From Gammaproteobacteria bacterium (lineage in GTDB: Bacteria > Pseudomonadota > Gammaproteobacteria > Eutrophobiales > Eutrophobiaceae), in NCBI GenBank assembly GCA_028279365.1, contig JANQNX010000014.1:393921-457920 (forward strand): a DNA stretch of 64,000 bases, read 5' to 3'. Both the position numbers and the translations under genes were made by a program. Of the stretch, positions 1-64,000 are shown one piece after another. The number at the start of each line of letters is the position of its first letter. Position 1 is the first letter of the stretch. The notes under the pieces are model-generated. The model saw nothing but the letters and a program-made list of their open reading frames with translations, ran no database searches and was not told the origin of the DNA.

Positions 1-1
1 T

Positions 2-1141
2 GGCGTTGAGTCCCGAATGGAGTATGCAGGTTTAGATGCATTGGGCTTAAACCATACCTTTCAATGGGGGGCTCGTTTCGAACGACATCTGCAAGATGAT
101 AGACGCCGTGGCGGTGCAACGGGCGAGGTACTTGATATTGATAACCGTGGAAGATTAACCCGTGATGTAGAATTGCAAGCATGGGCCACATCGGTATTTT
201 TCCAAGATATTGTCCAAGTTGGAAACTGGACAGTAACACCGGGATTACGTACTGAATATTACGAGCAAAAGCGACAACGAAAGAGTATTCCACTAGATCC
301 AACTATACGAGATCGATTAACGACTAACAGAGCGCTATTATTACCAAGCATTAGTTTTCTTTATGATGGGCTTAACCAAACGCAGGTCTTCGCAAACGTG
401 GCACGTGGTTATACGCCGGGTTTTGCAAGAACTGCCGAAGACGATCAGTTTCCATTAGAACCTGAAACCGGTATCAATTCACAGATTGGTTTACGTACAA
501 TGGCATTTAGAGGTATCAGTCTTGAAACAGCTGTTTTTTATAACGTGATTACCGATACCATTGTACAGCTCCCATTTACCAATGATTTCCAGAACATTTT
601 TATCAATGCTGCCAATTCAAGATCCTATGGCATGGACTTCAGCTTAAGGGCTGACTCGAATGCTTATATTGATTCCAAATATAACTGGTACGGTCAGGTT
701 GCTTATAATTTTACCAATGCTGAATTTACTGAAGGCATAGTAGATGGTAATAGTGTACCTGAAATCCCTGAGCATGTTGCTGCTTTGACTCTAGGTGTTC
801 AGCATACTTCTGGTTGGGACGTCAGTGCTACAGTAAGTCATTTTGGTAGTTTCTTTACCGATCCTAATAATACTGAAGCATTAACCGTTGCCAATGAAGA
901 TGGGGATATACTCACTGCAGGCGATGACCTGGAAATTCGTGAGCCTATCGTCTTAGGTCGAGTAAAGAGTCATACCTTGTTATCGGCACGTGCCAGTTAT
1001 ACACCTCCTAGTTATGACAACCTTACCTTATGGGTGCAAGGCAGAAACTTGTTAGACAGGCTCTACATTGTTGATTTGGAAAACGGTATACGCCCAGGAG
1101 CAGAGCTAACCGTAACAGGTGGTTTCAGGCTGACATTTTAA
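2..1141 (+). CDS. TonB-dependent outer-membrane receptor, C-terminal part (5' truncated by window)
   Basis: This is the C-terminal ~380 residues of a TonB-dependent siderophore- or metal-type receptor. The reading frame is open from base 2, so the plug domain and TonB box lie outside the window and the methionine at 17 is internal. The sequence is strand after strand of alternating residues with aromatic girdles, contains the typical ARGYTPGF and LLDRLY-type motifs of FecA-like barrels, and ends in a terminal phenylalanine (GGFRLTF), the outer-membrane assembly signal. Its substrate cannot be read from sequence. Because it neighbours a lanthanide-type quinoprotein cluster, lanthanide or metal-chelate uptake is a reasonable guess, as TonB receptors do this in methylotrophs; iron-siderophore uptake is the main alternative. 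Confidence 0.85.
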   Translation, partial: GVESRMEYAGLDALGLNHTFQWGARFERHLQDDRRRGGATGEVLDIDNRGRLTRDVELQAWATSVFFQDIVQVGNWTVTPGLRTEYYEQKRQRKSIPLDPTIRDRLTTNRALLLPSISFLYDGLNQTQVFANVARGYTPGFARTAEDDQFPLEPETGINSQIGLRTMAFRGISLETAVFYNVITDTIVQLPFTNDFQNIFINAANSRSYGMDFSLRADSNAYIDSKYNWYGQVAYNFTNAEFTEGIVDGNSVPEIPEHVAALTLGVQHTSGWDVSATVSHFGSFFTDPNNTEALTVANEDGDILTAGDDLEIREPIVLGRVKSHTLLSARASYTPPSYDNLTLWVQGRNLLDRLYIVDLENGIRPGAELTVTGGFRLTF

Positions 1142-1181
1142 TTTTTTAATTAGCAACAAACAACGAATGAATGTTTAACAC

Positions 1182-1217
1182 ATACCGGTTATCTAAAAGC
1201 AATTAGATAACCGGTAT
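1182..1217 (+). terminator. Perfect 15-bp hairpin after the TonB receptor
   Basis: Bases 1182-1196 and 1203-1217 are exact reverse complements with a six-base loop (AAGCAA), 41 bases after the receptor stop codon. No T-tract follows immediately; T-rich sequence starts about 10 bases later. It is probably the receptor transcript's 3' end, as an imperfect intrinsic terminator or a protective stem. Confidence 0.6.
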
Positions 1218-1737
1218 ACTAACGATTTTCATTTTAAATTTTTTTATCGAAATTTTTACATCGAAAATTTGACTAATTACTTCCTCGCACTTGTAGTAAG
1301 GTTTTCATCTGCTTCGCAGTAGAGCTTCAGCTGAAAACTATAATGTCACCATTTGCTTTAATCTCAAATAAAGCGTTTTTTTGAACGGCAATGGACTGCC
1401 AGTAATTGAGACATAAGTAAGACCACTGTATATAACTGTAGTGTGCCACTTTATATGTCCACAAAATCTGCATCATAATTCAAATTTTTCTACATTTTTT
1501 TCAAGTCCCACTGTGTTACTCAGCATTGTTTTTAACCTCTGTTTTTTGTTTTAGTGAATAGGAAAAGTCAGTAAGAGATTGCTGCAACAGAAGCAAATCA
1601 AATTTCACATATAAATTGTAAGGAAAAGTGCCATAAAAGACGGGATTATTTCACTTTTTTATATATGCAATATGAATGATCTTGAAATTGATTTATATTT
1701 TATCGATTAGATTTGCTTAATATAAAGAGCTGTAAAA
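1218..1737. other. Non-coding AT-rich gap upstream of the first two-component operon
   Basis: About 520 bases with no credible ORF on either strand. It contains a short GTTTTCA/TGAAAAC inverted repeat around 1310-1342 and several A/T tracts, including TTTTTT runs near 1500 and 1540. The promoter of the sensor kinase operon must lie here, but no convincing -35/-10 pair was recognised. Confidence 0.5.
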
Positions 1738-2763
1738 ATGTCTATTGCATATCGTCAATTTGATAATGGGGTAAAGAACCGAGCGAGCATCGATTTCATA
1801 ATAGGTAAAGCGGGAAAAAAATTTAAAGCTAGATATGATCTACTATTAGTCATAGCAATCAGTCTGTTTACTTTAGTTGTTTCTGCCTATTTTGATCTTT
1901 ACGAATTACTGTTTCATTGGACTCGCCAATATGACTGGTTTGAAATCGATGAGTTATTTATTACGACCCTGGTATTCTTCCCAGGTCTGGTTTGGTTTAG
2001 TCATCGGCGCTGGAAAGACGCCAGTTTTGCATTGAATAAAAGTCTGGAAATGCAGGTTTCGCTGGAAGCAAGTGAAAGCCAAAAGACTGAATCATTAAAG
2101 GAAAACCGCAGGCTGTTGAATCGTATTTCTGAAATACAGGAAGCGGAACGGAAACGAATTGCATCTGATTTACACGACATATTTGGACAATATTTGACGG
2201 CAATTCATGCCAATGCCTCAACGATTCGGACAAGCCTGAAACAGGGTAGTGATCTTATTAATCTCGCAGATAAAATTATCCTTGAATCACAACAATTGAG
2301 TAAATTGACCCGGCTCATGTTGGATGAGCTGCGTCCGACAATATTGGAAAAAGTCGGATTGGATGGGGCGTTGACTAATCTGGTTTCCAAATGGCAAGAA
2401 AATAATCCCACTTATCAAATTGAATTATCAAGCAATGGTGATGATGAGAAAGTCGACATCAGTGTTGCATTGGTAATTTATCGTACAGTACAGGAAGGTC
2501 TGACAAATATTATTAAGCATTCCGGGGCAACAGAAGTCAGTTTGTTTGTTGATTATCAAAGCATTGGTGAAGACGACAGTGATAACTGGATATTCATGTT
2601 ATTGAGCGATAATGGAAACGGGTTTGTCTATCCAGCTGAAACGGAAGGGTTAGGTCTGATCGGTATTCGCGAACGCGTGAATAACCTGGAGGGTTCTTTC
2701 GAGATCGTGGCCACGCCGGGAGAAGGAGTAGAACTATCAGTATTAATTCCAAATGAAGTCTAG
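1738..2763 (+). CDS. NarL-family sensor histidine kinase (HisKA_3)
   Basis: Membrane-bound histidine kinase of 341 residues. Two hydrophobic segments (about 34-52 and 72-88) are followed by a short coiled region and a HisKA_3 dimerisation domain whose phospho-acceptor is His146 in the motif SDLHD. The HATPase part shows an N-box (TNIIKHS), DNGNGF and GLGLIGIRERV. There is almost no periplasmic domain, so the signal is probably sensed in or at the membrane. Its stop codon shares one base with the GTG start of the response regulator, so the two are translationally coupled. The operon context (cupredoxin-like protein and ExbB/ExbD-like genes downstream) suggests that it controls that envelope system or the neighbouring quinoprotein locus. 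The signal is unknown. Confidence 0.9.
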   Translation: MSIAYRQFDNGVKNRASIDFIIGKAGKKFKARYDLLLVIAISLFTLVVSAYFDLYELLFHWTRQYDWFEIDELFITTLVFFPGLVWFSHRRWKDASFALNKSLEMQVSLEASESQKTESLKENRRLLNRISEIQEAERKRIASDLHDIFGQYLTAIHANASTIRTSLKQGSDLINLADKIILESQQLSKLTRLMLDELRPTILEKVGLDGALTNLVSKWQENNPTYQIELSSNGDDEKVDISVALVIYRTVQEGLTNIIKHSGATEVSLFVDYQSIGEDDSDNWIFMLLSDNGNGFVYPAETEGLGLIGIRERVNNLEGSFEIVATPGEGVELSVLIPNEV

Positions 2764-3446
2764 TGGCAAATATGGAAACTGAAAAAATTAATTTACTGAT
2801 TATTGACGACCATGAGATTGTTTCAGATGGATATAAAAATCTTCTTGAAGCAGAAGGTTTTACTGTTTTGGGGTGTGCCTGTAATGCTAATGATGGTTAC
2901 CAGCTTTATAAACAGTTAAAGCCGGATGTTACGTTAATTGATATTTCGATGCCGGGGAAAAGCGGGTTTAGCTGTATAGAAACAATCATTAAATATGACT
3001 CTGAAGCCAGATTGATCGTTTGTACAATGTTTGATGAAACACAAATTGCCGCACAAGCAATACGATGTGGTGCTAAAGGCTTTATCACAAAAGCAAACAG
3101 CCTATCAATAATGGTGGATGCAATTAAAAAGGTATACGTTGGTGGCCATTATCTGGCAGAAAAATATGCCCAAAATATTGCTCTGATGGAAGTTAGTAAT
3201 AAGGCTAAACATGTATCAGAATCATTTACCCAACTTGATAGATTGACTGCGAAAGAGTTTTCTATATTCAAGATGGTATCAGAAGGTAAAAAAACGATAG
3301 AAATAGCGGAAGAGATGTGCCTATCAGTAAAGACTGTTGCTAACTATCGCTCTCGCATTTTGAGAAAGACCCGGGCAAAAAATACATATGAACTGATGTT
3401 AATCGCAATCAAACAAGGGGTTATACAGACTGTTGTAGATATATAA
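2763..3446 (+). CDS. NarL/LuxR-type response regulator
   Basis: Two-domain regulator of 227 residues. The receiver has the acidic pair (IIDDHE), the phospho-acceptor in LIDISMPG, and a late lysine in FITKAN. The C-terminal LuxR-type helix-turn-helix starts at LTAKEFSIFKM and contains the recognition stretch LSVKTVANYRSRI. The GTG start overlaps the kinase stop; an ATG three codons later (2772) is an equally possible start. It is the cognate partner of the preceding kinase. Likely targets are the downstream cupredoxin/ExbB/ExbD operon or the quinoprotein genes; this is inferred from position only. Confidence 0.92.
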   Translation: MANMETEKINLLIIDDHEIVSDGYKNLLEAEGFTVLGCACNANDGYQLYKQLKPDVTLIDISMPGKSGFSCIETIIKYDSEARLIVCTMFDETQIAAQAIRCGAKGFITKANSLSIMVDAIKKVYVGGHYLAEKYAQNIALMEVSNKAKHVSESFTQLDRLTAKEFSIFKMVSEGKKTIEIAEEMCLSVKTVANYRSRILRKTRAKNTYELMLIAIKQGVIQTVVDI

Positions 3447-3488
3447 GTCTTAATAATCTAATAAAAAAATAAAATGAGGAGTGAGTAA

Positions 3489-3932
3489 ATGTTGAGATTA
3501 TTTTTCTATAAACTAAACATCATTATTTTATCCTTTTCCAGCCTGCTTTTGTCACAAAATGTAATGGCTAAGGGGAATTTGATTGCCAGGTGTGAAAAAT
3601 TAGAAACACAACATCTTGGTATTGATGATGCAGGGTTCGCGGTTTCAAACCAAAAATATAAAATAGAAACAGGAAAATGTTACAAACTCGAAATTGCATC
3701 CACCGGTAAACATGAATATATCCTACGTGCCCCCGAGTTTTTTTCTTCCATATATATCAGAAAGCTGGATATCGCGAACACTGAAATTGGTATTAATAGT
3801 TTACGTTCAATTGATTTTGATGATGAAGTGTCAGTCAAGTTATATTTTTTAGTGGTAAAACCCGGAACTTATGAAATAAGAGATAAATACCTGGCCGACA
3901 AAGGCACACGATTCGAAATCGAAGTGGAATAA
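3489..3932 (+). CDS. Exported cupredoxin-like protein of unknown function
   Basis: Small secreted protein of 147 residues with a signal peptide (hydrophobic stretch at about 9-24, cleavage near VMAKG). The mature part resembles the cupredoxin-like beta-sandwich of small copper-binding proteins: a KIETGKCYKLEI strand, then a HEYILRAPEFF segment and a late VVKPGTYEIRD segment where a cupredoxin would carry its ligand loop. A Cys, a His and several acidic residues are present, but a complete His2-Cys-Met type 1 copper site cannot be confirmed. An AATGAGGAGTGAG-type ribosome site precedes the ATG. It begins the envelope operon 3489-5853. Copper binding is inferred, not shown. Confidence 0.6.
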   Translation: MLRLFFYKLNIIILSFSSLLLSQNVMAKGNLIARCEKLETQHLGIDDAGFAVSNQKYKIETGKCYKLEIASTGKHEYILRAPEFFSSIYIRKLDIANTEIGINSLRSIDFDDEVSVKLYFLVVKPGTYEIRDKYLADKGTRFEIEVE

Positions 3933-3946
3933 GGATTTCAATAGAT

Positions 3947-4705
3947 GTGATGGAACATATGTCGATGTCTGAAAAGATAACGCCAAAATTTTATGAGTAT
4001 GAATACTGGTTGTTTTTATGCTGGCTGCTACTCATAAGCCTCATTGTATTCGGTATATCATTATGCTGGAGCGAAGGATACTTCTATATACTGAATTCTA
4101 CTGACAAAAGTCGAATATCATTACTCATAGCGGCACTATTCGCACTAGGCACGATACATTGCGCATTTAGGGCGTTGTATCTGTCTGACCAGTTGGCACT
4201 TCTACCAAAGCCAGAGGATATCAATTCATTAATTAAGTGTGATGATAAAAGCATTCGTCTAGGTTCCCGGACGCTACCGGTTCGTAGTCTGGTTGGTAAT
4301 TACCTTTACCATCTTGATCTCACTTCAGAACAGAGTGATGACAATAATAGGGAAACGAACGGAATAGATATCTTGATTGCCAAAGCAAAGGGGAGTCACG
4401 ACATTGGTTGGCATCTGGTTGATGTCCTGCTCAAGCTAGGATTAATCGGTACTATTATCGGGTTTATTTTAATGTTGAACTCGGTCAGCAATACTGAAAC
4501 CCTGGATGTAGATTCAATGCAGTTGGTATTGAAACAAATGAGTGCCGGTATGGGTACCGCATTATTTACAACACTGGTTGGTATGATGGGTAGCGTATTA
4601 CTCGGTTTACAGTATCTTATGTTGGACAAAGGTGCAGACATGTTGATTGAGAACGCACTTGAGATTTCCGATGATCTGAATCTCAGACAATCTGTTTCTC
4701 CATGA
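3947..4705 (+). CDS. MotA/TolQ/ExbB-type proton-channel family membrane protein
   Basis: Integral membrane protein of 252 residues with four hydrophobic segments, at about 21-41, 57-79, 157-180 and 200-226. The last two form the conserved MotA/ExbB hairpin: a glycine-rich LGLIGTIIGFILML helix, a cytoplasmic loop, then MGTALFTTLVGMMGSVLLG. In this superfamily a pentamer of such proteins surrounds a dimer of a one-helix ExbD/MotB-like partner and conducts protons to drive an envelope machine. The next gene encodes such a partner. GTG (3947) and ATG (3950) are adjacent start options. The C-terminus lacks the long cytoplasmic domain of MotA. No TonB gene is nearby, so this is probably not the ordinary TonB motor. 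Confidence 0.78.
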   Translation: MMEHMSMSEKITPKFYEYEYWLFLCWLLLISLIVFGISLCWSEGYFYILNSTDKSRISLLIAALFALGTIHCAFRALYLSDQLALLPKPEDINSLIKCDDKSIRLGSRTLPVRSLVGNYLYHLDLTSEQSDDNNRETNGIDILIAKAKGSHDIGWHLVDVLLKLGLIGTIIGFILMLNSVSNTETLDVDSMQLVLKQMSAGMGTALFTTLVGMMGSVLLGLQYLMLDKGADMLIENALEISDDLNLRQSVSP

Positions 4706-4716
4706 AGATTTTCTGA

Positions 4717-5322
4717 ATGGCATTTAATAATCGATGGAGTCGTGAACGTAAATTAAGCGATCCGTTTTCTGACTTGTTATTTAACGGCTTGTTGGGATTT
4801 ACGTTTTTATTTTTGTTGGCCATCATGTTTATGAACCCTGTTGCAAAAACCGGAATCATTGACCCCAAGGCAGAATACATCATATCGGTATCCTGGGAAG
4901 ATAACAGTCCGGATGATATCGATACCTGGGTAGAAGATCCAAAAGGAAACCTGGTTTGGTTTCGTGATCGTGAAGCTGGATTAATACATCTCGACAGGGA
5001 TGATAGGGGAATTGCCAACGATACGATAACAGTCAATGGAGAAGAAATTCAGAATCCATTAAATCAGGAAGTTATAACAATTCGTGGTGTTGTATCAGGA
5101 GAGTATGTAGTTAATCTGCATTACTATTCATCAGAAACGAAAAAGCCTGTTGAAGTTGATGTGAAAGTGATGAAAGTCAATCCGGCTTTGGAAATTGTTT
5201 ATTATGGCCAGGTAACTTTGAAAGGACGCGGAGATGAAAAGACCGCAGTAAGGTTTAGTGTCGATAAATCCGGGAGTGTCACACAGATTAATCATATTCA
5301 AAAAAGTATAGTGAGATTATAA
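4717..5322 (+). CDS. ExbD/MotB-like single-helix protein with DUF2135-like periplasmic domain
   Basis: A 201-residue protein with a short cytoplasmic N-terminus, one transmembrane helix (about 21-38) and a periplasmic beta-rich domain. Asp15 and Asp19 lie just before or at the start of the helix (DPFSDLLFNGLLG), the position of the essential proton-binding Asp in ExbD and MotB. The periplasmic part does not look like the ExbD or OmpA fold. Instead residues 54-80 read like the DUF2135/YfaP type (VSWEDNSPDDIDTWVEDPKG), where such domains have a W..D.DL.V.DP.G pattern, followed by strands to the C-terminus. It lies 11 bases after the ExbB-like gene. The stator-like role is inferred from topology and pairing; the domain combination was not recognised as a described family. 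Confidence 0.65.
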   Translation: MAFNNRWSRERKLSDPFSDLLFNGLLGFTFLFLLAIMFMNPVAKTGIIDPKAEYIISVSWEDNSPDDIDTWVEDPKGNLVWFRDREAGLIHLDRDDRGIANDTITVNGEEIQNPLNQEVITIRGVVSGEYVVNLHYYSSETKKPVEVDVKVMKVNPALEIVYYGQVTLKGRGDEKTAVRFSVDKSGSVTQINHIQKSIVRL

Positions 5323-5334
5323 GAGGGGATAACG

Positions 5335-5853
5335 ATGATAATGGGTCAAGTCGGAATAATATCGTGTTTTTTTTTATTGGCATTTTTACTCCTTATCCTC
5401 AATTTGTTCTCACATTGGCATTGGAAAATTAAATCGATAAGCATAGTAATTGTCATGATGTTTTACCTGGTTTGTTATTTTTCTTTTCCTCCCTTACTTG
5501 GCTGGCCAACAGAACAGACAGTACCGAAACGATTTAAATTAGTATCTGAAGTTATCAAAGAGCCCAATAAACAAAAAGGTACTAAAGGGAGTATTTACCT
5601 TTGGGCTACCGATTTAGCTGAAGATCCTGATGAGGTTATACCGAGATCATATCGATTACCGTATACAACGAAAATGCATAAACTGGTTGTTGAAGCCGGC
5701 AATAAAGTTAGAAAAGGTATACCGCAAGTAGGCGAGGTCGCTGATGGGGGTAATTTTGGCATGGTCGATCCAAGTGACACATACCAGGGGGGCGATGTAT
5801 CAATTGCGCTGGAGTTTTTTGATCTGCCCGAGACGGTACTACCTGAGAAATAA
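5335..5853 (+). CDS. Two-helix membrane protein with soluble C-terminal domain, unknown
   Basis: A 172-residue protein, not recognised. Two hydrophobic segments (about 6-25 and 33-51) are followed by a soluble domain of some 115 residues that is presumably periplasmic or cytoplasmic depending on topology. The soluble part is rich in charged and proline residues (for example GSIYLWATDLAEDPDE and a later YRLPYTT segment) without an evident catalytic motif. It is last in the operon, 12 bases after the ExbD-like gene and preceded by an AGAGGGG ribosome site. Its conserved placement with the motor pair suggests that it is a third subunit of the same complex; that is inference. Confidence 0.55.
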   Translation: MIMGQVGIISCFFLLAFLLLILNLFSHWHWKIKSISIVIVMMFYLVCYFSFPPLLGWPTEQTVPKRFKLVSEVIKEPNKQKGTKGSIYLWATDLAEDPDEVIPRSYRLPYTTKMHKLVVEAGNKVRKGIPQVGEVADGGNFGMVDPSDTYQGGDVSIALEFFDLPETVLPEK

Positions 5854-5868
5854 TGTAATAAATTACAC

Positions 5869-6360
5869 TTATTCAATAACGGATAAGTTTTTGTTAAGAA
5901 TTTTACCTACCTTATTCCGTGCTTCATTGATCAAGTGTGCATACAATTGACCAGATAAATTTTGCACATAGGGCAGGGCGGATTCATGTCCAGAATGAAA
6001 GGCCGCCCAATACCAGCCATAGGCCAAGGCTGGATCTATCGTCGTTCCTTTGCCATTCTCAATCATCCTGCCCAGGTTGACTTGCGCTTCTGGTAGCCCA
6101 GCAATCGCAGCTTTTTCATAATAATTATAGGCTTTTGTATAATTACGTGGAGTCGCTAGTCCCAATTCGTAATGAACCCCGAGTAAATTGTGGACGAAAG
6201 GTTTTGGTGAATTATTCTCTGACTGTTTTAGTAAAAAGAATGAACGTTGATAATCTCCGTTTTTAAATGCTTCAGAGTAATTTTTTTCTTGCAAACAAGC
6301 GGTTTGTAAAATAAATGCTAATATAAAAAGCAATTGAAAAATTCTAATTTTAAAAATCAT
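5869..6360 (-). CDS. Sel1-repeat (SLR) lipoprotein
   Basis: A 163-residue lipoprotein on the minus strand. The signal peptide ends in a lipobox (LQTAC) at about residue 22. The mature part has Sel1-like tetratricopeptide units: VHNLLGVHYELGLATPRNY, then the stretch KAYNYYEKAAIAGLPEAQVN and LGRMIENGKGTTIDP. Such proteins are protein-interaction scaffolds, often in the periplasm. It converges on the ExbD-like operon, with only 15 bases between the two stop codons, and is followed on its own strand by nothing else. A specific partner cannot be named. Confidence 0.75.
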   Translation of the reverse strand: MIFKIRIFQLLFILAFILQTACLQEKNYSEAFKNGDYQRSFFLLKQSENNSPKPFVHNLLGVHYELGLATPRNYTKAYNYYEKAAIAGLPEAQVNLGRMIENGKGTTIDPALAYGWYWAAFHSGHESALPYVQNLSGQLYAHLINEARNKVGKILNKNLSVIE

Positions 6361-6384
6361 ACGTTAAAGGATAAACATATATTA

Positions 6385-7107
6385 TTAATTATGGTAGATG
6401 TCCTTGAGTATCAGACGATATTCGCCAGTCATTAAAATATCTTCACTCGTTTGTTCTCGCCATTCCAATTTGACCAAGCCGATACCTGGTGCATACCATT
6501 CACGTATACTCAGTTCAATACTAACATTTCCCATTGAGTCTCCAGCATCGATCTCGGCCTTACCAATAGCATCAATAACAACACAGTTTGTAAATTCACC
6601 TGCAGGTGTTTCTATACTTGCGTTAGTATCAATAATTGAAAATGTAACGTCTACAGGATGTCTCAGACTAGCAGTTGTGGTGCAGTAGCCACAGGCAAAT
6701 TCAGGAATAAATTGGGTTTTAATTCTTCGAGTCCACTGATAATTCTCTTTTGGAGGAAAGGGAAATATGAGTTCTCCAGTGTCTTCCTGATGAGTCAAAA
6801 AATAAACACCGGATCTATCTAAACGATAAGTAATCTTATCTCGATCCTGTCTGGTACGTTTTAGAATGATGTTGTTATCGTCTTCTTGATATCCGATATT
6901 TCGCACAATATGAATAAAATCACTATCCGTTAGGCGCCAATTATTTTGGTGACCGGAATAAACCCATTGCGTATTATTTTGTAGAGGAAAAAAATTATCA
7001 GGGTCTGGGTTTGACTCACATGATGCTAATGCAAACATTGAAAATAAACCTGCTATTACTTTAAAGACTCTATTAAACTGAGTTTTCAAATAATAAAGCA
7101 CGTTCAT
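6385..7107 (-). CDS. Hypothetical lipoprotein
   Basis: A 240-residue lipoprotein precursor on the minus strand, with a hydrophobic signal followed by the lipobox ALASC at about residue 30. The mature protein starts with FFPLQNNTQWVYSG, a common opening of a family of uncharacterised secreted beta-barrel-like proteins, and contains a CGYC cysteine pair mid-sequence (about 138-141). It precedes the Sel1-repeat lipoprotein by 24 bases, probably in one operon. No function was recognised. Confidence 0.65.
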   Translation of the reverse strand: MNVLYYLKTQFNRVFKVIAGLFSMFALASCESNPDPDNFFPLQNNTQWVYSGHQNNWRLTDSDFIHIVRNIGYQEDDNNIILKRTRQDRDKITYRLDRSGVYFLTHQEDTGELIFPFPPKENYQWTRRIKTQFIPEFACGYCTTTASLRHPVDVTFSIIDTNASIETPAGEFTNCVVIDAIGKAEIDAGDSMGNVSIELSIREWYAPGIGLVKLEWREQTSEDILMTGEYRLILKDIYHN

Positions 7108-7480
7108 TAAGAAATTGATTAATTTAGAATAAAAATGATTAAGCTAATTTTAATATAGAATGATTTATACCTGCTAATTTCTGAAAAGCGCTTTGGTTTC
7201 AGCCAGAAAACCACATTTAAGATGATATCCTACGATCAAAAGTGAAAAATTCTCAATGATCTTAGGGAAGATAACACCTATTCATTTTATTTATAAATGA
7301 CAAAATATAAGAAAGTCTTTTATGACCTCCTCCTCAAACGAGATCTATCAGGCTTTAATATGGAGCCTTCCAGTAATCTGGAAGGCTCCATTATTTATTT
7401 AAGCAGACTGAAATATATTAGAAACTGACTATTTATCTATCTTTAGTAAAATTGTTAAAGAGTATGCTTACCATTCTACT
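7108..7480. other. Divergent intergenic region with a leader-like element
   Basis: This 373-base region separates the minus-strand lipoprotein genes from the SoxYZ-like gene. Its right part carries the motif TGACCTCCTC at 7323-7332 and a strong hairpin at 7360-7391, 89 bases before the start codon. The same arrangement recurs before the XoxF gene. The left part is AT-rich and presumably holds the divergent promoters; no unambiguous -10/-35 pair was identified. Confidence 0.5.
7360..7391 (+). terminator. Intrinsic terminator or attenuator ahead of the SoxYZ-like gene
   Basis: A perfect 14-bp stem (7360-7373 with 7378-7391) with a TAAT loop is followed by TTATTTATTT. It lies downstream of no annotated plus-strand gene, so it ends either a small RNA or an attenuated leader of the gene at 7481. 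Confidence 0.7.
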
Positions 7481-8299
7481 ATGCAAAATATAAAACCTAA
7501 CATTCGTTTAATCTTCATGTTTTTACTTTGCTATTGTGGAACGGTAAATGCTGAATTTGATCCATGGCCCGCAATAAAACATGGCCTGTTTCAATCTCGA
7601 GAAATCGTTCAGGATCAGAATTTTATATCTCTATATGTTCCGAAAAAGGTCGAAGATGCTGCGATGGTACCAGTCAAGATTCGGCTTTCTCCCAATTCAA
7701 TAGCCAAAGCTAGACAGCTGTATTTAATTATCGATCGAAATCCCGACCCCTATGCGATGCAAATTGAATTTATGCCCGCTTATAACAATTTTGAAATTGG
7801 CGAACGATTGATATCCACACGCGTTAGATTAAATGAGTTTTCCAGAGTACGTGCCATTCTTGAAATGGATGATGGTGGTTTATTTATGTCTGATATCTTT
7901 GCTTCTGGGGCAGGGGGATGCTCTGCACCTCCCGCAACGGATCTTCAACAGGCATTAAAAAATCTCGGTGAGATTCGGCTCAAATCAAGGAGGAACATTG
8001 ATATCCATCGCCATTGGAATGAAGCTACGATTATGGTTCGACACCCGAATTTTACTGGTATGCAGGCCATTGCAAGCAATAATAATGAAATCATTCCGGC
8101 AAACTTCATCAATAAAATTGAAGTTATGCATAATGAAGAAACTTTATTGCTAATTCATTCCGGAATAACTATCTCAGAAAACCCGGTATTTAGATTTAGT
8201 TTTGGTCTGGATAGTGAGCAAGTCATGTCCGTTAAAATTTCGGATAGTAATGATAATGTATTCGAAAAAGAGGCACTAATATCCCATGTTAATCAATAA
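7481..8299 (+). CDS. Quinoprotein dehydrogenase-associated SoxYZ-like carrier
   Basis: Exported 272-residue protein with a signal peptide ending near VNAEF. It combines an N-terminal SoxY-like half, with a GAGGCSAPP motif (Cys147) that recalls the sulfur-carrying GGCG tail of SoxY but here sits internally, and a C-terminal SoxZ-like half (MVRHPNFTGMQ, then KIEVMHNEETLL and NPVFRFSF). Fused SoxYZ-like proteins of this kind accompany PQQ-dependent dehydrogenases in many proteobacteria, and their role there is not established. The next gene overlaps its 3' end by 14 bases. It lies directly upstream of the XoxF-type gene, which supports the assignment. Confidence 0.85.
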   Translation: MQNIKPNIRLIFMFLLCYCGTVNAEFDPWPAIKHGLFQSREIVQDQNFISLYVPKKVEDAAMVPVKIRLSPNSIAKARQLYLIIDRNPDPYAMQIEFMPAYNNFEIGERLISTRVRLNEFSRVRAILEMDDGGLFMSDIFASGAGGCSAPPATDLQQALKNLGEIRLKSRRNIDIHRHWNEATIMVRHPNFTGMQAIASNNNEIIPANFINKIEVMHNEETLLLIHSGITISENPVFRFSFGLDSEQVMSVKISDSNDNVFEKEALISHVNQ

Positions 8300-8654
8300 T
8301 AATAAACTGATTATGTTTTTTGGCTGTTTGCTGCTATCTGGTCAGGTATTCGCAGCAAGCCAGAATAAGGCTGAATTAGAGAACCAGCCAAGTACCTGTC
8401 AGGAAGCGATTGAGTTAATTTTGTCCAATTTAAACGACGAAGATAAGGAACTGTTAATCTCGATTGATAAGGAAAAACTTAAGTCCAGGTCTTATATGAC
8501 AGGTTGGGGAAAGGGAATCCGTGATGGTTTTGGATTAAATGAAGGAAATTTTCCCTTAATGAAGTCATGTCAAAAACGCCGAGAAAATGCTGCATTTCAT
8601 CCGGTAGATATTTCGGCCATCATTATGGAAGAGGTTTGGCAGGCATTGAGGTAA
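8286..8654 (+). CDS. Small exported DUF6794-like protein
   Basis: A 122-residue protein with a signal peptide (cleavage near VFAAS). The mature domain has helical features resembling DUF6794-type domains: an N-terminal TCQEAIELIL helix, a YMTGWGKGIRDGFGL motif around residue 80, and a C-terminal HPVDISAIIMEEVWQALR helix. It starts inside the last codons of the SoxYZ-like gene, so translation is probably coupled. Its function is unknown, and the domain resemblance is from memory and therefore tentative. Confidence 0.6.
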   Translation: MLINNNKLIMFFGCLLLSGQVFAASQNKAELENQPSTCQEAIELILSNLNDEDKELLISIDKEKLKSRSYMTGWGKGIRDGFGLNEGNFPLMKSCQKRRENAAFHPVDISAIIMEEVWQALR

Positions 8655-8982
8655 AGAATAAGCCTGCTTGGATCATTAAATAAAACCTGATTTAGGGAAA
8701 AATTCATATGCTTATTTGGGATTTTTACCAACCAGCCTGCTGCTAGACATGGGCGAATTTCACAATCAAAAAAAGGTATTTATTACCTTATTTACTTTCA
8801 ACAAATGGAATATTCTCCTCAAATGCAAATAAGTAATGTTGACCTCCTCTTATTATAAATAAATGTCCGGCAGGTTGTCGGACATTTTTTAGTTTTAAGA
8901 AGGAGTTTATATCTGAACTGTTTGCAAATTTTAAGGAGCAATCCTTACAGCTAAATAAAAATAATTTTGTGGAGGTCTTAAA
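8655..8982. other. Leader region upstream of the XoxF-type gene
   Basis: This 328-base gap contains a second TGACCTCCTC motif (8840-8849), an intrinsic terminator (8861-8887), a small AAGGA/TCCTT inverted repeat near 8931-8945 and a strong GTGGAGG ribosome site just before the XoxF start codon. The XoxF promoter either lies in the ~95 bases after the terminator or upstream of it with control by attenuation. Confidence 0.55.
8861..8890 (+). terminator. Intrinsic terminator upstream of the XoxF-type gene
   Basis: The stem TGTCCG/CGGACA (8864-8869 with 8879-8884), extended by A-T pairs, is followed by TTTTTT at 8885-8890. It lies about 210 bases after the DUF6794-like gene and 98 bases before the XoxF start codon. 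Confidence 0.8.
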
Positions 8983-10944
8983 ATGATGAAATCACTCTAT
9001 CGTCGACTAGCGTATGTTGTGATGATCACAACACTTGCGTTAACCGGCATCAATGTCGCGGCTCAAACGGCATCTGAGGAGATTGATGAAGCCGTAAAGA
9101 ATCCTAACTTATGGCCTGCGCCTGGTAGGGATAATAAATTGAACAGGCACAGTCAATTAAACCAAATCAATGAAGCGAATGTTGCTCGTTTGAATATGGC
9201 ATGGAGCCAATCAACGGGTGCCTTGCGTGGTCACGAAGGTCAACCATTAGTGGTTGAAGTTGATGGAAAACCGATGATGTATTTTTCCAGCGCTTGGCCA
9301 AATATCGTACAGGCATTGGATCTCAGTGATCCAGATAACCCGGTACAGGTTTGGAGTTGGGAAAAACAAACGGATCGTGATGAAACCGCGGTTCCTCGCG
9401 CATGTTGTGATACGGTTCATCGTGGTGTGAACTTCGCGAAAGGCATGGTGATAACCCACACGCTTGACGGTTTTATCGTTGCATTGGATGCAAAAACCGG
9501 TGAAGAAAAATGGGTCACCAAACACGCTTATCCACCTAAAGGTGAAACTCACACTGGCCCAACTTTAATTGCGGAAAATCTGGTTCTAGGCGGTTTTGGT
9601 GGTGACGAGTTTGCTGCTCGTGGTCGTCTGGTCGCTTATGACATTATGACAGGTAAAGAAGTCTGGAAATGTCACTCTACTGGTTCAGATAAAGATGTCT
9701 GTTTAACCAAGAACAGTAACAAGGCTAATCCACATTTTGGTACCGCTGGCAAGGATATTGGTCTTTCCTCTTATCCTAACGATGAATACAAGATTGGTGG
9801 CGGTGCGCCATGGGCTTGGGGTAGTTACGATCCAAAACTGAAATTAGTTTATTGGTCTACTGGTAACCCTGGTCACTGGACGCCTTCTTATCGTTGTGGT
9901 TATGAAGGTAAGAAACATACGCATGAACAATGTAATGATGGTAACTGGGACAACAAATGGTCGATGACTACCTTCGCCCGTAAGGTTGATACCGGTGAAG
10001 TCGTCTGGGCTTATCAGATGACACCATTTGATCAATGGGACTATGACGGTGTGAATGAAAATATCCTGGTTGAAATGGATATTGATGGTAAAAAGAACGT
10101 TCCTGTTCTGGTCCACTTTGACCGAAATGGTTTTTCCTATGTGCATGACCGTCGTGACGGAACACTTTTACGTGCACACAAGTTTGTCACTGTTAACTGG
10201 GCTGAAAAGATTGACATGAAAACTGGTCGCCCAGTTAAGGTCAAGAAACACTCTCCTTTCGCAGTAGGTGTGAATACCCAGACCTGTCCATCAGCAATGG
10301 GTGGTAAAGATCAACAACCTTGTTCAGTTGATCCAAAAGAACCGCACAACTTCTATTGCCCAACCAATAACTGGTGTATGGAACTTGAGCCACAAAAACG
10401 TACGCATACCCAACAAGGAACGGTTTACGTATTTGCCAATGTCTACATGTATCCTGAAGTTCAAGGTATCACGGGTAAGATCAAGAAGTTTGATGTTCGT
10501 ACCGGTAAGACTGTTTGGGAAATTCCAGATTCGTATCCAAACTGGGGTGGCACATTGGTTACCGATGGTGGTTTGATGTTCTACGGTAGTAAGAGTGGTC
10601 ACTTCCGTGCCGTCAGTCGCCGTACAGGAAAAGTATTGTGGCAGCGTAAGCTGGGTTCAGGAATTATTGGTAACCCAATTACCTGGAGTGTCAATGATAA
10701 ACAGTATGTTTCAATCTTTTCCGGCCTTGGAGGTTGGATTGGTTTGCCTGTTACGGCCGGTTTAGACATGGATGACAAATTCGGTGCGATTGGCGCTACA
10801 GCCATGGCCAAGGCCACCGGCCTTGACAGAATTCCACAAGGTGGTGAGTTGTATACCTTCCGCTTGTACTCTGCTAACGATAAACCGGTAAGTTCACCGG
10901 AACCTGTGTTAACAGACGTAGATAAGGTAAGTATGCAGCAGTAA
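8983..10944 (+). CDS. xoxF: XoxF-type (lanthanide-dependent) PQQ methanol/alcohol dehydrogenase
   Basis: Periplasmic quinoprotein of 653 residues with a signal peptide cleaved near VAAQT. It oxidises methanol or other primary alcohols and passes electrons to a c-type cytochrome. Visible features include the adjacent-cysteine disulfide Cys141-Cys142 (RACCDTVHRG), metal ligands Glu209 (GGDEFAARG) and Asn295 (TGNPGHW), and the catalytic Asp353 in WDYDGVNE. Asp355, two residues after the catalytic Asp, is the hallmark of lanthanide enzymes; calcium-dependent MxaF has Ala there. CPSAMGGKDQQP and the C-terminal GWIGLPVTAGLD also match the XoxF/MxaF group. It is about 50 residues longer than typical XoxF, mainly by a Cys-containing insertion around 303-322. 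No mxaI small-subunit gene is nearby. The alcohol substrate cannot be fixed from sequence. Confidence 0.88.
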   Translation: MMKSLYRRLAYVVMITTLALTGINVAAQTASEEIDEAVKNPNLWPAPGRDNKLNRHSQLNQINEANVARLNMAWSQSTGALRGHEGQPLVVEVDGKPMMYFSSAWPNIVQALDLSDPDNPVQVWSWEKQTDRDETAVPRACCDTVHRGVNFAKGMVITHTLDGFIVALDAKTGEEKWVTKHAYPPKGETHTGPTLIAENLVLGGFGGDEFAARGRLVAYDIMTGKEVWKCHSTGSDKDVCLTKNSNKANPHFGTAGKDIGLSSYPNDEYKIGGGAPWAWGSYDPKLKLVYWSTGNPGHWTPSYRCGYEGKKHTHEQCNDGNWDNKWSMTTFARKVDTGEVVWAYQMTPFDQWDYDGVNENILVEMDIDGKKNVPVLVHFDRNGFSYVHDRRDGTLLRAHKFVTVNWAEKIDMKTGRPVKVKKHSPFAVGVNTQTCPSAMGGKDQQPCSVDPKEPHNFYCPTNNWCMELEPQKRTHTQQGTVYVFANVYMYPEVQGITGKIKKFDVRTGKTVWEIPDSYPNWGGTLVTDGGLMFYGSKSGHFRAVSRRTGKVLWQRKLGSGIIGNPITWSVNDKQYVSIFSGLGGWIGLPVTAGLDMDDKFGAIGATAMAKATGLDRIPQGGELYTFRLYSANDKPVSSPEPVLTDVDKVSMQQ

Positions 10945-10980
10945 TAGTTGTTTCAATCATAAGGATTGATTGAACAATCA

Positions 10981-11019
10981 TGGTCGGCGTTGATTTTCAA
11001 CGTCGACCATTTTTCGTTT
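10981..11019 (+). terminator. Strong intrinsic terminator after the XoxF-type gene
   Basis: A 13-bp stem with one G-T wobble (10981-10993 with 10997-11009) and a TTT loop is followed by TTTTTCG and eight T. It should greatly reduce read-through from the dehydrogenase into the accessory genes at 11051 onwards, allowing much higher enzyme than accessory expression. Confidence 0.9.
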
Positions 11020-11050
11020 TTTTTACAATTAAAATAATAAAGAATAATTC

Positions 11051-12880
11051 ATGAAAATTCGTAATTTATGTTTGATTAACAAGTTAATCATTATTTTGTT
11101 GTTTTCTATAAATCTTAATGCAGCAGATAAATCCGAAAAGTTCGAACAAGATGATCAGTACATCTATGAGAAAGATTTTGATGAATTAACGCAAGCAGAG
11201 CATACCAGGGCTAAGCGTTTAGCGGAAAAGGCAAAGATTCGTCCCTTAGTCGCCTGTGCCGACCCGGGCAACATGCCCATGTCAAACATGAAGGAACAAG
11301 GTTATGACAATCGGGTTGTAAAATTGTTAGCTGATGCGATGGGCACCTCGGTTCAGTTTTTCTGGCGTCCCTATCTGGAGCGAGGATTACACAGAGAGAC
11401 ATTCAGTAATAAAGAATGTGATCTTCTGTTAGGTATGCCATATGGCTATGCCGAGATACTGACAACTATGCCTATTTATAGAAGTACGTACGTATTTGCT
11501 TCTCGGGAAGATAGGCAGTTAAAGATAAAAGATCTGGATGATCCTATTCTTACTAATTTAAAAATTGGCACTTATCAGCATTCCGGTTTAAGAGAGGCAC
11601 TCAGCTATCATGGTGTTACGGCCAATATCGATGTTCATGTCATTAGGCAAGACACCGATTTGGTACCGGAACATCAGCAATGGCAACAGGTACAAAAAGT
11701 GGTTGATGGTGAGTTGGACTTAGCTGGTGTTTGGGGGCCATTTGCAGGTTATGTCAAAACGAAAAAGGATGGACCATTGGTACTACAGCCGGTTAATTTG
11801 ATGGAAGACCGGACTCCATTAGAGTTTTCACTAGCAATCGGTATGCGAACCAATGATGTGGTTCTTAAATATGCCTTCGATAAGGCAATCCAGGAAAATG
11901 CTGAAGAGATAGAAGCGGTTTTGAATGAATTTGGTGTACCGTTGGTTTCCTGCAGTGAATGTGCGGTACAAGGTAGCTTGCCTTCTCATGGTTCGTATTA
12001 CGAACGTTTTATTGATCAAGCAAAAAAACGCTATCTGGAACCTCTGCCAGAAGAACAAACGCAAATCAACGCAGATATTGCACCTGCGGATCAAGTCGTG
12101 GACGAACAACGTCTGGAGCAATGGTTAGCTGAAGGCGCGGATATTAATGAGGAACTCAACAATGCTGTGGTGGCTTCGGATGAATTTCGTGTCCGTTACC
12201 TTATCAAGCGCGGTGCTGATATTAACTATTTAAATAAGTTGGGTAATGGTTTATTACATCAAGCCGCACGCTATCGGGATTCAAAGATGCTGGATATATT
12301 ATTGAGCCTGAATGCTAATCCAAATCTTAAGGATATGAATGGCAAGACCCCATTGATTCACGCGACACTCAGCAATCATGTCCCTTCCATTGAGACCCTG
12401 GTAAAGGCTGGCGCCAATCTGGAAATAAAAGAAAGAGATCAATTCAATGCGCTTTCTATTGCTGTAGGGAAGAAAAAATTCTGGGCAGTTCTCGCACTAA
12501 TAGATGCTGGAGCAGATGTGAACACGACAGTGGGTGAAAAAGCAATGACACCACTGATGATTATATGTACACAACATAAATCCAAAGATCGTGAAAAGAA
12601 TATCATTGAGGGAGCTGAACCTGTTGATATTGCAAAACTGCTGATTGAAAAAGGTGCCGATGTTAATGCAACAACAAGTCTGGATGAGACACCATTAATG
12701 TTTGCTGCTGCTAACGATAATTCTCCCCTAATTGGTTTATTGGTACAAAAGAAAGCGGATATGGATGCAAAAACCAAAGATGGCAAAACGGCACTGGATA
12801 TTGCAAAGGAGCACAATCATGAAGGTGCTGTCAAATCGTTAGAGCTGTTTTCACAGTTTAGCAAGAAAAAGAAGTCTTGA
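11051..12880 (+). CDS. MoxJ/XoxJ-like substrate-binding protein fused to ankyrin repeats
   Basis: Exported protein of 609 residues (signal peptide to about 24, INLNAAD). Residues ~60-305 form a type-2 periplasmic binding fold of the quinoprotein-dehydrogenase-associated MoxJ/XoxJ group, opening with VACADPGNMPMSN and later GELDLAGVWGPFAGY. A CSEC pair lies near residue 300. From about 350 to 600 come ankyrin units with classical GADIN, LHQAARY, GKTPLIHA and GADVNATT signatures. In methylotrophs the J protein is needed for dehydrogenase activity and probably acts on apo-enzyme or cofactor insertion. The long ankyrin half is atypical, as J proteins usually end after the binding fold at some 280-300 residues, and suggests a scaffold or docking role in the periplasm. 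The next start codon lies one base after its stop. Confidence 0.82.
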   Translation: MKIRNLCLINKLIIILLFSINLNAADKSEKFEQDDQYIYEKDFDELTQAEHTRAKRLAEKAKIRPLVACADPGNMPMSNMKEQGYDNRVVKLLADAMGTSVQFFWRPYLERGLHRETFSNKECDLLLGMPYGYAEILTTMPIYRSTYVFASREDRQLKIKDLDDPILTNLKIGTYQHSGLREALSYHGVTANIDVHVIRQDTDLVPEHQQWQQVQKVVDGELDLAGVWGPFAGYVKTKKDGPLVLQPVNLMEDRTPLEFSLAIGMRTNDVVLKYAFDKAIQENAEEIEAVLNEFGVPLVSCSECAVQGSLPSHGSYYERFIDQAKKRYLEPLPEEQTQINADIAPADQVVDEQRLEQWLAEGADINEELNNAVVASDEFRVRYLIKRGADINYLNKLGNGLLHQAARYRDSKMLDILLSLNANPNLKDMNGKTPLIHATLSNHVPSIETLVKAGANLEIKERDQFNALSIAVGKKKFWAVLALIDAGADVNTTVGEKAMTPLMIICTQHKSKDREKNIIEGAEPVDIAKLLIEKGADVNATTSLDETPLMFAAANDNSPLIGLLVQKKADMDAKTKDGKTALDIAKEHNHEGAVKSLELFSQFSKKKKS

Positions 12881-12881
12881 T

Positions 12882-14084
12882 ATGACTTTTAATAAATATA
12901 TCTTTATTGTTATTGCTTATGTCATAACGATGTCTATTCCTTGTTATGCTGAAAATGAAAAGCTAGTTCAATTTTTCTATCTCGGTAAGGATTATCCTTC
13001 GTCTCCACCTCTATCTTTACTGGAAAAAATATTGACCGATGAAGGGATTAAGGGTGCGCACTTGTCAATGGAAGTCAATAATCAGATGGGACGGATGTTT
13101 GATTATAAGTTTGAGTTAAAAGAGATAATTGTTGCCAAAGATGAAGACCCGGTTGAATCAGTCAAAAAACATCTACAACAATCGAATAAGTTAATTATTG
13201 CCGATCTCGAATCGAAAGATTTAATTAAATTGGCAAATTCTCCTGCCACAAAAAACGCCATTATTTTAAACATCAATGCAGAAGATGATGACTTGAGAGT
13301 GTCTGAATGCCATAACAATGTTTTCCATATTATCCCGAGTCTTTCAATGCGAACTGATGCATTGGCTCAATATCTTATCTGGAAAAAATGGAAAAAATGG
13401 TTTTTGGTTTCTGGTAAACATCAAACAGATAAAGATTATGTCAAAGCCGTAGCGCGTTCGGCGAAAAAGTTTGGTGCAAAAATCGTAGAGCAACGTTCTT
13501 ATAAACTGGAAACAGGAAATAAACGCGTTGATAGTGGACATCAACAGATACAGACACAGATGCCGATGTTGACCCGTGGGGCAAAAAAGCACGACGTGGT
13601 TTTTGTCGCTGATCTAAACGAGTCATTTGGCCTTTATCTTCCTTATCGCACAGCAGAACCCAGGCCGGTTGTTGGAACATATGGTCTGGTAGCGACAGCT
13701 TGGCATCGATCGTTTGAGCAATATGCGGGTACTCAATTACAAAATGCATTTGAAGAGTTTGCCGGCAGGATCATGACCGAAAAAGATTATCTCGCGTGGT
13801 TGGCGATAAAATTACTGGGTAAAGCTGTCATTCGAACTCAAAGTATTGAGCCTGAGACTTTACGTGCTTATATCCTTGCCGACGACCTAAACCTTGCCGG
13901 TTACAAGGGCAGGCCGCTAAGTTTCAGGAAATGGAACCAGCAATTACGGCAACCTATCCTGATATCGAGTGACAGGGCGCTGGTTTCTGTTTCACCACAG
14001 GAAGGATTCCTTCATCCCAAATTTTATACAGATACGATTGGTTTCGATAAACCGGAATCCAAGTGCAATTTATCTAGTAGTTGA
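12882..14084 (+). CDS. PQQ-alcohol-dehydrogenase-system ABC substrate-binding protein
   Basis: Exported 400-residue protein with a signal peptide ending near CYAEN. It has the type-1 periplasmic-binding organisation of the branched-chain amino-acid receptor superfamily and matches the group that accompanies PQQ-dependent alcohol dehydrogenases. Recognisable segments are NNVFHIIPSLSMR, KKWKKWFLVSG, and a terminal GRPLSFRKWNQQLRQPILI. The shorter protein at 17185 shares the NVFHIIP and SFR...QLRQ blocks, so the two are paralogues. It probably works with the exporter-type ABC genes at 20544-22132. The ligand is unknown. Confidence 0.82.
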   Translation: MTFNKYIFIVIAYVITMSIPCYAENEKLVQFFYLGKDYPSSPPLSLLEKILTDEGIKGAHLSMEVNNQMGRMFDYKFELKEIIVAKDEDPVESVKKHLQQSNKLIIADLESKDLIKLANSPATKNAIILNINAEDDDLRVSECHNNVFHIIPSLSMRTDALAQYLIWKKWKKWFLVSGKHQTDKDYVKAVARSAKKFGAKIVEQRSYKLETGNKRVDSGHQQIQTQMPMLTRGAKKHDVVFVADLNESFGLYLPYRTAEPRPVVGTYGLVATAWHRSFEQYAGTQLQNAFEEFAGRIMTEKDYLAWLAIKLLGKAVIRTQSIEPETLRAYILADDLNLAGYKGRPLSFRKWNQQLRQPILISSDRALVSVSPQEGFLHPKFYTDTIGFDKPESKCNLSSS

Positions 14085-14095
14085 GATAAACCTGA

Positions 14096-15064
14096 ATGAA
14101 GATTATTTTGCTTATAAGCGTAGCTTTTTTAATCAATGTTCATACTGATGAGGCATTTGCGGGGAAGTTATTTGTCTCTAATGAAAGAGACAATACCGTT
14201 ACTGTTATTGATCATGAAAGTCTGAAGATAATCAGCACTATTCCTACTGGTCGTCGTCCCAGGGGTCTGATCACCAGCATCGATGGCAGAGAAGTCTTTG
14301 TCTGTGTCGGAGATGATGACCGTATCGATGTAATCGATGTCGAGAAATTAAAAGTGGTGCGTACGCTTGATCCTGGTCCTGATCCCGAGTTGCTTGATAC
14401 CGATCCAAGTGGTGAACGTATCTATATTGCCAATGAAGATGATGCCATGGTGACTGTAATGAAAGCCACTGATGGTGAAATACTCGCGCAAATACCGGTT
14501 GGTGTGGAGCCAGAAGGTATGCGCGTACACCCAGATAATCACATTACCGTGGCTACGTCTGAAGAAACCAGTATGGCGCACTTCATTGATAATGAAACAC
14601 TTGAGCTGGAAGATAATATCCTGGTTGATACGCGTCCACGGCATGCAGAATACACACGAGATGGGAAACAGGTTTGGGTGTCATCGGAGATTGGCGGCAC
14701 AGTATCTGTGATTGGTGTTGAGAATAGAGAAATTATTAAAAAAATCAGTTTTGATATTCGAGGGATACGGTCTGAGTTAATTCAACCCGTGGGTATGAGA
14801 ATGTCAAAAGATGGTAAATACGCGTTTGTTGCATTAGGTCCTGCAAACCATATCGCTGTCGTTGATACGAAAACTTATGAAGTAAAGAAATACATTCTTG
14901 TCGGCCAACGTCCCTGGCATATTGAAATCCATCCTGATGGATCAAAACTGTATGTTGCTAACGGGCTAACTAATGATATGACAATTATTGATGTTGCCTC
15001 ATTAAAGGCGACACAGTCAGTTCCTGTCGGTCGTTTACCTTGGGGGATCGCATTTGCGAAATAA
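14096..15064 (+). CDS. PQQ-associated YVTN beta-propeller protein
   Basis: Exported 322-residue protein with a signal peptide ending near AFAGK. The body is a series of about seven YVTN-type blades with repeats such as LFVSNERDNTVTVID, IYIANEDDAMVTVM and LYVANGLTNDMTIID, each followed by a PVG.(R/E)P(R/E/W)G turn. Beta-propellers of this type are a constant member of PQQ-dependent alcohol oxidation loci; their molecular role is not settled. It starts 12 bases after the previous stop codon, and the following gene begins one base after its own, so it is central in an operon. Confidence 0.88.
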   Translation: MKIILLISVAFLINVHTDEAFAGKLFVSNERDNTVTVIDHESLKIISTIPTGRRPRGLITSIDGREVFVCVGDDDRIDVIDVEKLKVVRTLDPGPDPELLDTDPSGERIYIANEDDAMVTVMKATDGEILAQIPVGVEPEGMRVHPDNHITVATSEETSMAHFIDNETLELEDNILVDTRPRHAEYTRDGKQVWVSSEIGGTVSVIGVENREIIKKISFDIRGIRSELIQPVGMRMSKDGKYAFVALGPANHIAVVDTKTYEVKKYILVGQRPWHIEIHPDGSKLYVANGLTNDMTIIDVASLKATQSVPVGRLPWGIAFAK

Positions 15065-15065
15065 A

Positions 15066-15398
15066 ATGCATATATTTTTATCACTGTTTTTAATACCTCT
15101 GCTTTTAAATTCGACAGACGTAAATGCAGATAACAATCCGTGGGCAGAACCAATTTGGAAATCTCCACCTTTACCCAAGAATCCGGATGCCGAATTTAAT
15201 TCACATGATCCTTATGCATTAGCTGTAGGAGCAAAGATTAAGACTGATTGCTCAATTCGCTATATTTGGCAGACAAATAAAAAACTCTATTGTTTTAACA
15301 GCCTGACCTCAAAGGCCTTTTTTATGGATAATCCAAAACAGTATATAAGGAATGCGGAAGCTTTCCTGATAAAAGAAAGTAATATTAACGAACGTTGA
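15066..15398 (+). CDS. Small exported protein with YHS-like cysteine motif
   Basis: About 110 residues with a signal peptide (MHIFLSLFLIPLLL, cleavage near VNAD). The core reads DCSIRYIWQTNKKLYCFNS, placing Cys62 and Cys76 in a pattern like the YHS metal-binding domain, and ends in the FF.DNP..YI helix typical of YHS domains. The same DCSI...YCF..(x)S pattern occurs in the larger protein at 16078, so they form a pair. A TTG at 15054 is a possible earlier start that would overlap the beta-propeller gene and add a positively charged MRNK; the ATG at 15066 is preferred. Metal binding is inferred. Confidence 0.65.
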   Translation: MHIFLSLFLIPLLLNSTDVNADNNPWAEPIWKSPPLPKNPDAEFNSHDPYALAVGAKIKTDCSIRYIWQTNKKLYCFNSLTSKAFFMDNPKQYIRNAEAFLIKESNINER

Positions 15399-15456
15399 AA
15401 TTAGTAGAGTTTTTTATAGATAAAATTTAAACCTAGTAACTAAAAGAGAGGATAAG

Positions 15457-15951
15457 ATGATTTTAGAAGTATTAAAACCATATAAATGCGTACTTATATT
15501 TCTGTTGGTGTTACCGACTCAGTTTGCTTATGCAGGCGGTGGTAATGGTGTAGATTTAAGTAAAACGCCGTTTGAAATTGTAGAAACTACGCCTAAAGGT
15601 GAAATAGTCAATCCATTTGACCCGGCTAACCCAGAAGATGCCGAATCCGGTCATACCGTGTTTATGGAAACCAGTTGTAATGGTTGTCATGGTGGCACCG
15701 GTGGTGGTGGTATGGGACCACCGCTATCAAATAAAAAATGGGTCTATGGCAATGATGCCGACACATTATTTCGCTTAATCACTTTAGGTACCCAGGAATT
15801 ACAAAAACGTGGCTATACGCGTAAGGCTCGAGAGAATGTCAGGGCTCCTATGCCTTCTCAGGCTTCTGGCGATATAGTGATTGAAAGTCTTACGACTGAA
15901 AGAATCTTGCGAATCATTACCTGGATACAATCATTACATATTGAAAAGTGA
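15457..15951 (+). CDS. c-type cytochrome, probable XoxG/MoxG-like electron acceptor
   Basis: Periplasmic monohaem cytochrome c of 164 residues with a signal peptide ending near AYAGG. The haem site is CNGCH (Cys74, Cys77, His78), followed by a glycine-rich loop (GGTGGGGMGPPL), and a likely axial Met132 in APMPSQ. The order of features and the LTTERILRIITWIQSL C-terminal helix resemble the small cytochromes that accept electrons from PQQ alcohol dehydrogenases. It is the only cytochrome c within the dehydrogenase cluster, so it is the best candidate acceptor. An AGAGAGGA ribosome site precedes the ATG. Confidence 0.85.
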   Translation: MILEVLKPYKCVLIFLLVLPTQFAYAGGGNGVDLSKTPFEIVETTPKGEIVNPFDPANPEDAESGHTVFMETSCNGCHGGTGGGGMGPPLSNKKWVYGNDADTLFRLITLGTQELQKRGYTRKARENVRAPMPSQASGDIVIESLTTERILRIITWIQSLHIEK

Positions 15952-16040
15952 TCTTGATTACTTATTGAGAAGTTAATCTGATGTTTAATTTATATACATG
16001 GTTTATATCAAACTAATGCTATATAAGATTAATAAAATTT

Positions 16041-16071
16041 CTGACAGTCCACTCAATGGGCTGTCAGGAGG
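16041..16071 (+). promoter_or_regulatory. Hairpin abutting the ribosome binding site of the gene at 16078
   Basis: A 10-bp stem (16041-16050 with 16058-16067, one G-U pair) closes a seven-base loop. The Shine-Dalgarno sequence AGGAGG (16066-16071) begins inside the last two bases of the 3' arm and ends seven bases before the ATG. The stem is well placed to control ribosome access or transcript end stability. Confidence 0.55.
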
Positions 16072-16077
16072 TTAACT

Positions 16078-17142
16078 ATGTCTCATTCAACTAGTAATGT
16101 ATTTTCAATCAAGTTTAGTCAATTAATATTGTTAGCTGTATTCCTGTGTTATGTGTCACCAAAGTATCTATTTGCAGCAGACAAAGTTGCATTTGATGGT
16201 ATGTGTGCCATGGGAATGTCAGTCGGCCAACCTGTCGAGACAGATTGCAGTATTACCTGGAAAGATGAAAACGGCAAAACGTATTGCTTTAGTAACAAAG
16301 ATTCAAAAGTACAGTTTCTGGAAAACCCTGAGTTTAATCTGGTAAAAGCAAACGACTATTTTACTATGAATGATATTCAGAAACTGAGCAAACGAATGCA
16401 ACGTTATCGTAACAAAGACGTTAAACAGTTTCTGAAAAAATATATTGAGACAATAAGTGAGGGAAACTCGGGTTTATATCCGCTTTATGATCCATTAACA
16501 AAAAAAACAGAATCAGTTGTATTTAAGGAAATACAAATGATGCGTACTTTACACGGCTATGGGTTTTTCCCCGATGTCATTTTTCATGATAAAAATGAGC
16601 CCGATAGAAAATATTGGGTTGATTTCTGGTTGAAGCCCAAAGGTGAAAAAGATTTGGAATTGATAGAAACGCGTATTTATAAGGGGCCGAGAAAGTCTGG
16701 TAGTGAATGGCAATTGATGACGCGACAACCTGTGCCTTGGTGGTGGATACCGGCATCTGAACATCCCGGTGAGAGTGAACATAAACGAGGCTGGGAGATT
16801 ATGTCAGCGATTGAACAATATATTATCGAGCAGCGTGATGAAAATGGAATGATTAAATTAACTGTGCCTGATTCGGGAGAACAGGTATCGCTCGAGTATA
16901 TTGGTTTGCATCAACCTGTCAGACGTTTAAAGGATAATGGTCGTTTCTTTGCCTGTACTGATTTTCGTAAAGAGGGTAGTGAAAATGAATATTATGACGT
17001 TGATTTTTGGCTGGATGACGTGACCGGTAATATTAAGGTTGGCGATGTGCGAGTCCATAAAATCCCGGAAAAAATTGATGGAAACTGGGTGCAGATTCCT
17101 AAATATAATTTTGATGATATGGAACATGAGGTTGTTCCATAG
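16078..17142 (+). CDS. Exported YHS-like protein with duplicated VDFWL module, unknown
   Basis: A 354-residue exported protein (signal peptide to about 33, LFAAD), not recognised as a named family. The N-terminal part is YHS-like: FDGMCAMGMSVG (Cys43), then DCSITW (Cys57) and KTYCFSN (Cys70) and an FLENPEF helix. Two later stretches are related to each other: the first around residues 155-215 with RKYWVDFWL and a following basic IETRIYKGPRK segment, the second around 285-345 with EYYDVDFWL, VGDVRVHKIPEK and GNWVQIP. The cysteine motif is shared with the small protein at 15066. Its placement between the cytochrome and the binding proteins suggests a periplasmic role in metal or cofactor handling; this is inference. 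Confidence 0.6.
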   Translation: MSHSTSNVFSIKFSQLILLAVFLCYVSPKYLFAADKVAFDGMCAMGMSVGQPVETDCSITWKDENGKTYCFSNKDSKVQFLENPEFNLVKANDYFTMNDIQKLSKRMQRYRNKDVKQFLKKYIETISEGNSGLYPLYDPLTKKTESVVFKEIQMMRTLHGYGFFPDVIFHDKNEPDRKYWVDFWLKPKGEKDLELIETRIYKGPRKSGSEWQLMTRQPVPWWWIPASEHPGESEHKRGWEIMSAIEQYIIEQRDENGMIKLTVPDSGEQVSLEYIGLHQPVRRLKDNGRFFACTDFRKEGSENEYYDVDFWLDDVTGNIKVGDVRVHKIPEKIDGNWVQIPKYNFDDMEHEVVP

Positions 17143-17184
17143 TCTCAGACGACAATTTCAAATAATAATTAAAATGGAAATCAT

Positions 17185-17976
17185 ATGAAAAAAAAGATAG
17201 CGGGTTTACTTATTATCATCTTGCTTACATGCACGAATGTGCATGCTGAAAATCAAGATATCGAGATTCTGTACTTTGGAACAAAAGAGGATACCGCATT
17301 CATTGGCGTTGGTCAGGGTTTGGAAGATGGCAGTATCGAGAATCAAGGTATTAGCTTTCGAGTCAAAATTGAATCAGAAAATTACAGACCTTACAAAGAC
17401 CTAATACCCAAAGTGATCTTTGCTGCTACCGGTTCCGAATCGATTCGATTGCTTAGTAGCCTCAATCCAGACATTCCAATTTTCAATCTCATTGATGATT
17501 CCGTCATGATAAGAGAGTTATGTCTTCCTAATGTGTTTCATATTATCCCGGGCGAAGATATGCGTTATCACGCTGAAAAAGAATGGCAAACTAAATACCC
17601 TGAAGCAACTTTACAAGCTATGGCCTGGCATCCAGATTTTAATATTGGTAATGCATCGATATTAAACCAAAAATTTCTTGATAAAAGAAAGATGACGCTT
17701 ACAGAACAAGGGTGGTCTGGTTGGGCTGCAGCAAAAATATTTATTGAAAGCCTATTAGCGTTATCTAAAAAACAAGACATGAATTTGATTACATACTTAA
17801 AACGGAATGTATTTTTCAATGTGTATAAAGGTGCACCTGTTAGTTTCAGACCTGATGGTCAATTACGTCAGACATTGTTGATTATCGAAGATGGTCGCTT
17901 AAAAGGCGAAGTACCTGTTGGGAGCAGTAATGACAAAGAGAGTTTGGACAAGCTGGGAGTCTTGCGTTGTAGCTAG
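17185..17976 (+). CDS. Short paralogue of the PQQ-system ABC substrate-binding protein
   Basis: Exported 263-residue protein with a signal peptide ending near VHAEN. It aligns by eye with the 400-residue binding protein at 12882: both have C..NVFHIIP....MR and, near the end, YKG.P(V/L)SFR...QLRQ.LLI. The segment between these blocks is much shorter here, so part of the second lobe of the binding fold seems to be missing. It may be a degenerate or specialised paralogue that has lost ligand binding. The reading frame is clean, with no sign of decay. It precedes the NitT/TauT-type binding protein by 24 bases. Confidence 0.7.
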   Translation: MKKKIAGLLIIILLTCTNVHAENQDIEILYFGTKEDTAFIGVGQGLEDGSIENQGISFRVKIESENYRPYKDLIPKVIFAATGSESIRLLSSLNPDIPIFNLIDDSVMIRELCLPNVFHIIPGEDMRYHAEKEWQTKYPEATLQAMAWHPDFNIGNASILNQKFLDKRKMTLTEQGWSGWAAAKIFIESLLALSKKQDMNLITYLKRNVFFNVYKGAPVSFRPDGQLRQTLLIIEDGRLKGEVPVGSSNDKESLDKLGVLRCS

Positions 17977-18000
17977 GTTTCAAGTGTTGCAGTTACGGTA

Positions 18001-18999
18001 GTGGTTAACAATCATTTAGTTTCAGCAGGATATCTGCAAATACTTTCGTGGATGTATTTGTCTTTTTTCCTTTCTACACATGCCTTCGCGACTCAGGTGC
18101 GAGTAGGTGTGCTTCAATATGGTACTGTTCATTGGGAACTGGATGTGATTAAGCATCACAAGCTTCTTAAAAAGAATGGAATAGAACTTGAAGTCATTAA
18201 AGCGGCCTCCACAAATGCCGTTAATGTGATGCTTCAGAGCGGACATGTTGACCTGGTGGTAGGTGACTGGATTTGGGTATCTCGTCAACGGAATGAAGGT
18301 CGAAATTTCACATCGTTTCCATATTCTCTTGCTGAGGGTAGCCTGATGGTAAACCCTGAGTCCGGAATAAAAAGCATTAATGATTTAAAAGGCAAAAAAG
18401 TCGGTGTTGCCGGAGGTGAAGTTAATAAAAACTGGTTAATTACCCGTGCTTATAGCCTCAGTAAGTCTGGATTTGATCTACAAGAAGTGACTAAGCCTGT
18501 GTTTGCAGCCTCTCCGTTACTTAATCAACTTATGCTGAGAGGTGACTTTGATGCTGTGCTTAATTTTTGGCATTACAGTGCGAAATTGGAAGCAGAGGGA
18601 ATGATACCTTTAATCAGTGTCGATCAGATGTTAGATGATTTATCCATTAACAATTCGATACCCTTATTAGTCTGGGTGTTCAGGCAAGATTGGGCTGATA
18701 AAAACCCTGACGTATTAAATGGGTTTTTAAATGCATCCTTTGAAGCAAAAGAGATATTAATGAATTCAGACAGTGAATGGGAACGAATAGAACCATTAAT
18801 AAAAATAAATGATTCCCAAACACTCAATATATTACGTAAAACATACCTTTCTGGGGTTCCTACAGAATTTGGTGATGCAGAGGTAGAAGCTGCATCAATG
18901 ATATTCAGACTACTTGCAAACCTGGCTGGCAATAAACTGGTTGGTGATAATCCAGAATTTAATAGAGGCACATTTTATACAAAATATAAAATTAATTAA
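18001..18999 (+). CDS. NitT/TauT-family ABC transporter substrate-binding protein
   Basis: Exported 332-residue protein of the SsuA/TauA/NMT1-like type-2 binding fold. Key segments are VRVGVLQYGTVHWELDVI at the N-terminus, MLQSGHVDLVVGDWIW, and SINDLKGKKVGVAGG. The GTG at 18001 is chosen because it gives a full signal peptide ending near AFATQ; the next ATG (18052) would leave one that is too short. It forms an importer with the permease and ATPase that follow without gaps. The ligand is unknown. The gene order next to PQQ genes suggests an organic substrate or cofactor precursor linked to alcohol oxidation. Confidence 0.82.
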   Translation: MVNNHLVSAGYLQILSWMYLSFFLSTHAFATQVRVGVLQYGTVHWELDVIKHHKLLKKNGIELEVIKAASTNAVNVMLQSGHVDLVVGDWIWVSRQRNEGRNFTSFPYSLAEGSLMVNPESGIKSINDLKGKKVGVAGGEVNKNWLITRAYSLSKSGFDLQEVTKPVFAASPLLNQLMLRGDFDAVLNFWHYSAKLEAEGMIPLISVDQMLDDLSINNSIPLLVWVFRQDWADKNPDVLNGFLNASFEAKEILMNSDSEWERIEPLIKINDSQTLNILRKTYLSGVPTEFGDAEVEAASMIFRLLANLAGNKLVGDNPEFNRGTFYTKYKIN

Positions 19000-19000
19000 T

Positions 19001-19756
19001 ATGCCGACATTCAAGAACGGTGAGTTATCAATTAAATTTTTATCAATTGCAGTTTTTATATTGCTATGGCAATTACTTGCCTACTTTTTAAATAATGACT
19101 TGTTACCAGGTCCATTAATCGTTTCGTCCGGTTTTTGGGATCATCTAGTTGAAGACGATCTGCTATTTCATTTGTCAATTACCTTAATGAGGGTTGCTGC
19201 GAGTTTCTTTTTGGCACTTATTATTGGGACATTTGTCGGGGTTATTATGGGAAATTATCCGAAAATTGATTCTGCTCTGGATAGCTTACTTATAATCGGA
19301 TTAAATATACCTGCACTCGTAACAATCATATTGTGTTATGTCTGGTTTGGCTTAAATGAATTTGCTGCGATTTGTGCCGTCGTTGTGAATAAGGTTCCAG
19401 TTGTGATTGTTACCATCAGGGAAGGTGCAAGGGCGATTGATCATAAATTAATGCAAGTAGCTTATACCTTTAAATTAAGTAGAAGAACTATGTTTCAAAA
19501 AGTTTATATACCACAGCTATACCCTTATTTAATCGCTGCATCACGAAGTGGCTTGTCATTAATATGGAAGATAGTATTGGTCGTTGAGCTATTGGGGCGT
19601 AGTGATGGAGTTGGCTTTAAACTGGGTACTTTTTTTCAGTTTTTTGATATCACCAGCATTCTTGTCTACACCCTGGCTTTTGCCCTCGTTGTATTAGTAA
19701 CCGAAAATTGTTTGGTGCAACCAATAGAGTCCAGATTAAGCAGGTGGCGTCTATGA
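19001..19756 (+). CDS. NitT/TauT-family ABC transporter permease
   Basis: Inner-membrane permease of 251 residues with about six hydrophobic helices and the BPD_transp_1 signature, including the cytoplasmic EGARAIDHKLMQVAYTF loop that docks to the ATPase (EAA motif region). The ATG at 19001, directly after the stop of the binding-protein gene, is preferred over an upstream in-frame ATG at 18914 that would overlap that gene and add 29 non-hydrophobic residues. Its last codons overlap the ATPase start (ATGA). Confidence 0.88.
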   Translation: MPTFKNGELSIKFLSIAVFILLWQLLAYFLNNDLLPGPLIVSSGFWDHLVEDDLLFHLSITLMRVAASFFLALIIGTFVGVIMGNYPKIDSALDSLLIIGLNIPALVTIILCYVWFGLNEFAAICAVVVNKVPVVIVTIREGARAIDHKLMQVAYTFKLSRRTMFQKVYIPQLYPYLIAASRSGLSLIWKIVLVVELLGRSDGVGFKLGTFFQFFDITSILVYTLAFALVVLVTENCLVQPIESRLSRWRL

Positions 19757-20547
19757 TCAAGCTTGATGTCGAGGTGCGAAACAAGACTTACTCTTCCAAT
19801 TCTCAATGCATTATAAAAGATTTGGCTTTTTCAGTTTCTGCAGGAGAGTTTGTCAGTTTAATCGGACCCTCCGGCGTTGGTAAATCAACATTACTCAACA
19901 TTATTGGCGAGCTTGATAATCAATTCTATGGTGAAGTAAAAGTGAATAATAGTGTGTTAGCTGAAAATACTAATTCGATAAGAAGAAGTTATATGTTTCA
20001 GGAACCACGATTAATGCCATGGTTAACTGTAAAAGAGAATATCAAATTGGTGATGAAAAAAGATGAAGCCAGTGATGAATTCATTCAACAATTATTATGT
20101 GATGTGGAACTAGATGATAGCGGATCTGCATTTCCATTAGGGTTATCAGGAGGAATGCAGCGTCGTGTGGCTTTGGCCCGTGCATTCTCAATACGTCCGC
20201 AACTCTTGTTAATGGATGAGCCTTTTGTCTCACTTGATTTACCAACAGGAAATCGATTAAGAGATTATTTGATGTCTATCTGGCAGAAAACCAAACCCAC
20301 TGTTATTTTTGTAACCCATGATGTACGTGAAGCTATCCTGTTGTCGGACAGGTTGATTTTTCTGTCTAATAAACCGACCAAAATAATAAAAGAACATAAC
20401 ATTAAACTAAGTCGACCACGCAGTAGTGCCAATCAATCAGATATTGATAGTGAGTTTAATGAGCTTTTAATTCAACATCCGGATATCTTGAGCGGTTATG
20501 TAACTGGTATTCAGGATAATAATGAAACAAAACAAAAAATAGCATGA
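19753..20547 (+). CDS. NitT/TauT-family ABC transporter ATP-binding protein
   Basis: A 264-residue ATPase of the SsuB/TauB type. Walker A is GPSGVGKST, the Q-loop lies in YMFQEPRLMPW, the signature is LSGGMQRR, and Walker B is LLLMDEPF, followed by the switch His in VTHD. The ATG at 19753 gives the usual length and overlaps the permease stop; an in-frame ATG at 19708 would run far into the permease. It overlaps the next ATPase gene by four bases. It energises the importer encoded by 18001-19756. Confidence 0.92.
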   Translation: MIKLDVEVRNKTYSSNSQCIIKDLAFSVSAGEFVSLIGPSGVGKSTLLNIIGELDNQFYGEVKVNNSVLAENTNSIRRSYMFQEPRLMPWLTVKENIKLVMKKDEASDEFIQQLLCDVELDDSGSAFPLGLSGGMQRRVALARAFSIRPQLLLMDEPFVSLDLPTGNRLRDYLMSIWQKTKPTVIFVTHDVREAILLSDRLIFLSNKPTKIIKEHNIKLSRPRSSANQSDIDSEFNELLIQHPDILSGYVTGIQDNNETKQKIA

Positions 20548-21326
20548 ATCAGAATAATCACTCTTATAAATCAAGTCATCCTGTGCTTCAGGTTTCGTCA
20601 GTCAGTAAATCATATGGAAAGCGTAAGGCATTAGATGAAATAACGATGCAGATCAATGCCAGTGAGTTTGTTGCGTTACTTGGACCAAACGGTGCAGGCA
20701 AGACGACATTGTTTCAGTTATTAACAGGTCTATTTGTTGCAGATAATGGTTCAATTATTATTCAAGATTTTGATATTCGACATCATGCCGTTCGTGCATT
20801 AGCCGGAATAGGCATTGTTTTTCAACAAGCTACACTTGATTTGGATTTAACAATTGGTGCCAACCTAAGGTTACATACAAATTTACACGGTATTAACAAA
20901 AAAGAATCACAAAACAGGATACATAAAGAACTCGAACGGCTTGATTTAATAGCGAGAATTAATGATACGGTACGCAGCTTAAGTGGTGGTAATAAACGTA
21001 AGGTAGAGTTAGCGCGAGCATTATTGCATCAACCAGGTTTACTATTAATGGATGAAGCATCCATCGGGCTTGATCCAGCTTCCAGGCAATCCTTGGTTAA
21101 CTATGTCAGAGAATTATGCAGTGATAGAAATGTAGCGGTGTTATGGGCAACACATCTGGTTGATGAAGTGGAGCATGCCGATAAGGTTGTTGTCTTGAAT
21201 CATGGTAAGTTGTTGGCTGATACAACACCAGAACAATTAATAAACCAGACTGATACCGCTGGGATTCATGAAGCTTTCTTAAAACTAACAAATAATAAAC
21301 AGGAAAACAGGGAGATATCGGCATGA
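20544..21326 (+). CDS. PQQ-system ABC exporter ATP-binding protein
   Basis: A 260-residue ATPase of the ABC-2 exporter class, with Walker A GPNGAGKTT, Q-loop IVFQQATLD, signature LSGGNKRKVELARALL, Walker B LLLMDEAS and a His switch in WATHLVDE. This family regularly accompanies PQQ-dependent alcohol dehydrogenases (for example the ped locus of Pseudomonas). Translation is coupled at both ends by ATGA overlaps. Together with the permease at 21323 it forms a second transporter, distinct from the importer just upstream. The exported substrate is unknown. Confidence 0.9.
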   Translation: MNQNNHSYKSSHPVLQVSSVSKSYGKRKALDEITMQINASEFVALLGPNGAGKTTLFQLLTGLFVADNGSIIIQDFDIRHHAVRALAGIGIVFQQATLDLDLTIGANLRLHTNLHGINKKESQNRIHKELERLDLIARINDTVRSLSGGNKRKVELARALLHQPGLLLMDEASIGLDPASRQSLVNYVRELCSDRNVAVLWATHLVDEVEHADKVVVLNHGKLLADTTPEQLINQTDTAGIHEAFLKLTNNKQENREISA

Positions 21327-22132
21327 AGCTAGGTCATGCCATCATGGCCTTACAAGCAATATGCGGCAGGGAAATAAACAAATTTGTTCGTCAACGCGGC
21401 AGATTATTTTCAGCGCTAGTTCGTCCCGCATTGTGGCTATTTGTTTTTGCCGTTGGATTTCAGAATGTGCTCGGTATATCAATCATGGAACCGTATGACA
21501 CCTATATCGTCTATCAGGTTTACATTGTTCCAGGTTTACTGGGAATAATCTTGTTATTTAATGGAATGCAATCTTCACTTGCTATGGTGTATGACAGAGA
21601 AATGGGTTTGATGCGACTGTTATTAACCTCACCTTTACCACGTTGGTATTTATTATTAATGAAATTAATCGCAGGGACGGTCTTGTCAGTTATACAAGCG
21701 TATGCCTTTTTGATTTTATGCGCTATTTTTCAGATCGAATTACCCTGGTCCGGTTGGTTTTATGCCTTACCGGCCTTAATCCTTGGCGCGATGATGCTGG
21801 GTGCAATTGGTCTGGCATTATCTGTCTATATAAAGCAACTGGAAAATTTTGCCGGGACGATGAACTTTGTCATATTCCCTATGTTTTTTGTGTCCTCTGC
21901 ACTTTATCCTTTGTGGAAGCTGGAAGATGCAGGTGCTGACATATTGCATCTTTTAGCAATGTATAACCCCTTTACTCATGTTGTTCAATTAATAAGGTTT
22001 GCATTTTATGGTCAGTTTAATTCAACCAGTTTTGGTGTTGTGACATTTTGTTTAATCGTTTTTTTTAGCTTGGCTGTTTGGGGTTATGACCCACAAAGAG
22101 GAATGACGTTAAGAAAAGGCAAGCCAGGATAG
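21323..22132 (+). CDS. PQQ-system ABC-2 type permease (PedC-like)
   Basis: Inner-membrane ABC-2 permease of 269 residues with six hydrophobic helices. The N-terminus carries the typical GREINKFVRQRGRLFSALVRP amphipathic segment and the C-terminal half has the AMYNPFTHVVQLIRFA motif of the ABC-2 family. It resembles the alcohol ABC permease of ped-type loci. Its start overlaps the ATPase stop codon (ATGA). It is the last gene of the long plus-strand operon, which then converges on the minus-strand regulator at 22161. Confidence 0.88.
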   Translation: MKLGHAIMALQAICGREINKFVRQRGRLFSALVRPALWLFVFAVGFQNVLGISIMEPYDTYIVYQVYIVPGLLGIILLFNGMQSSLAMVYDREMGLMRLLLTSPLPRWYLLLMKLIAGTVLSVIQAYAFLILCAIFQIELPWSGWFYALPALILGAMMLGAIGLALSVYIKQLENFAGTMNFVIFPMFFVSSALYPLWKLEDAGADILHLLAMYNPFTHVVQLIRFAFYGQFNSTSFGVVTFCLIVFFSLAVWGYDPQRGMTLRKGKPG

Positions 22133-22160
22133 ACAGTTGTCCAAACAGGAACCAGGTGTT

Positions 22161-22805
22161 CTATGATGGTAAATTAAAATTAATTGATAAACGGATCAGG
22201 TCAGTAATACTTTTTGCATCAAAATTATTTTTTATTTTATCAATGTGGTTTGAAACAGTTTTTTTTGAAATATTAAGTGTTTTAGCTATAGAGCTTTGTG
22301 TTTGACCATCAATAAGTAATTTAAGAATTTTTATCTGCTGGGAGGTTAAGTTTGAAATGGGGTCATCTAATCTATTTGAATTATCAAATAAACTAATATC
22401 ATAATTTAAGTTATCACTAATGTAGATTTTACCTGTTCGTATTGATTTTATTGCATTTAATAAGTCATCTTTTTTACTGGATTTATGGATATAAGACAAT
22501 GCACCAAGCTTTAAAGATTGAGTAATTAAATAAGGTTCGTCATGCATGCTTAATACTATGATTTTCGCATTACTATCGGCATTTAAAATCATGCGTATAA
22601 TTTCCATGCCGCTTTCTTCTTTTAACGAAAGATCAATAATTAAAAAATCGGGTTTTAGTGATAAATATTGATGATAGGCTTCGGCACCATTCTCACCTTC
22701 CCAGACAACAGTAATATTATGCGCAGCGAGTAATTTACGACAAGCGTCACGAACAATAACATGGTCATCTAGTATTAATGCGCTAAAAAGATCGTTTGTT
22801 CCCAT
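22161..22805 (-). CDS. NarL/LuxR-type response regulator
   Basis: A 214-residue regulator on the minus strand. The receiver has ILDDHVIV, the phospho-acceptor in FLIIDLSLKEESG (the usual MPG after it is replaced), and the late Lys in YIHKSSK. The C-terminal LuxR-type domain begins at LTSQQIKILKLL and has LNISKKTVSNHI. The ATG at 22805 is preferred to a TTG at 22826. It is transcribed divergently from the kinase at 22841, with 35 bases between the two start codons, so both share a promoter region. With the regulator at 24303 it gives one kinase two potential partners. Confidence 0.88.
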   Translation of the reverse strand: MGTNDLFSALILDDHVIVRDACRKLLAAHNITVVWEGENGAEAYHQYLSLKPDFLIIDLSLKEESGMEIIRMILNADSNAKIIVLSMHDEPYLITQSLKLGALSYIHKSSKKDDLLNAIKSIRTGKIYISDNLNYDISLFDNSNRLDDPISNLTSQQIKILKLLIDGQTQSSIAKTLNISKKTVSNHIDKIKNNFDAKSITDLIRLSINFNLPS

Positions 22806-22840
22806 AATAATTTGATTAAAAAACAATAAGATACAAGATA

Positions 22841-24202
22841 ATGAAAGGTAAAGAAGAGGTGGTCAGAAAAAATAACCGGGTTTCTCTAAAAACGCGTTTA
22901 TTACTCATTGTCGTTTTTACTTTATTCATTAGTTTATTCGGGGAAATTTACTTACAAGTGCATAACTGGAGAGAAGCAATCAAATCTGAAGTAGATTCGA
23001 GCTTTAATCTTGCAAAGCACTTGGTAGATAGTGGAATTATCGATGGTCATGCTCAGGATCTCATAACAGAAAGTCGTATTTTAAATGCTTTACAGGGTCT
23101 TAGGCATATTCGATTAATTGTTAAATATAGACATAATGTTAATTTAATTAGCACAGGTAATATAAGTAAATTTCAAGAAGCTGGTGTTCCAGACTGGTTT
23201 GTTAAACTGATCTATCCTTATCAAAATGAATTGCCCCAGGTGGTACTTTCAAACTCGAATATTATCATACAAGCTGACCCGAATGACGAAATAATTGAGG
23301 TGTGGGAAGACTTTCATACTCAATTGATTACTATTGTTTGTTTCTCAATTTTTGTTTCCATATTTATTTATATTGCTCTGTATTTTGGTTTAAAACCATT
23401 AAATAAATTACAAAAAGGTTTTGAAAAACTTGAAACGGGTTCATTTGATGTCAAATTAAGTGAAAATGCAGTGTCTGAATTATCTATTATAAATCATAAA
23501 TTTAATAATATGGTTGATGTGCTGAAACGTACTTCAGAAGACAACTCAATGTTGACAAGGAAAATGCTTAATTTGCAGGAAGAAGAACACAAAGTTATAG
23601 CAAGAGAATTGCATGATGAAATGGCTCCACATTTATTTGGTATTAGAATATCTGCTTCAAATGCAAACTCGTTTATTAAGCAAAAGGAATTCAAAAAACT
23701 ATCGAGTCAATTACAAGATATAGATCGCATTGTAGAAAACTTGCAAAATCAGGTGCGTCGAATGCTGACACGTTTACGACCATTAGTATTAGATGATCTA
23801 ACTATAAAAGATGCAATTTATTCATTGATACAAAAAAAAGAAATTAGTGAGTTGAACATTGACTGGTCTATTGAAATGGAAAATCTAGACGATGCGCTGG
23901 ATGATACAACTAAAGTTAGTTTGTATCGTATTATTCAGGAAAGCATAACAAATATAGTTCGTCATTCTCATGCTTCAAAAGTTGTTGTCATCGTTATGAA
24001 ATCAACAGAGCAGGGAGATTTTCATAACCCTATGTTGAAAATAACATTAGAGGATAATGGTAATGGCATAGCTGAAAATATTAAATTGGGATTTGGGCTG
24101 ATGGGTATTCGAGAAAGGGTGTTGGTTTTAGGAGGAAGTTTTGACATGGTGCAGTCTGATTTAGGCGGAATAAAGTTACAAGTGCAAATCCCTTTAGTTT
24201 AG
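22841..24202 (+). CDS. NarL-family sensor histidine kinase with HAMP domain
   Basis: Membrane kinase of 453 residues. TM1 (about 19-38) and TM2 (161-182) enclose a periplasmic sensor of ~120 residues without a recognised fold. After TM2 come a HAMP domain (to about 235), a HisKA_3 domain with phospho-acceptor His258 (IARELHDEM) and an HATPase domain with SITNIVRHS, EDNGNG and FGLMGIRERV. It resembles the MxaY/MoxY-type kinases of methylotrophs in layout, but such layouts are common. It is divergent from one response regulator and 100 bases upstream of another, so it is probably the sensor for the quinoprotein locus. Confidence 0.9.
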   Translation: MKGKEEVVRKNNRVSLKTRLLLIVVFTLFISLFGEIYLQVHNWREAIKSEVDSSFNLAKHLVDSGIIDGHAQDLITESRILNALQGLRHIRLIVKYRHNVNLISTGNISKFQEAGVPDWFVKLIYPYQNELPQVVLSNSNIIIQADPNDEIIEVWEDFHTQLITIVCFSIFVSIFIYIALYFGLKPLNKLQKGFEKLETGSFDVKLSENAVSELSIINHKFNNMVDVLKRTSEDNSMLTRKMLNLQEEEHKVIARELHDEMAPHLFGIRISASNANSFIKQKEFKKLSSQLQDIDRIVENLQNQVRRMLTRLRPLVLDDLTIKDAIYSLIQKKEISELNIDWSIEMENLDDALDDTTKVSLYRIIQESITNIVRHSHASKVVVIVMKSTEQGDFHNPMLKITLEDNGNGIAENIKLGFGLMGIRERVLVLGGSFDMVQSDLGGIKLQVQIPLV

Positions 24203-24302
24203 CGATAAATTGCAAATCAGGAAAAATTCATATTCTTAATTTAACTATTATTTTATATAGTGTGAATATACTCCCTATAGCTATCAGGAATTCAGTCTCA
24301 GG

Positions 24303-24968
24303 ATGAATAAGAAATACTCAGAAATTGATATTTTATTGATTGATGATCACGATATTGTCGTACAAGGTTGTGAATCAATGCTGAGTAATTCAGGTTTTAA
24401 ATCTGTTCATGTTGAGACAGATTGTGATAAAGCTTTGCAAAATGCGGTAAAAAATAAACCTGATTTAATTGTAGTCGATATTTCCATGCCTGGCATGGGC
24501 GGATTTGGACTTATACGTCGAATTAGAAAAAAACACCTTGATGCAAAGATTATTGTTTTCTCTATGCACGATGATCCGAGCATTGTATCTCGCGTTATAG
24601 AATCCGGTGTAGAAGGCTATGTAAGTAAAACCTGCTCACCACAAAAAATTCTTGAAGCAATCGACTCTGTATTTTCAGGCAATATCTATTTATCCCAAGA
24701 CGTTGCACAGGTTTTAGCACTAGACAAGTTAAATCCAACAAAGAATATTCTCGATAAATTAACACCTAAAGAATATGAGATTTTTGATATGTTGGTAAAT
24801 GGAAGTAATATTTCTAATATCGCTGAAACATTATTTATCAGTAGTAAATCTGTCAGCAATTATATTACTAAAATCAAAACGAAATTAGACGCAAACAGTG
24901 TTGCTGAGTTAGTTCATATTGGTTATAAGCACAATATTACACGGACTGGAACAGATGCTGTAACGTAA
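24303..24968 (+). CDS. NarL/LuxR-type response regulator
   Basis: A 221-residue regulator with intact receiver (LLIDDHDIV, phospho-acceptor in LIVVDISMPGMGG, late Lys in GYVSKTC) and a C-terminal LuxR-type helix-turn-helix (LTPKEYEIFDML, then ISSKSVSNYI). It resembles the regulator at 2763 in the DISMPG and helix-turn-helix regions, suggesting duplication of one two-component module around the locus. It is probably a partner of the kinase ending at 24202. Confidence 0.9.
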   Translation: MNKKYSEIDILLIDDHDIVVQGCESMLSNSGFKSVHVETDCDKALQNAVKNKPDLIVVDISMPGMGGFGLIRRIRKKHLDAKIIVFSMHDDPSIVSRVIESGVEGYVSKTCSPQKILEAIDSVFSGNIYLSQDVAQVLALDKLNPTKNILDKLTPKEYEIFDMLVNGSNISNIAETLFISSKSVSNYITKIKTKLDANSVAELVHIGYKHNITRTGTDAVT

Positions 24969-25053
24969 ATAAGTTTTAGTCGTTTATTATTAATTGAACC
25001 TTTTGATATAGTTTAATTCAACTGTAATAGTTAGAATTTATTAGCACTACAGT

Positions 25054-25533
25054 TTATTGTTTTTCCATCTTGCTTTTAATTGCATTAAGTCCAGCGTCAA
25101 AGATGCCTTCAATAACCTTTTTGGCTTCGTTGTCAGGTTTGTCTTTAGCTAAAAAAGTCGCTGACCATGTTATCATCGCATTTTCACCTTTAGGATCAAC
25201 TTCAAACAAAGCATTGTAAGCTTGTACAGGCAGCGGGCTTTCTGTAATGGAATACATATAGCCCGTAGGATTCTTCCCTCCATGTCGTTCTTTTATTTTT
25301 CCTCCGTCTTGTAACGTGAGAAAACGAAATTTTCCTTCTTCTGTATCACTGATTTCACAATTAGCAACGGCTGGGTGCCAATCCTCAATAGCACAAAAAT
25401 CGCTAACATATTTCCATACTTCTTCCGCACTTGCATTAACTTCAACAGTTTTAGTAACTTGCAGAGATTGACCAGCATGAAGATTGATGCTCGCTAGAAA
25501 AATGAATGTCGTTATTGAAAAATATTTAAACAT
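25054..25533 (-). CDS. Periplasmic SRPBCC protein, MxaD-like
   Basis: Exported 159-residue protein with a signal peptide ending near LHAGQ, followed by a single SRPBCC (START/polyketide-cyclase) domain: VTKTVEVNASAEEVWKYVSDF, a long helix-loop, TWSATF and a C-terminal helix. Exported SRPBCC proteins are rare, and MxaD of the methanol dehydrogenase clusters is the known example; it aids the interaction of the dehydrogenase with its cytochrome. A similar role for the XoxF-type enzyme is inferred from its presence at the end of the same locus. It has its own minus-strand transcript. Confidence 0.72.
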   Translation of the reverse strand: MFKYFSITTFIFLASINLHAGQSLQVTKTVEVNASAEEVWKYVSDFCAIEDWHPAVANCEISDTEEGKFRFLTLQDGGKIKERHGGKNPTGYMYSITESPLPVQAYNALFEVDPKGENAMITWSATFLAKDKPDNEAKKVIEGIFDAGLNAIKSKMEKQ

Positions 25534-25892
25534 TTAATATCTGTTCCTTTTTTTTAAAAATATAATAACAATACTCTTAAGATATAAATAGAATCATGAA
25601 TAAGATTAGGAAAATGTATTATTGTTTTTAGGAATTAATCATATTGTTGAATGAAAATTTCCTAAAATTGCATACTATTCAATAATAATTTGATCCAATT
25701 AGCTTCCAATTTGGATTTGCTCGCGAAAATGGGTAGATATCATGGGGCTTGGATGAGGGTAAAAACTAAAAATTGATATCAACTAGTTTGTCAATACAAT
25801 TAATTTATTTCTAGCCATCTATAGCAATAATAAAAAGGGTTCAACTAGCAAACCTTTCTCAACTAGAATAGGTTTGCTAGTTAGTACAAGCT
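25534..25892. other. AT-rich non-coding gap between MxaD-like and cytochrome P460 genes
   Basis: A 359-base gap with no ORF of note. It must carry the minus-strand promoter of the MxaD-like gene. At its right end lies the terminator of the cytochrome P460 gene. The heptamer CAACTAG occurs several times between 25780 and 25865. Confidence 0.5.
25843..25882 (-). terminator. Terminator of the cytochrome P460 gene
   Basis: A 13-bp inverted repeat (25843-25855 with 25870-25882) lies 11 bases beyond the cytochrome stop codon. Read on the minus strand it is followed by GAACCCTTTTTATT, which makes it a plausible intrinsic terminator. Confidence 0.7.
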
Positions 25893-26411
25893 TTATTTTG
25901 ATTGGTTAACAAAATCAACCAAACTTGAATAAGAAAACATATAGTCGGTAGCCTGGTTAGGCGTATGACAAGCTGCACATTCGAGATTGTTATCTTTTGG
26001 CCTTCCGTCTGCATTATAAATGGCGTAACCCCAATTTTCAGTTCTCTCGCTAGCACTATAGGCGGCGTCCCAATCAGAACGTTTTTGCATGACGGCTATG
26101 GCAGCCAGTTTACCTTTTTCAAACACACCATTTGCACCCATTTTCGGTTTATCATTTTCATCTTTAACTGGTTTATAGATTTCCATCACGATGGTCGCGC
26201 CGTCGGCTAATTTGTCAGACTCATCAATGTGAGTTGCTGCTTGATTGGCATAGAGCACAGCGACTTGTTTGCCATTCATGCGGTTGCGTGTATCGTAATT
26301 AACAAAATCGGACTGATAGTTATTAGGAAGTGGAACATGTTCAGGATTGCCGCCCGCATGAGCCGCATTAATAGTTATTGTTACTAACAACGTACAGAAT
26401 AGTTGTTTCAT
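25893..26411 (-). CDS. Cytochrome P460-family protein
   Basis: Periplasmic haem protein of 172 residues with a signal peptide ending near AHAGG. It has the cytochrome P460 / cytochrome c'-beta layout: a beta-rich body (TIVMEIYKP, KLAAIAVMQKR, WGYAIYN) and a C-terminal haem site CAACH (Cys145, Cys148, His149). The family includes hydroxylamine- and NO-reactive enzymes and small gas-binding cytochromes; which activity applies depends on a Lys cross-link that cannot be judged here. The ATG at 26411 has a good AGAGGAG site; in-frame codons further upstream lack a signal peptide context. Confidence 0.82.
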   Translation of the reverse strand: MKQLFCTLLVTITINAAHAGGNPEHVPLPNNYQSDFVNYDTRNRMNGKQVAVLYANQAATHIDESDKLADGATIVMEIYKPVKDENDKPKMGANGVFEKGKLAAIAVMQKRSDWDAAYSASERTENWGYAIYNADGRPKDNNLECAACHTPNQATDYMFSYSSLVDFVNQSK

Positions 26412-26588
26412 GTTTTTTCTCCTCTTATTAGATTTTATAACCATTATAGTGATCATCATTGAGTGACATAGCCAGACGAGTAATGATGATGGGCTTGGGT
26501 TGTGAAAACTGCGATATAATTCTAAAGATAATTGATAAAACACACCTCGATAATTCTCTGAGTATGTTTTTACATTGATAGATAAGCG

Positions 26589-26972
26589 TTACTTTTTTGA
26601 TTTCGGATCTTTAACGTAATAATTCAGATGTTCTTCTTCCAATGCATCGATGACCGGTATGAGTTTTTCCGGTAACACGTATTGTTGATAAACCAGCCCG
26701 TTTTTCTTCAACTGTTCATCCAGATTCTTTAAAATATTATTGATTAACTGACTTATCGCGGCTTTTTGCATGCCGGTGTCTTCAATCACTTCCTGACGCG
26801 ATTGCCCCAACACCAGAATGCGGTAGGCAGCGTCCTTGGATTTGGCACGGATACGCAAGCCTTTGGTGGCTAATGAAAATTGTTTGTCATTCATGATCGG
26901 ACCGTGGTCTTCAATCCATTTAAAAACATCTAGGGAATCAATGTGTTCCAACAAGATATGCATTATATACAT
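26589..26972 (-). CDS. TrfB/KorA-like DNA-binding protein
   Basis: A 127-residue protein with a TrfB-type domain: MNDKQFSLATKGLRIRAKS is followed by a helix-turn-helix (SRQEVIEDTGMQKAAISQLI). TrfB/KorA proteins are small repressors best known from plasmids, but chromosomal relatives exist. An inverted repeat, AAGTATA-N3-TATACTT, lies at 27034-27050 between this gene and the divergent small ORF and could be its operator. The ATG at 26972 follows AGGA closely; the in-frame ATG at 26963 is an alternative. Confidence 0.7.
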   Translation of the reverse strand: MYIMHILLEHIDSLDVFKWIEDHGPIMNDKQFSLATKGLRIRAKSKDAAYRILVLGQSRQEVIEDTGMQKAAISQLINNILKNLDEQLKKNGLVYQQYVLPEKLIPVIDALEEEHLNYYVKDPKSKK

Positions 26973-27033
26973 CGTCCTATGACAGTCACTAACAAATCAT
27001 TTTGTGCTTGGATTGCAACGCGTATTCGAAAAT

Positions 27034-27050
27034 AAGTATAATATATACTT
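27034..27050. promoter_or_regulatory. Candidate operator between TrfB-like gene and small ORF
   Basis: A perfect inverted repeat of seven bases (AAGTATA, TATACTT) with a three-base centre, in the AT-rich divergent promoter region. The assignment to the TrfB-like repressor rests on position; it does not match the plasmid KorA operator. Confidence 0.35.
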
Positions 27051-27122
27051 GTTTATAATTAATAGTAAATATATTATATTTTTAATTTACTAGTTTATAT
27101 TTTGTATTTAGGAAGAAGGATC

Positions 27123-27323
27123 ATGGATGAAGAACAAAAGGAACAAATCACCTGCGCAATTTATATGTCAATTTACAACCAAAATTACCGATGCGCACAG
27201 ACAATTCTTGATGAAGTCATAATACAAGCCACCAATAATACACTGGATCAAGTCATCGAAATTATTGAGCATAGTGATTCGTCTTTGCTGCTCGATATAA
27301 TCAGCGAATTAAGGCAAGACTAA
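27123..27323 (+). CDS. Small acidic protein of unknown function
   Basis: A 66-residue protein starting at ATG 27123 with GGAAGAAGGA just upstream; a TTG at 27102 is less likely. It is acidic and predicted helical (an early EEQKEQITCAIYM helix, then a DEVIIQATN and a DQVIEIIEH helix). It has no signal peptide or membrane segment and is not recognised. It is divergent from the TrfB-like gene and upstream of the AAA ATPase gene. Confidence 0.5.
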   Translation: MDEEQKEQITCAIYMSIYNQNYRCAQTILDEVIIQATNNTLDQVIEIIEHSDSSLLLDIISELRQD

Positions 27324-27488
27324 TCTGCCAATAATTAAGCTCGAAAATTGACAGTCATTGCTTGCTGACTAAAAAAGCAAGCATCACCGTGAATGTCTTT
27401 CAAACGCTTATTTTTCAGTGTATTTCTTTGCTATGATGGAAGTGCTGACTTAAGCTACACGTTCAATTAAGTTCTAAGCTGAATAATC

Positions 27489-28748
27489 ATGGATAAGAAA
27501 AATAATAGCGTCATCGAAGCGCTAAAAATGTCATTGGAAAATAACCCTGATGACACCTCGGTGATGGCACACCTGGCTGATTTGTTATTGAGTTCTGACG
27601 AATCAGAAGAAGCGCTCGGTTTTTATCAAAAGCTGCTTGCCATTAACCCTACCGACGAGTCTTATATTAAGGGTGCATTGGCCGCATCAGAGCAGCTCGG
27701 AAATGATGCTCTGTCATCCTCCTACAAAACACTATTGAATGCATTGGGGCATCAAGAAGAGCAGGGCGAGACTGACTCGACCGCTGAAGAAGATGATGTC
27801 GTTCAAGATATCGGTACGCAGCGCGTGCGTGGAGCAAAATTGCGCCTGGTAACAGACGACACGTTTGACAGCGACTGGGAAGTCGAAGACTCAACGGTTT
27901 ATTTAAACGATGTTGGGGGAATGGAGGATGTAAAGAAACGTTTGCATCTGTCTTTTTTAGGTCCGTTACAGAATCCTGACTTGATGAAAGCATACGGTAA
28001 AAGTATCGGTGGTGGATTAATGCTTTATGGTCCGCCGGGTTGCGGTAAAACATTTATTGCTCGGGCCTTGGCGGGTGAAATTGGTGCCAAGTTCATGGCT
28101 GTTGGCCTATCCGATATATTGGATATGTATATCGGTGAGAGTGAAAGGAAGCTACATGAAATATTTAATACTGCTCGCCGTGCTGCGCCTTCCATTTTGT
28201 TTTTTGATGAACTTGATGCGATTGGGCAGAAACGTAGTCAGTTGAGAAATTCCGGAATGCGCACATTAGTGAATCAATTATTATCCGAGATGGACAGTGT
28301 GGGTAATGATAACAAGGATGTGTATATATTAGGCGCGACCAATCACCCCTGGGATGTGGATCCTGCCTTGCGCCGTCCGGGGCGTTTCAATCGAATGGAA
28401 ATTGTATTACCGCCAGATGAGTTAGCGAGAGAGTCAATCTTAAAATATCACCTTAAAGATAAACCGGCTGAGTCAGTCGATGTAACGCTGTTGGCAAAAA
28501 AAACCGAATTGATGTCGGGCGCCGATCTAGCGCATCTATGTGAAGCTGCCGTTGAATATGTTCTCGAAGAATCGCTTAGCACTGGTCAAACAAGAGAATT
28601 ATCGACTGACGACTTTGCGGTCCCTTTGCAAGAGATCAAACCTTCAACCAGGCCCTGGTTTGAAAATGCCAGAAATTTTGCCATGTTTGCCAATGACAGT
28701 GGCTCCTATGATGATTTGCTGAACTACATCAACAAAATGAAGTTATAA
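27489..28748 (+). CDS. AAA ATPase with N-terminal TPR segment
   Basis: A 419-residue soluble protein. Residues 1-90 form about two TPR-like helical pairs, 90-130 an acidic linker, and 140-400 an AAA module of the CDC48/FtsH type: Walker A GPPGCGKT (181-188), Walker B FFDELDAI (238-245), sensor-1 in GATNHPWDVDPAL and Arg fingers in RRPGRF. The C-terminal lid (SGADLAHLCEAAVEY) is present. There is no protease domain or membrane segment. It precedes a membrane-anchored TPR protein by one base, so the pair probably forms a chaperone- or remodelling-type complex. The target is unknown. Confidence 0.85.
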   Translation: MDKKNNSVIEALKMSLENNPDDTSVMAHLADLLLSSDESEEALGFYQKLLAINPTDESYIKGALAASEQLGNDALSSSYKTLLNALGHQEEQGETDSTAEEDDVVQDIGTQRVRGAKLRLVTDDTFDSDWEVEDSTVYLNDVGGMEDVKKRLHLSFLGPLQNPDLMKAYGKSIGGGLMLYGPPGCGKTFIARALAGEIGAKFMAVGLSDILDMYIGESERKLHEIFNTARRAAPSILFFDELDAIGQKRSQLRNSGMRTLVNQLLSEMDSVGNDNKDVYILGATNHPWDVDPALRRPGRFNRMEIVLPPDELARESILKYHLKDKPAESVDVTLLAKKTELMSGADLAHLCEAAVEYVLEESLSTGQTRELSTDDFAVPLQEIKPSTRPWFENARNFAMFANDSGSYDDLLNYINKMKL

Positions 28749-28749
28749 G

Positions 28750-29619
28750 ATGAATTCGGGTAATGATAATTACGAGTTGTTAAAACTTGAAAAACAGCTC
28801 AATGCATTACTGGAGATTGATCGATTTGATGAAGCACTAAAGTTAACCGGCAAGCTGTTAGCCGGTGACCCGGAAGAACCTTGGTATCACTATCAACGTG
28901 CAAGAGCCTGTCTTGGTATGGATGATTTATCACAAGCCAGGGATGCATGCGTTGCGGCAATAAAATCGGAACCGGAATATAGCTGGGCATATTATCTATT
29001 AAGCATCATCGATCACGAACGCTGCAATTTTCAAAGTGAGTTGTCGATGGCGGAGGAGGCGGTCCGACTTGAACCGGAAGAGCCTGAGTTTTTTAAGAGA
29101 CTGGCTTATGCGCAAATGCAATCGGGTTTATTAAAGAAAGCATTTGATAGTGTCCAGTCTGCAGTCACGCTGGAACCGGATTCGGCTGAATCGCATGAGT
29201 TACTTGGCGACGTTGCACTGGAACTCGATAAATATGGCGTCGCAGAAGAGCACTACAGGGCTGCATTAAAGATTAATCCGGATAACCCGAGTTCATTAAA
29301 CGATCTGTCTGTGTCTTTGATGGCGCAAAAAAAGTGGCGCGATGCGATTGAAATTCTTGATATGGCGATACGGGTTGAGCCTACCAATAAGGTATTGCAA
29401 CAGAACCTTTTCAAGTCGATTAACTTTCTGTTGGCAAAGCAACTAACGAAAAATAAAAAACAAAAGGTATTAGAAGAACTCCCGGTTGCAATCCAGCATT
29501 TTTATAAAGACCGGCAATCTCGTATACCTTCCATCCTTAATCTGGGTGGGTATAAAGTGACATTACTTTGGATAATAGCGCTTGTGCTGTTTTTTATCCC
29601 ATTTTTATACCTGGCGTAA
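28750..29619 (+). CDS. TPR protein with C-terminal membrane anchor
   Basis: A 289-residue protein with about six tetratricopeptide repeats (for example FDEALKLTGKLLAGDPEEPW, then YGVAEEHYRAALKINPDNPS) covering residues 10-225. A single hydrophobic helix at 270-289 ends the protein, giving a tail-anchored topology with the repeats in the cytoplasm. It starts one base after the AAA gene's stop codon. The TPR segment in that ATPase and the repeats here suggest that the two interact at the membrane. Confidence 0.82.
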   Translation: MNSGNDNYELLKLEKQLNALLEIDRFDEALKLTGKLLAGDPEEPWYHYQRARACLGMDDLSQARDACVAAIKSEPEYSWAYYLLSIIDHERCNFQSELSMAEEAVRLEPEEPEFFKRLAYAQMQSGLLKKAFDSVQSAVTLEPDSAESHELLGDVALELDKYGVAEEHYRAALKINPDNPSSLNDLSVSLMAQKKWRDAIEILDMAIRVEPTNKVLQQNLFKSINFLLAKQLTKNKKQKVLEELPVAIQHFYKDRQSRIPSILNLGGYKVTLLWIIALVLFFIPFLYLA

Positions 29620-29625
29620 GTGCAG

Positions 29626-29648
29626 ATGCCATTTTGGCATGGTTGATT
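29626..29648 (+). terminator. Small hairpin after the TPR gene
   Basis: The stem ATGCCA/TGGCAT (29626-29631 with 29635-29640) with a TTT loop is followed by GGTTGATTTTT. It begins seven bases after the TPR gene stop codon and is a weak intrinsic terminator. Confidence 0.5.
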
Positions 29649-29664
29649 TTTATCTATAGCTAAT

Positions 29665-29700
29665 AAAAAACGGGCATTATCTTTTGATAATGCCCGTCTT
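29665..29700 (-). terminator. Strong katG terminator, possibly bidirectional
   Basis: A perfect 11-bp stem (29671-29681 with 29686-29696) with a TTTT loop has six A on its left side, which give the U-tract for the minus-strand katG transcript. On the plus strand the tail is only TCTT. Confidence 0.88.
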
Positions 29701-29723
29701 GTCAGAACGAAATAGATTTCGTT

Positions 29724-31985
29724 TTATTTTGCAGCGACTTTATTACCAGGGGTGCCAACTGAATCAAAACGACCCAGATTCATCACCTTGGCCCAAGCTT
29801 GAGAGAAGTCATTAACAAATTTCTTGTCATCAGCTGCGTAGACTTGAGCCATATCACGTAGTTCTGATTGAGAACCGAAGATAAGGTCAACAGGTGTAGC
29901 AGTGTACTTCAACTTATTGCTGCCACGAGCGTAACCTTCATAGACGCCAGCAAACTCGCTAGATGCTTTCCATTCGGTAGACATGTCGAGTAAGTTAACG
30001 AAGAAGTCGTTGCTCAAAGTTCCAGGCTTGCTGGTCAATACACCATGTTTTTCGCCACCGAAGTTAGCGTTCATGGTGCGCATGCCACCCAACAGTACAG
30101 TCATTTCAGGTACCGTCAGAGTCAACAGGTCAGCTTTTTCAACCAGCATTTCGGTTGGCGTGCCATAGCTCATATCTGTGTAGTAGTTACGGAACGCGTC
30201 TGCTTTCAGCTCTAACCATGCAAATGATTTCGCATCGGTGTTTTTCTGCGTTGCATCAGTACGGCCTGGGGTGAAATCAACATCAATGTTGTAACCTGCA
30301 TCTTTGGCCGCTTTCTCAACAGCAGCATTACCGGCAATCACAATCGTGTCAGCCAATGAGACTTTTTTGCCGCCTTTAAGCGATTTGTTGAAATCCGCAC
30401 GAACTTTTTCCAGGGTCTTGATGACCTTGTTCAGTTCTTTCGGGTTATTGACTGCCCAGTCTTTTTGTGGAGAGAGTGCGATACGTGCACCGTTGGTACC
30501 ACCACGCATATCTGAACCACGATAACTTGCGGCAGAAGCCCATGCGGTTCTGATCAACTCAGGTACGCTTAATCCAGATTTCAGGATGTTAGCTTCCAGT
30601 TTTTCAGCATCGTCGTGACTGATCAGTTTGTGATCAACGGCCGGAACAGGATCCTGCCAGATGAACGTTTCCTGTGGCACTTCTGGACCAACGTAACGCG
30701 CTACTGGACCAAGATCACGGTGTGTCAATTTAAACCAGGCACGTGCAAATGCAGCGTCAAACTCTTTCGGGTTTTTCGAGAAACGCTCAGCGATCTTGCG
30801 AAAGCCAGGATCTTCCTTCAATGCCAGGTCAGTCGTGAACATGACTGGGGGGTTACGTTTACCTTTTACGTGTGCATCAGGCACAGCTTTTTGAGCTGAT
30901 TCATCGGTAGGAATCCATAAATGGCCACCACCTGCGCTTTGATGTTTTTTCCATTCAAACTGGAACAAGTTTGCGAGGTATAAAATAGACCATGCGGTTG
31001 GGGTCTGGGTCCAGGCACCTTCAAGACCACTGGTTACTGCATCTTCAGCTTTACCTTTACCGCATTTGTTTTTCCAGCCAAAGCCTTGTTTTTCAATGGA
31101 AGCAGCGGCAGGTTCAGCACCAACACAGTCTTTAGCAGAACGAGCGCCATGCGCTTTACCCAGCGTGTGGCCACCGGCAACCAGCGCCACAATTTCTTCA
31201 TCATTCATCGCCATACGGCCAAATGACAAACGCATGTGTTTTGCTGCATCCAAAGGATCCATGTTACCGCCAGGGCCTTCAGGGTTAACGTAGATTAAAC
31301 CCATCTGTACAGCAGCTAATGGAGATTCGAGTTTGCCACCTTTGAAGCGTTTGTCCGCAGCCAGCATTTGGGTTTCAGCACCCCAATAAACTTCGTCGGC
31401 TTCCCAGTCGTCAACACGACCACCGGCAAAACCCAGGGTTTCAAAACCCATTGATTCCAGACCAACGTTACCAGCAAGGATAATCAGATCACCCCAGGAA
31501 ACGCTACGGCCATATTTCAATTTGACTGGTTCCAGAATACGACGGGCTTTATCGAGGTTGGCGTTATCAGGCCAGCTGTTCAGCGGTTCGAAGCGTAATT
31601 GACCGCCTTCAGCACCACCACGACCGTCCATCGTACGATAGGTACCAGCTGCGTGCCATGCGGCACGGATCATCAAGCCACCGTAATGGCCCCAATCCGC
31701 TGGCCACCAGTCTTTAGAAGTGGTTAATGCCTTTTCAATGTCAGCTTTTAGTTGTTTGTAATCAACCTTACTGAACGCTTCAGCGTAGTCGAAATCACCA
31801 TAAGGATTGGAAGCCGGATCATGATCTCGTAATTTTTTCAGGCTTAATTTATCTGGCCACCAAAACTGGTTAGATGAGGTATCTGCAACAGCCTTTGCCA
31901 TTCCCTCTGCATGAGAGGTCACGGGCGCAAGTGTTGCCACTGATACCGCGAGCGCAGTTATTAAAGAAGATGCTTGTTTAAGCAT
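29724..31985 (-). CDS. katG: Catalase-peroxidase with signal peptide
   Basis: Bifunctional haem catalase-peroxidase of 753 residues that degrades H2O2. The N-terminal half carries the active-site Arg107, Trp110 and His111 ([13 protein letters not shown]) and the proximal region [14 protein letters not shown]; the second, haem-free domain repeats the fold. The Tyr of VYWGAETQM and a following Met are the partners of the Trp-Tyr-Met cross-link. The N-terminus is a clear Sec signal peptide ([18 protein letters not shown]), so this KatG is exported, as in the KatP-type periplasmic enzymes. It lies downstream of oxyR on the same strand, with an OxyR operator in between. A GGAGGATATG site precedes the ATG. 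Confidence 0.96.
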
Positions 31986-32064
31986 GTCATATCCTCCTGT
32001 TTAAGTTATAAATTTAGTACAAATTCTCAAGAGCTAACATAGATGCGGGTGTCCTCACGATCCA

Positions 32065-32101
32065 ATTGATTCTATGTATAGTGTAAATAGGCAAATTCTA
32101 T
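32065..32101 (-). promoter_or_regulatory. OxyR operator upstream of katG
   Basis: Bases 32087-32101 match ATAG-N7-CTAT exactly. A second, partial copy (ATTG-N7-GTAT, six of eight consensus bases) lies at 32065-32079, separated by the required seven bases. This reproduces the 37-base four-element OxyR site and lies ~80-115 bases upstream of the katG start. Confidence 0.75.
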
Positions 32102-32203
32102 TCCAGCTCTCGCAATGCAACATTTTAGCTATTTTACTGAGCGTACCGGGCGCGCGGGTTTGGTTCGGAAAAATTGATAGTTAAGCAATGTAACTGACTG
32201 ATT

Positions 32204-33088
32204 TTAAGCTGCAATTGTTGCCAGTGATTCAAGACTATGTGCCAATTCCTTGACTAAGCTGAGCTTGGTCGAGCTGTTGTTTGACACCATGGCGACAGTG
32301 CGAGCGGGGATGGCGCCAACAAATGGAATGTACGCAAGATCGTCACGTTTTCGGATAGTCACCGCCGGGACCAGCGCAATGCCGAGTTTGCTAGCCACCA
32401 TTTCTTGCAGTGTTTCCAGGCTGGTGGCTGCAAAATCACGAGGTTTTTCCTGAAATTCCATGTTACAAATGGATGTGAATTGTTCGCGAATACAGTGCCC
32501 TTTTTCCAGCAGTAAAATATCCTGGTTTTTCAAATCGGAGCAGCTGATGGCCTGCTTGCGGGAAAGGGGGTGTTCCTGATGTGCGCACAACATAAACGGT
32601 TCGGTAAACAGCGGATGAATATTGATGCTGTCCCCGGTCACAGGCAACGAAAGCAGGGATGCATCAATTTGCCCCTGTTTGAGCATACTCATCAGTATCT
32701 GGTATTTCTCCTCCGAGAAACTGAGCGTCAGATTCGGATAATGCTCATGTAACAGTGAAATGATACGAGGCATATAGTAAGGAGCCAGAGTTGGACATAC
32801 GCCAAGGCGTAACTCTTGCTCGATCGAATCGTCCTTGGCCCGTGCCAAATCATACATGGCTTCCACCTCTTTCAGGATCAGCCGGGCGCGATTAACCAAT
32901 TCCCGACCAAGGGCGGTGCAGGTTATCCCTGTGCCTTTGCGATCGAATATCCTACAATTCAGCAGTTTCTCAACTTTGTGGACCTGGGTACTCAAGGTCG
33001 GCTGGCTGACGCTGCAAAGTTCGGCGGCACGAGTAAAATTTCCCGCATCGGCTACCGTAACAATATATTTAATGTCTCTGATATTCAT
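32204..33088 (-). CDS. oxyR: Hydrogen peroxide-sensing LysR regulator OxyR
   Basis: LysR-type activator of 294 residues. The N-terminal winged helix (AGNFTRAAELCSVSQPTLSTQ) is followed by the sensor domain. Starting at the second Met (33088, MNIRDIKYIV) places the redox cysteines at 199 and 208 in GHCIREQFTSIC, exactly as in E. coli OxyR, which decides the start; the ATG at 33091 would shift them by one. On oxidation by H2O2 they form the activating disulfide. The gene lies immediately upstream of katG, whose promoter region contains an OxyR site. Confidence 0.95.
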   Translation of the reverse strand: MNIRDIKYIVTVADAGNFTRAAELCSVSQPTLSTQVHKVEKLLNCRIFDRKGTGITCTALGRELVNRARLILKEVEAMYDLARAKDDSIEQELRLGVCPTLAPYYMPRIISLLHEHYPNLTLSFSEEKYQILMSMLKQGQIDASLLSLPVTGDSINIHPLFTEPFMLCAHQEHPLSRKQAISCSDLKNQDILLLEKGHCIREQFTSICNMEFQEKPRDFAATSLETLQEMVASKLGIALVPAVTIRKRDDLAYIPFVGAIPARTVAMVSNNSSTKLSLVKELAHSLESLATIAA

Positions 33089-33321
33089 CAATAATGATAT
33101 TTAGCAATCTTACATTTAATGTATAGTGATTTTGGATGCTGCATTGTCGTGACTCTGGCAGTTCGAGTCTAATTTAAATAATCTAACTGAGTTATAGGCG
33201 AAAGTTATCAAGCCCGGTCGGATTGACCTGATTTCACCTACTTTTCACGATCCACTCACGCAGTGATCATTTGGTTTTTACTATCGTCAAATTTTATTAA
33301 CAGTCTCAGTTATTGATATTG

Positions 33322-33843
33322 ATGTATCGTTATTTATTGATTGCTCTCGTTTTTACTGTTGGTGCGTGCAGTGTTATGCCGGAAAAAAACCTGGATACGG
33401 TTGATTATGTGGATATCGAACGCTTTATGGGCGATTGGTATGTCATTGCAAATATTCCGACGTTCATAGAGAAAGATGCCTACAATGCAATTGAATCTTA
33501 CCAATTAAACGAATCAGGAAACATCGATACGACCTTCAGTTTTAATGCGGGCGGCTTTGATGGCGAGAGAAAGGTGTATCATCCCACCGGCTTTATTAAA
33601 GATAATCAGACTAATAGTGTCTGGGAGATGCAATTCATCTGGCCGTTTAAAGCAGATTATCGCATCGTTTATTTGAATGATGATTATTCTGTGACGGTAA
33701 TCGGAAGAAACAAACGTGATTACGTCTGGATTATGGCGAGAGCACCGGAAATTAATCCCGAGCTTTATACGGAACTCATCCAGTTCCTCAAAGACGAAGC
33801 TTATGACACTTCAAAAATTCAAAAAGTCCCACAAAAATGGTAG
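33322..33843 (+). CDS. Bacterial lipocalin (Blc-like lipoprotein)
   Basis: A 173-residue outer-membrane lipoprotein of the lipocalin family. The signal peptide ends in a lipobox (TVGAC). The first lipocalin signature GDWYVIANIP and the later strands WEMQFIWPFKADYRI and VTVIGRNKRDYVWIMARAP match Blc, which binds lysophospholipids and serves envelope stress. The ATG at 33322 is preferred over an upstream TTG at 33313. It is a single gene with its own promoter. Confidence 0.9.
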   Translation: MYRYLLIALVFTVGACSVMPEKNLDTVDYVDIERFMGDWYVIANIPTFIEKDAYNAIESYQLNESGNIDTTFSFNAGGFDGERKVYHPTGFIKDNQTNSVWEMQFIWPFKADYRIVYLNDDYSVTVIGRNKRDYVWIMARAPEINPELYTELIQFLKDEAYDTSKIQKVPQKW

Positions 33844-33923
33844 ACCGCTCAGGGTCACGTATTACCAGTAATTTACTCTCTCAGAATTCTTTTGGCGAGC
33901 TCGTTTGGTAAACAGTTAATACG

Positions 33924-34355
33924 TTAGATCATATTGTTAATCGTTTTCACGGAACCGTTGGACGTTAGCTCGATGTTGATGTGTTCCGGTTTGCAGTTGA
34001 TATAGACAAGCAACGCAAGCATCCCTGTGCCAAAACACAACGAAAATAGTGAGGCATAACCGACTATCAATATGGTGATAATGGATGTCAGTAACACAAC
34101 GCCAGTTATTGTGTATTTTGTTTTTCTACTGATGACACGGTATTCGATCCAGTCACGGATGCTCGGACCAAATCTGGGATGATTTAATATTTGCTCACTC
34201 TTTGCTGGATTTGATCTGGCAAAGGCCCAAACGGCGATAATGAGAAAGCAGGTGGTTGGCATAACAGGAAGAAAAATACCAATGACGCCGAGCGCCAGTG
34301 CAAGATAACCCAGCACGCAGTAACAGGCCTGTTTCGCTAACATTCTATTTGGCAT
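33924..34355 (-). CDS. YbaN-family (DUF454) inner-membrane protein
   Basis: A 143-residue membrane protein of the YbaN/DUF454 family. The first helix pair contains the signature LGVIGIFLPVMPTTCFLIIA, followed by AFARSNPAKSEQILNHPRFG, a conserved cytoplasmic loop, and two more hydrophobic helices. Its function is unknown. It is transcribed away from the nuo operon and converges with the lipocalin gene. Confidence 0.85.
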   Translation of the reverse strand: MPNRMLAKQACYCVLGYLALALGVIGIFLPVMPTTCFLIIAVWAFARSNPAKSEQILNHPRFGPSIRDWIEYRVISRKTKYTITGVVLLTSIITILIVGYASLFSLCFGTGMLALLVYINCKPEHINIELTSNGSVKTINNMI

Positions 34356-34601
34356 TTATCTTTTACTCTCAACGCTATCAAATAGTTATATTCCTGATGG
34401 AGTAACGGCCGGATTCGTTAAAACTTTATGCTATTGGACAATTTTCCGTGCTTTCTGAAATCAGTTAATGCGATCTGTCAGCTGTAACCACAATGTAATT
34501 GTTTTATTCTGGAAAACATGCGATTTTTGCGTGCTTGAATAGGCAGTTGTTAGTATACTTCTTGCATAAATATCAAGGATATTGATCATTTATTTGTAAC
34601 C

Positions 34602-34970
34602 ATGTTGACTAATTATTTCCCAATACTCGTATTTACTCTGGTCGGGCTTGCGTTAGGTGTCATTCTCATGTCACTGGGTTTGCTGCTCGGTAAGTTGATG
34701 GGCCATGCACGGGCTGACTCCGAAAAACAATCGCCTTATGAATGTGGCTTCGAGGCGTTTGAAGATGCGCGTATGAAATTTGATGTCCGTTATTATCTGG
34801 TTGCAATTTTGTTTATTATTTTTGATCTGGAAATTGCATTCCTGTTTCCCTGGGCCGTCGCATTAGATGGAATAGGTATGGCCGGCTTTTGGGCCATGAT
34901 GATATTTCTGGGTGTGTTGGTGGTGGGTTTTATCTACGAATGGCGCAAAGGCGCGCTGGAGTGGGAGTAG
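34602..34970 (+). CDS. nuoA: NADH-quinone oxidoreductase subunit A
   Basis: Membrane subunit of complex I, 122 residues, three hydrophobic helices. The conserved ESPYECGF-type loop is present as [27 protein letters not shown], with the Cys that lines the quinone-site loop. It is the first gene of nuoA-N; the 246 bases upstream hold its promoter, of which only a TATACT -10-like hexamer near 34553 is apparent. Confidence 0.96.
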
Positions 34971-34975
34971 TTTCG

Positions 34976-35455
34976 ATGGGAGCTGAAGAAAAGATTCACG
35001 AACAGGGAATTGTCACGACCAGTGTTGATAATCTGGTGAACTGGGCTAGAACCGGTTCAATGTGGCCAATGACATTCGGCCTTGCCTGTTGCGCCGTTGA
35101 GATGATGCATGCCGGCGCGTCACGCTACGACCTTGACCGCTTTGGTATCGTTTTTCGTCCTAGCCCGAGACAATCTGATGTCATGATTGTTGCCGGAACG
35201 CTGGTCAACAAAATGGCCCCGGCACTGCGTAAAGTCTACGACCAGATGTCTGAACCGCGTTGGGTTATTTCGATGGGCTCTTGTGCTAACGGCGGTGGTT
35301 ACTATCATTATTCCTATGCTGTAGTCAGAGGTTGTGACCGTATCGTGCCCGTCGATGTCTATGTCCCCGGGTGTCCGCCAACTGCCGAAGCTTTGTTGTA
35401 TGGAATCATTCAACTACAGAAGAAGATCCGGCGCACTAACACCATCGCTCGTTAA
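34976..35455 (+). CDS. nuoB: NADH-quinone oxidoreductase subunit B
   Basis: Peripheral-arm subunit of 159 residues that holds cluster N2, the last iron-sulfur centre before quinone. The ligand motifs [16 protein letters not shown] and VPGCPPT are present. The ATG at 34976, five bases after the nuoA stop, gives the normal length; the frame is open further upstream, but that region overlaps nuoA. Confidence 0.97.
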
Positions 35456-35472
35456 TTAATACTGAATACTTT

Positions 35473-36159
35473 ATGACGGAAACTAGCGCCAGTCTCGCGA
35501 CTAAACTGGAAGAAAAATTCAGCGATGAACTGAACGATTGCATCAACGAACGCGATCAAGTCACTATTGTTATTCCCAGAGAGAATCTATTGAGCGTCGC
35601 AAAAACCTTACGCGATGATTCGCAGTTTCAATTTGCACAACTTTCCGATTTATGTGGTGTTGATTATTCCAGTTATGGACTTGGTGACTGGGCAACGACA
35701 GAAACAACGTCAACTGGCTTCAGTCGTGGTCGCGATCAAAACCAATCAAACACTACATCATCAGATAAACGTTTTGCCGTGGTCTATCACTTATTATCAC
35801 TGCATTATAATTTACGATTACGTGTCAGATGTTATGTCGATGCTGATCTCCCACGCATCGATTCCGTTACCTCAATCTGGGCCTCGGCAGACTGGTATGA
35901 ACGCGAGGCGTTTGATTTATTCGGTATCTTATTTGATAACCATCCTGACCTGCGTCGCATCCTGACCGATTACGGTTTTATCGGTCATCCATTTCGTAAA
36001 GACTTTCCATTGGAAGGTAATGTTGAGGTTCGTTATGACCCGGACAAACAGCGTGTCGTCTATCAACCGGTGACCATCACTAATCGTGTACTGGTTCCAA
36101 GAGTGGTGCGTGATGATAATCGTTATGTACAACCACAGGAGCAACAGTCCGATGCCTGA
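35473..36159 (+). CDS. nuoC: NADH-quinone oxidoreductase subunit C
   Basis: A 228-residue 30-kDa-type subunit of the Q module, encoded separately from nuoD (unlike the fused nuoCD of enterobacteria). The signature [19 protein letters not shown] and the following [13 protein letters not shown] are intact. A serine/threonine-rich insert (about 72-98) lengthens the protein compared with most NuoC. Its stop overlaps the nuoD start. Confidence 0.96.
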
Positions 36160-37405
36160 GATTCGTAACATGACGATGAACTTCGGGCCGCAACATCCGG
36201 CAGCGCATGGTGTGTTGCGTCTGGTGCTGGAGATGGATGGCGAAGTGATTGAACGTGCCGACCCGCATATTGGTTTATTACATCGGGGTACCGAAAAGCT
36301 GGCCGAGAGTAAGCCGTTTAATCAAAGCATTGGTTATATGGATCGTCTCGACTATGTGTCGATGATGTGTAACGAGCATGCTTATGTGATGGCGATTGAG
36401 AAACTGCTCGGTATCGAAGCGCCGGAACGCGCGCAATATATAAGAGTGATGTATGCCGAAATCACGCGCATACTGAATCATTTAATGTGGCTGGGGGCGC
36501 ACGGGCTTGATATCGGCGCGATGACTATCTTTTTGTATTGCTTTCGTGAACGTGAAGACCTGATGGATTGTTACGAGGCGGTATCGGGTACGCGCATGCA
36601 TGCGACCTATTATCGTCCGGGCGGGGTGTACCGTGATTTACCTGGCATTATGCCGAAATACGAGGCTTCCAAGTGGCACAGCCAGGAGGAAGTGGACCGA
36701 CTGAATGAGAATCGACAGGGTTCATTACTCGACTTTATTGAATCGTTTACTCAGCGCTTTCCTGCATGTATTGATGAATATGAAACACTGCTAACGGACA
36801 ATCGTATCTGGAAACAACGCACGGTGGGTGTTGCCGAAGTGACTCCTGAGCGAGCGTTACAACTTGGTTTCACCGGCCCGATGTTGCGAGGTTCCGGTAT
36901 TGAATGGGATTTGCGTAAAAAGCAGCCTTACGACATTTACGACAAGATCGATTTTGATATTCCCATTGGGACGAATGGTGATTGTTATGATCGCTATCTG
37001 GTCAGGGTCGAGGAAATGCGCCAGTCGAATCGGATTATCGAGCAGTGTGTTGAGTGGCTAAGGAACAACCCGGGTCCGGTCATGATTGATGATCACAAAT
37101 TGTCGCCGCCCAGACGTGAAGAAATGAAAGACGATATGGAATCATTGATTCACCATTTCAAACTCTTCACTGAAGGTTATTGTGTGCCGGAAGGAGAAGT
37201 CTATTCTGCGGTGGAACATCCGAAAGGAGAGTTTGGTATATATCTGGTTTCTGATGGTGCCAATAAGCCTTACCGCATCAAGATTCGGGCGCCGGGTTTT
37301 GCTCACTTGGCCGCAATGAACGAAATGGTTAAAGGACATATGTTAGCTGATGTGGTAGCCGTGATAGGCACACAGGACATAGTCTTTGGTGAGATAGACC
37401 GATGA
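36152..37405 (+). CDS. nuoD: NADH-quinone oxidoreductase subunit D
   Basis: The 49-kDa subunit, 417 residues, which forms the quinone site with NuoB. It begins with [20 protein letters not shown], including the conserved GPQHPAAHG loop, and ends in FGEIDR. The ATG at 36152 overlaps the nuoC stop and is preferred to the in-frame ATG at 36086. The next start codon, of a 44-residue ORF, overlaps its stop as ATGA. Confidence 0.97.
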
Positions 37406-37536
37406 AAGACTTCGTCTTTTACTTTAATAATTCGTTGCCGCGCAATTTTCGAATGCTCATGTATTTTACATACACTGCGCTTCTAAAAATGCTTGTGCCT
37501 CGTCTAAAAGCAAAAGTCTCGTTTTTTAGTTTTTGA
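37402..37536 (+). CDS. 44-residue ORF coupled to nuoD, within a palindromic element
   Basis: ATG at 37402 overlaps the nuoD stop (ATGA) and opens a frame of 44 codons ending with TGA at 37534. The product would be basic and partly hydrophobic: it begins [10 protein letters not shown] and has [12 protein letters not shown] in the middle, a short possible membrane helix. The same bases form a long imperfect inverted repeat, so the ORF may be fortuitous. No known complex I subunit matches. Translation by coupling is plausible but unproven. Confidence 0.3.
37407..37530. repeat. Imperfect palindromic element between nuoD and nuoE
   Basis: Two arms of about 50 bases are imperfectly complementary around a centre ATGTA-TTT-TACAT (37459-37471). 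The outer ends GTCTTTTACTTT (left) and AAAAGCAAAAGTC (right) pair, as do inner GC-rich patches. The right arm is followed by a T-run (GTTTTTTAGTTTTTG), as in a terminator. It looks like a small dispersed palindromic (MITE- or REP-like) insertion. Confidence 0.45.
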
Positions 37537-37612
37537 TTATGGTTATGAAAATAAAATTCGTCTTGAATGAAATGACTTGTACTAATCGATCAAGTTAAAG
37601 AATTTAGAAAGA

Positions 37613-38110
37613 ATGAGCGAAATAAAAGAACAGGTGCTTACACAGCATACGATCGAGGAGATCGATAAATGGCTGAAGAAATACCCGGAAGACAGAAAGC
37701 AGTCAGCCGTACTTGCTGCACTTCGAGAAGCACAGCATCAGAATCATGGGTATTTAACGACGGAGCTGATGGACGCTGTTGCCGATTATCTGGATATGCC
37801 AAAGATTGCGGTTTATGAAGTGGCGTCATTTTATTCGATGCTGGAAACCGAACCGGTAGGACGACACAGCATTTCTGTTTGTACCAATATCTCTTGCATG
37901 TTGATGGGCTCTGATGAAATCGTTGCGCATATTGAAAAGAAACTGGGTATTAAACTTGGTGAATCCACCAAGGATGGCCGGTTCCATATGAAATGCGAAG
38001 AGGAGTGTTTGGCGGCCTGTTGTGGTGGCCCAATGATGATGGTGGATCATGTTTATTATGAAAATCTGACGCCGGAAAAGGTGGACGAGATTCTGGATGC
38101 TTTGGATTAG
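37613..38110 (+). CDS. nuoE: NADH-quinone oxidoreductase subunit E
   Basis: A 165-residue thioredoxin-fold subunit of the NADH module that binds the [2Fe-2S] cluster N1a through cysteines in [11 protein letters not shown] and [13 protein letters not shown]. It begins 207 bases after nuoD, the only large gap in the operon. It is followed by nuoF after five bases. Confidence 0.96.
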
Positions 38111-38115
38111 TAACG

Positions 38116-39420
38116 ATGGAAATCAATAATATTTGTTATGCAACGCTCAAATTTGATGAGCCGTGGACGTTTGAAAATTACGTCAGTGTTGGTGGCTATG
38201 ATGCGTTAAAGAAAATTATTAATGAAAAAATGACCCAGGATCAGGTGATTGAAGAGGTCAAGAATTCTGGTCTCCGTGGTCGTGGCGGTGCCGGATTTCC
38301 GACTGGATTGAAATGGAGCTTTATGCCGAAATCTGCGCCCGGTCAAAAATATATTGTATGTAATTCCGATGAGAGTGAACCTGGTACCTGTAAAGACCGG
38401 GACATATTACGTTTTAATCCGCACTCTGTTGTTGAAGGTATGGCGATTGCCTGTTACGCGACAGGGTCAAGCGCGGCCTATAACTACATTCGCGGTGAGT
38501 TTATGGATGAGCCATTCATTCGTTTTGAAGCCGCGCTGAAAGAAGCCTACGACAATAATTTACTTGGTCAGAACATACTCGGTAGTGATGTGAGTATTGA
38601 TGTTTATGCTTCGCTTGGTGCCGGTGCCTATATCTGTGGTGAAGAGACAGCGCTGTTGGAATCTTTGGAAGGCAAAAAAGGCCAGCCACGATTTAAACCA
38701 CCATTTCCTGCTAACTTTGGTTTGTATGGAAAACCCACAACGATAAACAACACTGAAAGCTATGCCTCTGTACCTAGCATTATTCGTAATGGTGGTCTTT
38801 GGTTTGCCGAAAAAGGTGTTGCCAATAGCGGTGGTATGAAATGCTTTTCTGTTAGTGGCCACGTTAATAACCCGGGTAACTTTGAGATTCCCCTCGGCAC
38901 GCCATTTTCCAAGCTGCTGGAAATGGCCGGCGGTGTAAGAAATGGCCGCGGACTAAAGGCCGTGATTCCTGGAGGGAGTTCCTGCCCTGTTGTCAGGGGT
39001 GATGTGATGATGGAAACCAATATGGATTATGATTCGATTGCCAAGGCTGGTTCGATGTTAGGTTCAGGTGGTTTGATAGTGATGGACGATACAACTTGTA
39101 TGGTGAGTGCCCTTGAACGGATATCCCGATTTTATTATTCCGAGTCTTGTGGCCAATGTACGCCTTGTCGCGAAGGGACGGGCTGGTTATATCGAGTCAT
39201 CAAACGTATTAGAGAAGGTAAGGGTGAGCAAGGCGACCTGGATAAACTGGATGATGTTGCCAGTAAAATAGAAGGTAGAACCATCTGTGCCTTTGGTGAT
39301 GCAGCAGCCTGGCCGGTACGCAGTTTTGTCAAACAGTTCCGCGAAGAATTTCAATATCTGATTGATCATAAACGTTCCATGGTCAGTGCCGGTAACCGTC
39401 GAGAACCTGAGGCGGCCTAG
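38116..39420 (+). CDS. nuoF: NADH-quinone oxidoreductase subunit F
   Basis: NADH- and FMN-binding subunit of 434 residues. The NADH motif [13 protein letters not shown], the FMN region [19 protein letters not shown] and the [4Fe-4S] N3 motif [11 protein letters not shown] are intact. It accepts a hydride from NADH and passes electrons to the iron-sulfur chain. Confidence 0.98.
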
Positions 39421-39458
39421 GTCATTGTGGTTAATCCAATTAGTAATGAGTAATACAG

Positions 39459-41840
39459 ATGTCTGACGATCAAATTACGATAGAAGTTGACGGCAAGTCT
39501 TTTCCTGCTCGGAAAGGACAAATGCTGATCGAGGTGACCGATGCCAATGATATTTATGTCCCTCGGTTTTGTTATCACAGTAAATTAACGGTAGCGGCTA
39601 ACTGTCGTATGTGTCTGGTCGAAGTCGAGAAGGCACCGAAGGCCTTACCCGCTTGTGCCACGCCGGTGATGGACGGCATGGTAGTGAGGACGCAATCCAA
39701 GATTGCGGTCGATGCACAAAAATCCATCATGGAATTCTTATTGATCAATCATCCCTTGGATTGTCCGATCTGCGATCAGGGTGGTGAATGTGAGTTACAG
39801 GATCTGGCCATGGGTTATGGTCAGGATGTCTCACGCTACAATGAAAAGAAGCGCGTTGTTAAAGATAAGAATATCGGTCCATTAATACAAACCGATCTAA
39901 CACGTTGTATCCACTGTACCCGTTGCGTGCGTTTCGGCGAAGAGATTGCTGGTCTGCGTGAAATGGGTGCCACCGGCCGTGGTGAAAACATGACCATCGG
40001 GACTTATATTGAAAAGAGTGTCGATTCGGAAATGTCTGGCAATATTATTGATTTGTGTCCGGTTGGCGCACTAACCTCGAAACCGTTTCGTTACTCAGCC
40101 CGAACCTGGGAACTGATTCAGCGTGACACGATTGCGCCACATGACTCAGTCGGTTCCAATATACATGTACATGTCAAAGCTGAAAAAGTCATGCGTGTCG
40201 TGCCGGCTGCCAATGAATCGATTAATGAGGTTTGGTTATCGGATCGGGATCGTTTTAGTTACGAAGCGATCTATAGCGAAGAACGTTTGCATACGCCAAT
40301 GATTAAACAAGACGGTCAATGGCATGAAGTCGATTGGGAAACGGCGTTGAACGAGGTTAAATCCAGGCTGACAGCGGTGATACAGTCACAAGGGACAGAC
40401 AAGATTGGTGCGCTGGCATCTCCGTCGTCGACATTGGAAGAATTGTATTTGTTCCAGAAATTTGTCAGGGCACTGAATATCAACAATATTGACTCCCGAT
40501 TAAGACAATGTGACTTTAGCGATCAATCGTCCGCACCCTTATATCCCTCGCTGGATATCGACATAGCTGAGTTGGAATCTATTGATGCGGCATTACTGAT
40601 CGGATCTAACGTAAGAAAAGAACAACCTATTATTAATCATCGTTTAAGAAAAGCGGCATTGCATGGTGCAGCTATATCGATGTTAAACCCGATTGATTAT
40701 GATTTTAACTATCCGGTTAACAGCAGTTTGATTGTTTCACCGTCAGCAATGCTGGCTCAATTAGCCGGGGTATTGAAGGCAATCGTCTCCAGCAAAGGTG
40801 AATCAGTAGATGATGAAATCAGTGCTTATCTGGATAGCATTACTGTTACTGCTGAACACGAAGCCATTGCCAAAGCATTATGCGATGCTGAAAAACCGAT
40901 TGTTTTTCTAGGTAACATCGCCACTGCGCATCCCCAGTTTGCTTCGTTAAGAAACATTGCCGGCAGTATTGCCAAATTGAGCAAGAGTAAATTTGGTTAT
41001 TTATCAGAGCATGCCAACACCAGTGGTGCCTGGTTGTCGGGTGTACTGCCTCATCGTACGCCAGGTGGTAATGCAGCTTCGAGCACTGGGCTCGATATTA
41101 ATACAATGTTTGAATCTGATCTTGCCGCTTACCTGTTGTTAAATATGGAACCTGAACTGGATTGCTGGAATTCGCTGGCAGCGCAACAAGCAATGCAAAA
41201 AGCAGAGTTGGTAATCGCGATGACGCCATTTCAAAGTGAAGCGATGAAAGACTATGCCGACATCATGTTACCGGTTGCCGTGTTTGCTGAAACTTCCGGC
41301 ACTTACATTAATAATGTCGGCACTAAACAAAGTTTCTCTGGTGTGTCACAACCGGTAGGAGAGGCACGACCTGCCTGGAAGGTATTGCGGGTAATGGGTA
41401 ATTACTTTGATATGGATGGTTTTGCTTATCAGTCCTCAACCGATGTGTTGAATGAGGCCGAAGCAGCGATCGGTGATACCGCGGCTAATACATTGAATGC
41501 CATTGCTTCATTTCAAGTAATTGAGTATCCGACTGCAGATATTGAGAGGATTACTGATGTGCCAATGAATAATATTGATAGTATTTGTCGTCGTGCTACC
41601 GCGTTGCAGGCAAGTAGTGAAGTGGCCGATGGTAATGCGCATATTAATAGTAATCTGGCATCGCAACTGGGTCTTGTTGATGGTGATAATGTCAATTTGC
41701 AGCAAGGCGATGAGCAGATAAGCTTGCCAGTGTTGATCGATGAACGCCTGCCGGATAATTCCTTGTTGATTCATGCCGGTCAGACTGCGGCAGCTTCGTT
41801 AGGTCCAAGCTACGGTTCAATTCGTGTAAGCAAACAATGA
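39459..41840 (+). CDS. nuoG: NADH-quinone oxidoreductase subunit G
   Basis: The largest peripheral subunit, 793 residues. The N-terminal ferredoxin-like part binds N1b ([20 protein letters not shown]), the His-Cys cluster N5 ([18 protein letters not shown]) and N4 ([10 protein letters not shown]). The remainder is a molybdopterin-oxidoreductase-like domain that has no cofactor role in complex I. Its stop codon overlaps the nuoH start. Confidence 0.97.
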
Positions 41841-42973
41841 TCGAATCTGTGTTTCAACTCATTACCCAGTATCTGCTGCAGCCGGCTGTGTCGTTTGTGT
41901 TACCGGTTGATTATCAAGCAGAAGGGCTTTATGTGTTGCAAACCGTGGTTAAGATCATGGCGATATTGACGCCGGTGCTGGTCACGGTAGCGTATTTTAC
42001 TTACGCAGAGCGTAAGGTGATTGGTTTTATTCAAGGTCGTATTGGCCCTAACCGTGTGGGTTTTTTTGGCTTTAGTCTATGGGGCCTGGGCCAGCCGATT
42101 GCTGATGCCGTTAAACTGATTGTGAAAGAGATCGTCATACCGACCGGCTCTAATAAAACCTTATTTGTCATCGCACCGATATTGTCATTAGCTCCCTCGC
42201 TCGCTGCATGGGCAGTCATTCCGTTTGATGACACGAAAGTACTGGCAAATATCAATGCCGGTTTATTATATGTATTGGCATTAACCTCGTTGGCCGTTTA
42301 TGGCGTCATTATTGCTGGTTGGGCATCCAACTCCAAGTATGCTTTTCTTGGTGCGATGCGTTCGGCAGCACAAATTGTGGCCTATGAAATCGCAATGGGC
42401 TTTGCCCTGGTCGGTGTATTGGTAGCGGCCGGTAGCTTGAACCTGGGCGATATCGTCTATGCGCAGTCTGGCAGTTTTATTCATTGGTTTTGGTTACCGT
42501 TATTGCCACTGTTTGTCGTGTATTTTATTTCTGGTGTTGCCGAAACCAATCGCGCACCGTTTGATGTCGCTGAGGGTGAGTCAGAGATTGTTGCCGGCTT
42601 TCATGTTGAATATGGCGGCATGGCGTTTTCGGTATTCTTTATGGCGGAGTATGCCAATATGGTTCTGATTGCTGTGTTATCAGCAATTATGTTTTGTGGT
42701 GGGTGGTTATCTCCGGTTCAGGGCATCGTACCTGAATCCTTCTTATCTACTCCGCTGATTGGTGCGGTACTGGATGAAGGCATGCATTGGTTGTTAATCA
42801 AAACGTCTTTTTTTATGTTTTTATTTTTATGGTTTCGAGCAACTTTCCCGAGATATCGCTATGATCAAATTATGCGTCTTGGCTGGAAGGTGTTCATCCC
42901 GATTACCATTGTCTGGCTGGTCGTGATTGCCTCATTGGTGGTGGGTCAGGTTCCCCCGTGGTTTGATGGGTAG
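41837..42973 (+). CDS. nuoH: NADH-quinone oxidoreductase subunit H
   Basis: Membrane subunit of 378 residues with eight or more helices that links the quinone cavity to the proton channels. Conserved loops [18 protein letters not shown] and [16 protein letters not shown] are present. Translation is coupled to nuoG by an ATGA overlap. Confidence 0.97.
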
Positions 42974-42978
42974 GTAGT

Positions 42979-43470
42979 ATGATGGATGCAATTAAAAACT
43001 ATGTAACAAGTTTATTTCTGTGGGAGTTACTCAAGGGTCTGCAGTTAACCGGACGCTATCTGTTCAAGCGTAAAATCACAGTGCAGTATCCGGAAGAAAA
43101 AACGCCACAGTCACATCGCTTTCGTGGCCTTCATGCCTTGCGCCGTTATCCGAATGGGGAAGAGCGTTGCATTGCCTGTAAGTTATGCGAGGCGGTGTGT
43201 CCGGCAGTTGCGATTACCATTTCATCCGAACAACGTGATGATGGCAGTCGCCGTACCACGCAATATGATATTGACCTGACAAAATGTATCTTTTGCGGGT
43301 TTTGCGAGGAGTCCTGCCCGGTTGACTCAATCGTGGAGACAAGAATATTTGAGTATCACGGTGAAAAACGTGGTGACTTATTAATGACCAAGCAACGTTT
43401 GCTTGAGATTGGGGACATGGCTGAACAACAGATTGCCGAAGATCGTGCCAGAGACGCGTTCTATCGTTAA
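42979..43470 (+). CDS. nuoI: NADH-quinone oxidoreductase subunit I
   Basis: A 163-residue ferredoxin-type subunit with two [4Fe-4S] motifs, [12 protein letters not shown] and [12 protein letters not shown] (clusters N6a and N6b). It connects the chain from NuoG to NuoB. An N-terminal amphipathic helix attaches it to the membrane arm. It starts five bases after nuoH. Confidence 0.98.
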
Positions 43471-43523
43471 TAAAACGAACGCTGATAACAATAATAGTAA
43501 GATATAACACAGGACTGTATTGA

Positions 43524-44126
43524 ATGATTGAACAACTGGTCTTTTACCTGTTTGGAGCAGTGTTGCTGATTTCTGCTTCTATGGTCGTGATCATGCGCAA
43601 TCCTGTTCATGCGGCGCTGTTTTTGGTGTTGGCATTTTTTTCATCTGCCGCTATCTGGTTGTTACTGCAAGCCGAGTTCCTCGCAATAGCACTGGTGCTG
43701 GTTTATGTCGGTGCGGTCATGGTGTTATTTCTTTTCGTGGTAATGATGCTGGATATTAATCTTGTCGCACTACGCGAGGGCTTTGCCCGTTACTTACCGA
43801 TTGGTCTGACCATCGCAATACTCATGGTCATAGCCATGGGTCTGGTGGTCAGTTCTGACTATTTTGTTGGTGATGAATTTCTGGTTAAGCGAACATTGGC
43901 CGATGATTACAGCAACACGCGTGAATTAGGTCTGACGCTTTACACGGAATACCTGTTTCAGTTTGAAGTGGCCGGTGCAATATTATTAGTTGCCATTATT
44001 GCCGCTATTTCTCTTAGTATGAGCAAACTAAAGATTACGCGCTCGAAAGAACCCGGTGATCAGGTGCTGGTGAAAAAAGAACAGCGCTTGCGTATCGTGA
44101 AAATGAAAGCGGAGAAGTCTTCATGA
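43524..44126 (+). CDS. nuoJ: NADH-quinone oxidoreductase subunit J
   Basis: Membrane subunit of 200 residues with five helices; the third holds the pi-bulge segment ([18 protein letters not shown]). The C-terminal tail is basic. It couples redox events to the membrane-arm proton path. It overlaps nuoK by four bases. Confidence 0.96.
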
Positions 44127-44428
44127 TTACGCTGCCTAATGTGTTGACGTTAGCCGCCTTGTTATTTTGTATAAGTGTCGCGGGCATATTTCTTAACAGA
44201 AAAAATATCATCATCCTGTTGATGTGTATCGAACTGATGTTGTTATCAGTGAATATGAATTTTATTGCCTTTTCGCATTTTCTTGGTGATATCCATGGTC
44301 AGGTGTTCGTGTTTTTCATTCTTACTGTCGCTGCCGCTGAGTCAGCCATTGGTCTGGCCATCCTGGTCGTGATGTTTCGCAATAAAGACACGATTAATGT
44401 CGACTCACTCAATACAATGAAGCAATAA
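44123..44428 (+). CDS. nuoK: NADH-quinone oxidoreductase subunit K
   Basis: A 101-residue three-helix membrane subunit. It carries the conserved membrane glutamates in [10 protein letters not shown] and [10 protein letters not shown] that serve in proton transfer. It overlaps nuoJ (ATGA). Confidence 0.97.
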
Positions 44429-44440
44429 ACGGACAATACG

Positions 44441-46414
44441 ATGACTGACAACATGGAACAAATTTATCTGGCTATCGTTTTGTCGCCGTTGATCGGTTCG
44501 ATTATCGCCGGTTTGTTTGGCAAGGTGATTGGCCGGAGTGGGGCACACTGGATCACGATTATCGGTGTGGCGATATCCAGTATCTTGTCAATGATCGCCT
44601 ACAACCATCATATCTTTAATGATGCGCCCGACTATAATCAGGCAGTCTATACCTGGTTAAGCAGTGGCGGTATTGATTTCCAGGTGGGTTTTCTGATTGA
44701 CCCGCTTTCCGTCACGATGATGGTTGTGGTGACATTTGTTTCCTGGATGATACACATCTACACCATCGGTTATATGCATGATGATCCGGGTTATCAGCGC
44801 TTCTTTAGTTATATTTCATTGTTTACCTTCGCCATGTTAATGCTGGTGATGTCGAATAACTTTATGCAGTTGTTCTTTGGCTGGGAAGCGGTCGGCCTGG
44901 TGTCTTATCTGTTAATCGGATTCTGGTATAAAAAAGACACGGCGATTTTTGCCAACCTCAAAGCCTTTCTGGTGAATCGGGTTGGCGATTTTGGCTTCCT
45001 GTTGGGTATCGCTGCCGTATTGATGTATTTCAATACGCTGGATTATGCAGAGGTATTTGCCAACGTTAACCAGCATGCCGATACCACGATTGTGATTTTT
45101 GGCGAGCAGGCGTGGTCTTTGATGACGGTAATTTGTATCTGTTTGTTTATCGGCGCAATGGGTAAGTCGGCGCAAGTGCCATTACATGTCTGGCTACCTG
45201 ACTCCATGGAAGGCCCAACCCCGATATCGGCATTGATTCACGCGGCAACCATGGTCACTGCCGGTATCTTTATGGTATCGCGCATGTCGCCACTGTTCGA
45301 GTTATCCGAAACTGCATTGAGTTTTATCCTGATTATTGGATCGATTACAGCTTTATTCATGGGCTTTCTCGGATTGGTACAAAATGATATTAAGCGTGTT
45401 GTTGCATATTCAACGCTTTCGCAACTCGGTTATATGACTGTTGCTTTGGGTGCATCCGCGTATGCCGCAGCAATGTTTCATCTTGTCACACATGCCTTTT
45501 TTAAAGCCTTATTATTCCTCGGCGCGGGTTCCGTGATCATTATCATGCACCACGAGCAGGATATGCGTAAGATGGGCGGGCTGTATAAGCGTATGCCAAT
45601 TACCTGGATAACCTGTCTAGTGGGTTCCATTGCCTTGATTGGTTTTCCCGGTACCTCCGGCTTCTTTTCCAAGGACGCTATTATTGAAGCGGTGCATCAC
45701 TCTGATATTTATGGTAGCGGCTTTGCTTACTTTGCCGTTTTATCTGGCGTTTTCTTTACTGCGCTTTACAGTTTTCGTTTGTTCTTTATGACCTTCCATG
45801 GTGAAGAACGTATGGACAAGGAAACCTGGATGCATTTGCATGAAGCCCCGGCTGTGGTGACGGTGCCTTTGGTCGTATTAGCGATCCCTTCATTAATCCT
45901 GGGCGTGTTTCTTATTGGGCCGATGTTGTTTGGCGATTACTTTGGCAGCACAATTTACGTTGCGGCCGAACATAATGTATTGGCAGAGATAGCCGAAAAT
46001 TATCACGGCGTGTTTTTGTTTACATTACATGCATTCAAACACCCGCCAGTTTATCTGGCGTTCGCCGGCATTCTGGTGGCCTGGCTTTGCTATATCAAAT
46101 TTCCGAATTTACCCGAAAAGCTAGTGAGTCGTATCGGCATTATTCATAAAGTATTGTTGAATAAATACGGTTTTGATGATTTCAATCAGGCGGTATTCGC
46201 GAAGGGATCCACTGGCCTCGGTAAAGGCTTGTGGAAAGTGGGGGATGTCAGTTTGATTGATGGCTTACTGGTTAACGGCACGGCACAGAGTGTCAGAATT
46301 ATCTCTGGCATCATTCGGCAGGTACAAACCGGTTACCTTTATCACTACGCGTTCGCCATCATCCTTGGTCTATTGGCGTTAATCTTCGTCTTTGTACATG
46401 GAGTGTTGGCCTGA
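44441..46414 (+). CDS. nuoL: NADH-quinone oxidoreductase subunit L
   Basis: Distal antiporter-like proton pump of 657 residues with ~16 helices and the long lateral C-terminal helix. Conserved segments include [18 protein letters not shown], the channel Lys region [25 protein letters not shown]-like, and [15 protein letters not shown]. Confidence 0.97.
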   Translation: [657 protein letters not shown]

Positions 46415-46446
46415 AACAGCTGAACAATAAGAATTAATATAATCGA

Positions 46447-47967
46447 ATGACTGTTAACAACTTACCTCTGCTCAGTATGCTCATCTGGACGCCAATCATT
46501 GGCGGCGTATGGGCATTGATTGCCGGTGACAGGCAGGAACAGACGGTCAAGTTTTTTTCATTGGCGGTCTCGGTACTGACCTTTATTTTTTCCGTGATGT
46601 TGTATTTACAGTTCGATAACAACATCGCTGGTATGCAGTTCATTGAAAAAACGGCCTGGATCACTGCATTTGATATTAACTATTATCTGGGCGTCGATGG
46701 TATTGCATTACCATTAATCTTGTTAACCTCGTTCACCACGATTCTCGTGATACTGGCGGCCTGGGAAGTGATAGAGCAGCGTATCTCTTATTATATGTCT
46801 GCATTCCTGATACTAACCGGTTTGATGAACGGGGTGTTCGCGGCACTGGATGCCATATTGTTCTATGTCTTTTGGGAAGCGATGCTGATCCCGATGTTTA
46901 TCATTATAGGAATCTGGGGTGGACCTAATCGCGTCTATGCGACCATCAAGTTTTTCCTTTATACCTTTCTCGGTTCGGTCTTCATGTTGATCGCGCTGCT
47001 GTATCTTTATTCAGTGACCGACAGCTTTGATATTTTAAGCATGCATGATGCGCCGTTGGCCATGACCGCACAGAAGCTGATCTTTATTGCATTTTTCCTT
47101 GCCTTCGCTGTGAAAATTCCCATGTGGCCGGTTCATACCTGGTTGCCGGATGCACACGTTGAGGCACCAACTGGGGGTTCGGTTGTATTGGCAGCCATCA
47201 TGTTAAAGATGGGCGGCTACGGTTTCTTGCGTTTCAGTTTACCTATCGCGCCCGATGCCAGTTTGCATTTTGATGGCATCATGATTGGTTTGTCGTTGAT
47301 CGCGGTTGTTTATATTGGTTTTGTTGCGCTGGTCCAGGAAGACATGAAAAAGCTGATCGCTTATTCATCCATCTCACACATGGGCTTTGTCACGCTGGGC
47401 TTCTTTATTCCGTTTAGTATCGTCGCGACAACCGGCTCCAGTTCTGGTGCCATCATGGGTCTGGAAGGTGCGATGATGCAAATGATCTCGCATGGTTTTA
47501 TTTCTGCTGCGATGTTTCTCTGTGTGGGGGTGATGTATGACCGCATGCACAGTCGTATGATTAAGGATTACGGCGGTGTTGTGAACAGCATGCCTTACTT
47601 TGCGGCGTTTATGCTGTTGTTTGCCATGGCTAACTCCGGTTTGCCTGGTACATCTGGTTTTGTCGGTGAGTTTCTGGTGATTCTTAGCAGTTTCAAAGCC
47701 AGTTTCTGGATTGCCTTCGCTGCGGCGTTAACCCTGATTCTTGGTGCTGCTTATACGCTGTGGATGTATAAACGCGTTATCTTTGGTGATGTGACTCGCG
47801 ACGAAGTTGCTGAGTTGAAAGACATTAATTCAAGAGAAACATTGATTTTATTTTTATTGGCGGTGGTCGTGTTACTGTTTGGTATCTGGCCGGCACCTAT
47901 CTTTGATGTGATGCACGTTTCTGTTGAACAATTAACCAACCATATCTTGCAAAGCAAGATTCAATAA
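46447..47967 (+). CDS. nuoM: NADH-quinone oxidoreductase subunit M
   Basis: Antiporter-like proton-pumping subunit of 506 residues. The key Glu is in YVFWEAMLIPMF, and AFAVKIPMWPVHTWLPDAHVE and KLIAYSSISHMGFV are conserved channel regions. It has about 14 helices. Confidence 0.97.
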   Translation: MTVNNLPLLSMLIWTPIIGGVWALIAGDRQEQTVKFFSLAVSVLTFIFSVMLYLQFDNNIAGMQFIEKTAWITAFDINYYLGVDGIALPLILLTSFTTILVILAAWEVIEQRISYYMSAFLILTGLMNGVFAALDAILFYVFWEAMLIPMFIIIGIWGGPNRVYATIKFFLYTFLGSVFMLIALLYLYSVTDSFDILSMHDAPLAMTAQKLIFIAFFLAFAVKIPMWPVHTWLPDAHVEAPTGGSVVLAAIMLKMGGYGFLRFSLPIAPDASLHFDGIMIGLSLIAVVYIGFVALVQEDMKKLIAYSSISHMGFVTLGFFIPFSIVATTGSSSGAIMGLEGAMMQMISHGFISAAMFLCVGVMYDRMHSRMIKDYGGVVNSMPYFAAFMLLFAMANSGLPGTSGFVGEFLVILSSFKASFWIAFAAALTLILGAAYTLWMYKRVIFGDVTRDEVAELKDINSRETLILFLLAVVVLLFGIWPAPIFDVMHVSVEQLTNHILQSKIQ

Positions 47968-47976
47968 TGGTGAACT

Positions 47977-49407
47977 ATGAGCGCTGATCTATACATTGCA
48001 CTACCTGAAATTAGCCTGTTATTGCTGGCCAGTTTAGTGCTTGTTGTTGATGCCTTTAGCAGTGACCCGGAACATCGCATCAGTTTCTGGTTGACGCAGG
48101 CAAGTCTTGTTACTGTGATAGTGCTGGTGGTGACAAGTTTTCCAGAGACCGGTCAATTGGCATTTCACTCCAGCTTTATCAGCGATGCCATGAGCGCGGT
48201 GTTAAAAATTAGTATGTGTGCCATCACTGCGATTGTCTTTTTGTATTCATTTGAATATTTAAAAGAACACAATTGTTTAAAAGGTGAATATTTCGTACTC
48301 GGTCTATTTGCGGTATTGGGTATGATGATTATGTCGTCGGCTTACAGTTTGTTAACGGTATACCTCGGGCTTGAATTACTTTCGTTGTCACTTTATGCCA
48401 TGGTAGCGATGAATCGTGACTCATCTTCCGCATCTGAGGCAGCGATGAAGTACTTTGTGCTCGGTGCGCTTGCTTCCGGTATGTTGTTATACGGTATTTC
48501 CACGATCTATGGCCTGAGTGGCTCTTTGCAACTCAATGACATCGCCGCTGCAATTAACAGCGATAGTATCAACCAGAGTTTTCTGGTATTCGGCATGATA
48601 TTCATCATTATCGGTATCGCCTTTAAGCTTGGCGCCGCTCCTTTCCATATGTGGGTACCGGATGTTTATCAGGGTGCGCCCACCTCGGTCACATTATTTA
48701 TCAGTACGGCCCCAAAACTTGCTGCCTTTGCGATGGCAATTCGTGTGCTGGTGGACGGTTTGTTACCGCTGATGGAGGACTGGCAATCGATTCTGAGTAT
48801 ACTGGCCGTGTTGTCGATGGCGATAGGAAATGTGATCGCCATTTCGCAAACAAACATCAAACGCATGCTGGCCTATTCGACTATCGCGCATGTCGGTTAT
48901 TTATTCCTGGGTTTGATCGCGGGTACCCCTGCGGGCTTTGCCGGTTCGATGTTTTACATTATCAGCTATGCGATCATGAGTATGTGTGCATTTGGTATGA
49001 TTATCCTGTTAGGCCGCAGTGACCTCGAGGCAGAACAGCTTGATGATTTCAAAGGGCTGGCCGAACGTTCTCCCTGGTTTGCCTTTATTATGATGTGCGT
49101 GATGTTTTCCATGACCGGTATCCCGCCGTTTCTGGGATTCTGGTCAAAATGGTTTGTGCTGAAAGAGTTGGTCGATTCAGGTTTTGTGACCCTGGCAGCC
49201 ATCGCTGTTGTGTTTTCGATAATTGGTGCGTATTACTATTTGCGCATTATCAAGTTAATGTATTTCGATAAAGCCGTATCGATGACTGCAATCAAGGCGT
49301 CACAACAGATGCGCACCGTGTTAACGATTAATGGTCTGGCGATTATCGTATTGGGACTGATACCGAATGCGTTAATGACGCTATGTTTAATGGCACTAAC
49401 AGGGTAG
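47977..49407 (+). CDS. nuoN: NADH-quinone oxidoreductase subunit N
   Basis: Third antiporter-like subunit, 476 residues and 13-14 helices, last gene of the operon. Conserved stretches include YLGLELLSLSLYAMVA, KLGAAPFHMWVPDVYQGAPT and KRMLAYSTIAHVGY. It converges on the psd gene with only seven bases between the stop codons. Confidence 0.97.
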   Translation: MSADLYIALPEISLLLLASLVLVVDAFSSDPEHRISFWLTQASLVTVIVLVVTSFPETGQLAFHSSFISDAMSAVLKISMCAITAIVFLYSFEYLKEHNCLKGEYFVLGLFAVLGMMIMSSAYSLLTVYLGLELLSLSLYAMVAMNRDSSSASEAAMKYFVLGALASGMLLYGISTIYGLSGSLQLNDIAAAINSDSINQSFLVFGMIFIIIGIAFKLGAAPFHMWVPDVYQGAPTSVTLFISTAPKLAAFAMAIRVLVDGLLPLMEDWQSILSILAVLSMAIGNVIAISQTNIKRMLAYSTIAHVGYLFLGLIAGTPAGFAGSMFYIISYAIMSMCAFGMIILLGRSDLEAEQLDDFKGLAERSPWFAFIMMCVMFSMTGIPPFLGFWSKWFVLKELVDSGFVTLAAIAVVFSIIGAYYYLRIIKLMYFDKAVSMTAIKASQQMRTVLTINGLAIIVLGLIPNALMTLCLMALTG

Positions 49408-49414
49408 AGACGGA

Positions 49415-50275
49415 CTAGGCTTTACCCAATAATTGCCCTACCTGAATCGCGTCCCCCGCTTTTAATTCTTTATTCCAGTTAACCCGTCCTTGCTCGAACA
49501 GCAGGATCACAGTCGAACCCATATTAAAGTGTCCAAACTCATCGCCTTGTTTTAGGGAAATGTCAGCGCCGGATTGATCCTGTATCGTTATTTCTCGGTG
49601 TCGACTCGGTGTAATTTGCCCCGCAAAAACGGTTTCCATACTGCCGACAAACAGCGCGCCGACCATGATCTGTGCAAGCAGTCCGTGCGGCGTATCGAAT
49701 ACACTAATAAAGCGTTCGTTTCGGGCAAACACCGCGTTTATTGTTCTGACTGTCGGATTATTCACTGCAAATAATTTACCCGGGACATAAACGGTTTTGA
49801 TTAATTTACCATCCATCGGCATGTGAATACGGTGATAGTCTCGGGGAGACAAATACAGGCAGGCAAATTTTCCATTAATAAAACGATCCACCAGGGTTTG
49901 ATCATTGGCCAGCAGTTGTGGGAGTGAATAGCGTTTGCCTTTTGCCTGAAGAATCTGCTGTTGATCAATGTCGCCGATCTGACTGATCGCACCATCCACC
50001 GGTGATAAAATATGCGCTTGATGTTTATCCCAACTCCTGGCTGTGGGTGCTAGCTGGCGGGTAAAAAAGGCATTAAACGAGGCATAAACATCAGCATCGG
50101 CATGGATTGCTTGTGACATATCGACATTATATAGATGGATAAAGCGACTTATCAGCAGGTTTTTCCAGGTCTTCTGTTCAATACGGGTCAAGCGATAAAT
50201 AATATGCGTTAACCAGTGTTTGGGCAGACAGTATTGCGGTAATACTTTTATCAAATCGAATAATCGCTGACCCAT
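49415..50275 (-). CDS. psd: Phosphatidylserine decarboxylase proenzyme
   Basis: Membrane-associated pyruvoyl enzyme, 286 residues, that makes phosphatidylethanolamine from phosphatidylserine. The self-cleavage site is in FNMGSTVILL: cleavage before Ser254 creates the pyruvoyl group and the small alpha subunit. Other conserved parts are LSPVDGAISQ, LSPRDYHRIHMP and VGALFVGSMET. It is followed on the minus strand by nuoN in opposite orientation; PCuAC and SCO genes lie upstream. Confidence 0.96.
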   Translation of the reverse strand: MGQRLFDLIKVLPQYCLPKHWLTHIIYRLTRIEQKTWKNLLISRFIHLYNVDMSQAIHADADVYASFNAFFTRQLAPTARSWDKHQAHILSPVDGAISQIGDIDQQQILQAKGKRYSLPQLLANDQTLVDRFINGKFACLYLSPRDYHRIHMPMDGKLIKTVYVPGKLFAVNNPTVRTINAVFARNERFISVFDTPHGLLAQIMVGALFVGSMETVFAGQITPSRHREITIQDQSGADISLKQGDEFGHFNMGSTVILLFEQGRVNWNKELKAGDAIQVGQLLGKA

Positions 50276-50300
50276 GAGCTAATTCGGTAATGTGAGGTTA

Positions 50301-50765
50301 TCAGTGATGATGATGTGAGTGATCTTGTAAGTTTTTTCGTTTAACAACGGCATTGGTCTCAAAAACACTGCCATCGGCAAAGTAAAAGCGCAGGCTATGT
50401 TGATCGCCACGCTGTAAGCGGGTTTTCGGATTAAACAGCATTAAATGAAAATCACCGGGTTTAAGTTCAAGACGATTGCCGGCAGCAATGATCAGTTGAT
50501 TTTGTTTTTGCATGCTGACCGTGTCATTTTCAACAATACTGCGATGTATCTCTACTCGCTCGAATTGTTGACTATCCACATTCAGTAAGGTCATATCCTT
50601 GTCCGATGAATTAACAATCGTCAGGTAGGCTGCCATGACTTTGACCGTAGGCGGTGCTTCACTGATCCATGCCTGTTCGAGTATTACCGCATCATCAGCG
50701 TGGCTGGAAAAATTAAATGCCAGAAACAATAGCGGTACCAGTAGATATCTCAAATTAAGTCGCAT
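50301..50765 (-). CDS. PCuAC-family periplasmic copper chaperone
   Basis: Exported copper(I) chaperone of 154 residues, signal peptide to about 23 (SHADD). The copper motif H-X10-M-X21-H-X-M is visible as His74, Met85, His107 and Met109 (KPGDFHLML). The protein ends in a His-rich tail (HSHHHH). It delivers copper to the CuA site of cytochrome c oxidase together with SCO. The ATG at 50765 overlaps the SCO gene's stop, so the longer open frame upstream is not used. Confidence 0.92.
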   Translation of the reverse strand: MRLNLRYLLVPLLFLAFNFSSHADDAVILEQAWISEAPPTVKVMAAYLTIVNSSDKDMTLLNVDSQQFERVEIHRSIVENDTVSMQKQNQLIIAAGNRLELKPGDFHLMLFNPKTRLQRGDQHSLRFYFADGSVFETNAVVKRKNLQDHSHHHH

Positions 50766-51402
50766 CGATAAACTCTTTGATCTGTTTAAATTGAAGGCTA
50801 ATTGCATTCGCCTCATGTGGCGGCGCGATTTTACCGACCAGTCTTCCAAGCGGGTCGATAAGAAAAATGGAAGCCGAATGATCGACCAGGTAGTTTTCCT
50901 GATCGGCTTCATTGTTAATAAAATAGACAATGCCCAGTTGCCTGGTCATGGCTTGTATTTGTTGCTGACTGCCACCCAGACCAATCATATCCGGATGAAA
51001 ATACTTGACGTATTGATTGAGTAACTGGCTTTCATCGCGCTCCGGATCGACACTGACGAAAACCAGCTGTGTTTGTTCGGAGACTTGCTTAAGCTGGGGA
51101 TAGGCATTGGCCAATACTGACAGTGTGATTGGGCAGATATCTGGACAATTGGTGTAGCCAAAGAATAAAAAAGACCATTTCCCCCGCAATTGCTCCAGGC
51201 CAAACTGGCCGCCGTCCTGATCAACAGTCTCAAACTGGGTCAGTTGTTTGGGGTTAGGCCAGAATAAGCCTGGAATTGCTGCTTGCTGTAATTGTTGCTG
51301 TTCCAGCTTTAATGAAAAATAAAACCCGCCCGCTGCTGCGATTACGGCAATGGCAATCAACACAGGCGTTAATATCTGGTTTTGTCTCTGTTTTTCAGTC
51401 AT
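50755..51402 (-). CDS. SCO1/SenC-family copper chaperone
   Basis: Membrane-anchored thioredoxin-fold protein of 215 residues. An N-terminal helix (about 11-30) anchors it, and the soluble domain carries the copper ligands Cys86 and Cys90 (TNCPDICP) and a later His in VDHSASIFLID. SCO proteins assemble CuA of cytochrome c oxidase. The start at ATG 51402 gives the usual short N-terminus; an ATG at 51447 is also in frame. The overlap with the PCuAC gene indicates an operon. Confidence 0.93.
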   Translation of the reverse strand: MTEKQRQNQILTPVLIAIAVIAAAGGFYFSLKLEQQQLQQAAIPGLFWPNPKQLTQFETVDQDGGQFGLEQLRGKWSFLFFGYTNCPDICPITLSVLANAYPQLKQVSEQTQLVFVSVDPERDESQLLNQYVKYFHPDMIGLGGSQQQIQAMTRQLGIVYFINNEADQENYLVDHSASIFLIDPLGRLVGKIAPPHEANAISLQFKQIKEFIDAT

Positions 51403-51497
51403 TTCGCCATTATACCTGAATGGCTTAACTCTGATACGACCCGGCAATATCCCATCCTGTCATGTCGGCAAGCCTGAAAAACAAGCGACACCAATAT

Positions 51498-51524
51498 TAA
51501 AGAATTAAAACGCCCGGCCGATAG
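51498..51524 (+). promoter_or_regulatory. FliA (sigma-28) promoter of the chemotaxis operon
   Basis: TAAAGAAT (51498-51505), an 11-base spacer and GCCGATAG (51517-51524) match the sigma-28 consensus TAAAGTTT-N11-GCCGATAA at 5/8 plus 7/8 positions with exact spacing. It lies 63 bases before the first chemotaxis start codon. Confidence 0.85.
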
Positions 51525-51587
51525 AAAAAGTTGAAGACCATGTCTCGTTACGTGGACTCCCTACAATTGACTATCGAGGAAATAAGT

Positions 51588-51950
51588 ATGGCGACGATTC
51601 TAACTGTAGATGATTCAGCATCTATTCGGCAAATGGTGTCGTTTACCCTGAAAGGGGCAGGCTTTGAGGTCATCGAGGCTGTCGATGGCGAAGATGCCCT
51701 CAACAAGGCCAAGGCAAGTGATCCCGATGCAGTCCTGACTGACGTTAATATGCCAAAAATGGATGGTATTACATTAATTCAGGAGCTGCGCAAGCTGCCC
51801 AACTATCGGCATAAGCCGATGTTGATGCTCACTACTGAATCTTCAGGCGATATGAAAAGTAAAGGCAGGTCAGCAGGCGCTACCGGCTGGTTGGTTAAAC
51901 CTTTTAATCCCGATCAGCTATTGGCGACGATTAAAAAAGTCATTAACTGA
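51588..51950 (+). CDS. CheY-like single-domain response regulator
   Basis: A 120-residue receiver without output domain. The acidic pair Asp8-Asp9 (TVDDSAS), phospho-acceptor Asp52 (LTDVNMPKMDG), the Thr of LMLTTE and the Lys of WLVKPFN are all intact. It resembles CheY proteins encoded ahead of cheA in non-enteric chemotaxis operons. The ATG at 51588 has a CGAGGAAATAAGT site and gives the normal CheY length; an ATG at 51531 would lie at the predicted transcription start. It is the first gene of the FliA-driven operon and probably signals to flagellar motors. Confidence 0.92.
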   Translation: MATILTVDDSASIRQMVSFTLKGAGFEVIEAVDGEDALNKAKASDPDAVLTDVNMPKMDGITLIQELRKLPNYRHKPMLMLTTESSGDMKSKGRSAGATGWLVKPFNPDQLLATIKKVIN

Positions 51951-51997
51951 ATATCTGTTCATTTAAATAAGCTTATCAGCACACAGGTACGCATGGT

Positions 51998-54067
51998 ATG
52001 AGTATAGACTTGTCCCAATTCCACGGCGTTTTCTTTGAAGAGAGCTTTGAAGGTCTTGCCGTGATGGAAACCGAGTTGCTCGACTTTGATATCGCGCATC
52101 CGGATCATGAGATCATCAATACTATTTTCAGAGCGGCACACTCAATAAAGGGCGGCAGCGGCAGCTTTGGTTTTACCGAGATCACGAACTTTACTCACGT
52201 CCTTGAAACCTTACTGGACGAAATTCGGGCCGGTAAGCGCAACATGACGCAGCAGGACATTGATGTGTTTCTGCGTTCGGTCGATTGTTTACGGGAAATG
52301 CTGACGTCGGCAAGAGATGATACAGCACTGAATCATGATCTGGTGCAGTCACTACAAAGCGAATTAGAAACTTATCTTGACCAAACTGACACCACTGATA
52401 CGCAGCAAGACAACCAGGTGGCCGATGCTGACACTTCAGCGGGAAAAACGGCTGAAGTTTCATGGCATATTCGTTTTTTTCCACACAGTCATCTTTTTCA
52501 AACGGGTAATGACCCACTGCGGATAATTCGTGAGCTTGAAGAATTGGGCGAGATCAAAAGTGAATGTGATCTATCCGCACTGCCTTTAATAGACGGCCTG
52601 GATACAGAGCAATGTTATTTAAACTGGAACATAACGCTGACGGGAAATATTAACGAGGAACAAATTAAAGAAGTTTTCGAATGGGTTGAAGATGATTGCG
52701 ACCTGAGCATCAATTTGCTTAATTCCCGCGAGGAAACGCAACAAAACGCGAATGACAACAATAACGGTGAACAACAGGCTGAAGCCGTTGTAGTAGCTAA
52801 AGCTGAAGATAGAAGGCAGGGTGAAGACAGAAGAAAAACGGATCGTCGCAGCGCTGGCAATACTGAATCGACATCGATCCGCGTCAGCATTGATAAAGTT
52901 GATGCCTTAATCAACATGGTCGGTGAACTGGTGATTACACAATCCATGTTAGGTCAGTTTACTGAGCAGGTTGATATTGCCAATCATGAACAGCTCAATG
53001 AGGGTTTAAAACAACTTGAACGTAACACGCGTGAGTTGCAGGAAAGCGTCATGCAAATTCGGATGTTGCCAATCAGTTTCTCATTTAACCGATTTCCCAG
53101 ACTGGTTCACGACTTAAGCAAACAGCTGGATAAGAAAATAGAATTAAAACTTAGTGGTGAATCCACTGAACTGGATAAAACTGTCATGGAGAAGATTGGT
53201 GATCCACTGGTGCATCTGGTGCGCAATTCAATTGACCATGGCATAGAAAGTCCTGAAGTCAGGCAAGCAGCTGGAAAACCGGAGACGGGTCTGTTGCATC
53301 TAAATGCTTTCCACGAAGGCGGTAATATCATCATTGAAATAGAGGATGACGGTGCAGGACTGAATAAAGATAAAATTTTTAACAAAGCGCTTGAACGGGG
53401 TTTGGTCAGCAAAGATGAAACCCTGGACGATGACCAAATCAACGATCTGATATTCCGCCCCGGCTTTTCGACGGCAGATACTGTTAGTGATGTCTCCGGC
53501 CGAGGCGTTGGCATGGATGTAGTGAGACGAAATATCAAGGATCTGGGTGGAACGGTCGGAGTGAAATCAGTCGAGGGCAAAGGTTCGGTTTTTAGAATCA
53601 AACTTCCGTTGACGCTGGCAATACTGGATGGACAACTGATTAGAGTCGGCAATCAGATCTACATCATCCCGCTAATATCCATTATCGAATCATTACAAAT
53701 CCAGCAAGAACAAATTAAATCAATCGTCGGTGAGGCTGAGGTCTATCGCCTGCGCGAAGACTACATTCCTATCATCAGGCTGCATTCTATTTTTAATATT
53801 GAAAGCGATAGCACCCGACTTGAAGACGGTTTGCTGGTAGTGGTCGAGGGTGACCGACAAAAGGTCGGAATTTTCGTCGATGATTTGCTGGCACAACAAC
53901 AGGTTGTGATCAAGAGCCTGGAGACCAACTACCAGAAAGTGGATGGCATATCCGGCGCGACGATTCTTGGCAACGGCACGGTCGCGATGATTCTGGATAT
54001 CTCCAGCATGATAGGGTTATCAAAAAATACTCAACATTTTAATCATATTGAACATAAGGCCGCATAG
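51998..54067 (+). CDS. cheA: Chemotaxis histidine kinase CheA
   Basis: A 689-residue CheA. The P1 Hpt domain holds the phospho-acceptor His48 in RAAHSIKGGSGSFGF. Next come a variable region, P3 dimerisation helices, the P4 kinase domain (VHLVRNSIDHGIE, EDDGAGLN, GRGVGMDVVRRN) and the CheW-like P5 domain (LPLTLAILDGQLIRV to the end). A charged linker rich in Arg and Asp lies at about 265-290. It autophosphorylates under receptor control and phosphorylates the CheY and CheB encoded in this operon. Confidence 0.96.
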   Translation: MSIDLSQFHGVFFEESFEGLAVMETELLDFDIAHPDHEIINTIFRAAHSIKGGSGSFGFTEITNFTHVLETLLDEIRAGKRNMTQQDIDVFLRSVDCLREMLTSARDDTALNHDLVQSLQSELETYLDQTDTTDTQQDNQVADADTSAGKTAEVSWHIRFFPHSHLFQTGNDPLRIIRELEELGEIKSECDLSALPLIDGLDTEQCYLNWNITLTGNINEEQIKEVFEWVEDDCDLSINLLNSREETQQNANDNNNGEQQAEAVVVAKAEDRRQGEDRRKTDRRSAGNTESTSIRVSIDKVDALINMVGELVITQSMLGQFTEQVDIANHEQLNEGLKQLERNTRELQESVMQIRMLPISFSFNRFPRLVHDLSKQLDKKIELKLSGESTELDKTVMEKIGDPLVHLVRNSIDHGIESPEVRQAAGKPETGLLHLNAFHEGGNIIIEIEDDGAGLNKDKIFNKALERGLVSKDETLDDDQINDLIFRPGFSTADTVSDVSGRGVGMDVVRRNIKDLGGTVGVKSVEGKGSVFRIKLPLTLAILDGQLIRVGNQIYIIPLISIIESLQIQQEQIKSIVGEAEVYRLREDYIPIIRLHSIFNIESDSTRLEDGLLVVVEGDRQKVGIFVDDLLAQQQVVIKSLETNYQKVDGISGATILGNGTVAMILDISSMIGLSKNTQHFNHIEHKAA

Positions 54068-54075
54068 GAGGAACT

Positions 54076-54591
54076 ATGGAGCAACAAATTCAAGAGAGCA
54101 CTCACGTCACCATCAATACACAGAGTGAATCCGAACAGTTTCTTACGTTTATGTTGGCCGGCGAAGAATATGGTGTCGACATATTACGTGTACAGGAAAT
54201 AAAAGGCTGGGACAACGCAACCGAGATCCCTAATACCCCGGATTACATTCAGGGGGTGTTGAATTTGAGAGGCACTATTGTACCTATCGTTGACCTACGT
54301 GTCAGATTTGAGCTGGAAAAAATTGAATACAGCAATACAACTGTGGTCATCGTATTAAAAGTAAAGGGTGATGAAAAAGAAAAGACAATCGGTTTTGTCG
54401 TGGATGCCGTATCTGATGTTTATAACATCGACCAGGGGCAACTAAAGCCGGCTCCTGACTTCGGTAGCGCGGTACGAACGGAGTTTGTCAAAGGTTTGGC
54501 GACGATAGACGAAAAGATGTTAATCCTGCTGGATATCGATCATTTGGTCGATGCGGATATCAAGCTCAACAGTAGTGAAGTGACTCACTAG
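54076..54591 (+). CDS. cheW: Chemotaxis coupling protein CheW
   Basis: A 171-residue CheW that couples receptors to CheA. Typical segments are FLTFMLAGEEYGVDILRVQEI, NTPDYIQGVLNLRGTIVPIVDLR and FVVDAVSDVYNI. An AGGAGGA site precedes the ATG. It sits eight bases after cheA and is followed 17 bases later by the globin-receptor gene. Confidence 0.95.
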   Translation: MEQQIQESTHVTINTQSESEQFLTFMLAGEEYGVDILRVQEIKGWDNATEIPNTPDYIQGVLNLRGTIVPIVDLRVRFELEKIEYSNTTVVIVLKVKGDEKEKTIGFVVDAVSDVYNIDQGQLKPAPDFGSAVRTEFVKGLATIDEKMLILLDIDHLVDADIKLNSSEVTH

Positions 54592-54608
54592 GCGACAGGA
54601 CAGTAATA

Positions 54609-55052
54609 GTGGATATGACAGAAAATCAACTTAACGATACAGATATCGAACTGCTGCAAGCATCGTTTGCTTTGCTGGCAGAGCAGTCCGAGCAGTTGGT
54701 TGAAACGTTTTATGAAAAATTATTCGAGCATTACCCCTCGATGCAATCGCTGTTTGCCAATACTGATATGAAACAACAGCAGACGATGTTGCTGGATGCA
54801 TTGTCATTTGTGATTGGGAATTTACGCGACGGTGGAAAGCTGTAGCCTACGTTAAACGAATTATGAAGCAGACATCAGGACTATAGTGTAGAAAAAAAGC
54901 ACTTTGCGACAGTGAAGAAAACGCTTTTGGAAGTATTAGGGATCTATGCAGCTGATGCATGGAATCAGGATTATCACAAAGCCTGGGATCGGGCAGTGGA
55001 TTATTTATCACAAGCAATGATTAACGGTTATCAAAACCCGGAGGATGGGAAA
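54609..55052 (+). pseudogene. Globin domain of a chemoreceptor, broken by two in-frame stop codons
   Basis: From GTG 54609 (or ATG 54615) the frame encodes the start of a single-domain globin: helices A-E including VETFYEKLFEHYPSMQSLF. TAG at 54843-54845 and TGA at 54864-54866 then interrupt it. The same frame continues without any shift into the rest of the globin: PTLNEL, then [24 protein letters not shown] and AWDRAVDYL, and on into the PAS receptor. The His of SRH (54873-54875), the likely proximal haem ligand, lies after both stops. The pattern L-x-P-x-L-x-x-L-G-x-R-H of related globins shows that TGA replaces a Gly (GGA) codon. The intact ancestor would have been an 889-codon globin-PAS-MCP oxygen receptor. 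Readthrough or assembly error are alternatives to a true nonsense mutation. Confidence 0.8.
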
Positions 55053-55055
55053 ATG
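55040..55055 (+). promoter_or_regulatory. Internal ribosome binding site for the globin-less receptor
   Basis: GGAGG at 55040-55044 is followed after eight bases by an in-frame ATG at 55053, just after the globin domain. The GTG at 54912, the first possible start after the second stop, has no such site. This fixes 55053 as the likely start of the surviving receptor. Confidence 0.6.
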
Positions 55056-57278
55056 GAAGACACAGTTGACGAAGTCACTCAATTGAGGAATGAACTTAAA
55101 AAGATGCAGGTTGCAGTAGAAGGTGCGCAAACAGCGATGATTATGGTCGATCGTGATCTGGTAGTGACCTATATCAATCAAAAAACGCGCGACATGATGA
55201 AAGAACATGAGGCGACGTTTGCAGAGGTTTGGCCGAATTTTAATGCCGAAAATATGATTGGTACCTGTATTGACATCTTCCATAAAGATCCGTCGCACCA
55301 ACGAAAAATGCTGGCCGATCAAAACAATTTGCCATACAAAACTGATATTTCCATCGGCCATTTGAAATTTGAGTTAATGGTCTCTGCTCAACTGGATGAT
55401 GAGGGTAACTATGTCGGCACCACCCTGGAATGGCAGGACGTGACCGAGCTACGCAAAAAAGAAAATGAACAGGCGCGATTACAGGTCGCGATCGATGGCT
55501 GTCAATCGGCAATGATTATGGTGGATCGGGATTTTAATGTGACCTACATGAATGATGCTTCCCAAGCATTACTAAGTAAGTATCAGACAGAATTTAAACA
55601 GTTCTGGCCACAGTTTGATGCGAATAACATGGTCGGTTCGAATATTGATATGTTCCATAAAAACCCAGCACATCAGCGTAATATGCTGGCCGATCCGTCT
55701 AACCTGCCACACAAAACCGATATTACAATTGGTGAGCTGAAATTTGAACTAAATGTGTCCGCGCAGATGGATGCGAAAGGTAATTATATCGGTAACACAC
55801 TGGAATGGCAGGATGTGACAGAAATCAGAAAGCAGGAAGCGATAAATAATGATTATGCATTGCAGTTAAAAGCTATCAGTGATGGACAAGGTGTGATCGA
55901 GTTCAATATGGATGGAACGGTGATTAAGGCAAATGATAATTTCTTACGTGTGGTGAATTACACCTTTGATGAAATAAAAGGGAAACATCATCGCATATTT
56001 GTTAAGCCCGAATATGCCAACAGCCACGAATACAGTCAGTTCTGGGAAAAGCTAAATCGTGGTGAATTTGAACTGGGCGAATATGAACGTATCGACCGGG
56101 ATGGAAATACAATCTGGCTCAGCGCTACTTACGCGCCGATTATAGGTTTGGATGGAAAGCCTTATAAAGTCGTCAAGTTTGCGAATGAAATTACCGAACA
56201 GAAACAATACCAAGCCATGGTTGAAACGGTATTAAAAGATGCGGCTGATGCGATGGATAAGCTATCCAGTGGGATATTGACCGACGCTATGAAAGGTGAG
56301 TACACAGAAGAGTTCCTGTCGATGAAAGAGGCAGTGAATACTTCTATAGCCAACCTGTTAAAAATGGTAAACGAGATCCGCGAAAGTGCTGACTCCATTA
56401 ATACTTCTGCTAATGAAATCGCACAGGGTAATTTAAATCTGAGCCAGCGCACTGAAGAGCAGGCCTCATCACTAGAAGAAACGGCCTCCAGCATTGAAGA
56501 ATTAACCGGTACTGTGAAACAAAATGCTGACAATGCGCAACAGGCCAATCAACTTGCCGCCGGTGCGCGCACCGAAGCCGAAAAAGGCGGGACAGTGGTT
56601 TCAAGCGCCATTGATGCAATGGCAGAGATTAATCAGGCCAGTAAAAAGATTGCCGACATAATCAGCGTGATTGATGAGATTGCATTCCAGACCAATCTAT
56701 TGGCTTTGAACGCTGCAGTCGAGGCGGCACGCGCAGGCGAACAAGGTCGTGGCTTTGCCGTTGTGGCGGCCGAGGTTCGTAATCTGGCGCAGCGCAGTGC
56801 TGGAGCAGCGAAGGAAATCAAGACCTTGATTAACGACAGCGTGCAGAAAGTGGAAGAAGGCTCGAAACTGGTCGATGAATCCGGCAGCACATTGGAAGAG
56901 ATTGTGGCTTCTGTGAAAAAAGTCAGCGATATCATTGCCGAGATCGCCGCTGCTAGTACAGAACAATCGGCCGGTATTGATGAAATCAATCGTGCCGTAT
57001 CACAAATGGATGAGATGACTCAGCAGAATGCATCGCTGGTTGAAGAAGCTGCAGCAGCGAGTAAATCGATGGATGAGCAAGCGAAAGGCTTAATGGAATT
57101 AATGGACTTTTTTGATACGGGAGAAGCCGGTGAGTCTCATTCACAGCCTATGGAGAGAAGAAGTGCCAATCGCCCATGGACAGAGACAGCAACAGAAAAT
57201 GCTTCAACGCCTGCAAGCCCTGTGAGAGAAAAGAAAGTCGCTGCTACGGGCGGTGATAGTGAATGGGAAGAGTTCTAG
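55053..57278 (+). CDS. Soluble PAS-containing methyl-accepting chemotaxis protein
   Basis: Cytoplasmic chemoreceptor of 741 residues if started at 55053. Two tandem, closely related PAS-like units come first (each with MIMVDRD, NIDMFHK.P.HQ and LEWQDVTE motifs), then a third PAS with [19 protein letters not shown] and [15 protein letters not shown]-like/methylation region and the signalling hairpin ([32 protein letters not shown]) follow. The C-terminus EWEEF resembles the NWETF pentapeptide that tethers CheR and CheB. There is no transmembrane segment, so it senses an internal signal, probably redox or energy state. It was originally fused to the preceding globin. Confidence 0.88.
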
Positions 57279-57309
57279 ATAGCAAACTGTATTTTTCAAG
57301 GAGAGAATC

Positions 57310-58062
57310 ATGCGAACCATAGCGGTCATTAATCAGAAAGGTGGGGTGGGTAAAACCACCACTACTACTAATCTCGCTCATGCCCTGGTGTTGAATCAAC
57401 ATCGGGTTACGGTTATCGATCTGGATCCGCAAGGACATTTATCTAACAGTCTGGGCGTAAACAATCTGGCACAGCCGGGCCTGGATAGCGTGTTGCTAAA
57501 AGGCGCACCGATTGAAGAATGTGCTATTTCAGTGAGGCCAGGTCTTTCACTGGTACCGGCAGGTCCTGAGCTGGGTAATCTGGAAAGTGCTTCGTTAAAA
57601 AGCCCAAAACGCGCGACATTATTACGCGATGCCATGCAGGATTGCTTTACCGATCAGGATTATGTGCTAATTGACTGTCCGCCAGCATCCGGCTTACTGG
57701 TTGTTAACGCATTATTTAGCACGCATGAAACCTTGATACCGGTATCGGGTGATTACTTATCGCTACAAGGATTGTCTTATTTGATCGGCACCTTTAAGAA
57801 ATTCGGACAACTCGGTCATAAAATCCAGGAATGGTTTGTCATGACGCGTATTCACTCGCGAAGACGGCTACCTGCCCAAGTCATGCAAACCCTGAAGCAG
57901 TATTTTCCGGACAGGGTATTGGCTACACGCATTCGTGAGGTGGCCGCATTGGCGGAGTGTCCGGGAGTAGGAAAAACGATTTTTGAATATCAGCAAAAAA
58001 GTCATGGTGCCAGTGATTATCACGCACTGGCACTCGATTTAGCTGGACGACGAACGCTTTAA
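57310..58062 (+). CDS. ParA-like ATPase of the chemotaxis operon
   Basis: A 250-residue ParA/MinD-superfamily ATPase with a deviant Walker A (NQKGGVGKTTTT), switch I in DLDPQGHLS and a Walker B-like LIDCPPASG. No parB gene follows. ParA proteins inside chemotaxis operons (PpfA of Rhodobacter, ParC of Vibrio) position chemoreceptor arrays and ensure their inheritance. That role fits the soluble receptor upstream and is inferred from context. It is preceded by an AAGGAGAG site. Confidence 0.88.
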   Translation: MRTIAVINQKGGVGKTTTTTNLAHALVLNQHRVTVIDLDPQGHLSNSLGVNNLAQPGLDSVLLKGAPIEECAISVRPGLSLVPAGPELGNLESASLKSPKRATLLRDAMQDCFTDQDYVLIDCPPASGLLVVNALFSTHETLIPVSGDYLSLQGLSYLIGTFKKFGQLGHKIQEWFVMTRIHSRRRLPAQVMQTLKQYFPDRVLATRIREVAALAECPGVGKTIFEYQQKSHGASDYHALALDLAGRRTL

Positions 58063-58084
58063 TATTGGAAGGTTAATAACGGCC

Positions 58085-58480
58085 ATGAATAATGAGACAG
58101 ACAACAACATAGCTGCCCCGGATCTTATTGGCGTCGATCCTCTGGCGTGGATGAGTGAATCAGAGAAACAGGAATTAGCTAATACTGATAACACACAAGC
58201 ACAGGATTCTAATCAACAGAGTATCGAGTTGATGTCAGTATTGACGATTCGTGAAAGTGAAGAGTTGATGTCACTACTTAAAAATACCAGTCAAGCATCC
58301 CATGTAGTCATCGACGCAAGTCAGGTAGAAAAACTGGATGCTGCAGCAGTGCAGATTATTGCGAGTTATTACAAAACAGCCAGTCAGGAAGGTGCAACGA
58401 TTCAATGGAAAGAACCGAGTAGCGTGTTACTCGATGCCTTCCAGATACTCGGCTTGAGTGAAGCGATAGGTATCAATTAA
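58085..58480 (+). CDS. STAS-domain protein of the chemotaxis operon
   Basis: A 131-residue protein with an acidic N-terminus of about 45 residues and a C-terminal STAS domain (VLTIRESEELMSLL, HVVIDASQVEKLDAAAVQIIASY). The usual phosphorylatable Ser/Thr of anti-anti-sigma factors is replaced in LDAAAVQ. It directly abuts cheR. Small STAS proteins occur in several chemotaxis operons, with roles in CheA adaptation (CheS) or unknown. Confidence 0.8.
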   Translation: MNNETDNNIAAPDLIGVDPLAWMSESEKQELANTDNTQAQDSNQQSIELMSVLTIRESEELMSLLKNTSQASHVVIDASQVEKLDAAAVQIIASYYKTASQEGATIQWKEPSSVLLDAFQILGLSEAIGIN

Positions 58481-59317
58481 ATGAGTAATAAAAGGGAGTT
58501 TGACTTTCTTGACAGGCATTTTGAACTGGTTGCAAAAAGAGTTAAAGATAGTGCCGGTATCTCATTATCGGAAAATAAAAAAGACCTGGTCTATGGCCGA
58601 CTGGCACGCAGGCTGAGAAAGCTGAACATAGACAACTTTGATGCGTATTTTAATTACCTCGATAACTCCAGTTCTGAATTAGTCGAGTTTACTAACTCCA
58701 TTACTACCAACCTCACCAGTTTCTTTCGAGAAAATCATCATTTTGACTTTCTGGCCAACACTGCCATGCCTTATCTTCTGCAACAAAGACGTGCAGAGAG
58801 GCGCATCAGGATCTGGTCGGCAGGCTGCTCAACGGGTGAGGAACCATACTCTATTGCGATAACTCTGCTGGAGTCAGTCCCCGATATTGTTAACTGGGAT
58901 ATAAAAATCCTGGCAACAGATATTGATACCCAGGTGCTGGATACAGCGAAAGAAGGTATCTACAGACAGGATAAGGCAACAGGCCTGGATGAACACAGGA
59001 TTAGAAAATGGTTTTTAAAATCTGGTGATAAACAAAACGAAAATTTGATCAAGGCCAAAAATGAACTCAAGCAGCTAATTGTATTCAAGCAATTAAACCT
59101 GATGGGAGATTGGCCCATGCAGGGCCAGTTCGATATTTTATTTTGTCGAAATGTTGTGATCTATTTTGATAAGGATACTCAGCGCGTTTTGTTTGAGCGA
59201 TTTGCCAATATTCTTAAGCAAGACGCTTATATGTATGTCGGTCATTCTGAAAGTTTGTATCAGGTGACTGAGCGATTTTCTCTGCTCGGTAAAACCATCC
59301 ACAGGAAGGCGGCGTGA
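58481..59317 (+). CDS. cheR: Chemoreceptor glutamate methyltransferase CheR
   Basis: A 278-residue SAM-dependent methyltransferase that methylates receptor glutamates in adaptation. The N-terminal CheR domain is followed by the SAM motif IWSAGCSTGEEPYSIA and the conserved ILATDIDTQVL and FDILFCRNVVIYF. Its stop codon overlaps the GTG start of cheD. The EWEEF tail of the receptor upstream is a probable docking site. Confidence 0.96.
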   Translation: MSNKREFDFLDRHFELVAKRVKDSAGISLSENKKDLVYGRLARRLRKLNIDNFDAYFNYLDNSSSELVEFTNSITTNLTSFFRENHHFDFLANTAMPYLLQQRRAERRIRIWSAGCSTGEEPYSIAITLLESVPDIVNWDIKILATDIDTQVLDTAKEGIYRQDKATGLDEHRIRKWFLKSGDKQNENLIKAKNELKQLIVFKQLNLMGDWPMQGQFDILFCRNVVIYFDKDTQRVLFERFANILKQDAYMYVGHSESLYQVTERFSLLGKTIHRKAA

Positions 59318-59961
59318 GTCGCCTTGCAAAAAAGGAGGGCATTCATAACCGGATATTGCCGGGTTATGAGCATTTGAATCGTTTTTATTGCAAAGAAACG
59401 CAAAAAGAAATGGTCAAGATTAAACCTGGCGAGTATTACGTCACGCGTTCTGATGAAGTGATTGCGACCGTGCTGGGTTCCTGTATTTCTGTTTGCATCC
59501 GCGACCCCTATGCCGGTATTGGCGGTATGAACCATTTTATGTTGCCGGAAAACAATAATAAGGAACAGGATTCCTGGGAATACAACAAGGCTAACCGAGC
59601 CGCGAGATATGGTACCGATGCGATGGAACATTTGATCAACGATATTCTTAAACACGGTGGTATCAAATCAAATTTTGAAATCAAGGTGTGTGGCGGTGGC
59701 AAAATTTTTGAGCGGATGTCTGATGTCGGCATCAAGAATATTCGCTTTATTAAAAATTACCTTGATACCGAAGGTTTTAAACCGGTGAGCGTTGATGTCG
59801 GTTCGATCTATCCAAGAAAAGTCAGATATTTTCCAGCCGACGGCAGGATGCAGATTAAAAAATTAAATAGCATGCATAACAATACCATCGTGCAGAGAGA
59901 AAACGAGTATCAATCTAAACTCACTGTGGAAGAAACAGCCGGTGATGTTGAATTATTTTAG
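59314..59961 (+). CDS. cheD: Chemoreceptor glutamine deamidase CheD
   Basis: A 215-residue CheD that deamidates receptor glutamines. Catalytic Cys is in TVLGSCISV, and the His follows in GGMNHFMLP; VCGGGKIFERM is also conserved. The GTG start overlaps the cheR stop codon. The protein extends beyond the usual CheD core by about 30 residues, ending in AGDVELF. The MCP-like protein at 61123 ends in the similar GEIELF. Confidence 0.93.
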   Translation: MSRLAKKEGIHNRILPGYEHLNRFYCKETQKEMVKIKPGEYYVTRSDEVIATVLGSCISVCIRDPYAGIGGMNHFMLPENNNKEQDSWEYNKANRAARYGTDAMEHLINDILKHGGIKSNFEIKVCGGGKIFERMSDVGIKNIRFIKNYLDTEGFKPVSVDVGSIYPRKVRYFPADGRMQIKKLNSMHNNTIVQRENEYQSKLTVEETAGDVELF

Positions 59962-59985
59962 ACAAGATAATTATGGATAAAAACA

Positions 59986-61074
59986 ATGATAAAAGTATTA
60001 ATTATTGATGATTCAGCCTTAGTCAGAAAAATGTTAACCGAGATACTTAATTCCGATAAGGATATTGAAGTAGTGGGTGTTGCGCCTGACCCTTATGTCG
60101 CCAGGGAAAAGATCAAGAAACTTAGCCCTGATGTGTTAACGCTGGATGTAGAAATGCCGCGTATGGATGGGATCAGCTTTCTCAAGAATTTGATGCGTTT
60201 GCGACCGATGCCGGTAGTGATGGTTTCGACACTGACAGAAGAGGGCGCAGAGATCACGCTGGATGCTATGGAACTGGGTGCAATCGATTTCATTACCAAA
60301 CCCAAACTGGATTTCGCTAACGCGATTGAAGACTATGCATCGGAGCTGATTGAAAAGGTGAAGATGGCGAAACATGCACGAGTCAATCAATACCGTGATA
60401 ACAAGACCCGTCAAGCACTTGCCTCGTCAGCACCAAAAAAGCTTAGTGCCGATGCGATATTAAGCCTCAACAACAAGCAGAGTAACTATAAGCTCACCGA
60501 TACGATTATTGCCATTGGCGCGTCTACCGGAGGCACGGAAGCGATTAAAGACGTGTTGCAAGCGATGCCTGCCAACTCTCCAGGTATCGTTATTGCTCAG
60601 CATATTCCGCCCAATTTCAGCAGAAGCTTTGCTGAACGCGTCAATAAACTATCAGCACTTAATGTGTCAGAGGCCGTGGATGGTCAACAAGTGTTGCCCG
60701 GCCACGCCTATGTTGCGCCCGGAGATCGCCATTTATTAGTGGAACGAAGTGGCGCACGCTATATTTGTCGGTTGAATGATGGTGAATTGGTTAATCGGCA
60801 CAAGCCTTCCGTGAATGTGTTATTTCGCTCTGTTGCAAATCAAGCTGGCAGAAATGCGATCGGCACTATTCTGACGGGCATGGGCGATGACGGGGCCGAA
60901 GGCTTGCTGGAAATGAAGCAAACTGGAGCCATGACCATAGCCCAGGATGAACAGACCAGTGTCGTATGGGGGATGCCCGGTTCTGCGGTAAAACTTCAGG
61001 CGGTGGATTGTATCTTACCGCTGCAGGCCATTGCAGGGAAACTGCTGGAGTTTTCCATGGATAAGGCTGCCTGA
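59986..61074 (+). CDS. cheB: Chemoreceptor methylesterase/deamidase CheB
   Basis: A 362-residue two-domain protein. The receiver has phospho-acceptor Asp54 (LDVEMPRMDG) and the Lys of FITKPK. The methylesterase domain has the triad: Ser in GASTGGTEA, His in IAQHIPPNFS and Asp in TGMGDDGAEG. It removes methyl groups from receptors after phosphorylation by CheA. A FliA-like promoter lies just after its stop codon. Confidence 0.97.
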   Translation: MIKVLIIDDSALVRKMLTEILNSDKDIEVVGVAPDPYVAREKIKKLSPDVLTLDVEMPRMDGISFLKNLMRLRPMPVVMVSTLTEEGAEITLDAMELGAIDFITKPKLDFANAIEDYASELIEKVKMAKHARVNQYRDNKTRQALASSAPKKLSADAILSLNNKQSNYKLTDTIIAIGASTGGTEAIKDVLQAMPANSPGIVIAQHIPPNFSRSFAERVNKLSALNVSEAVDGQQVLPGHAYVAPGDRHLLVERSGARYICRLNDGELVNRHKPSVNVLFRSVANQAGRNAIGTILTGMGDDGAEGLLEMKQTGAMTIAQDEQTSVVWGMPGSAVKLQAVDCILPLQAIAGKLLEFSMDKAA

Positions 61075-61078
61075 CTAT

Positions 61079-61105
61079 TAAAGATCCTTGCTGACGAGTC
61101 GATAT
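61079..61105 (+). promoter_or_regulatory. Second FliA-like promoter, upstream of the MCP-like gene
   Basis: TAAAGATC (61079-61086), an 11-base spacer and GTCGATAT (61098-61105) fit the sigma-28 consensus with correct spacing (5/8 and 6/8 matches). The MCP-like start codon is 18 bases further on. Its position after cheB suggests a promoter for the last genes of the cluster. Confidence 0.65.
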
Positions 61106-61122
61106 AGGAAGAGCAACATAAT

Positions 61123-62412
61123 ATGGATAGTTTCAAAATGAATCTGCTACGTAAATACACTGTGATATTGCCATTATCAGTCAGTCTATTGCTAGGTGCG
61201 GGTCTTTACTTGACTAATCTCAGCTCATTACTCCTGCCCTTAGTAGCACTTATTGTAGGCTGGTTTTCTTCCTATGCATATTATCGATATCTGAATTTCT
61301 CACCCAGCAATACAGCGGAATCAATGACGTCATTACCCGAAAAACAGGCATGTAATGATGAACGCTCGCGGCAATTGGTCGAGTTGGTTAATAAAACCAA
61401 TCTGTCATTGGAAAGCACAATATCTTCCATTAAAACCGAGCTCGATCAAATTCGTAGCCTGACTTCAGATTCAGCGACGGAACTGAGTCAGAGTTTTTAT
61501 GGACTCAATGAGGATATTACCAAACAGCGGCAACTGATAGCTCAATTAGCGGGTCGGTTGGATAAAGATAAACAAACACAGTCAACGCTTGATGACGTAG
61601 AAGCTGAGTCGGAAGATGGAGAGGAACCAACCATCAATATCTCTCACTTTAACAAGAAGACCTCAAAAATATTGGGTGCATTTGTTGAATCGATTATAGC
61701 CAATAGTAAAAACAGCATGGATGTTGTGAGTTCGATGGATGATTTATCTGATGAACTGGATGCAATTTTCAAAACGCTGGGCGAAGTGAAACAGATCGCA
61801 GATCAAACAAACCTGTTGGCGCTGAATGCGGCGATAGAGGCTGCCCGTGCCGGTGAATCGGGTCGTGGCTTTGCTGTGGTTGCAGATGAAGTGCGTAATT
61901 TATCACTATCGTCTAATAAGCTTAATGATGAAATCAAACTCAGCGTGACGGCCGTATTGGATAAACTGGAAATGGCCAGGAAGATGGTCGGTGACAGTGC
62001 CAGTGATGATATGTCCGATGTCATGCTTAGTACTAAAAAAGTTGATGAAATGATGGAGCATTTATCAAAACTGGAAAGCTTCTTTCAGGAATCCGTGTCC
62101 TTAGCAGCGGATGTCAATCAGCGTATTGAGGCCAATACCGACGTGGCAGTAAGAAACCTTCAATTCGAGGATATTGTCAGGCAGGTGACAGAGCATGCGG
62201 ATAAAAAAATCAATGTGCTATCTGACTACATTAATAAGATGTCGGGTAATCTGGTCAGCCTGCAAACTTCAACTGATTGGAGTAATGATTACCTGGCAGC
62301 CAGTCGACTGGTCGACGAGCTTGATGCGATGATGCTTGAACTTGAAAAACTTCCTGAGCAAAAACCGGCATCGCAACAGACAATGGATGAAGGTGAGATT
62401 GAGTTATTTTAA
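61123..62412 (+). CDS. Membrane MCP-like protein with CheZ-like FEDxxxQ motif
   Basis: A 429-residue protein with a helical membrane hairpin (about 14-50), no periplasmic domain, and a coiled-coil body with the receptor signalling hairpin ([36 protein letters not shown], about 225-260). C-terminal to this, [15 protein letters not shown] places Asp350 and Gln354 in the spacing of the CheZ phosphatase motif (DxxxQ, as in QDLTGQ). The C-terminus is GEIELF. No cheZ, cheX or cheC gene is visible in the operon, so this protein may dephosphorylate CheY-P. That activity is an inference from the motif. It may otherwise be a plain receptor-like scaffold. Confidence 0.78.
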
Positions 62413-62439
62413 AACGGTAACGTATTACGAGTAAATATT

Positions 62440-62733
62440 ATGACAGTTAAAACGCACACGCAGGACAATCAGTTAGTGATTCAATTGCCGGAAAAATTTG
62501 ACTTTGATTTCCACAATGAGTTCAGGAAATCGTATACAAATCGAGATGACTATAGAACCGTATTGCTTGATATGAAACACACTCAATACATGGATAGTTC
62601 GGCCTTGGGCATGATGCTGCAATTACGGGAGGCAATGGGTAATGAATCTGTCATTTCGATTAAAAATGTTAACCCGAGCATTCTTAATGTATTAAAAATA
62701 GCGAAGTTTGACTCATTGTTTAGTATTAGTTAA
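62440..62733 (+). CDS. STAS-domain anti-anti-sigma factor-like protein (HsbA-like)
   Basis: A 97-residue single STAS domain. The motif MDSSALGMMLQL contains the phosphorylatable Ser pair of anti-sigma factor antagonists, so unlike the STAS protein at 58085 it can be a switch. The next gene encodes a PP2C-type phosphatase with the start of a kinase-like domain, which gives the arrangement of the HsbA/HsbR pair of Pseudomonas. Its stop codon is followed directly by an ATG of the next frame. Confidence 0.85.
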   Translation: MTVKTHTQDNQLVIQLPEKFDFDFHNEFRKSYTNRDDYRTVLLDMKHTQYMDSSALGMMLQLREAMGNESVISIKNVNPSILNVLKIAKFDSLFSIS

Positions 62734-62751
62734 ATGTTTCAGGATAGCGAC

Positions 62752-64000
62752 ATGAAAGGTAAGGCTCTGATAATAAAAGAGAACGAACCTGAGCGAGTTT
62801 ACCTTCACAAAATGCTGTTAAGGTTTGGCATGGAAGTCATGCCGACGTCGACAGCGGAAGAGGGGATCCTGCTAGCAAGCCAGGAAGACTTTGATATTGT
62901 TTTTTGTAATATTTATTTATCCCGTATTTCCGCACCTGAATTAATCAGACAATTAAAGCAGGTGACTGCTCCTCGACTGGTGCCGATCGTGATGATTGTC
63001 AATACAGAAGAGGTCAATTCACTCCATGTTTGTTTTTCATCCGGAGCAGATGCATTTATTCAAAAACCATTTAACCTGTCACAGGTGAAAGCAACCATCC
63101 TGGCGCTGTTAAAAAATGCTCGATTGCATAATGAGTTGCAAAAAGAGAAAGCCTTGATAGAACGTCACTGCGAAGCAGAAAAAAAGGATATGCAGGACGC
63201 AGACGAGATTCTGCACAATATGCGTAACGAAATGTTCCAAAATGCGAAATACATTGAATGGAAATACATTGGTTTGAATATATTCAGCGGCGATATGCTT
63301 TGTTCAACAAAAAACCCGAATAACGATCATTTGTTTTTTGTAGGTGACAATACCGGGCATGGTCTGGCGCCGGCGATTGGTTCAATAGTATCCAACGATA
63401 TCTTTTATGCCATGGCTAAAAAAGGTTTTCGCATAAACCAGATAGCAGAAGAGATCAATTCAAAACTCTATCATTATCTGCCAAGCAATCGGTTTCTGGC
63501 TTGCTGCCTGATGAAATTAAGCGCTGATTTTTCAGGTATAGAAATACTGAATGCCGGATTACCCGATGTAATGATTTTAAACGCTGCAGGCCAGATAAAA
63601 CAGAAAGTCAGCTCGTCGCATGTGCCGCTTGGTGTAATGGCTACGCATTTAATTCAGCTCGAAATAGTGAATATTAAACTTGATGAAGGTGACCGTGTGT
63701 TATGTTTCACAGACGGAGTACCGGAATCTTTTAACCAGGACAACGAATCTTATGGCTATGACAGGTTATATGAGGTCGTAAATCAATATTCACAGGAAAT
63801 GGGTTTTGTCGAAGCGATTTATAATGATATAGAGTCGTTTATTGGTGACTCAGAACAGCACGATGATATTACCATGCTTGGGATTCACTGTAGTAAAAAA
63901 TACATAGAAAAATCCCTGCCTAAAAAGCAGGAAGTTGAATACATCAAACCGATGAATTGGGACCTGCGTCTATGTGTTGATCATGAAATGCTGAAAACGA
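62752..64000 (+). CDS. HsbR-like receiver-PP2C phosphatase (3' end outside window)
   Basis: The frame stays open to the last base, giving at least 416 residues. Residues 1-120 form a receiver-like domain, but the phospho-acceptor Asp is Asn53 (FDIVFCNIYLS) and the acidic pair is Glu10/Glu12; the Lys in AFIQKPF remains. A coiled linker leads to a SpoIIE/PP2C domain (FSGDMLC, GDNTGHGLAPAIG, CFTDGVPESF, QHDDITMLGI). The final WDLRLCVDHEM begins what looks like an HATPase anti-sigma kinase domain. The ATG at 62752 has AGGA seven bases before it; an ATG at 62734 is also in frame. It should regulate the STAS protein just upstream. Confidence 0.85.
   Translation, partial: MKGKALIIKENEPERVYLHKMLLRFGMEVMPTSTAEEGILLASQEDFDIVFCNIYLSRISAPELIRQLKQVTAPRLVPIVMIVNTEEVNSLHVCFSSGADAFIQKPFNLSQVKATILALLKNARLHNELQKEKALIERHCEAEKKDMQDADEILHNMRNEMFQNAKYIEWKYIGLNIFSGDMLCSTKNPNNDHLFFVGDNTGHGLAPAIGSIVSNDIFYAMAKKGFRINQIAEEINSKLYHYLPSNRFLACCLMKLSADFSGIEILNAGLPDVMILNAAGQIKQKVSSSHVPLGVMATHLIQLEIVNIKLDEGDRVLCFTDGVPESFNQDNESYGYDRLYEVVNQYSQEMGFVEAIYNDIESFIGDSEQHDDITMLGIHCSKKYIEKSLPKKQEVEYIKPMNWDLRLCVDHEMLKT

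Follow-up and report, generated by a model that had tools for sequence, protein, structure and literature searches.

Do the four tightly spaced genes at positions 3489–5853 form a single machine, and does that machine serve the PQQ enzyme encoded beside them? The window analysed here, a stretch of 64,000 nucleotides from a bacterial genome of 3.14 Mb, had been described in an earlier note as carrying an exported cupredoxin-like protein, a MotA/TolQ/ExbB-type channel, a one-helix partner and a third membrane protein behind a two-component system. We found that the four open reading frames are all on the plus strand and separated by gaps of only 14, 11 and 12 bases, and that a HisKA_3 kinase and a Response_reg/GerE regulator do precede them, at 1738–3446. 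The three downstream genes are called B, D and T.

1738..2763, plus strand: sensor histidine kinase (HisKA_3) upstream of the operon; family match, retained in the relative L131
2763..3446, plus strand: NarL/UhpA-type response regulator (Response_reg/GerE), upstream; family match, retained in L131
3489..3932, plus strand: gene for an exported small protein, present only in the PQQ-linked layout; homologue in 2 of 58 relatives, no Pfam match
3947..4705, plus strand: subunit B, MotA/TolQ/ExbB-type channel; PF01618 above cut-off, PDB profile matches, pore motifs
4717..5322, plus strand: subunit D, ExbD-like axle; AlphaFold, structure comparison, hhalign, conservation of Asp19
5335..5853, plus strand: subunit T, third subunit, without known family; AlphaFold, positive-inside rule, gene order
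5869..6360, minus strand: Sel1-repeat protein (PF08238), retained in the sole syntenic relative, L131
6385..7107, minus strand: DUF3108-like lipoprotein (PF21347), convergent to the operon here; neighbour statistics

The neighbourhood search for co-occurrence of the four genes split them: B, D and T proved to be linked, but the 3489 gene and the dehydrogenases were mostly absent. Among 124 viral and bacterial loci seeded from D, 117 carried B-D-T in that order on the same strand, neighbouring genes mostly overlapping or standing apart by a few bases. A D-seeded scan of IMG/VR returned 185 viral contigs, and an independent B-seeded scan returned 428 viral stretches with B relatives; gene order was checked in the best 80 of these 428, and B-D-T order was found in 78, the other two ending right after B. 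On the bacterial side, 77 of 80 named loci had the order on one strand, the other three being at or near contig ends, and contig ends account for most exceptions overall. Since the order recurs at rates far above chance with either D or B as bait, the linkage is real and independent of the bait gene. A scan of the named genomes with B alone gave no match. The source genome also holds a second B-D-T set, with 41%, 70% and 41% identity to the B, D and T of the window and without a 3489-type gene. The unit is thus three genes, B-D-T, rather than the four first proposed, as the 3489 gene joins it in only 2 of 58 relatives. In three 16-3-type phages, homing-endonuclease-like genes (Seg-like or HNH; L127:5195-5953, L129:6499-7041 and L130:5003-5953) are inserted at the B/D or the D/T junction, and the cassette survives.

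Subunit B, a protein of 252 aa with 4 predicted helices (three or four for B at large) and a cytoplasmic segment of about 90 aa, matches MotA_ExbB (PF01618) at 29.7 bits against a cut-off of 22.9, and its family profile retrieves MotA, PomA and TolQ in the PDB, which confirms the assignment of the 3947 product to the MotA/TolQ/ExbB type. Two pore motifs are conserved: GxxGT, aligned to TolQ GTVWG, with T169 in 67 of 71 rows, and ALxTT, aligned to TolQ ATAIG, with T209 in all 71. Three rows (for example L109) have Lys at the T169 position and may be inactive or differently gated. Phage B proteins are shorter than bacterial ones (about 170 versus 245 residues) because the cytoplasmic segment is reduced, its median length being 33 residues in viral and 94.5 in bacterial proteins. 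Outside Pfam, the nearest named models are those of Zorya ZorA, which match weakly at 11–17 bits against cut-offs of 100–700. A third MotA/TolQ-like protein of the same genome (L003, C6:27358-27654; 348 aa), which has a long C-terminal tail, is weakly related to B. The other ORFs of the cluster, namely 3489, D and T, matched no family in profile searches.

Subunit D has one helix (residues 16–39), with Asp19 near its start, followed by a periplasmic beta domain (54–192). The single helix is present in 64 of 64 relatives and Asp19 in 60 of 64, and the helix aligns in register, albeit weakly, with TPLIDVVF of ExbD. Asp19 is missing in a Bradyrhizobium-like lineage (L111, L119, L120), where two of the three sampled rows have Val and the third a gap, and these copies may likewise be inactive or differently gated. 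Together with the Lys at T169, this loss indicates that not all copies need conduct ions. D lies outside the ordinary ExbD/TolR family, a point on which the earlier note had staked its reading: no PF02472 match was found for D in Pfam scans or in the genome search, and the five genes of the genome that do match include neither of its D genes. Pfam scans gave no OmpA family match for the D domain.

What the periplasmic domain of D resembles was addressed by sequence and by structure. Profile–profile comparison (hhalign), checked against decoys, related it to DUF2135 with a probability of 87 and an E value of 3.7e-6, in agreement with the original description. In a Pfam search for DUF2135 (PF09906), the D of the window was unmatched and 8 of 64 relatives matched weakly (best E 0.0037, below the Pfam cut-off). 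D shares with DUF2135 (YfaP) the motif WxxxxxDxDLxVxxPxG...LDxD, but in D the domain is carried on a membrane axle of the ExbD type. W60, D67, D69, L92, R94, D95, D96, G98, E118 and R123 are invariant. The TerD family, whose members bind calcium and occur in tellurite and phage-inhibition operons, came up in the structural comparison. When the AlphaFold model of D (pLDDT 92) was compared with known structures by VIA-align, the six top rows were TerD-like, with Z of 9.1–11.5 over about 130 residues and acidic residues at comparable places, whereas the next rows reached at most 6.4; one of the TerD-like matches goes back to NMR work on how TerD binds calcium. The sequence rows behind the structure prediction left out those of the phage collection. 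For D, Foldseek alone yielded no significant match. TerD proteins are soluble, hhalign of D against TerD gave a probability of 0.6, and D was rejected as a member of the TerD sequence family on the latter ground; the genome itself has no match to PF02342 (TerD). The D domain is sequence kin of DUF2135 with a predicted TerD-like beta-sandwich fold.

The AlphaFold model of subunit T (pLDDT 87) and its topology give a transmembrane hairpin (residues 2–25 and 30–50) followed by a periplasmic alpha/beta domain, so that the 5335 product is a membrane protein, as had been noted. In 68 of 72 rows the short loop is positively charged and the N terminus is without positive charges, which by the positive-inside rule places the C-terminal domain of T in the periplasm, on the same side as the D domain. 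No TonB or TolA match was found for T and its relatives. Foldseek alone gave no significant match, and the best rows in structure comparison were only middling OB-fold ones (Z 5–6.8). The T gene is always 3' of D.

We place the set in the ExbBD/TolQR class as a variant because B belongs to the channel family while D lacks the ExbD domain. It resembles TolQ-TolR (Tol-Pal) and ExbB-ExbD (TonB) in the match of the B profile to TolQ, the ALxTT and GxxGT motifs, a partner with a single helix whose Asp lies in a PxxD context, and an envelope setting. However, D has no ExbD/TolR domain, a third subunit of no known family is added, TonB, TolA and Pal are absent, and the set is carried by phages. The flagellar stators MotA-MotB and PomA-PomB share the B profile match, but the OmpA-type peptidoglycan-binding domain is absent from BDT and B is without a large cytoplasmic torque interface, only about 33 residues being found there in phages. 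Zorya ZorA-ZorB is of the same motor class and B is weakly similar to the ZorA profile, but BDT has neither the long ZorA tail, the OmpA-like ZorB domain nor ZorC/D genes, and it occupies a fixed place in bacteria. The view that this set differs from ordinary TonB-ExbBD, Tol-Pal, Mot and Zorya systems therefore holds.

In bacteria, about a third of the 80 named loci (about 30) occupy one fixed spot on the chromosome, bounded by tilS and cytochrome b561. There dnaE, accA, tilS and the gene for a vWA-TM-FHA protein come first, then T, D and B, and then genes for a DUF302 lipoprotein, a YkuD L,D-transpeptidase, cytochrome b561, a histidine kinase and, last, a regulator. The protein adjoining T in this third of loci combines a vWA and an FHA domain with one helix (for example L144:5803-7293); vWA proteins accompany TerD-type systems too. 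In 28 of the 80 loci, many of them from marine Alphaproteobacteria, T is directly followed by a DUF3108-like lipoprotein, a relative of the product of 6385–7107 in the window. The usual bacterial neighbours of BDT are envelope proteins. Methylohalomonas lacus is one culturable species with a chromosomal copy. In a tree of 128 D proteins, all 57 typical chromosomal rows formed one clade (SH-aLRT 100) outside the viral rows, which were spread over several deep groups with only four viral/bacterial label changes; this is a quick, unrooted tree with long branches and says nothing on the direction of old exchange. Two further bacterial rows, which may come from prophages, grouped with those of the 16-3 phages, and in one 16-3-like bacterial locus, L122, a protease-like gene adjoins, as in 16-3. 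The nearest relative of the window D is that of genome G007.

The module is mainly found in viruses. Searching with D, we found the three genes in B-D-T order, all annotated as hypothetical, in four unrelated Rhizobium phages. Isolates with the module include Pootjesviridae (T4-like) and other Rhizobium phages and the temperate Sinorhizobium phage 16-3 group, in which the genes are p038, p040 and p042; a Caulobacter phage carries a more distant copy. Of the 18 large viral contigs examined, 5 encode a T4-type Gp23 capsid protein and 8 a large terminase, which shows the carriers to be tailed phages, and not all of one type. Across 69 non-redundant viral loci only B, D and T recur widely, the next commonest neighbour occurring in 14, and no constant lysis, defence or metabolic partner was detected in these loci; the commonest neighbour family, GDP-mannose dehydratase, accounts for 12 of 97 neighbour genes. 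In the 16-3 group a gene for an exported trypsin-like protease lies directly upstream of B (in phage 16-3, p036, L126:4211-5110, PF13365), and a second trypsin-like protease family recurs near marine copies (L031, L035, L048, L059). One bin, G027, contains two BDT sets, a chromosomal one (L091, on C23) and a phage-type one (L138, on C50) next to a gene for an M15 endopeptidase, which suggests that BDT phages infect hosts with their own BDT, although a binning error is possible.

Taken together, B, D and T fairly probably make up an ion-driven inner-membrane motor of the ExbBD/TolQR/MotAB class, with a new periplasmic head, that acts on the envelope and is also encoded by phages. Its motor action, its load and its benefit to phages we infer as follows. 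Five B subunits would surround two D subunits, a 5:2 ratio assumed from the class, and protons would pass T169 and T209 of B and Asp19 of D, so that the D pair turns or tilts inside the B ring. The D heads, which like TerD probably bind calcium, would then push or pull through T on the peptidoglycan–outer-membrane layer. In bacteria the load is probably upkeep of the cell wall or outer membrane, with the L,D-transpeptidase, DUF302 and vWA-FHA proteins or the DUF3108-like lipoprotein as likely partners; envelope upkeep is the likeliest load because the steady bacterial partners are cell-wall and outer-membrane proteins. Some neighbours (FHA, two-component systems) would fit a signalling role too. 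Phages carry a stripped version, with about 33 residues in the cytoplasmic part of B, which most likely changes the envelope of the infected host. The benefit may come through envelope stability, through keeping other phages out or through release, and the data favour none of these. A broader proposal, on which we are evenly balanced, is that tailed phages encode their own rotary, ion-driven motor of the ExbBD/TolQR class, a compact one with three subunits and a calcium-binding head of DUF2135/TerD fold, that reworks the envelope of the host they infect, and that one ancient transfer between viruses and bacteria gave rise to a proteobacterial housekeeping version.

The idea that started this analysis, an energised machine passing metal or cofactor to the PQQ dehydrogenase, now appears very improbable. 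The window and one relative (L131) do keep the two-component system, the exported protein, BDT and a PQQ dehydrogenase together, and in the relatives G004 and G035 BDT lies about 7–8 kb from a PQQ dehydrogenase. However, PQQ dehydrogenases are very numerous in the bacterial family of the source, and a few would be expected to lie close by; a close PQQ dehydrogenase was found in only 1 of the 80 named loci, the relative with the layout of the window, the BDT partners in the named genomes are other genes, and BDT phages have no such enzymes nearby. The 3489 product begins with a signal peptide, judged by eye, and can stay an exported protein, but its cupredoxin identity found no support, as it has no Pfam match even at E 10 and no Cys ligand of a blue-copper site. 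Since only 2 of 58 relatives have a PQQ-linked copy, no general role of BDT for the PQQ enzyme is supported; the window copy is a second paralogue beside a PQQ gene cluster. At 11051–12880 the window also encodes an ankyrin-repeat fusion of a MoxJ-type quinoprotein-associated binding protein. Least probable of all is a sensor in place of a motor, in which B-D would read the proton gradient or calcium and report through FHA or two-component partners: a vWA-FHA protein and a histidine kinase with its regulator are near many bacterial copies, but nearly all copies keep the pore residues and the phage copies are without such partners.

Two further explanations start from the phages. BDT might be a device of warfare, by which a phage excludes superinfecting phages or blocks a host envelope process, with bacterial copies domesticated as a Zorya-like defence. 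The weak similarity of B to ZorA, the presence of the cassette in unrelated phages, one of them temperate, and the binning of the phage-type L138 with a genome that has its own chromosomal copy are all in its favour. We nevertheless regard it as unlikely, since about 30 of 80 chromosomal copies sit at the fixed dnaE-accA-tilS place with vertical descent, as a mobile defence island would not, ZorC/ZorD-type genes were not seen adjoining chromosomal copies, and the ZorA scores are far under the cut-offs. A lysis or release aid, dissipating the proton gradient or tearing the outer membrane late in infection, is more doubtful still. M15 endolysin-like genes near L138, L009/L010 and L077/L080 and lysozyme genes a few kb upstream in two 16-3-type phages would suit it, but no lysis family is constant beside the cassette, the copies in Rhizobium T4-like phages sit among replication and sigma-factor genes, and the housekeeping bacterial copies are left unexplained.

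In cells, ion-driven motors of this class are known to power uptake, division, motility, gliding and anti-phage defence. The channel family was already known; D, T and the phage-borne operon are new as far as the literature was searched, and no published description of such a module was found in that part. In the passages searched, a 2025 MotAB phylogeny (PMC12505986) and a 2022 review of 5:2 motors (PMC9389320) describe no virus-encoded case. If the motor reading is true, a compact engine in hundreds of phage genomes, kept as a strict three-gene operon, would mean that viruses supply a trans-envelope engine. The phage form is near the bare membrane core and is useful for asking what the cytoplasmic part of such motors does. 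Phage 16-3 with its Sinorhizobium host offers a tractable system for direct tests of function. The bacterial copies, for their part, suggest that many marine Alpha- and Gammaproteobacteria have an envelope system not yet described.
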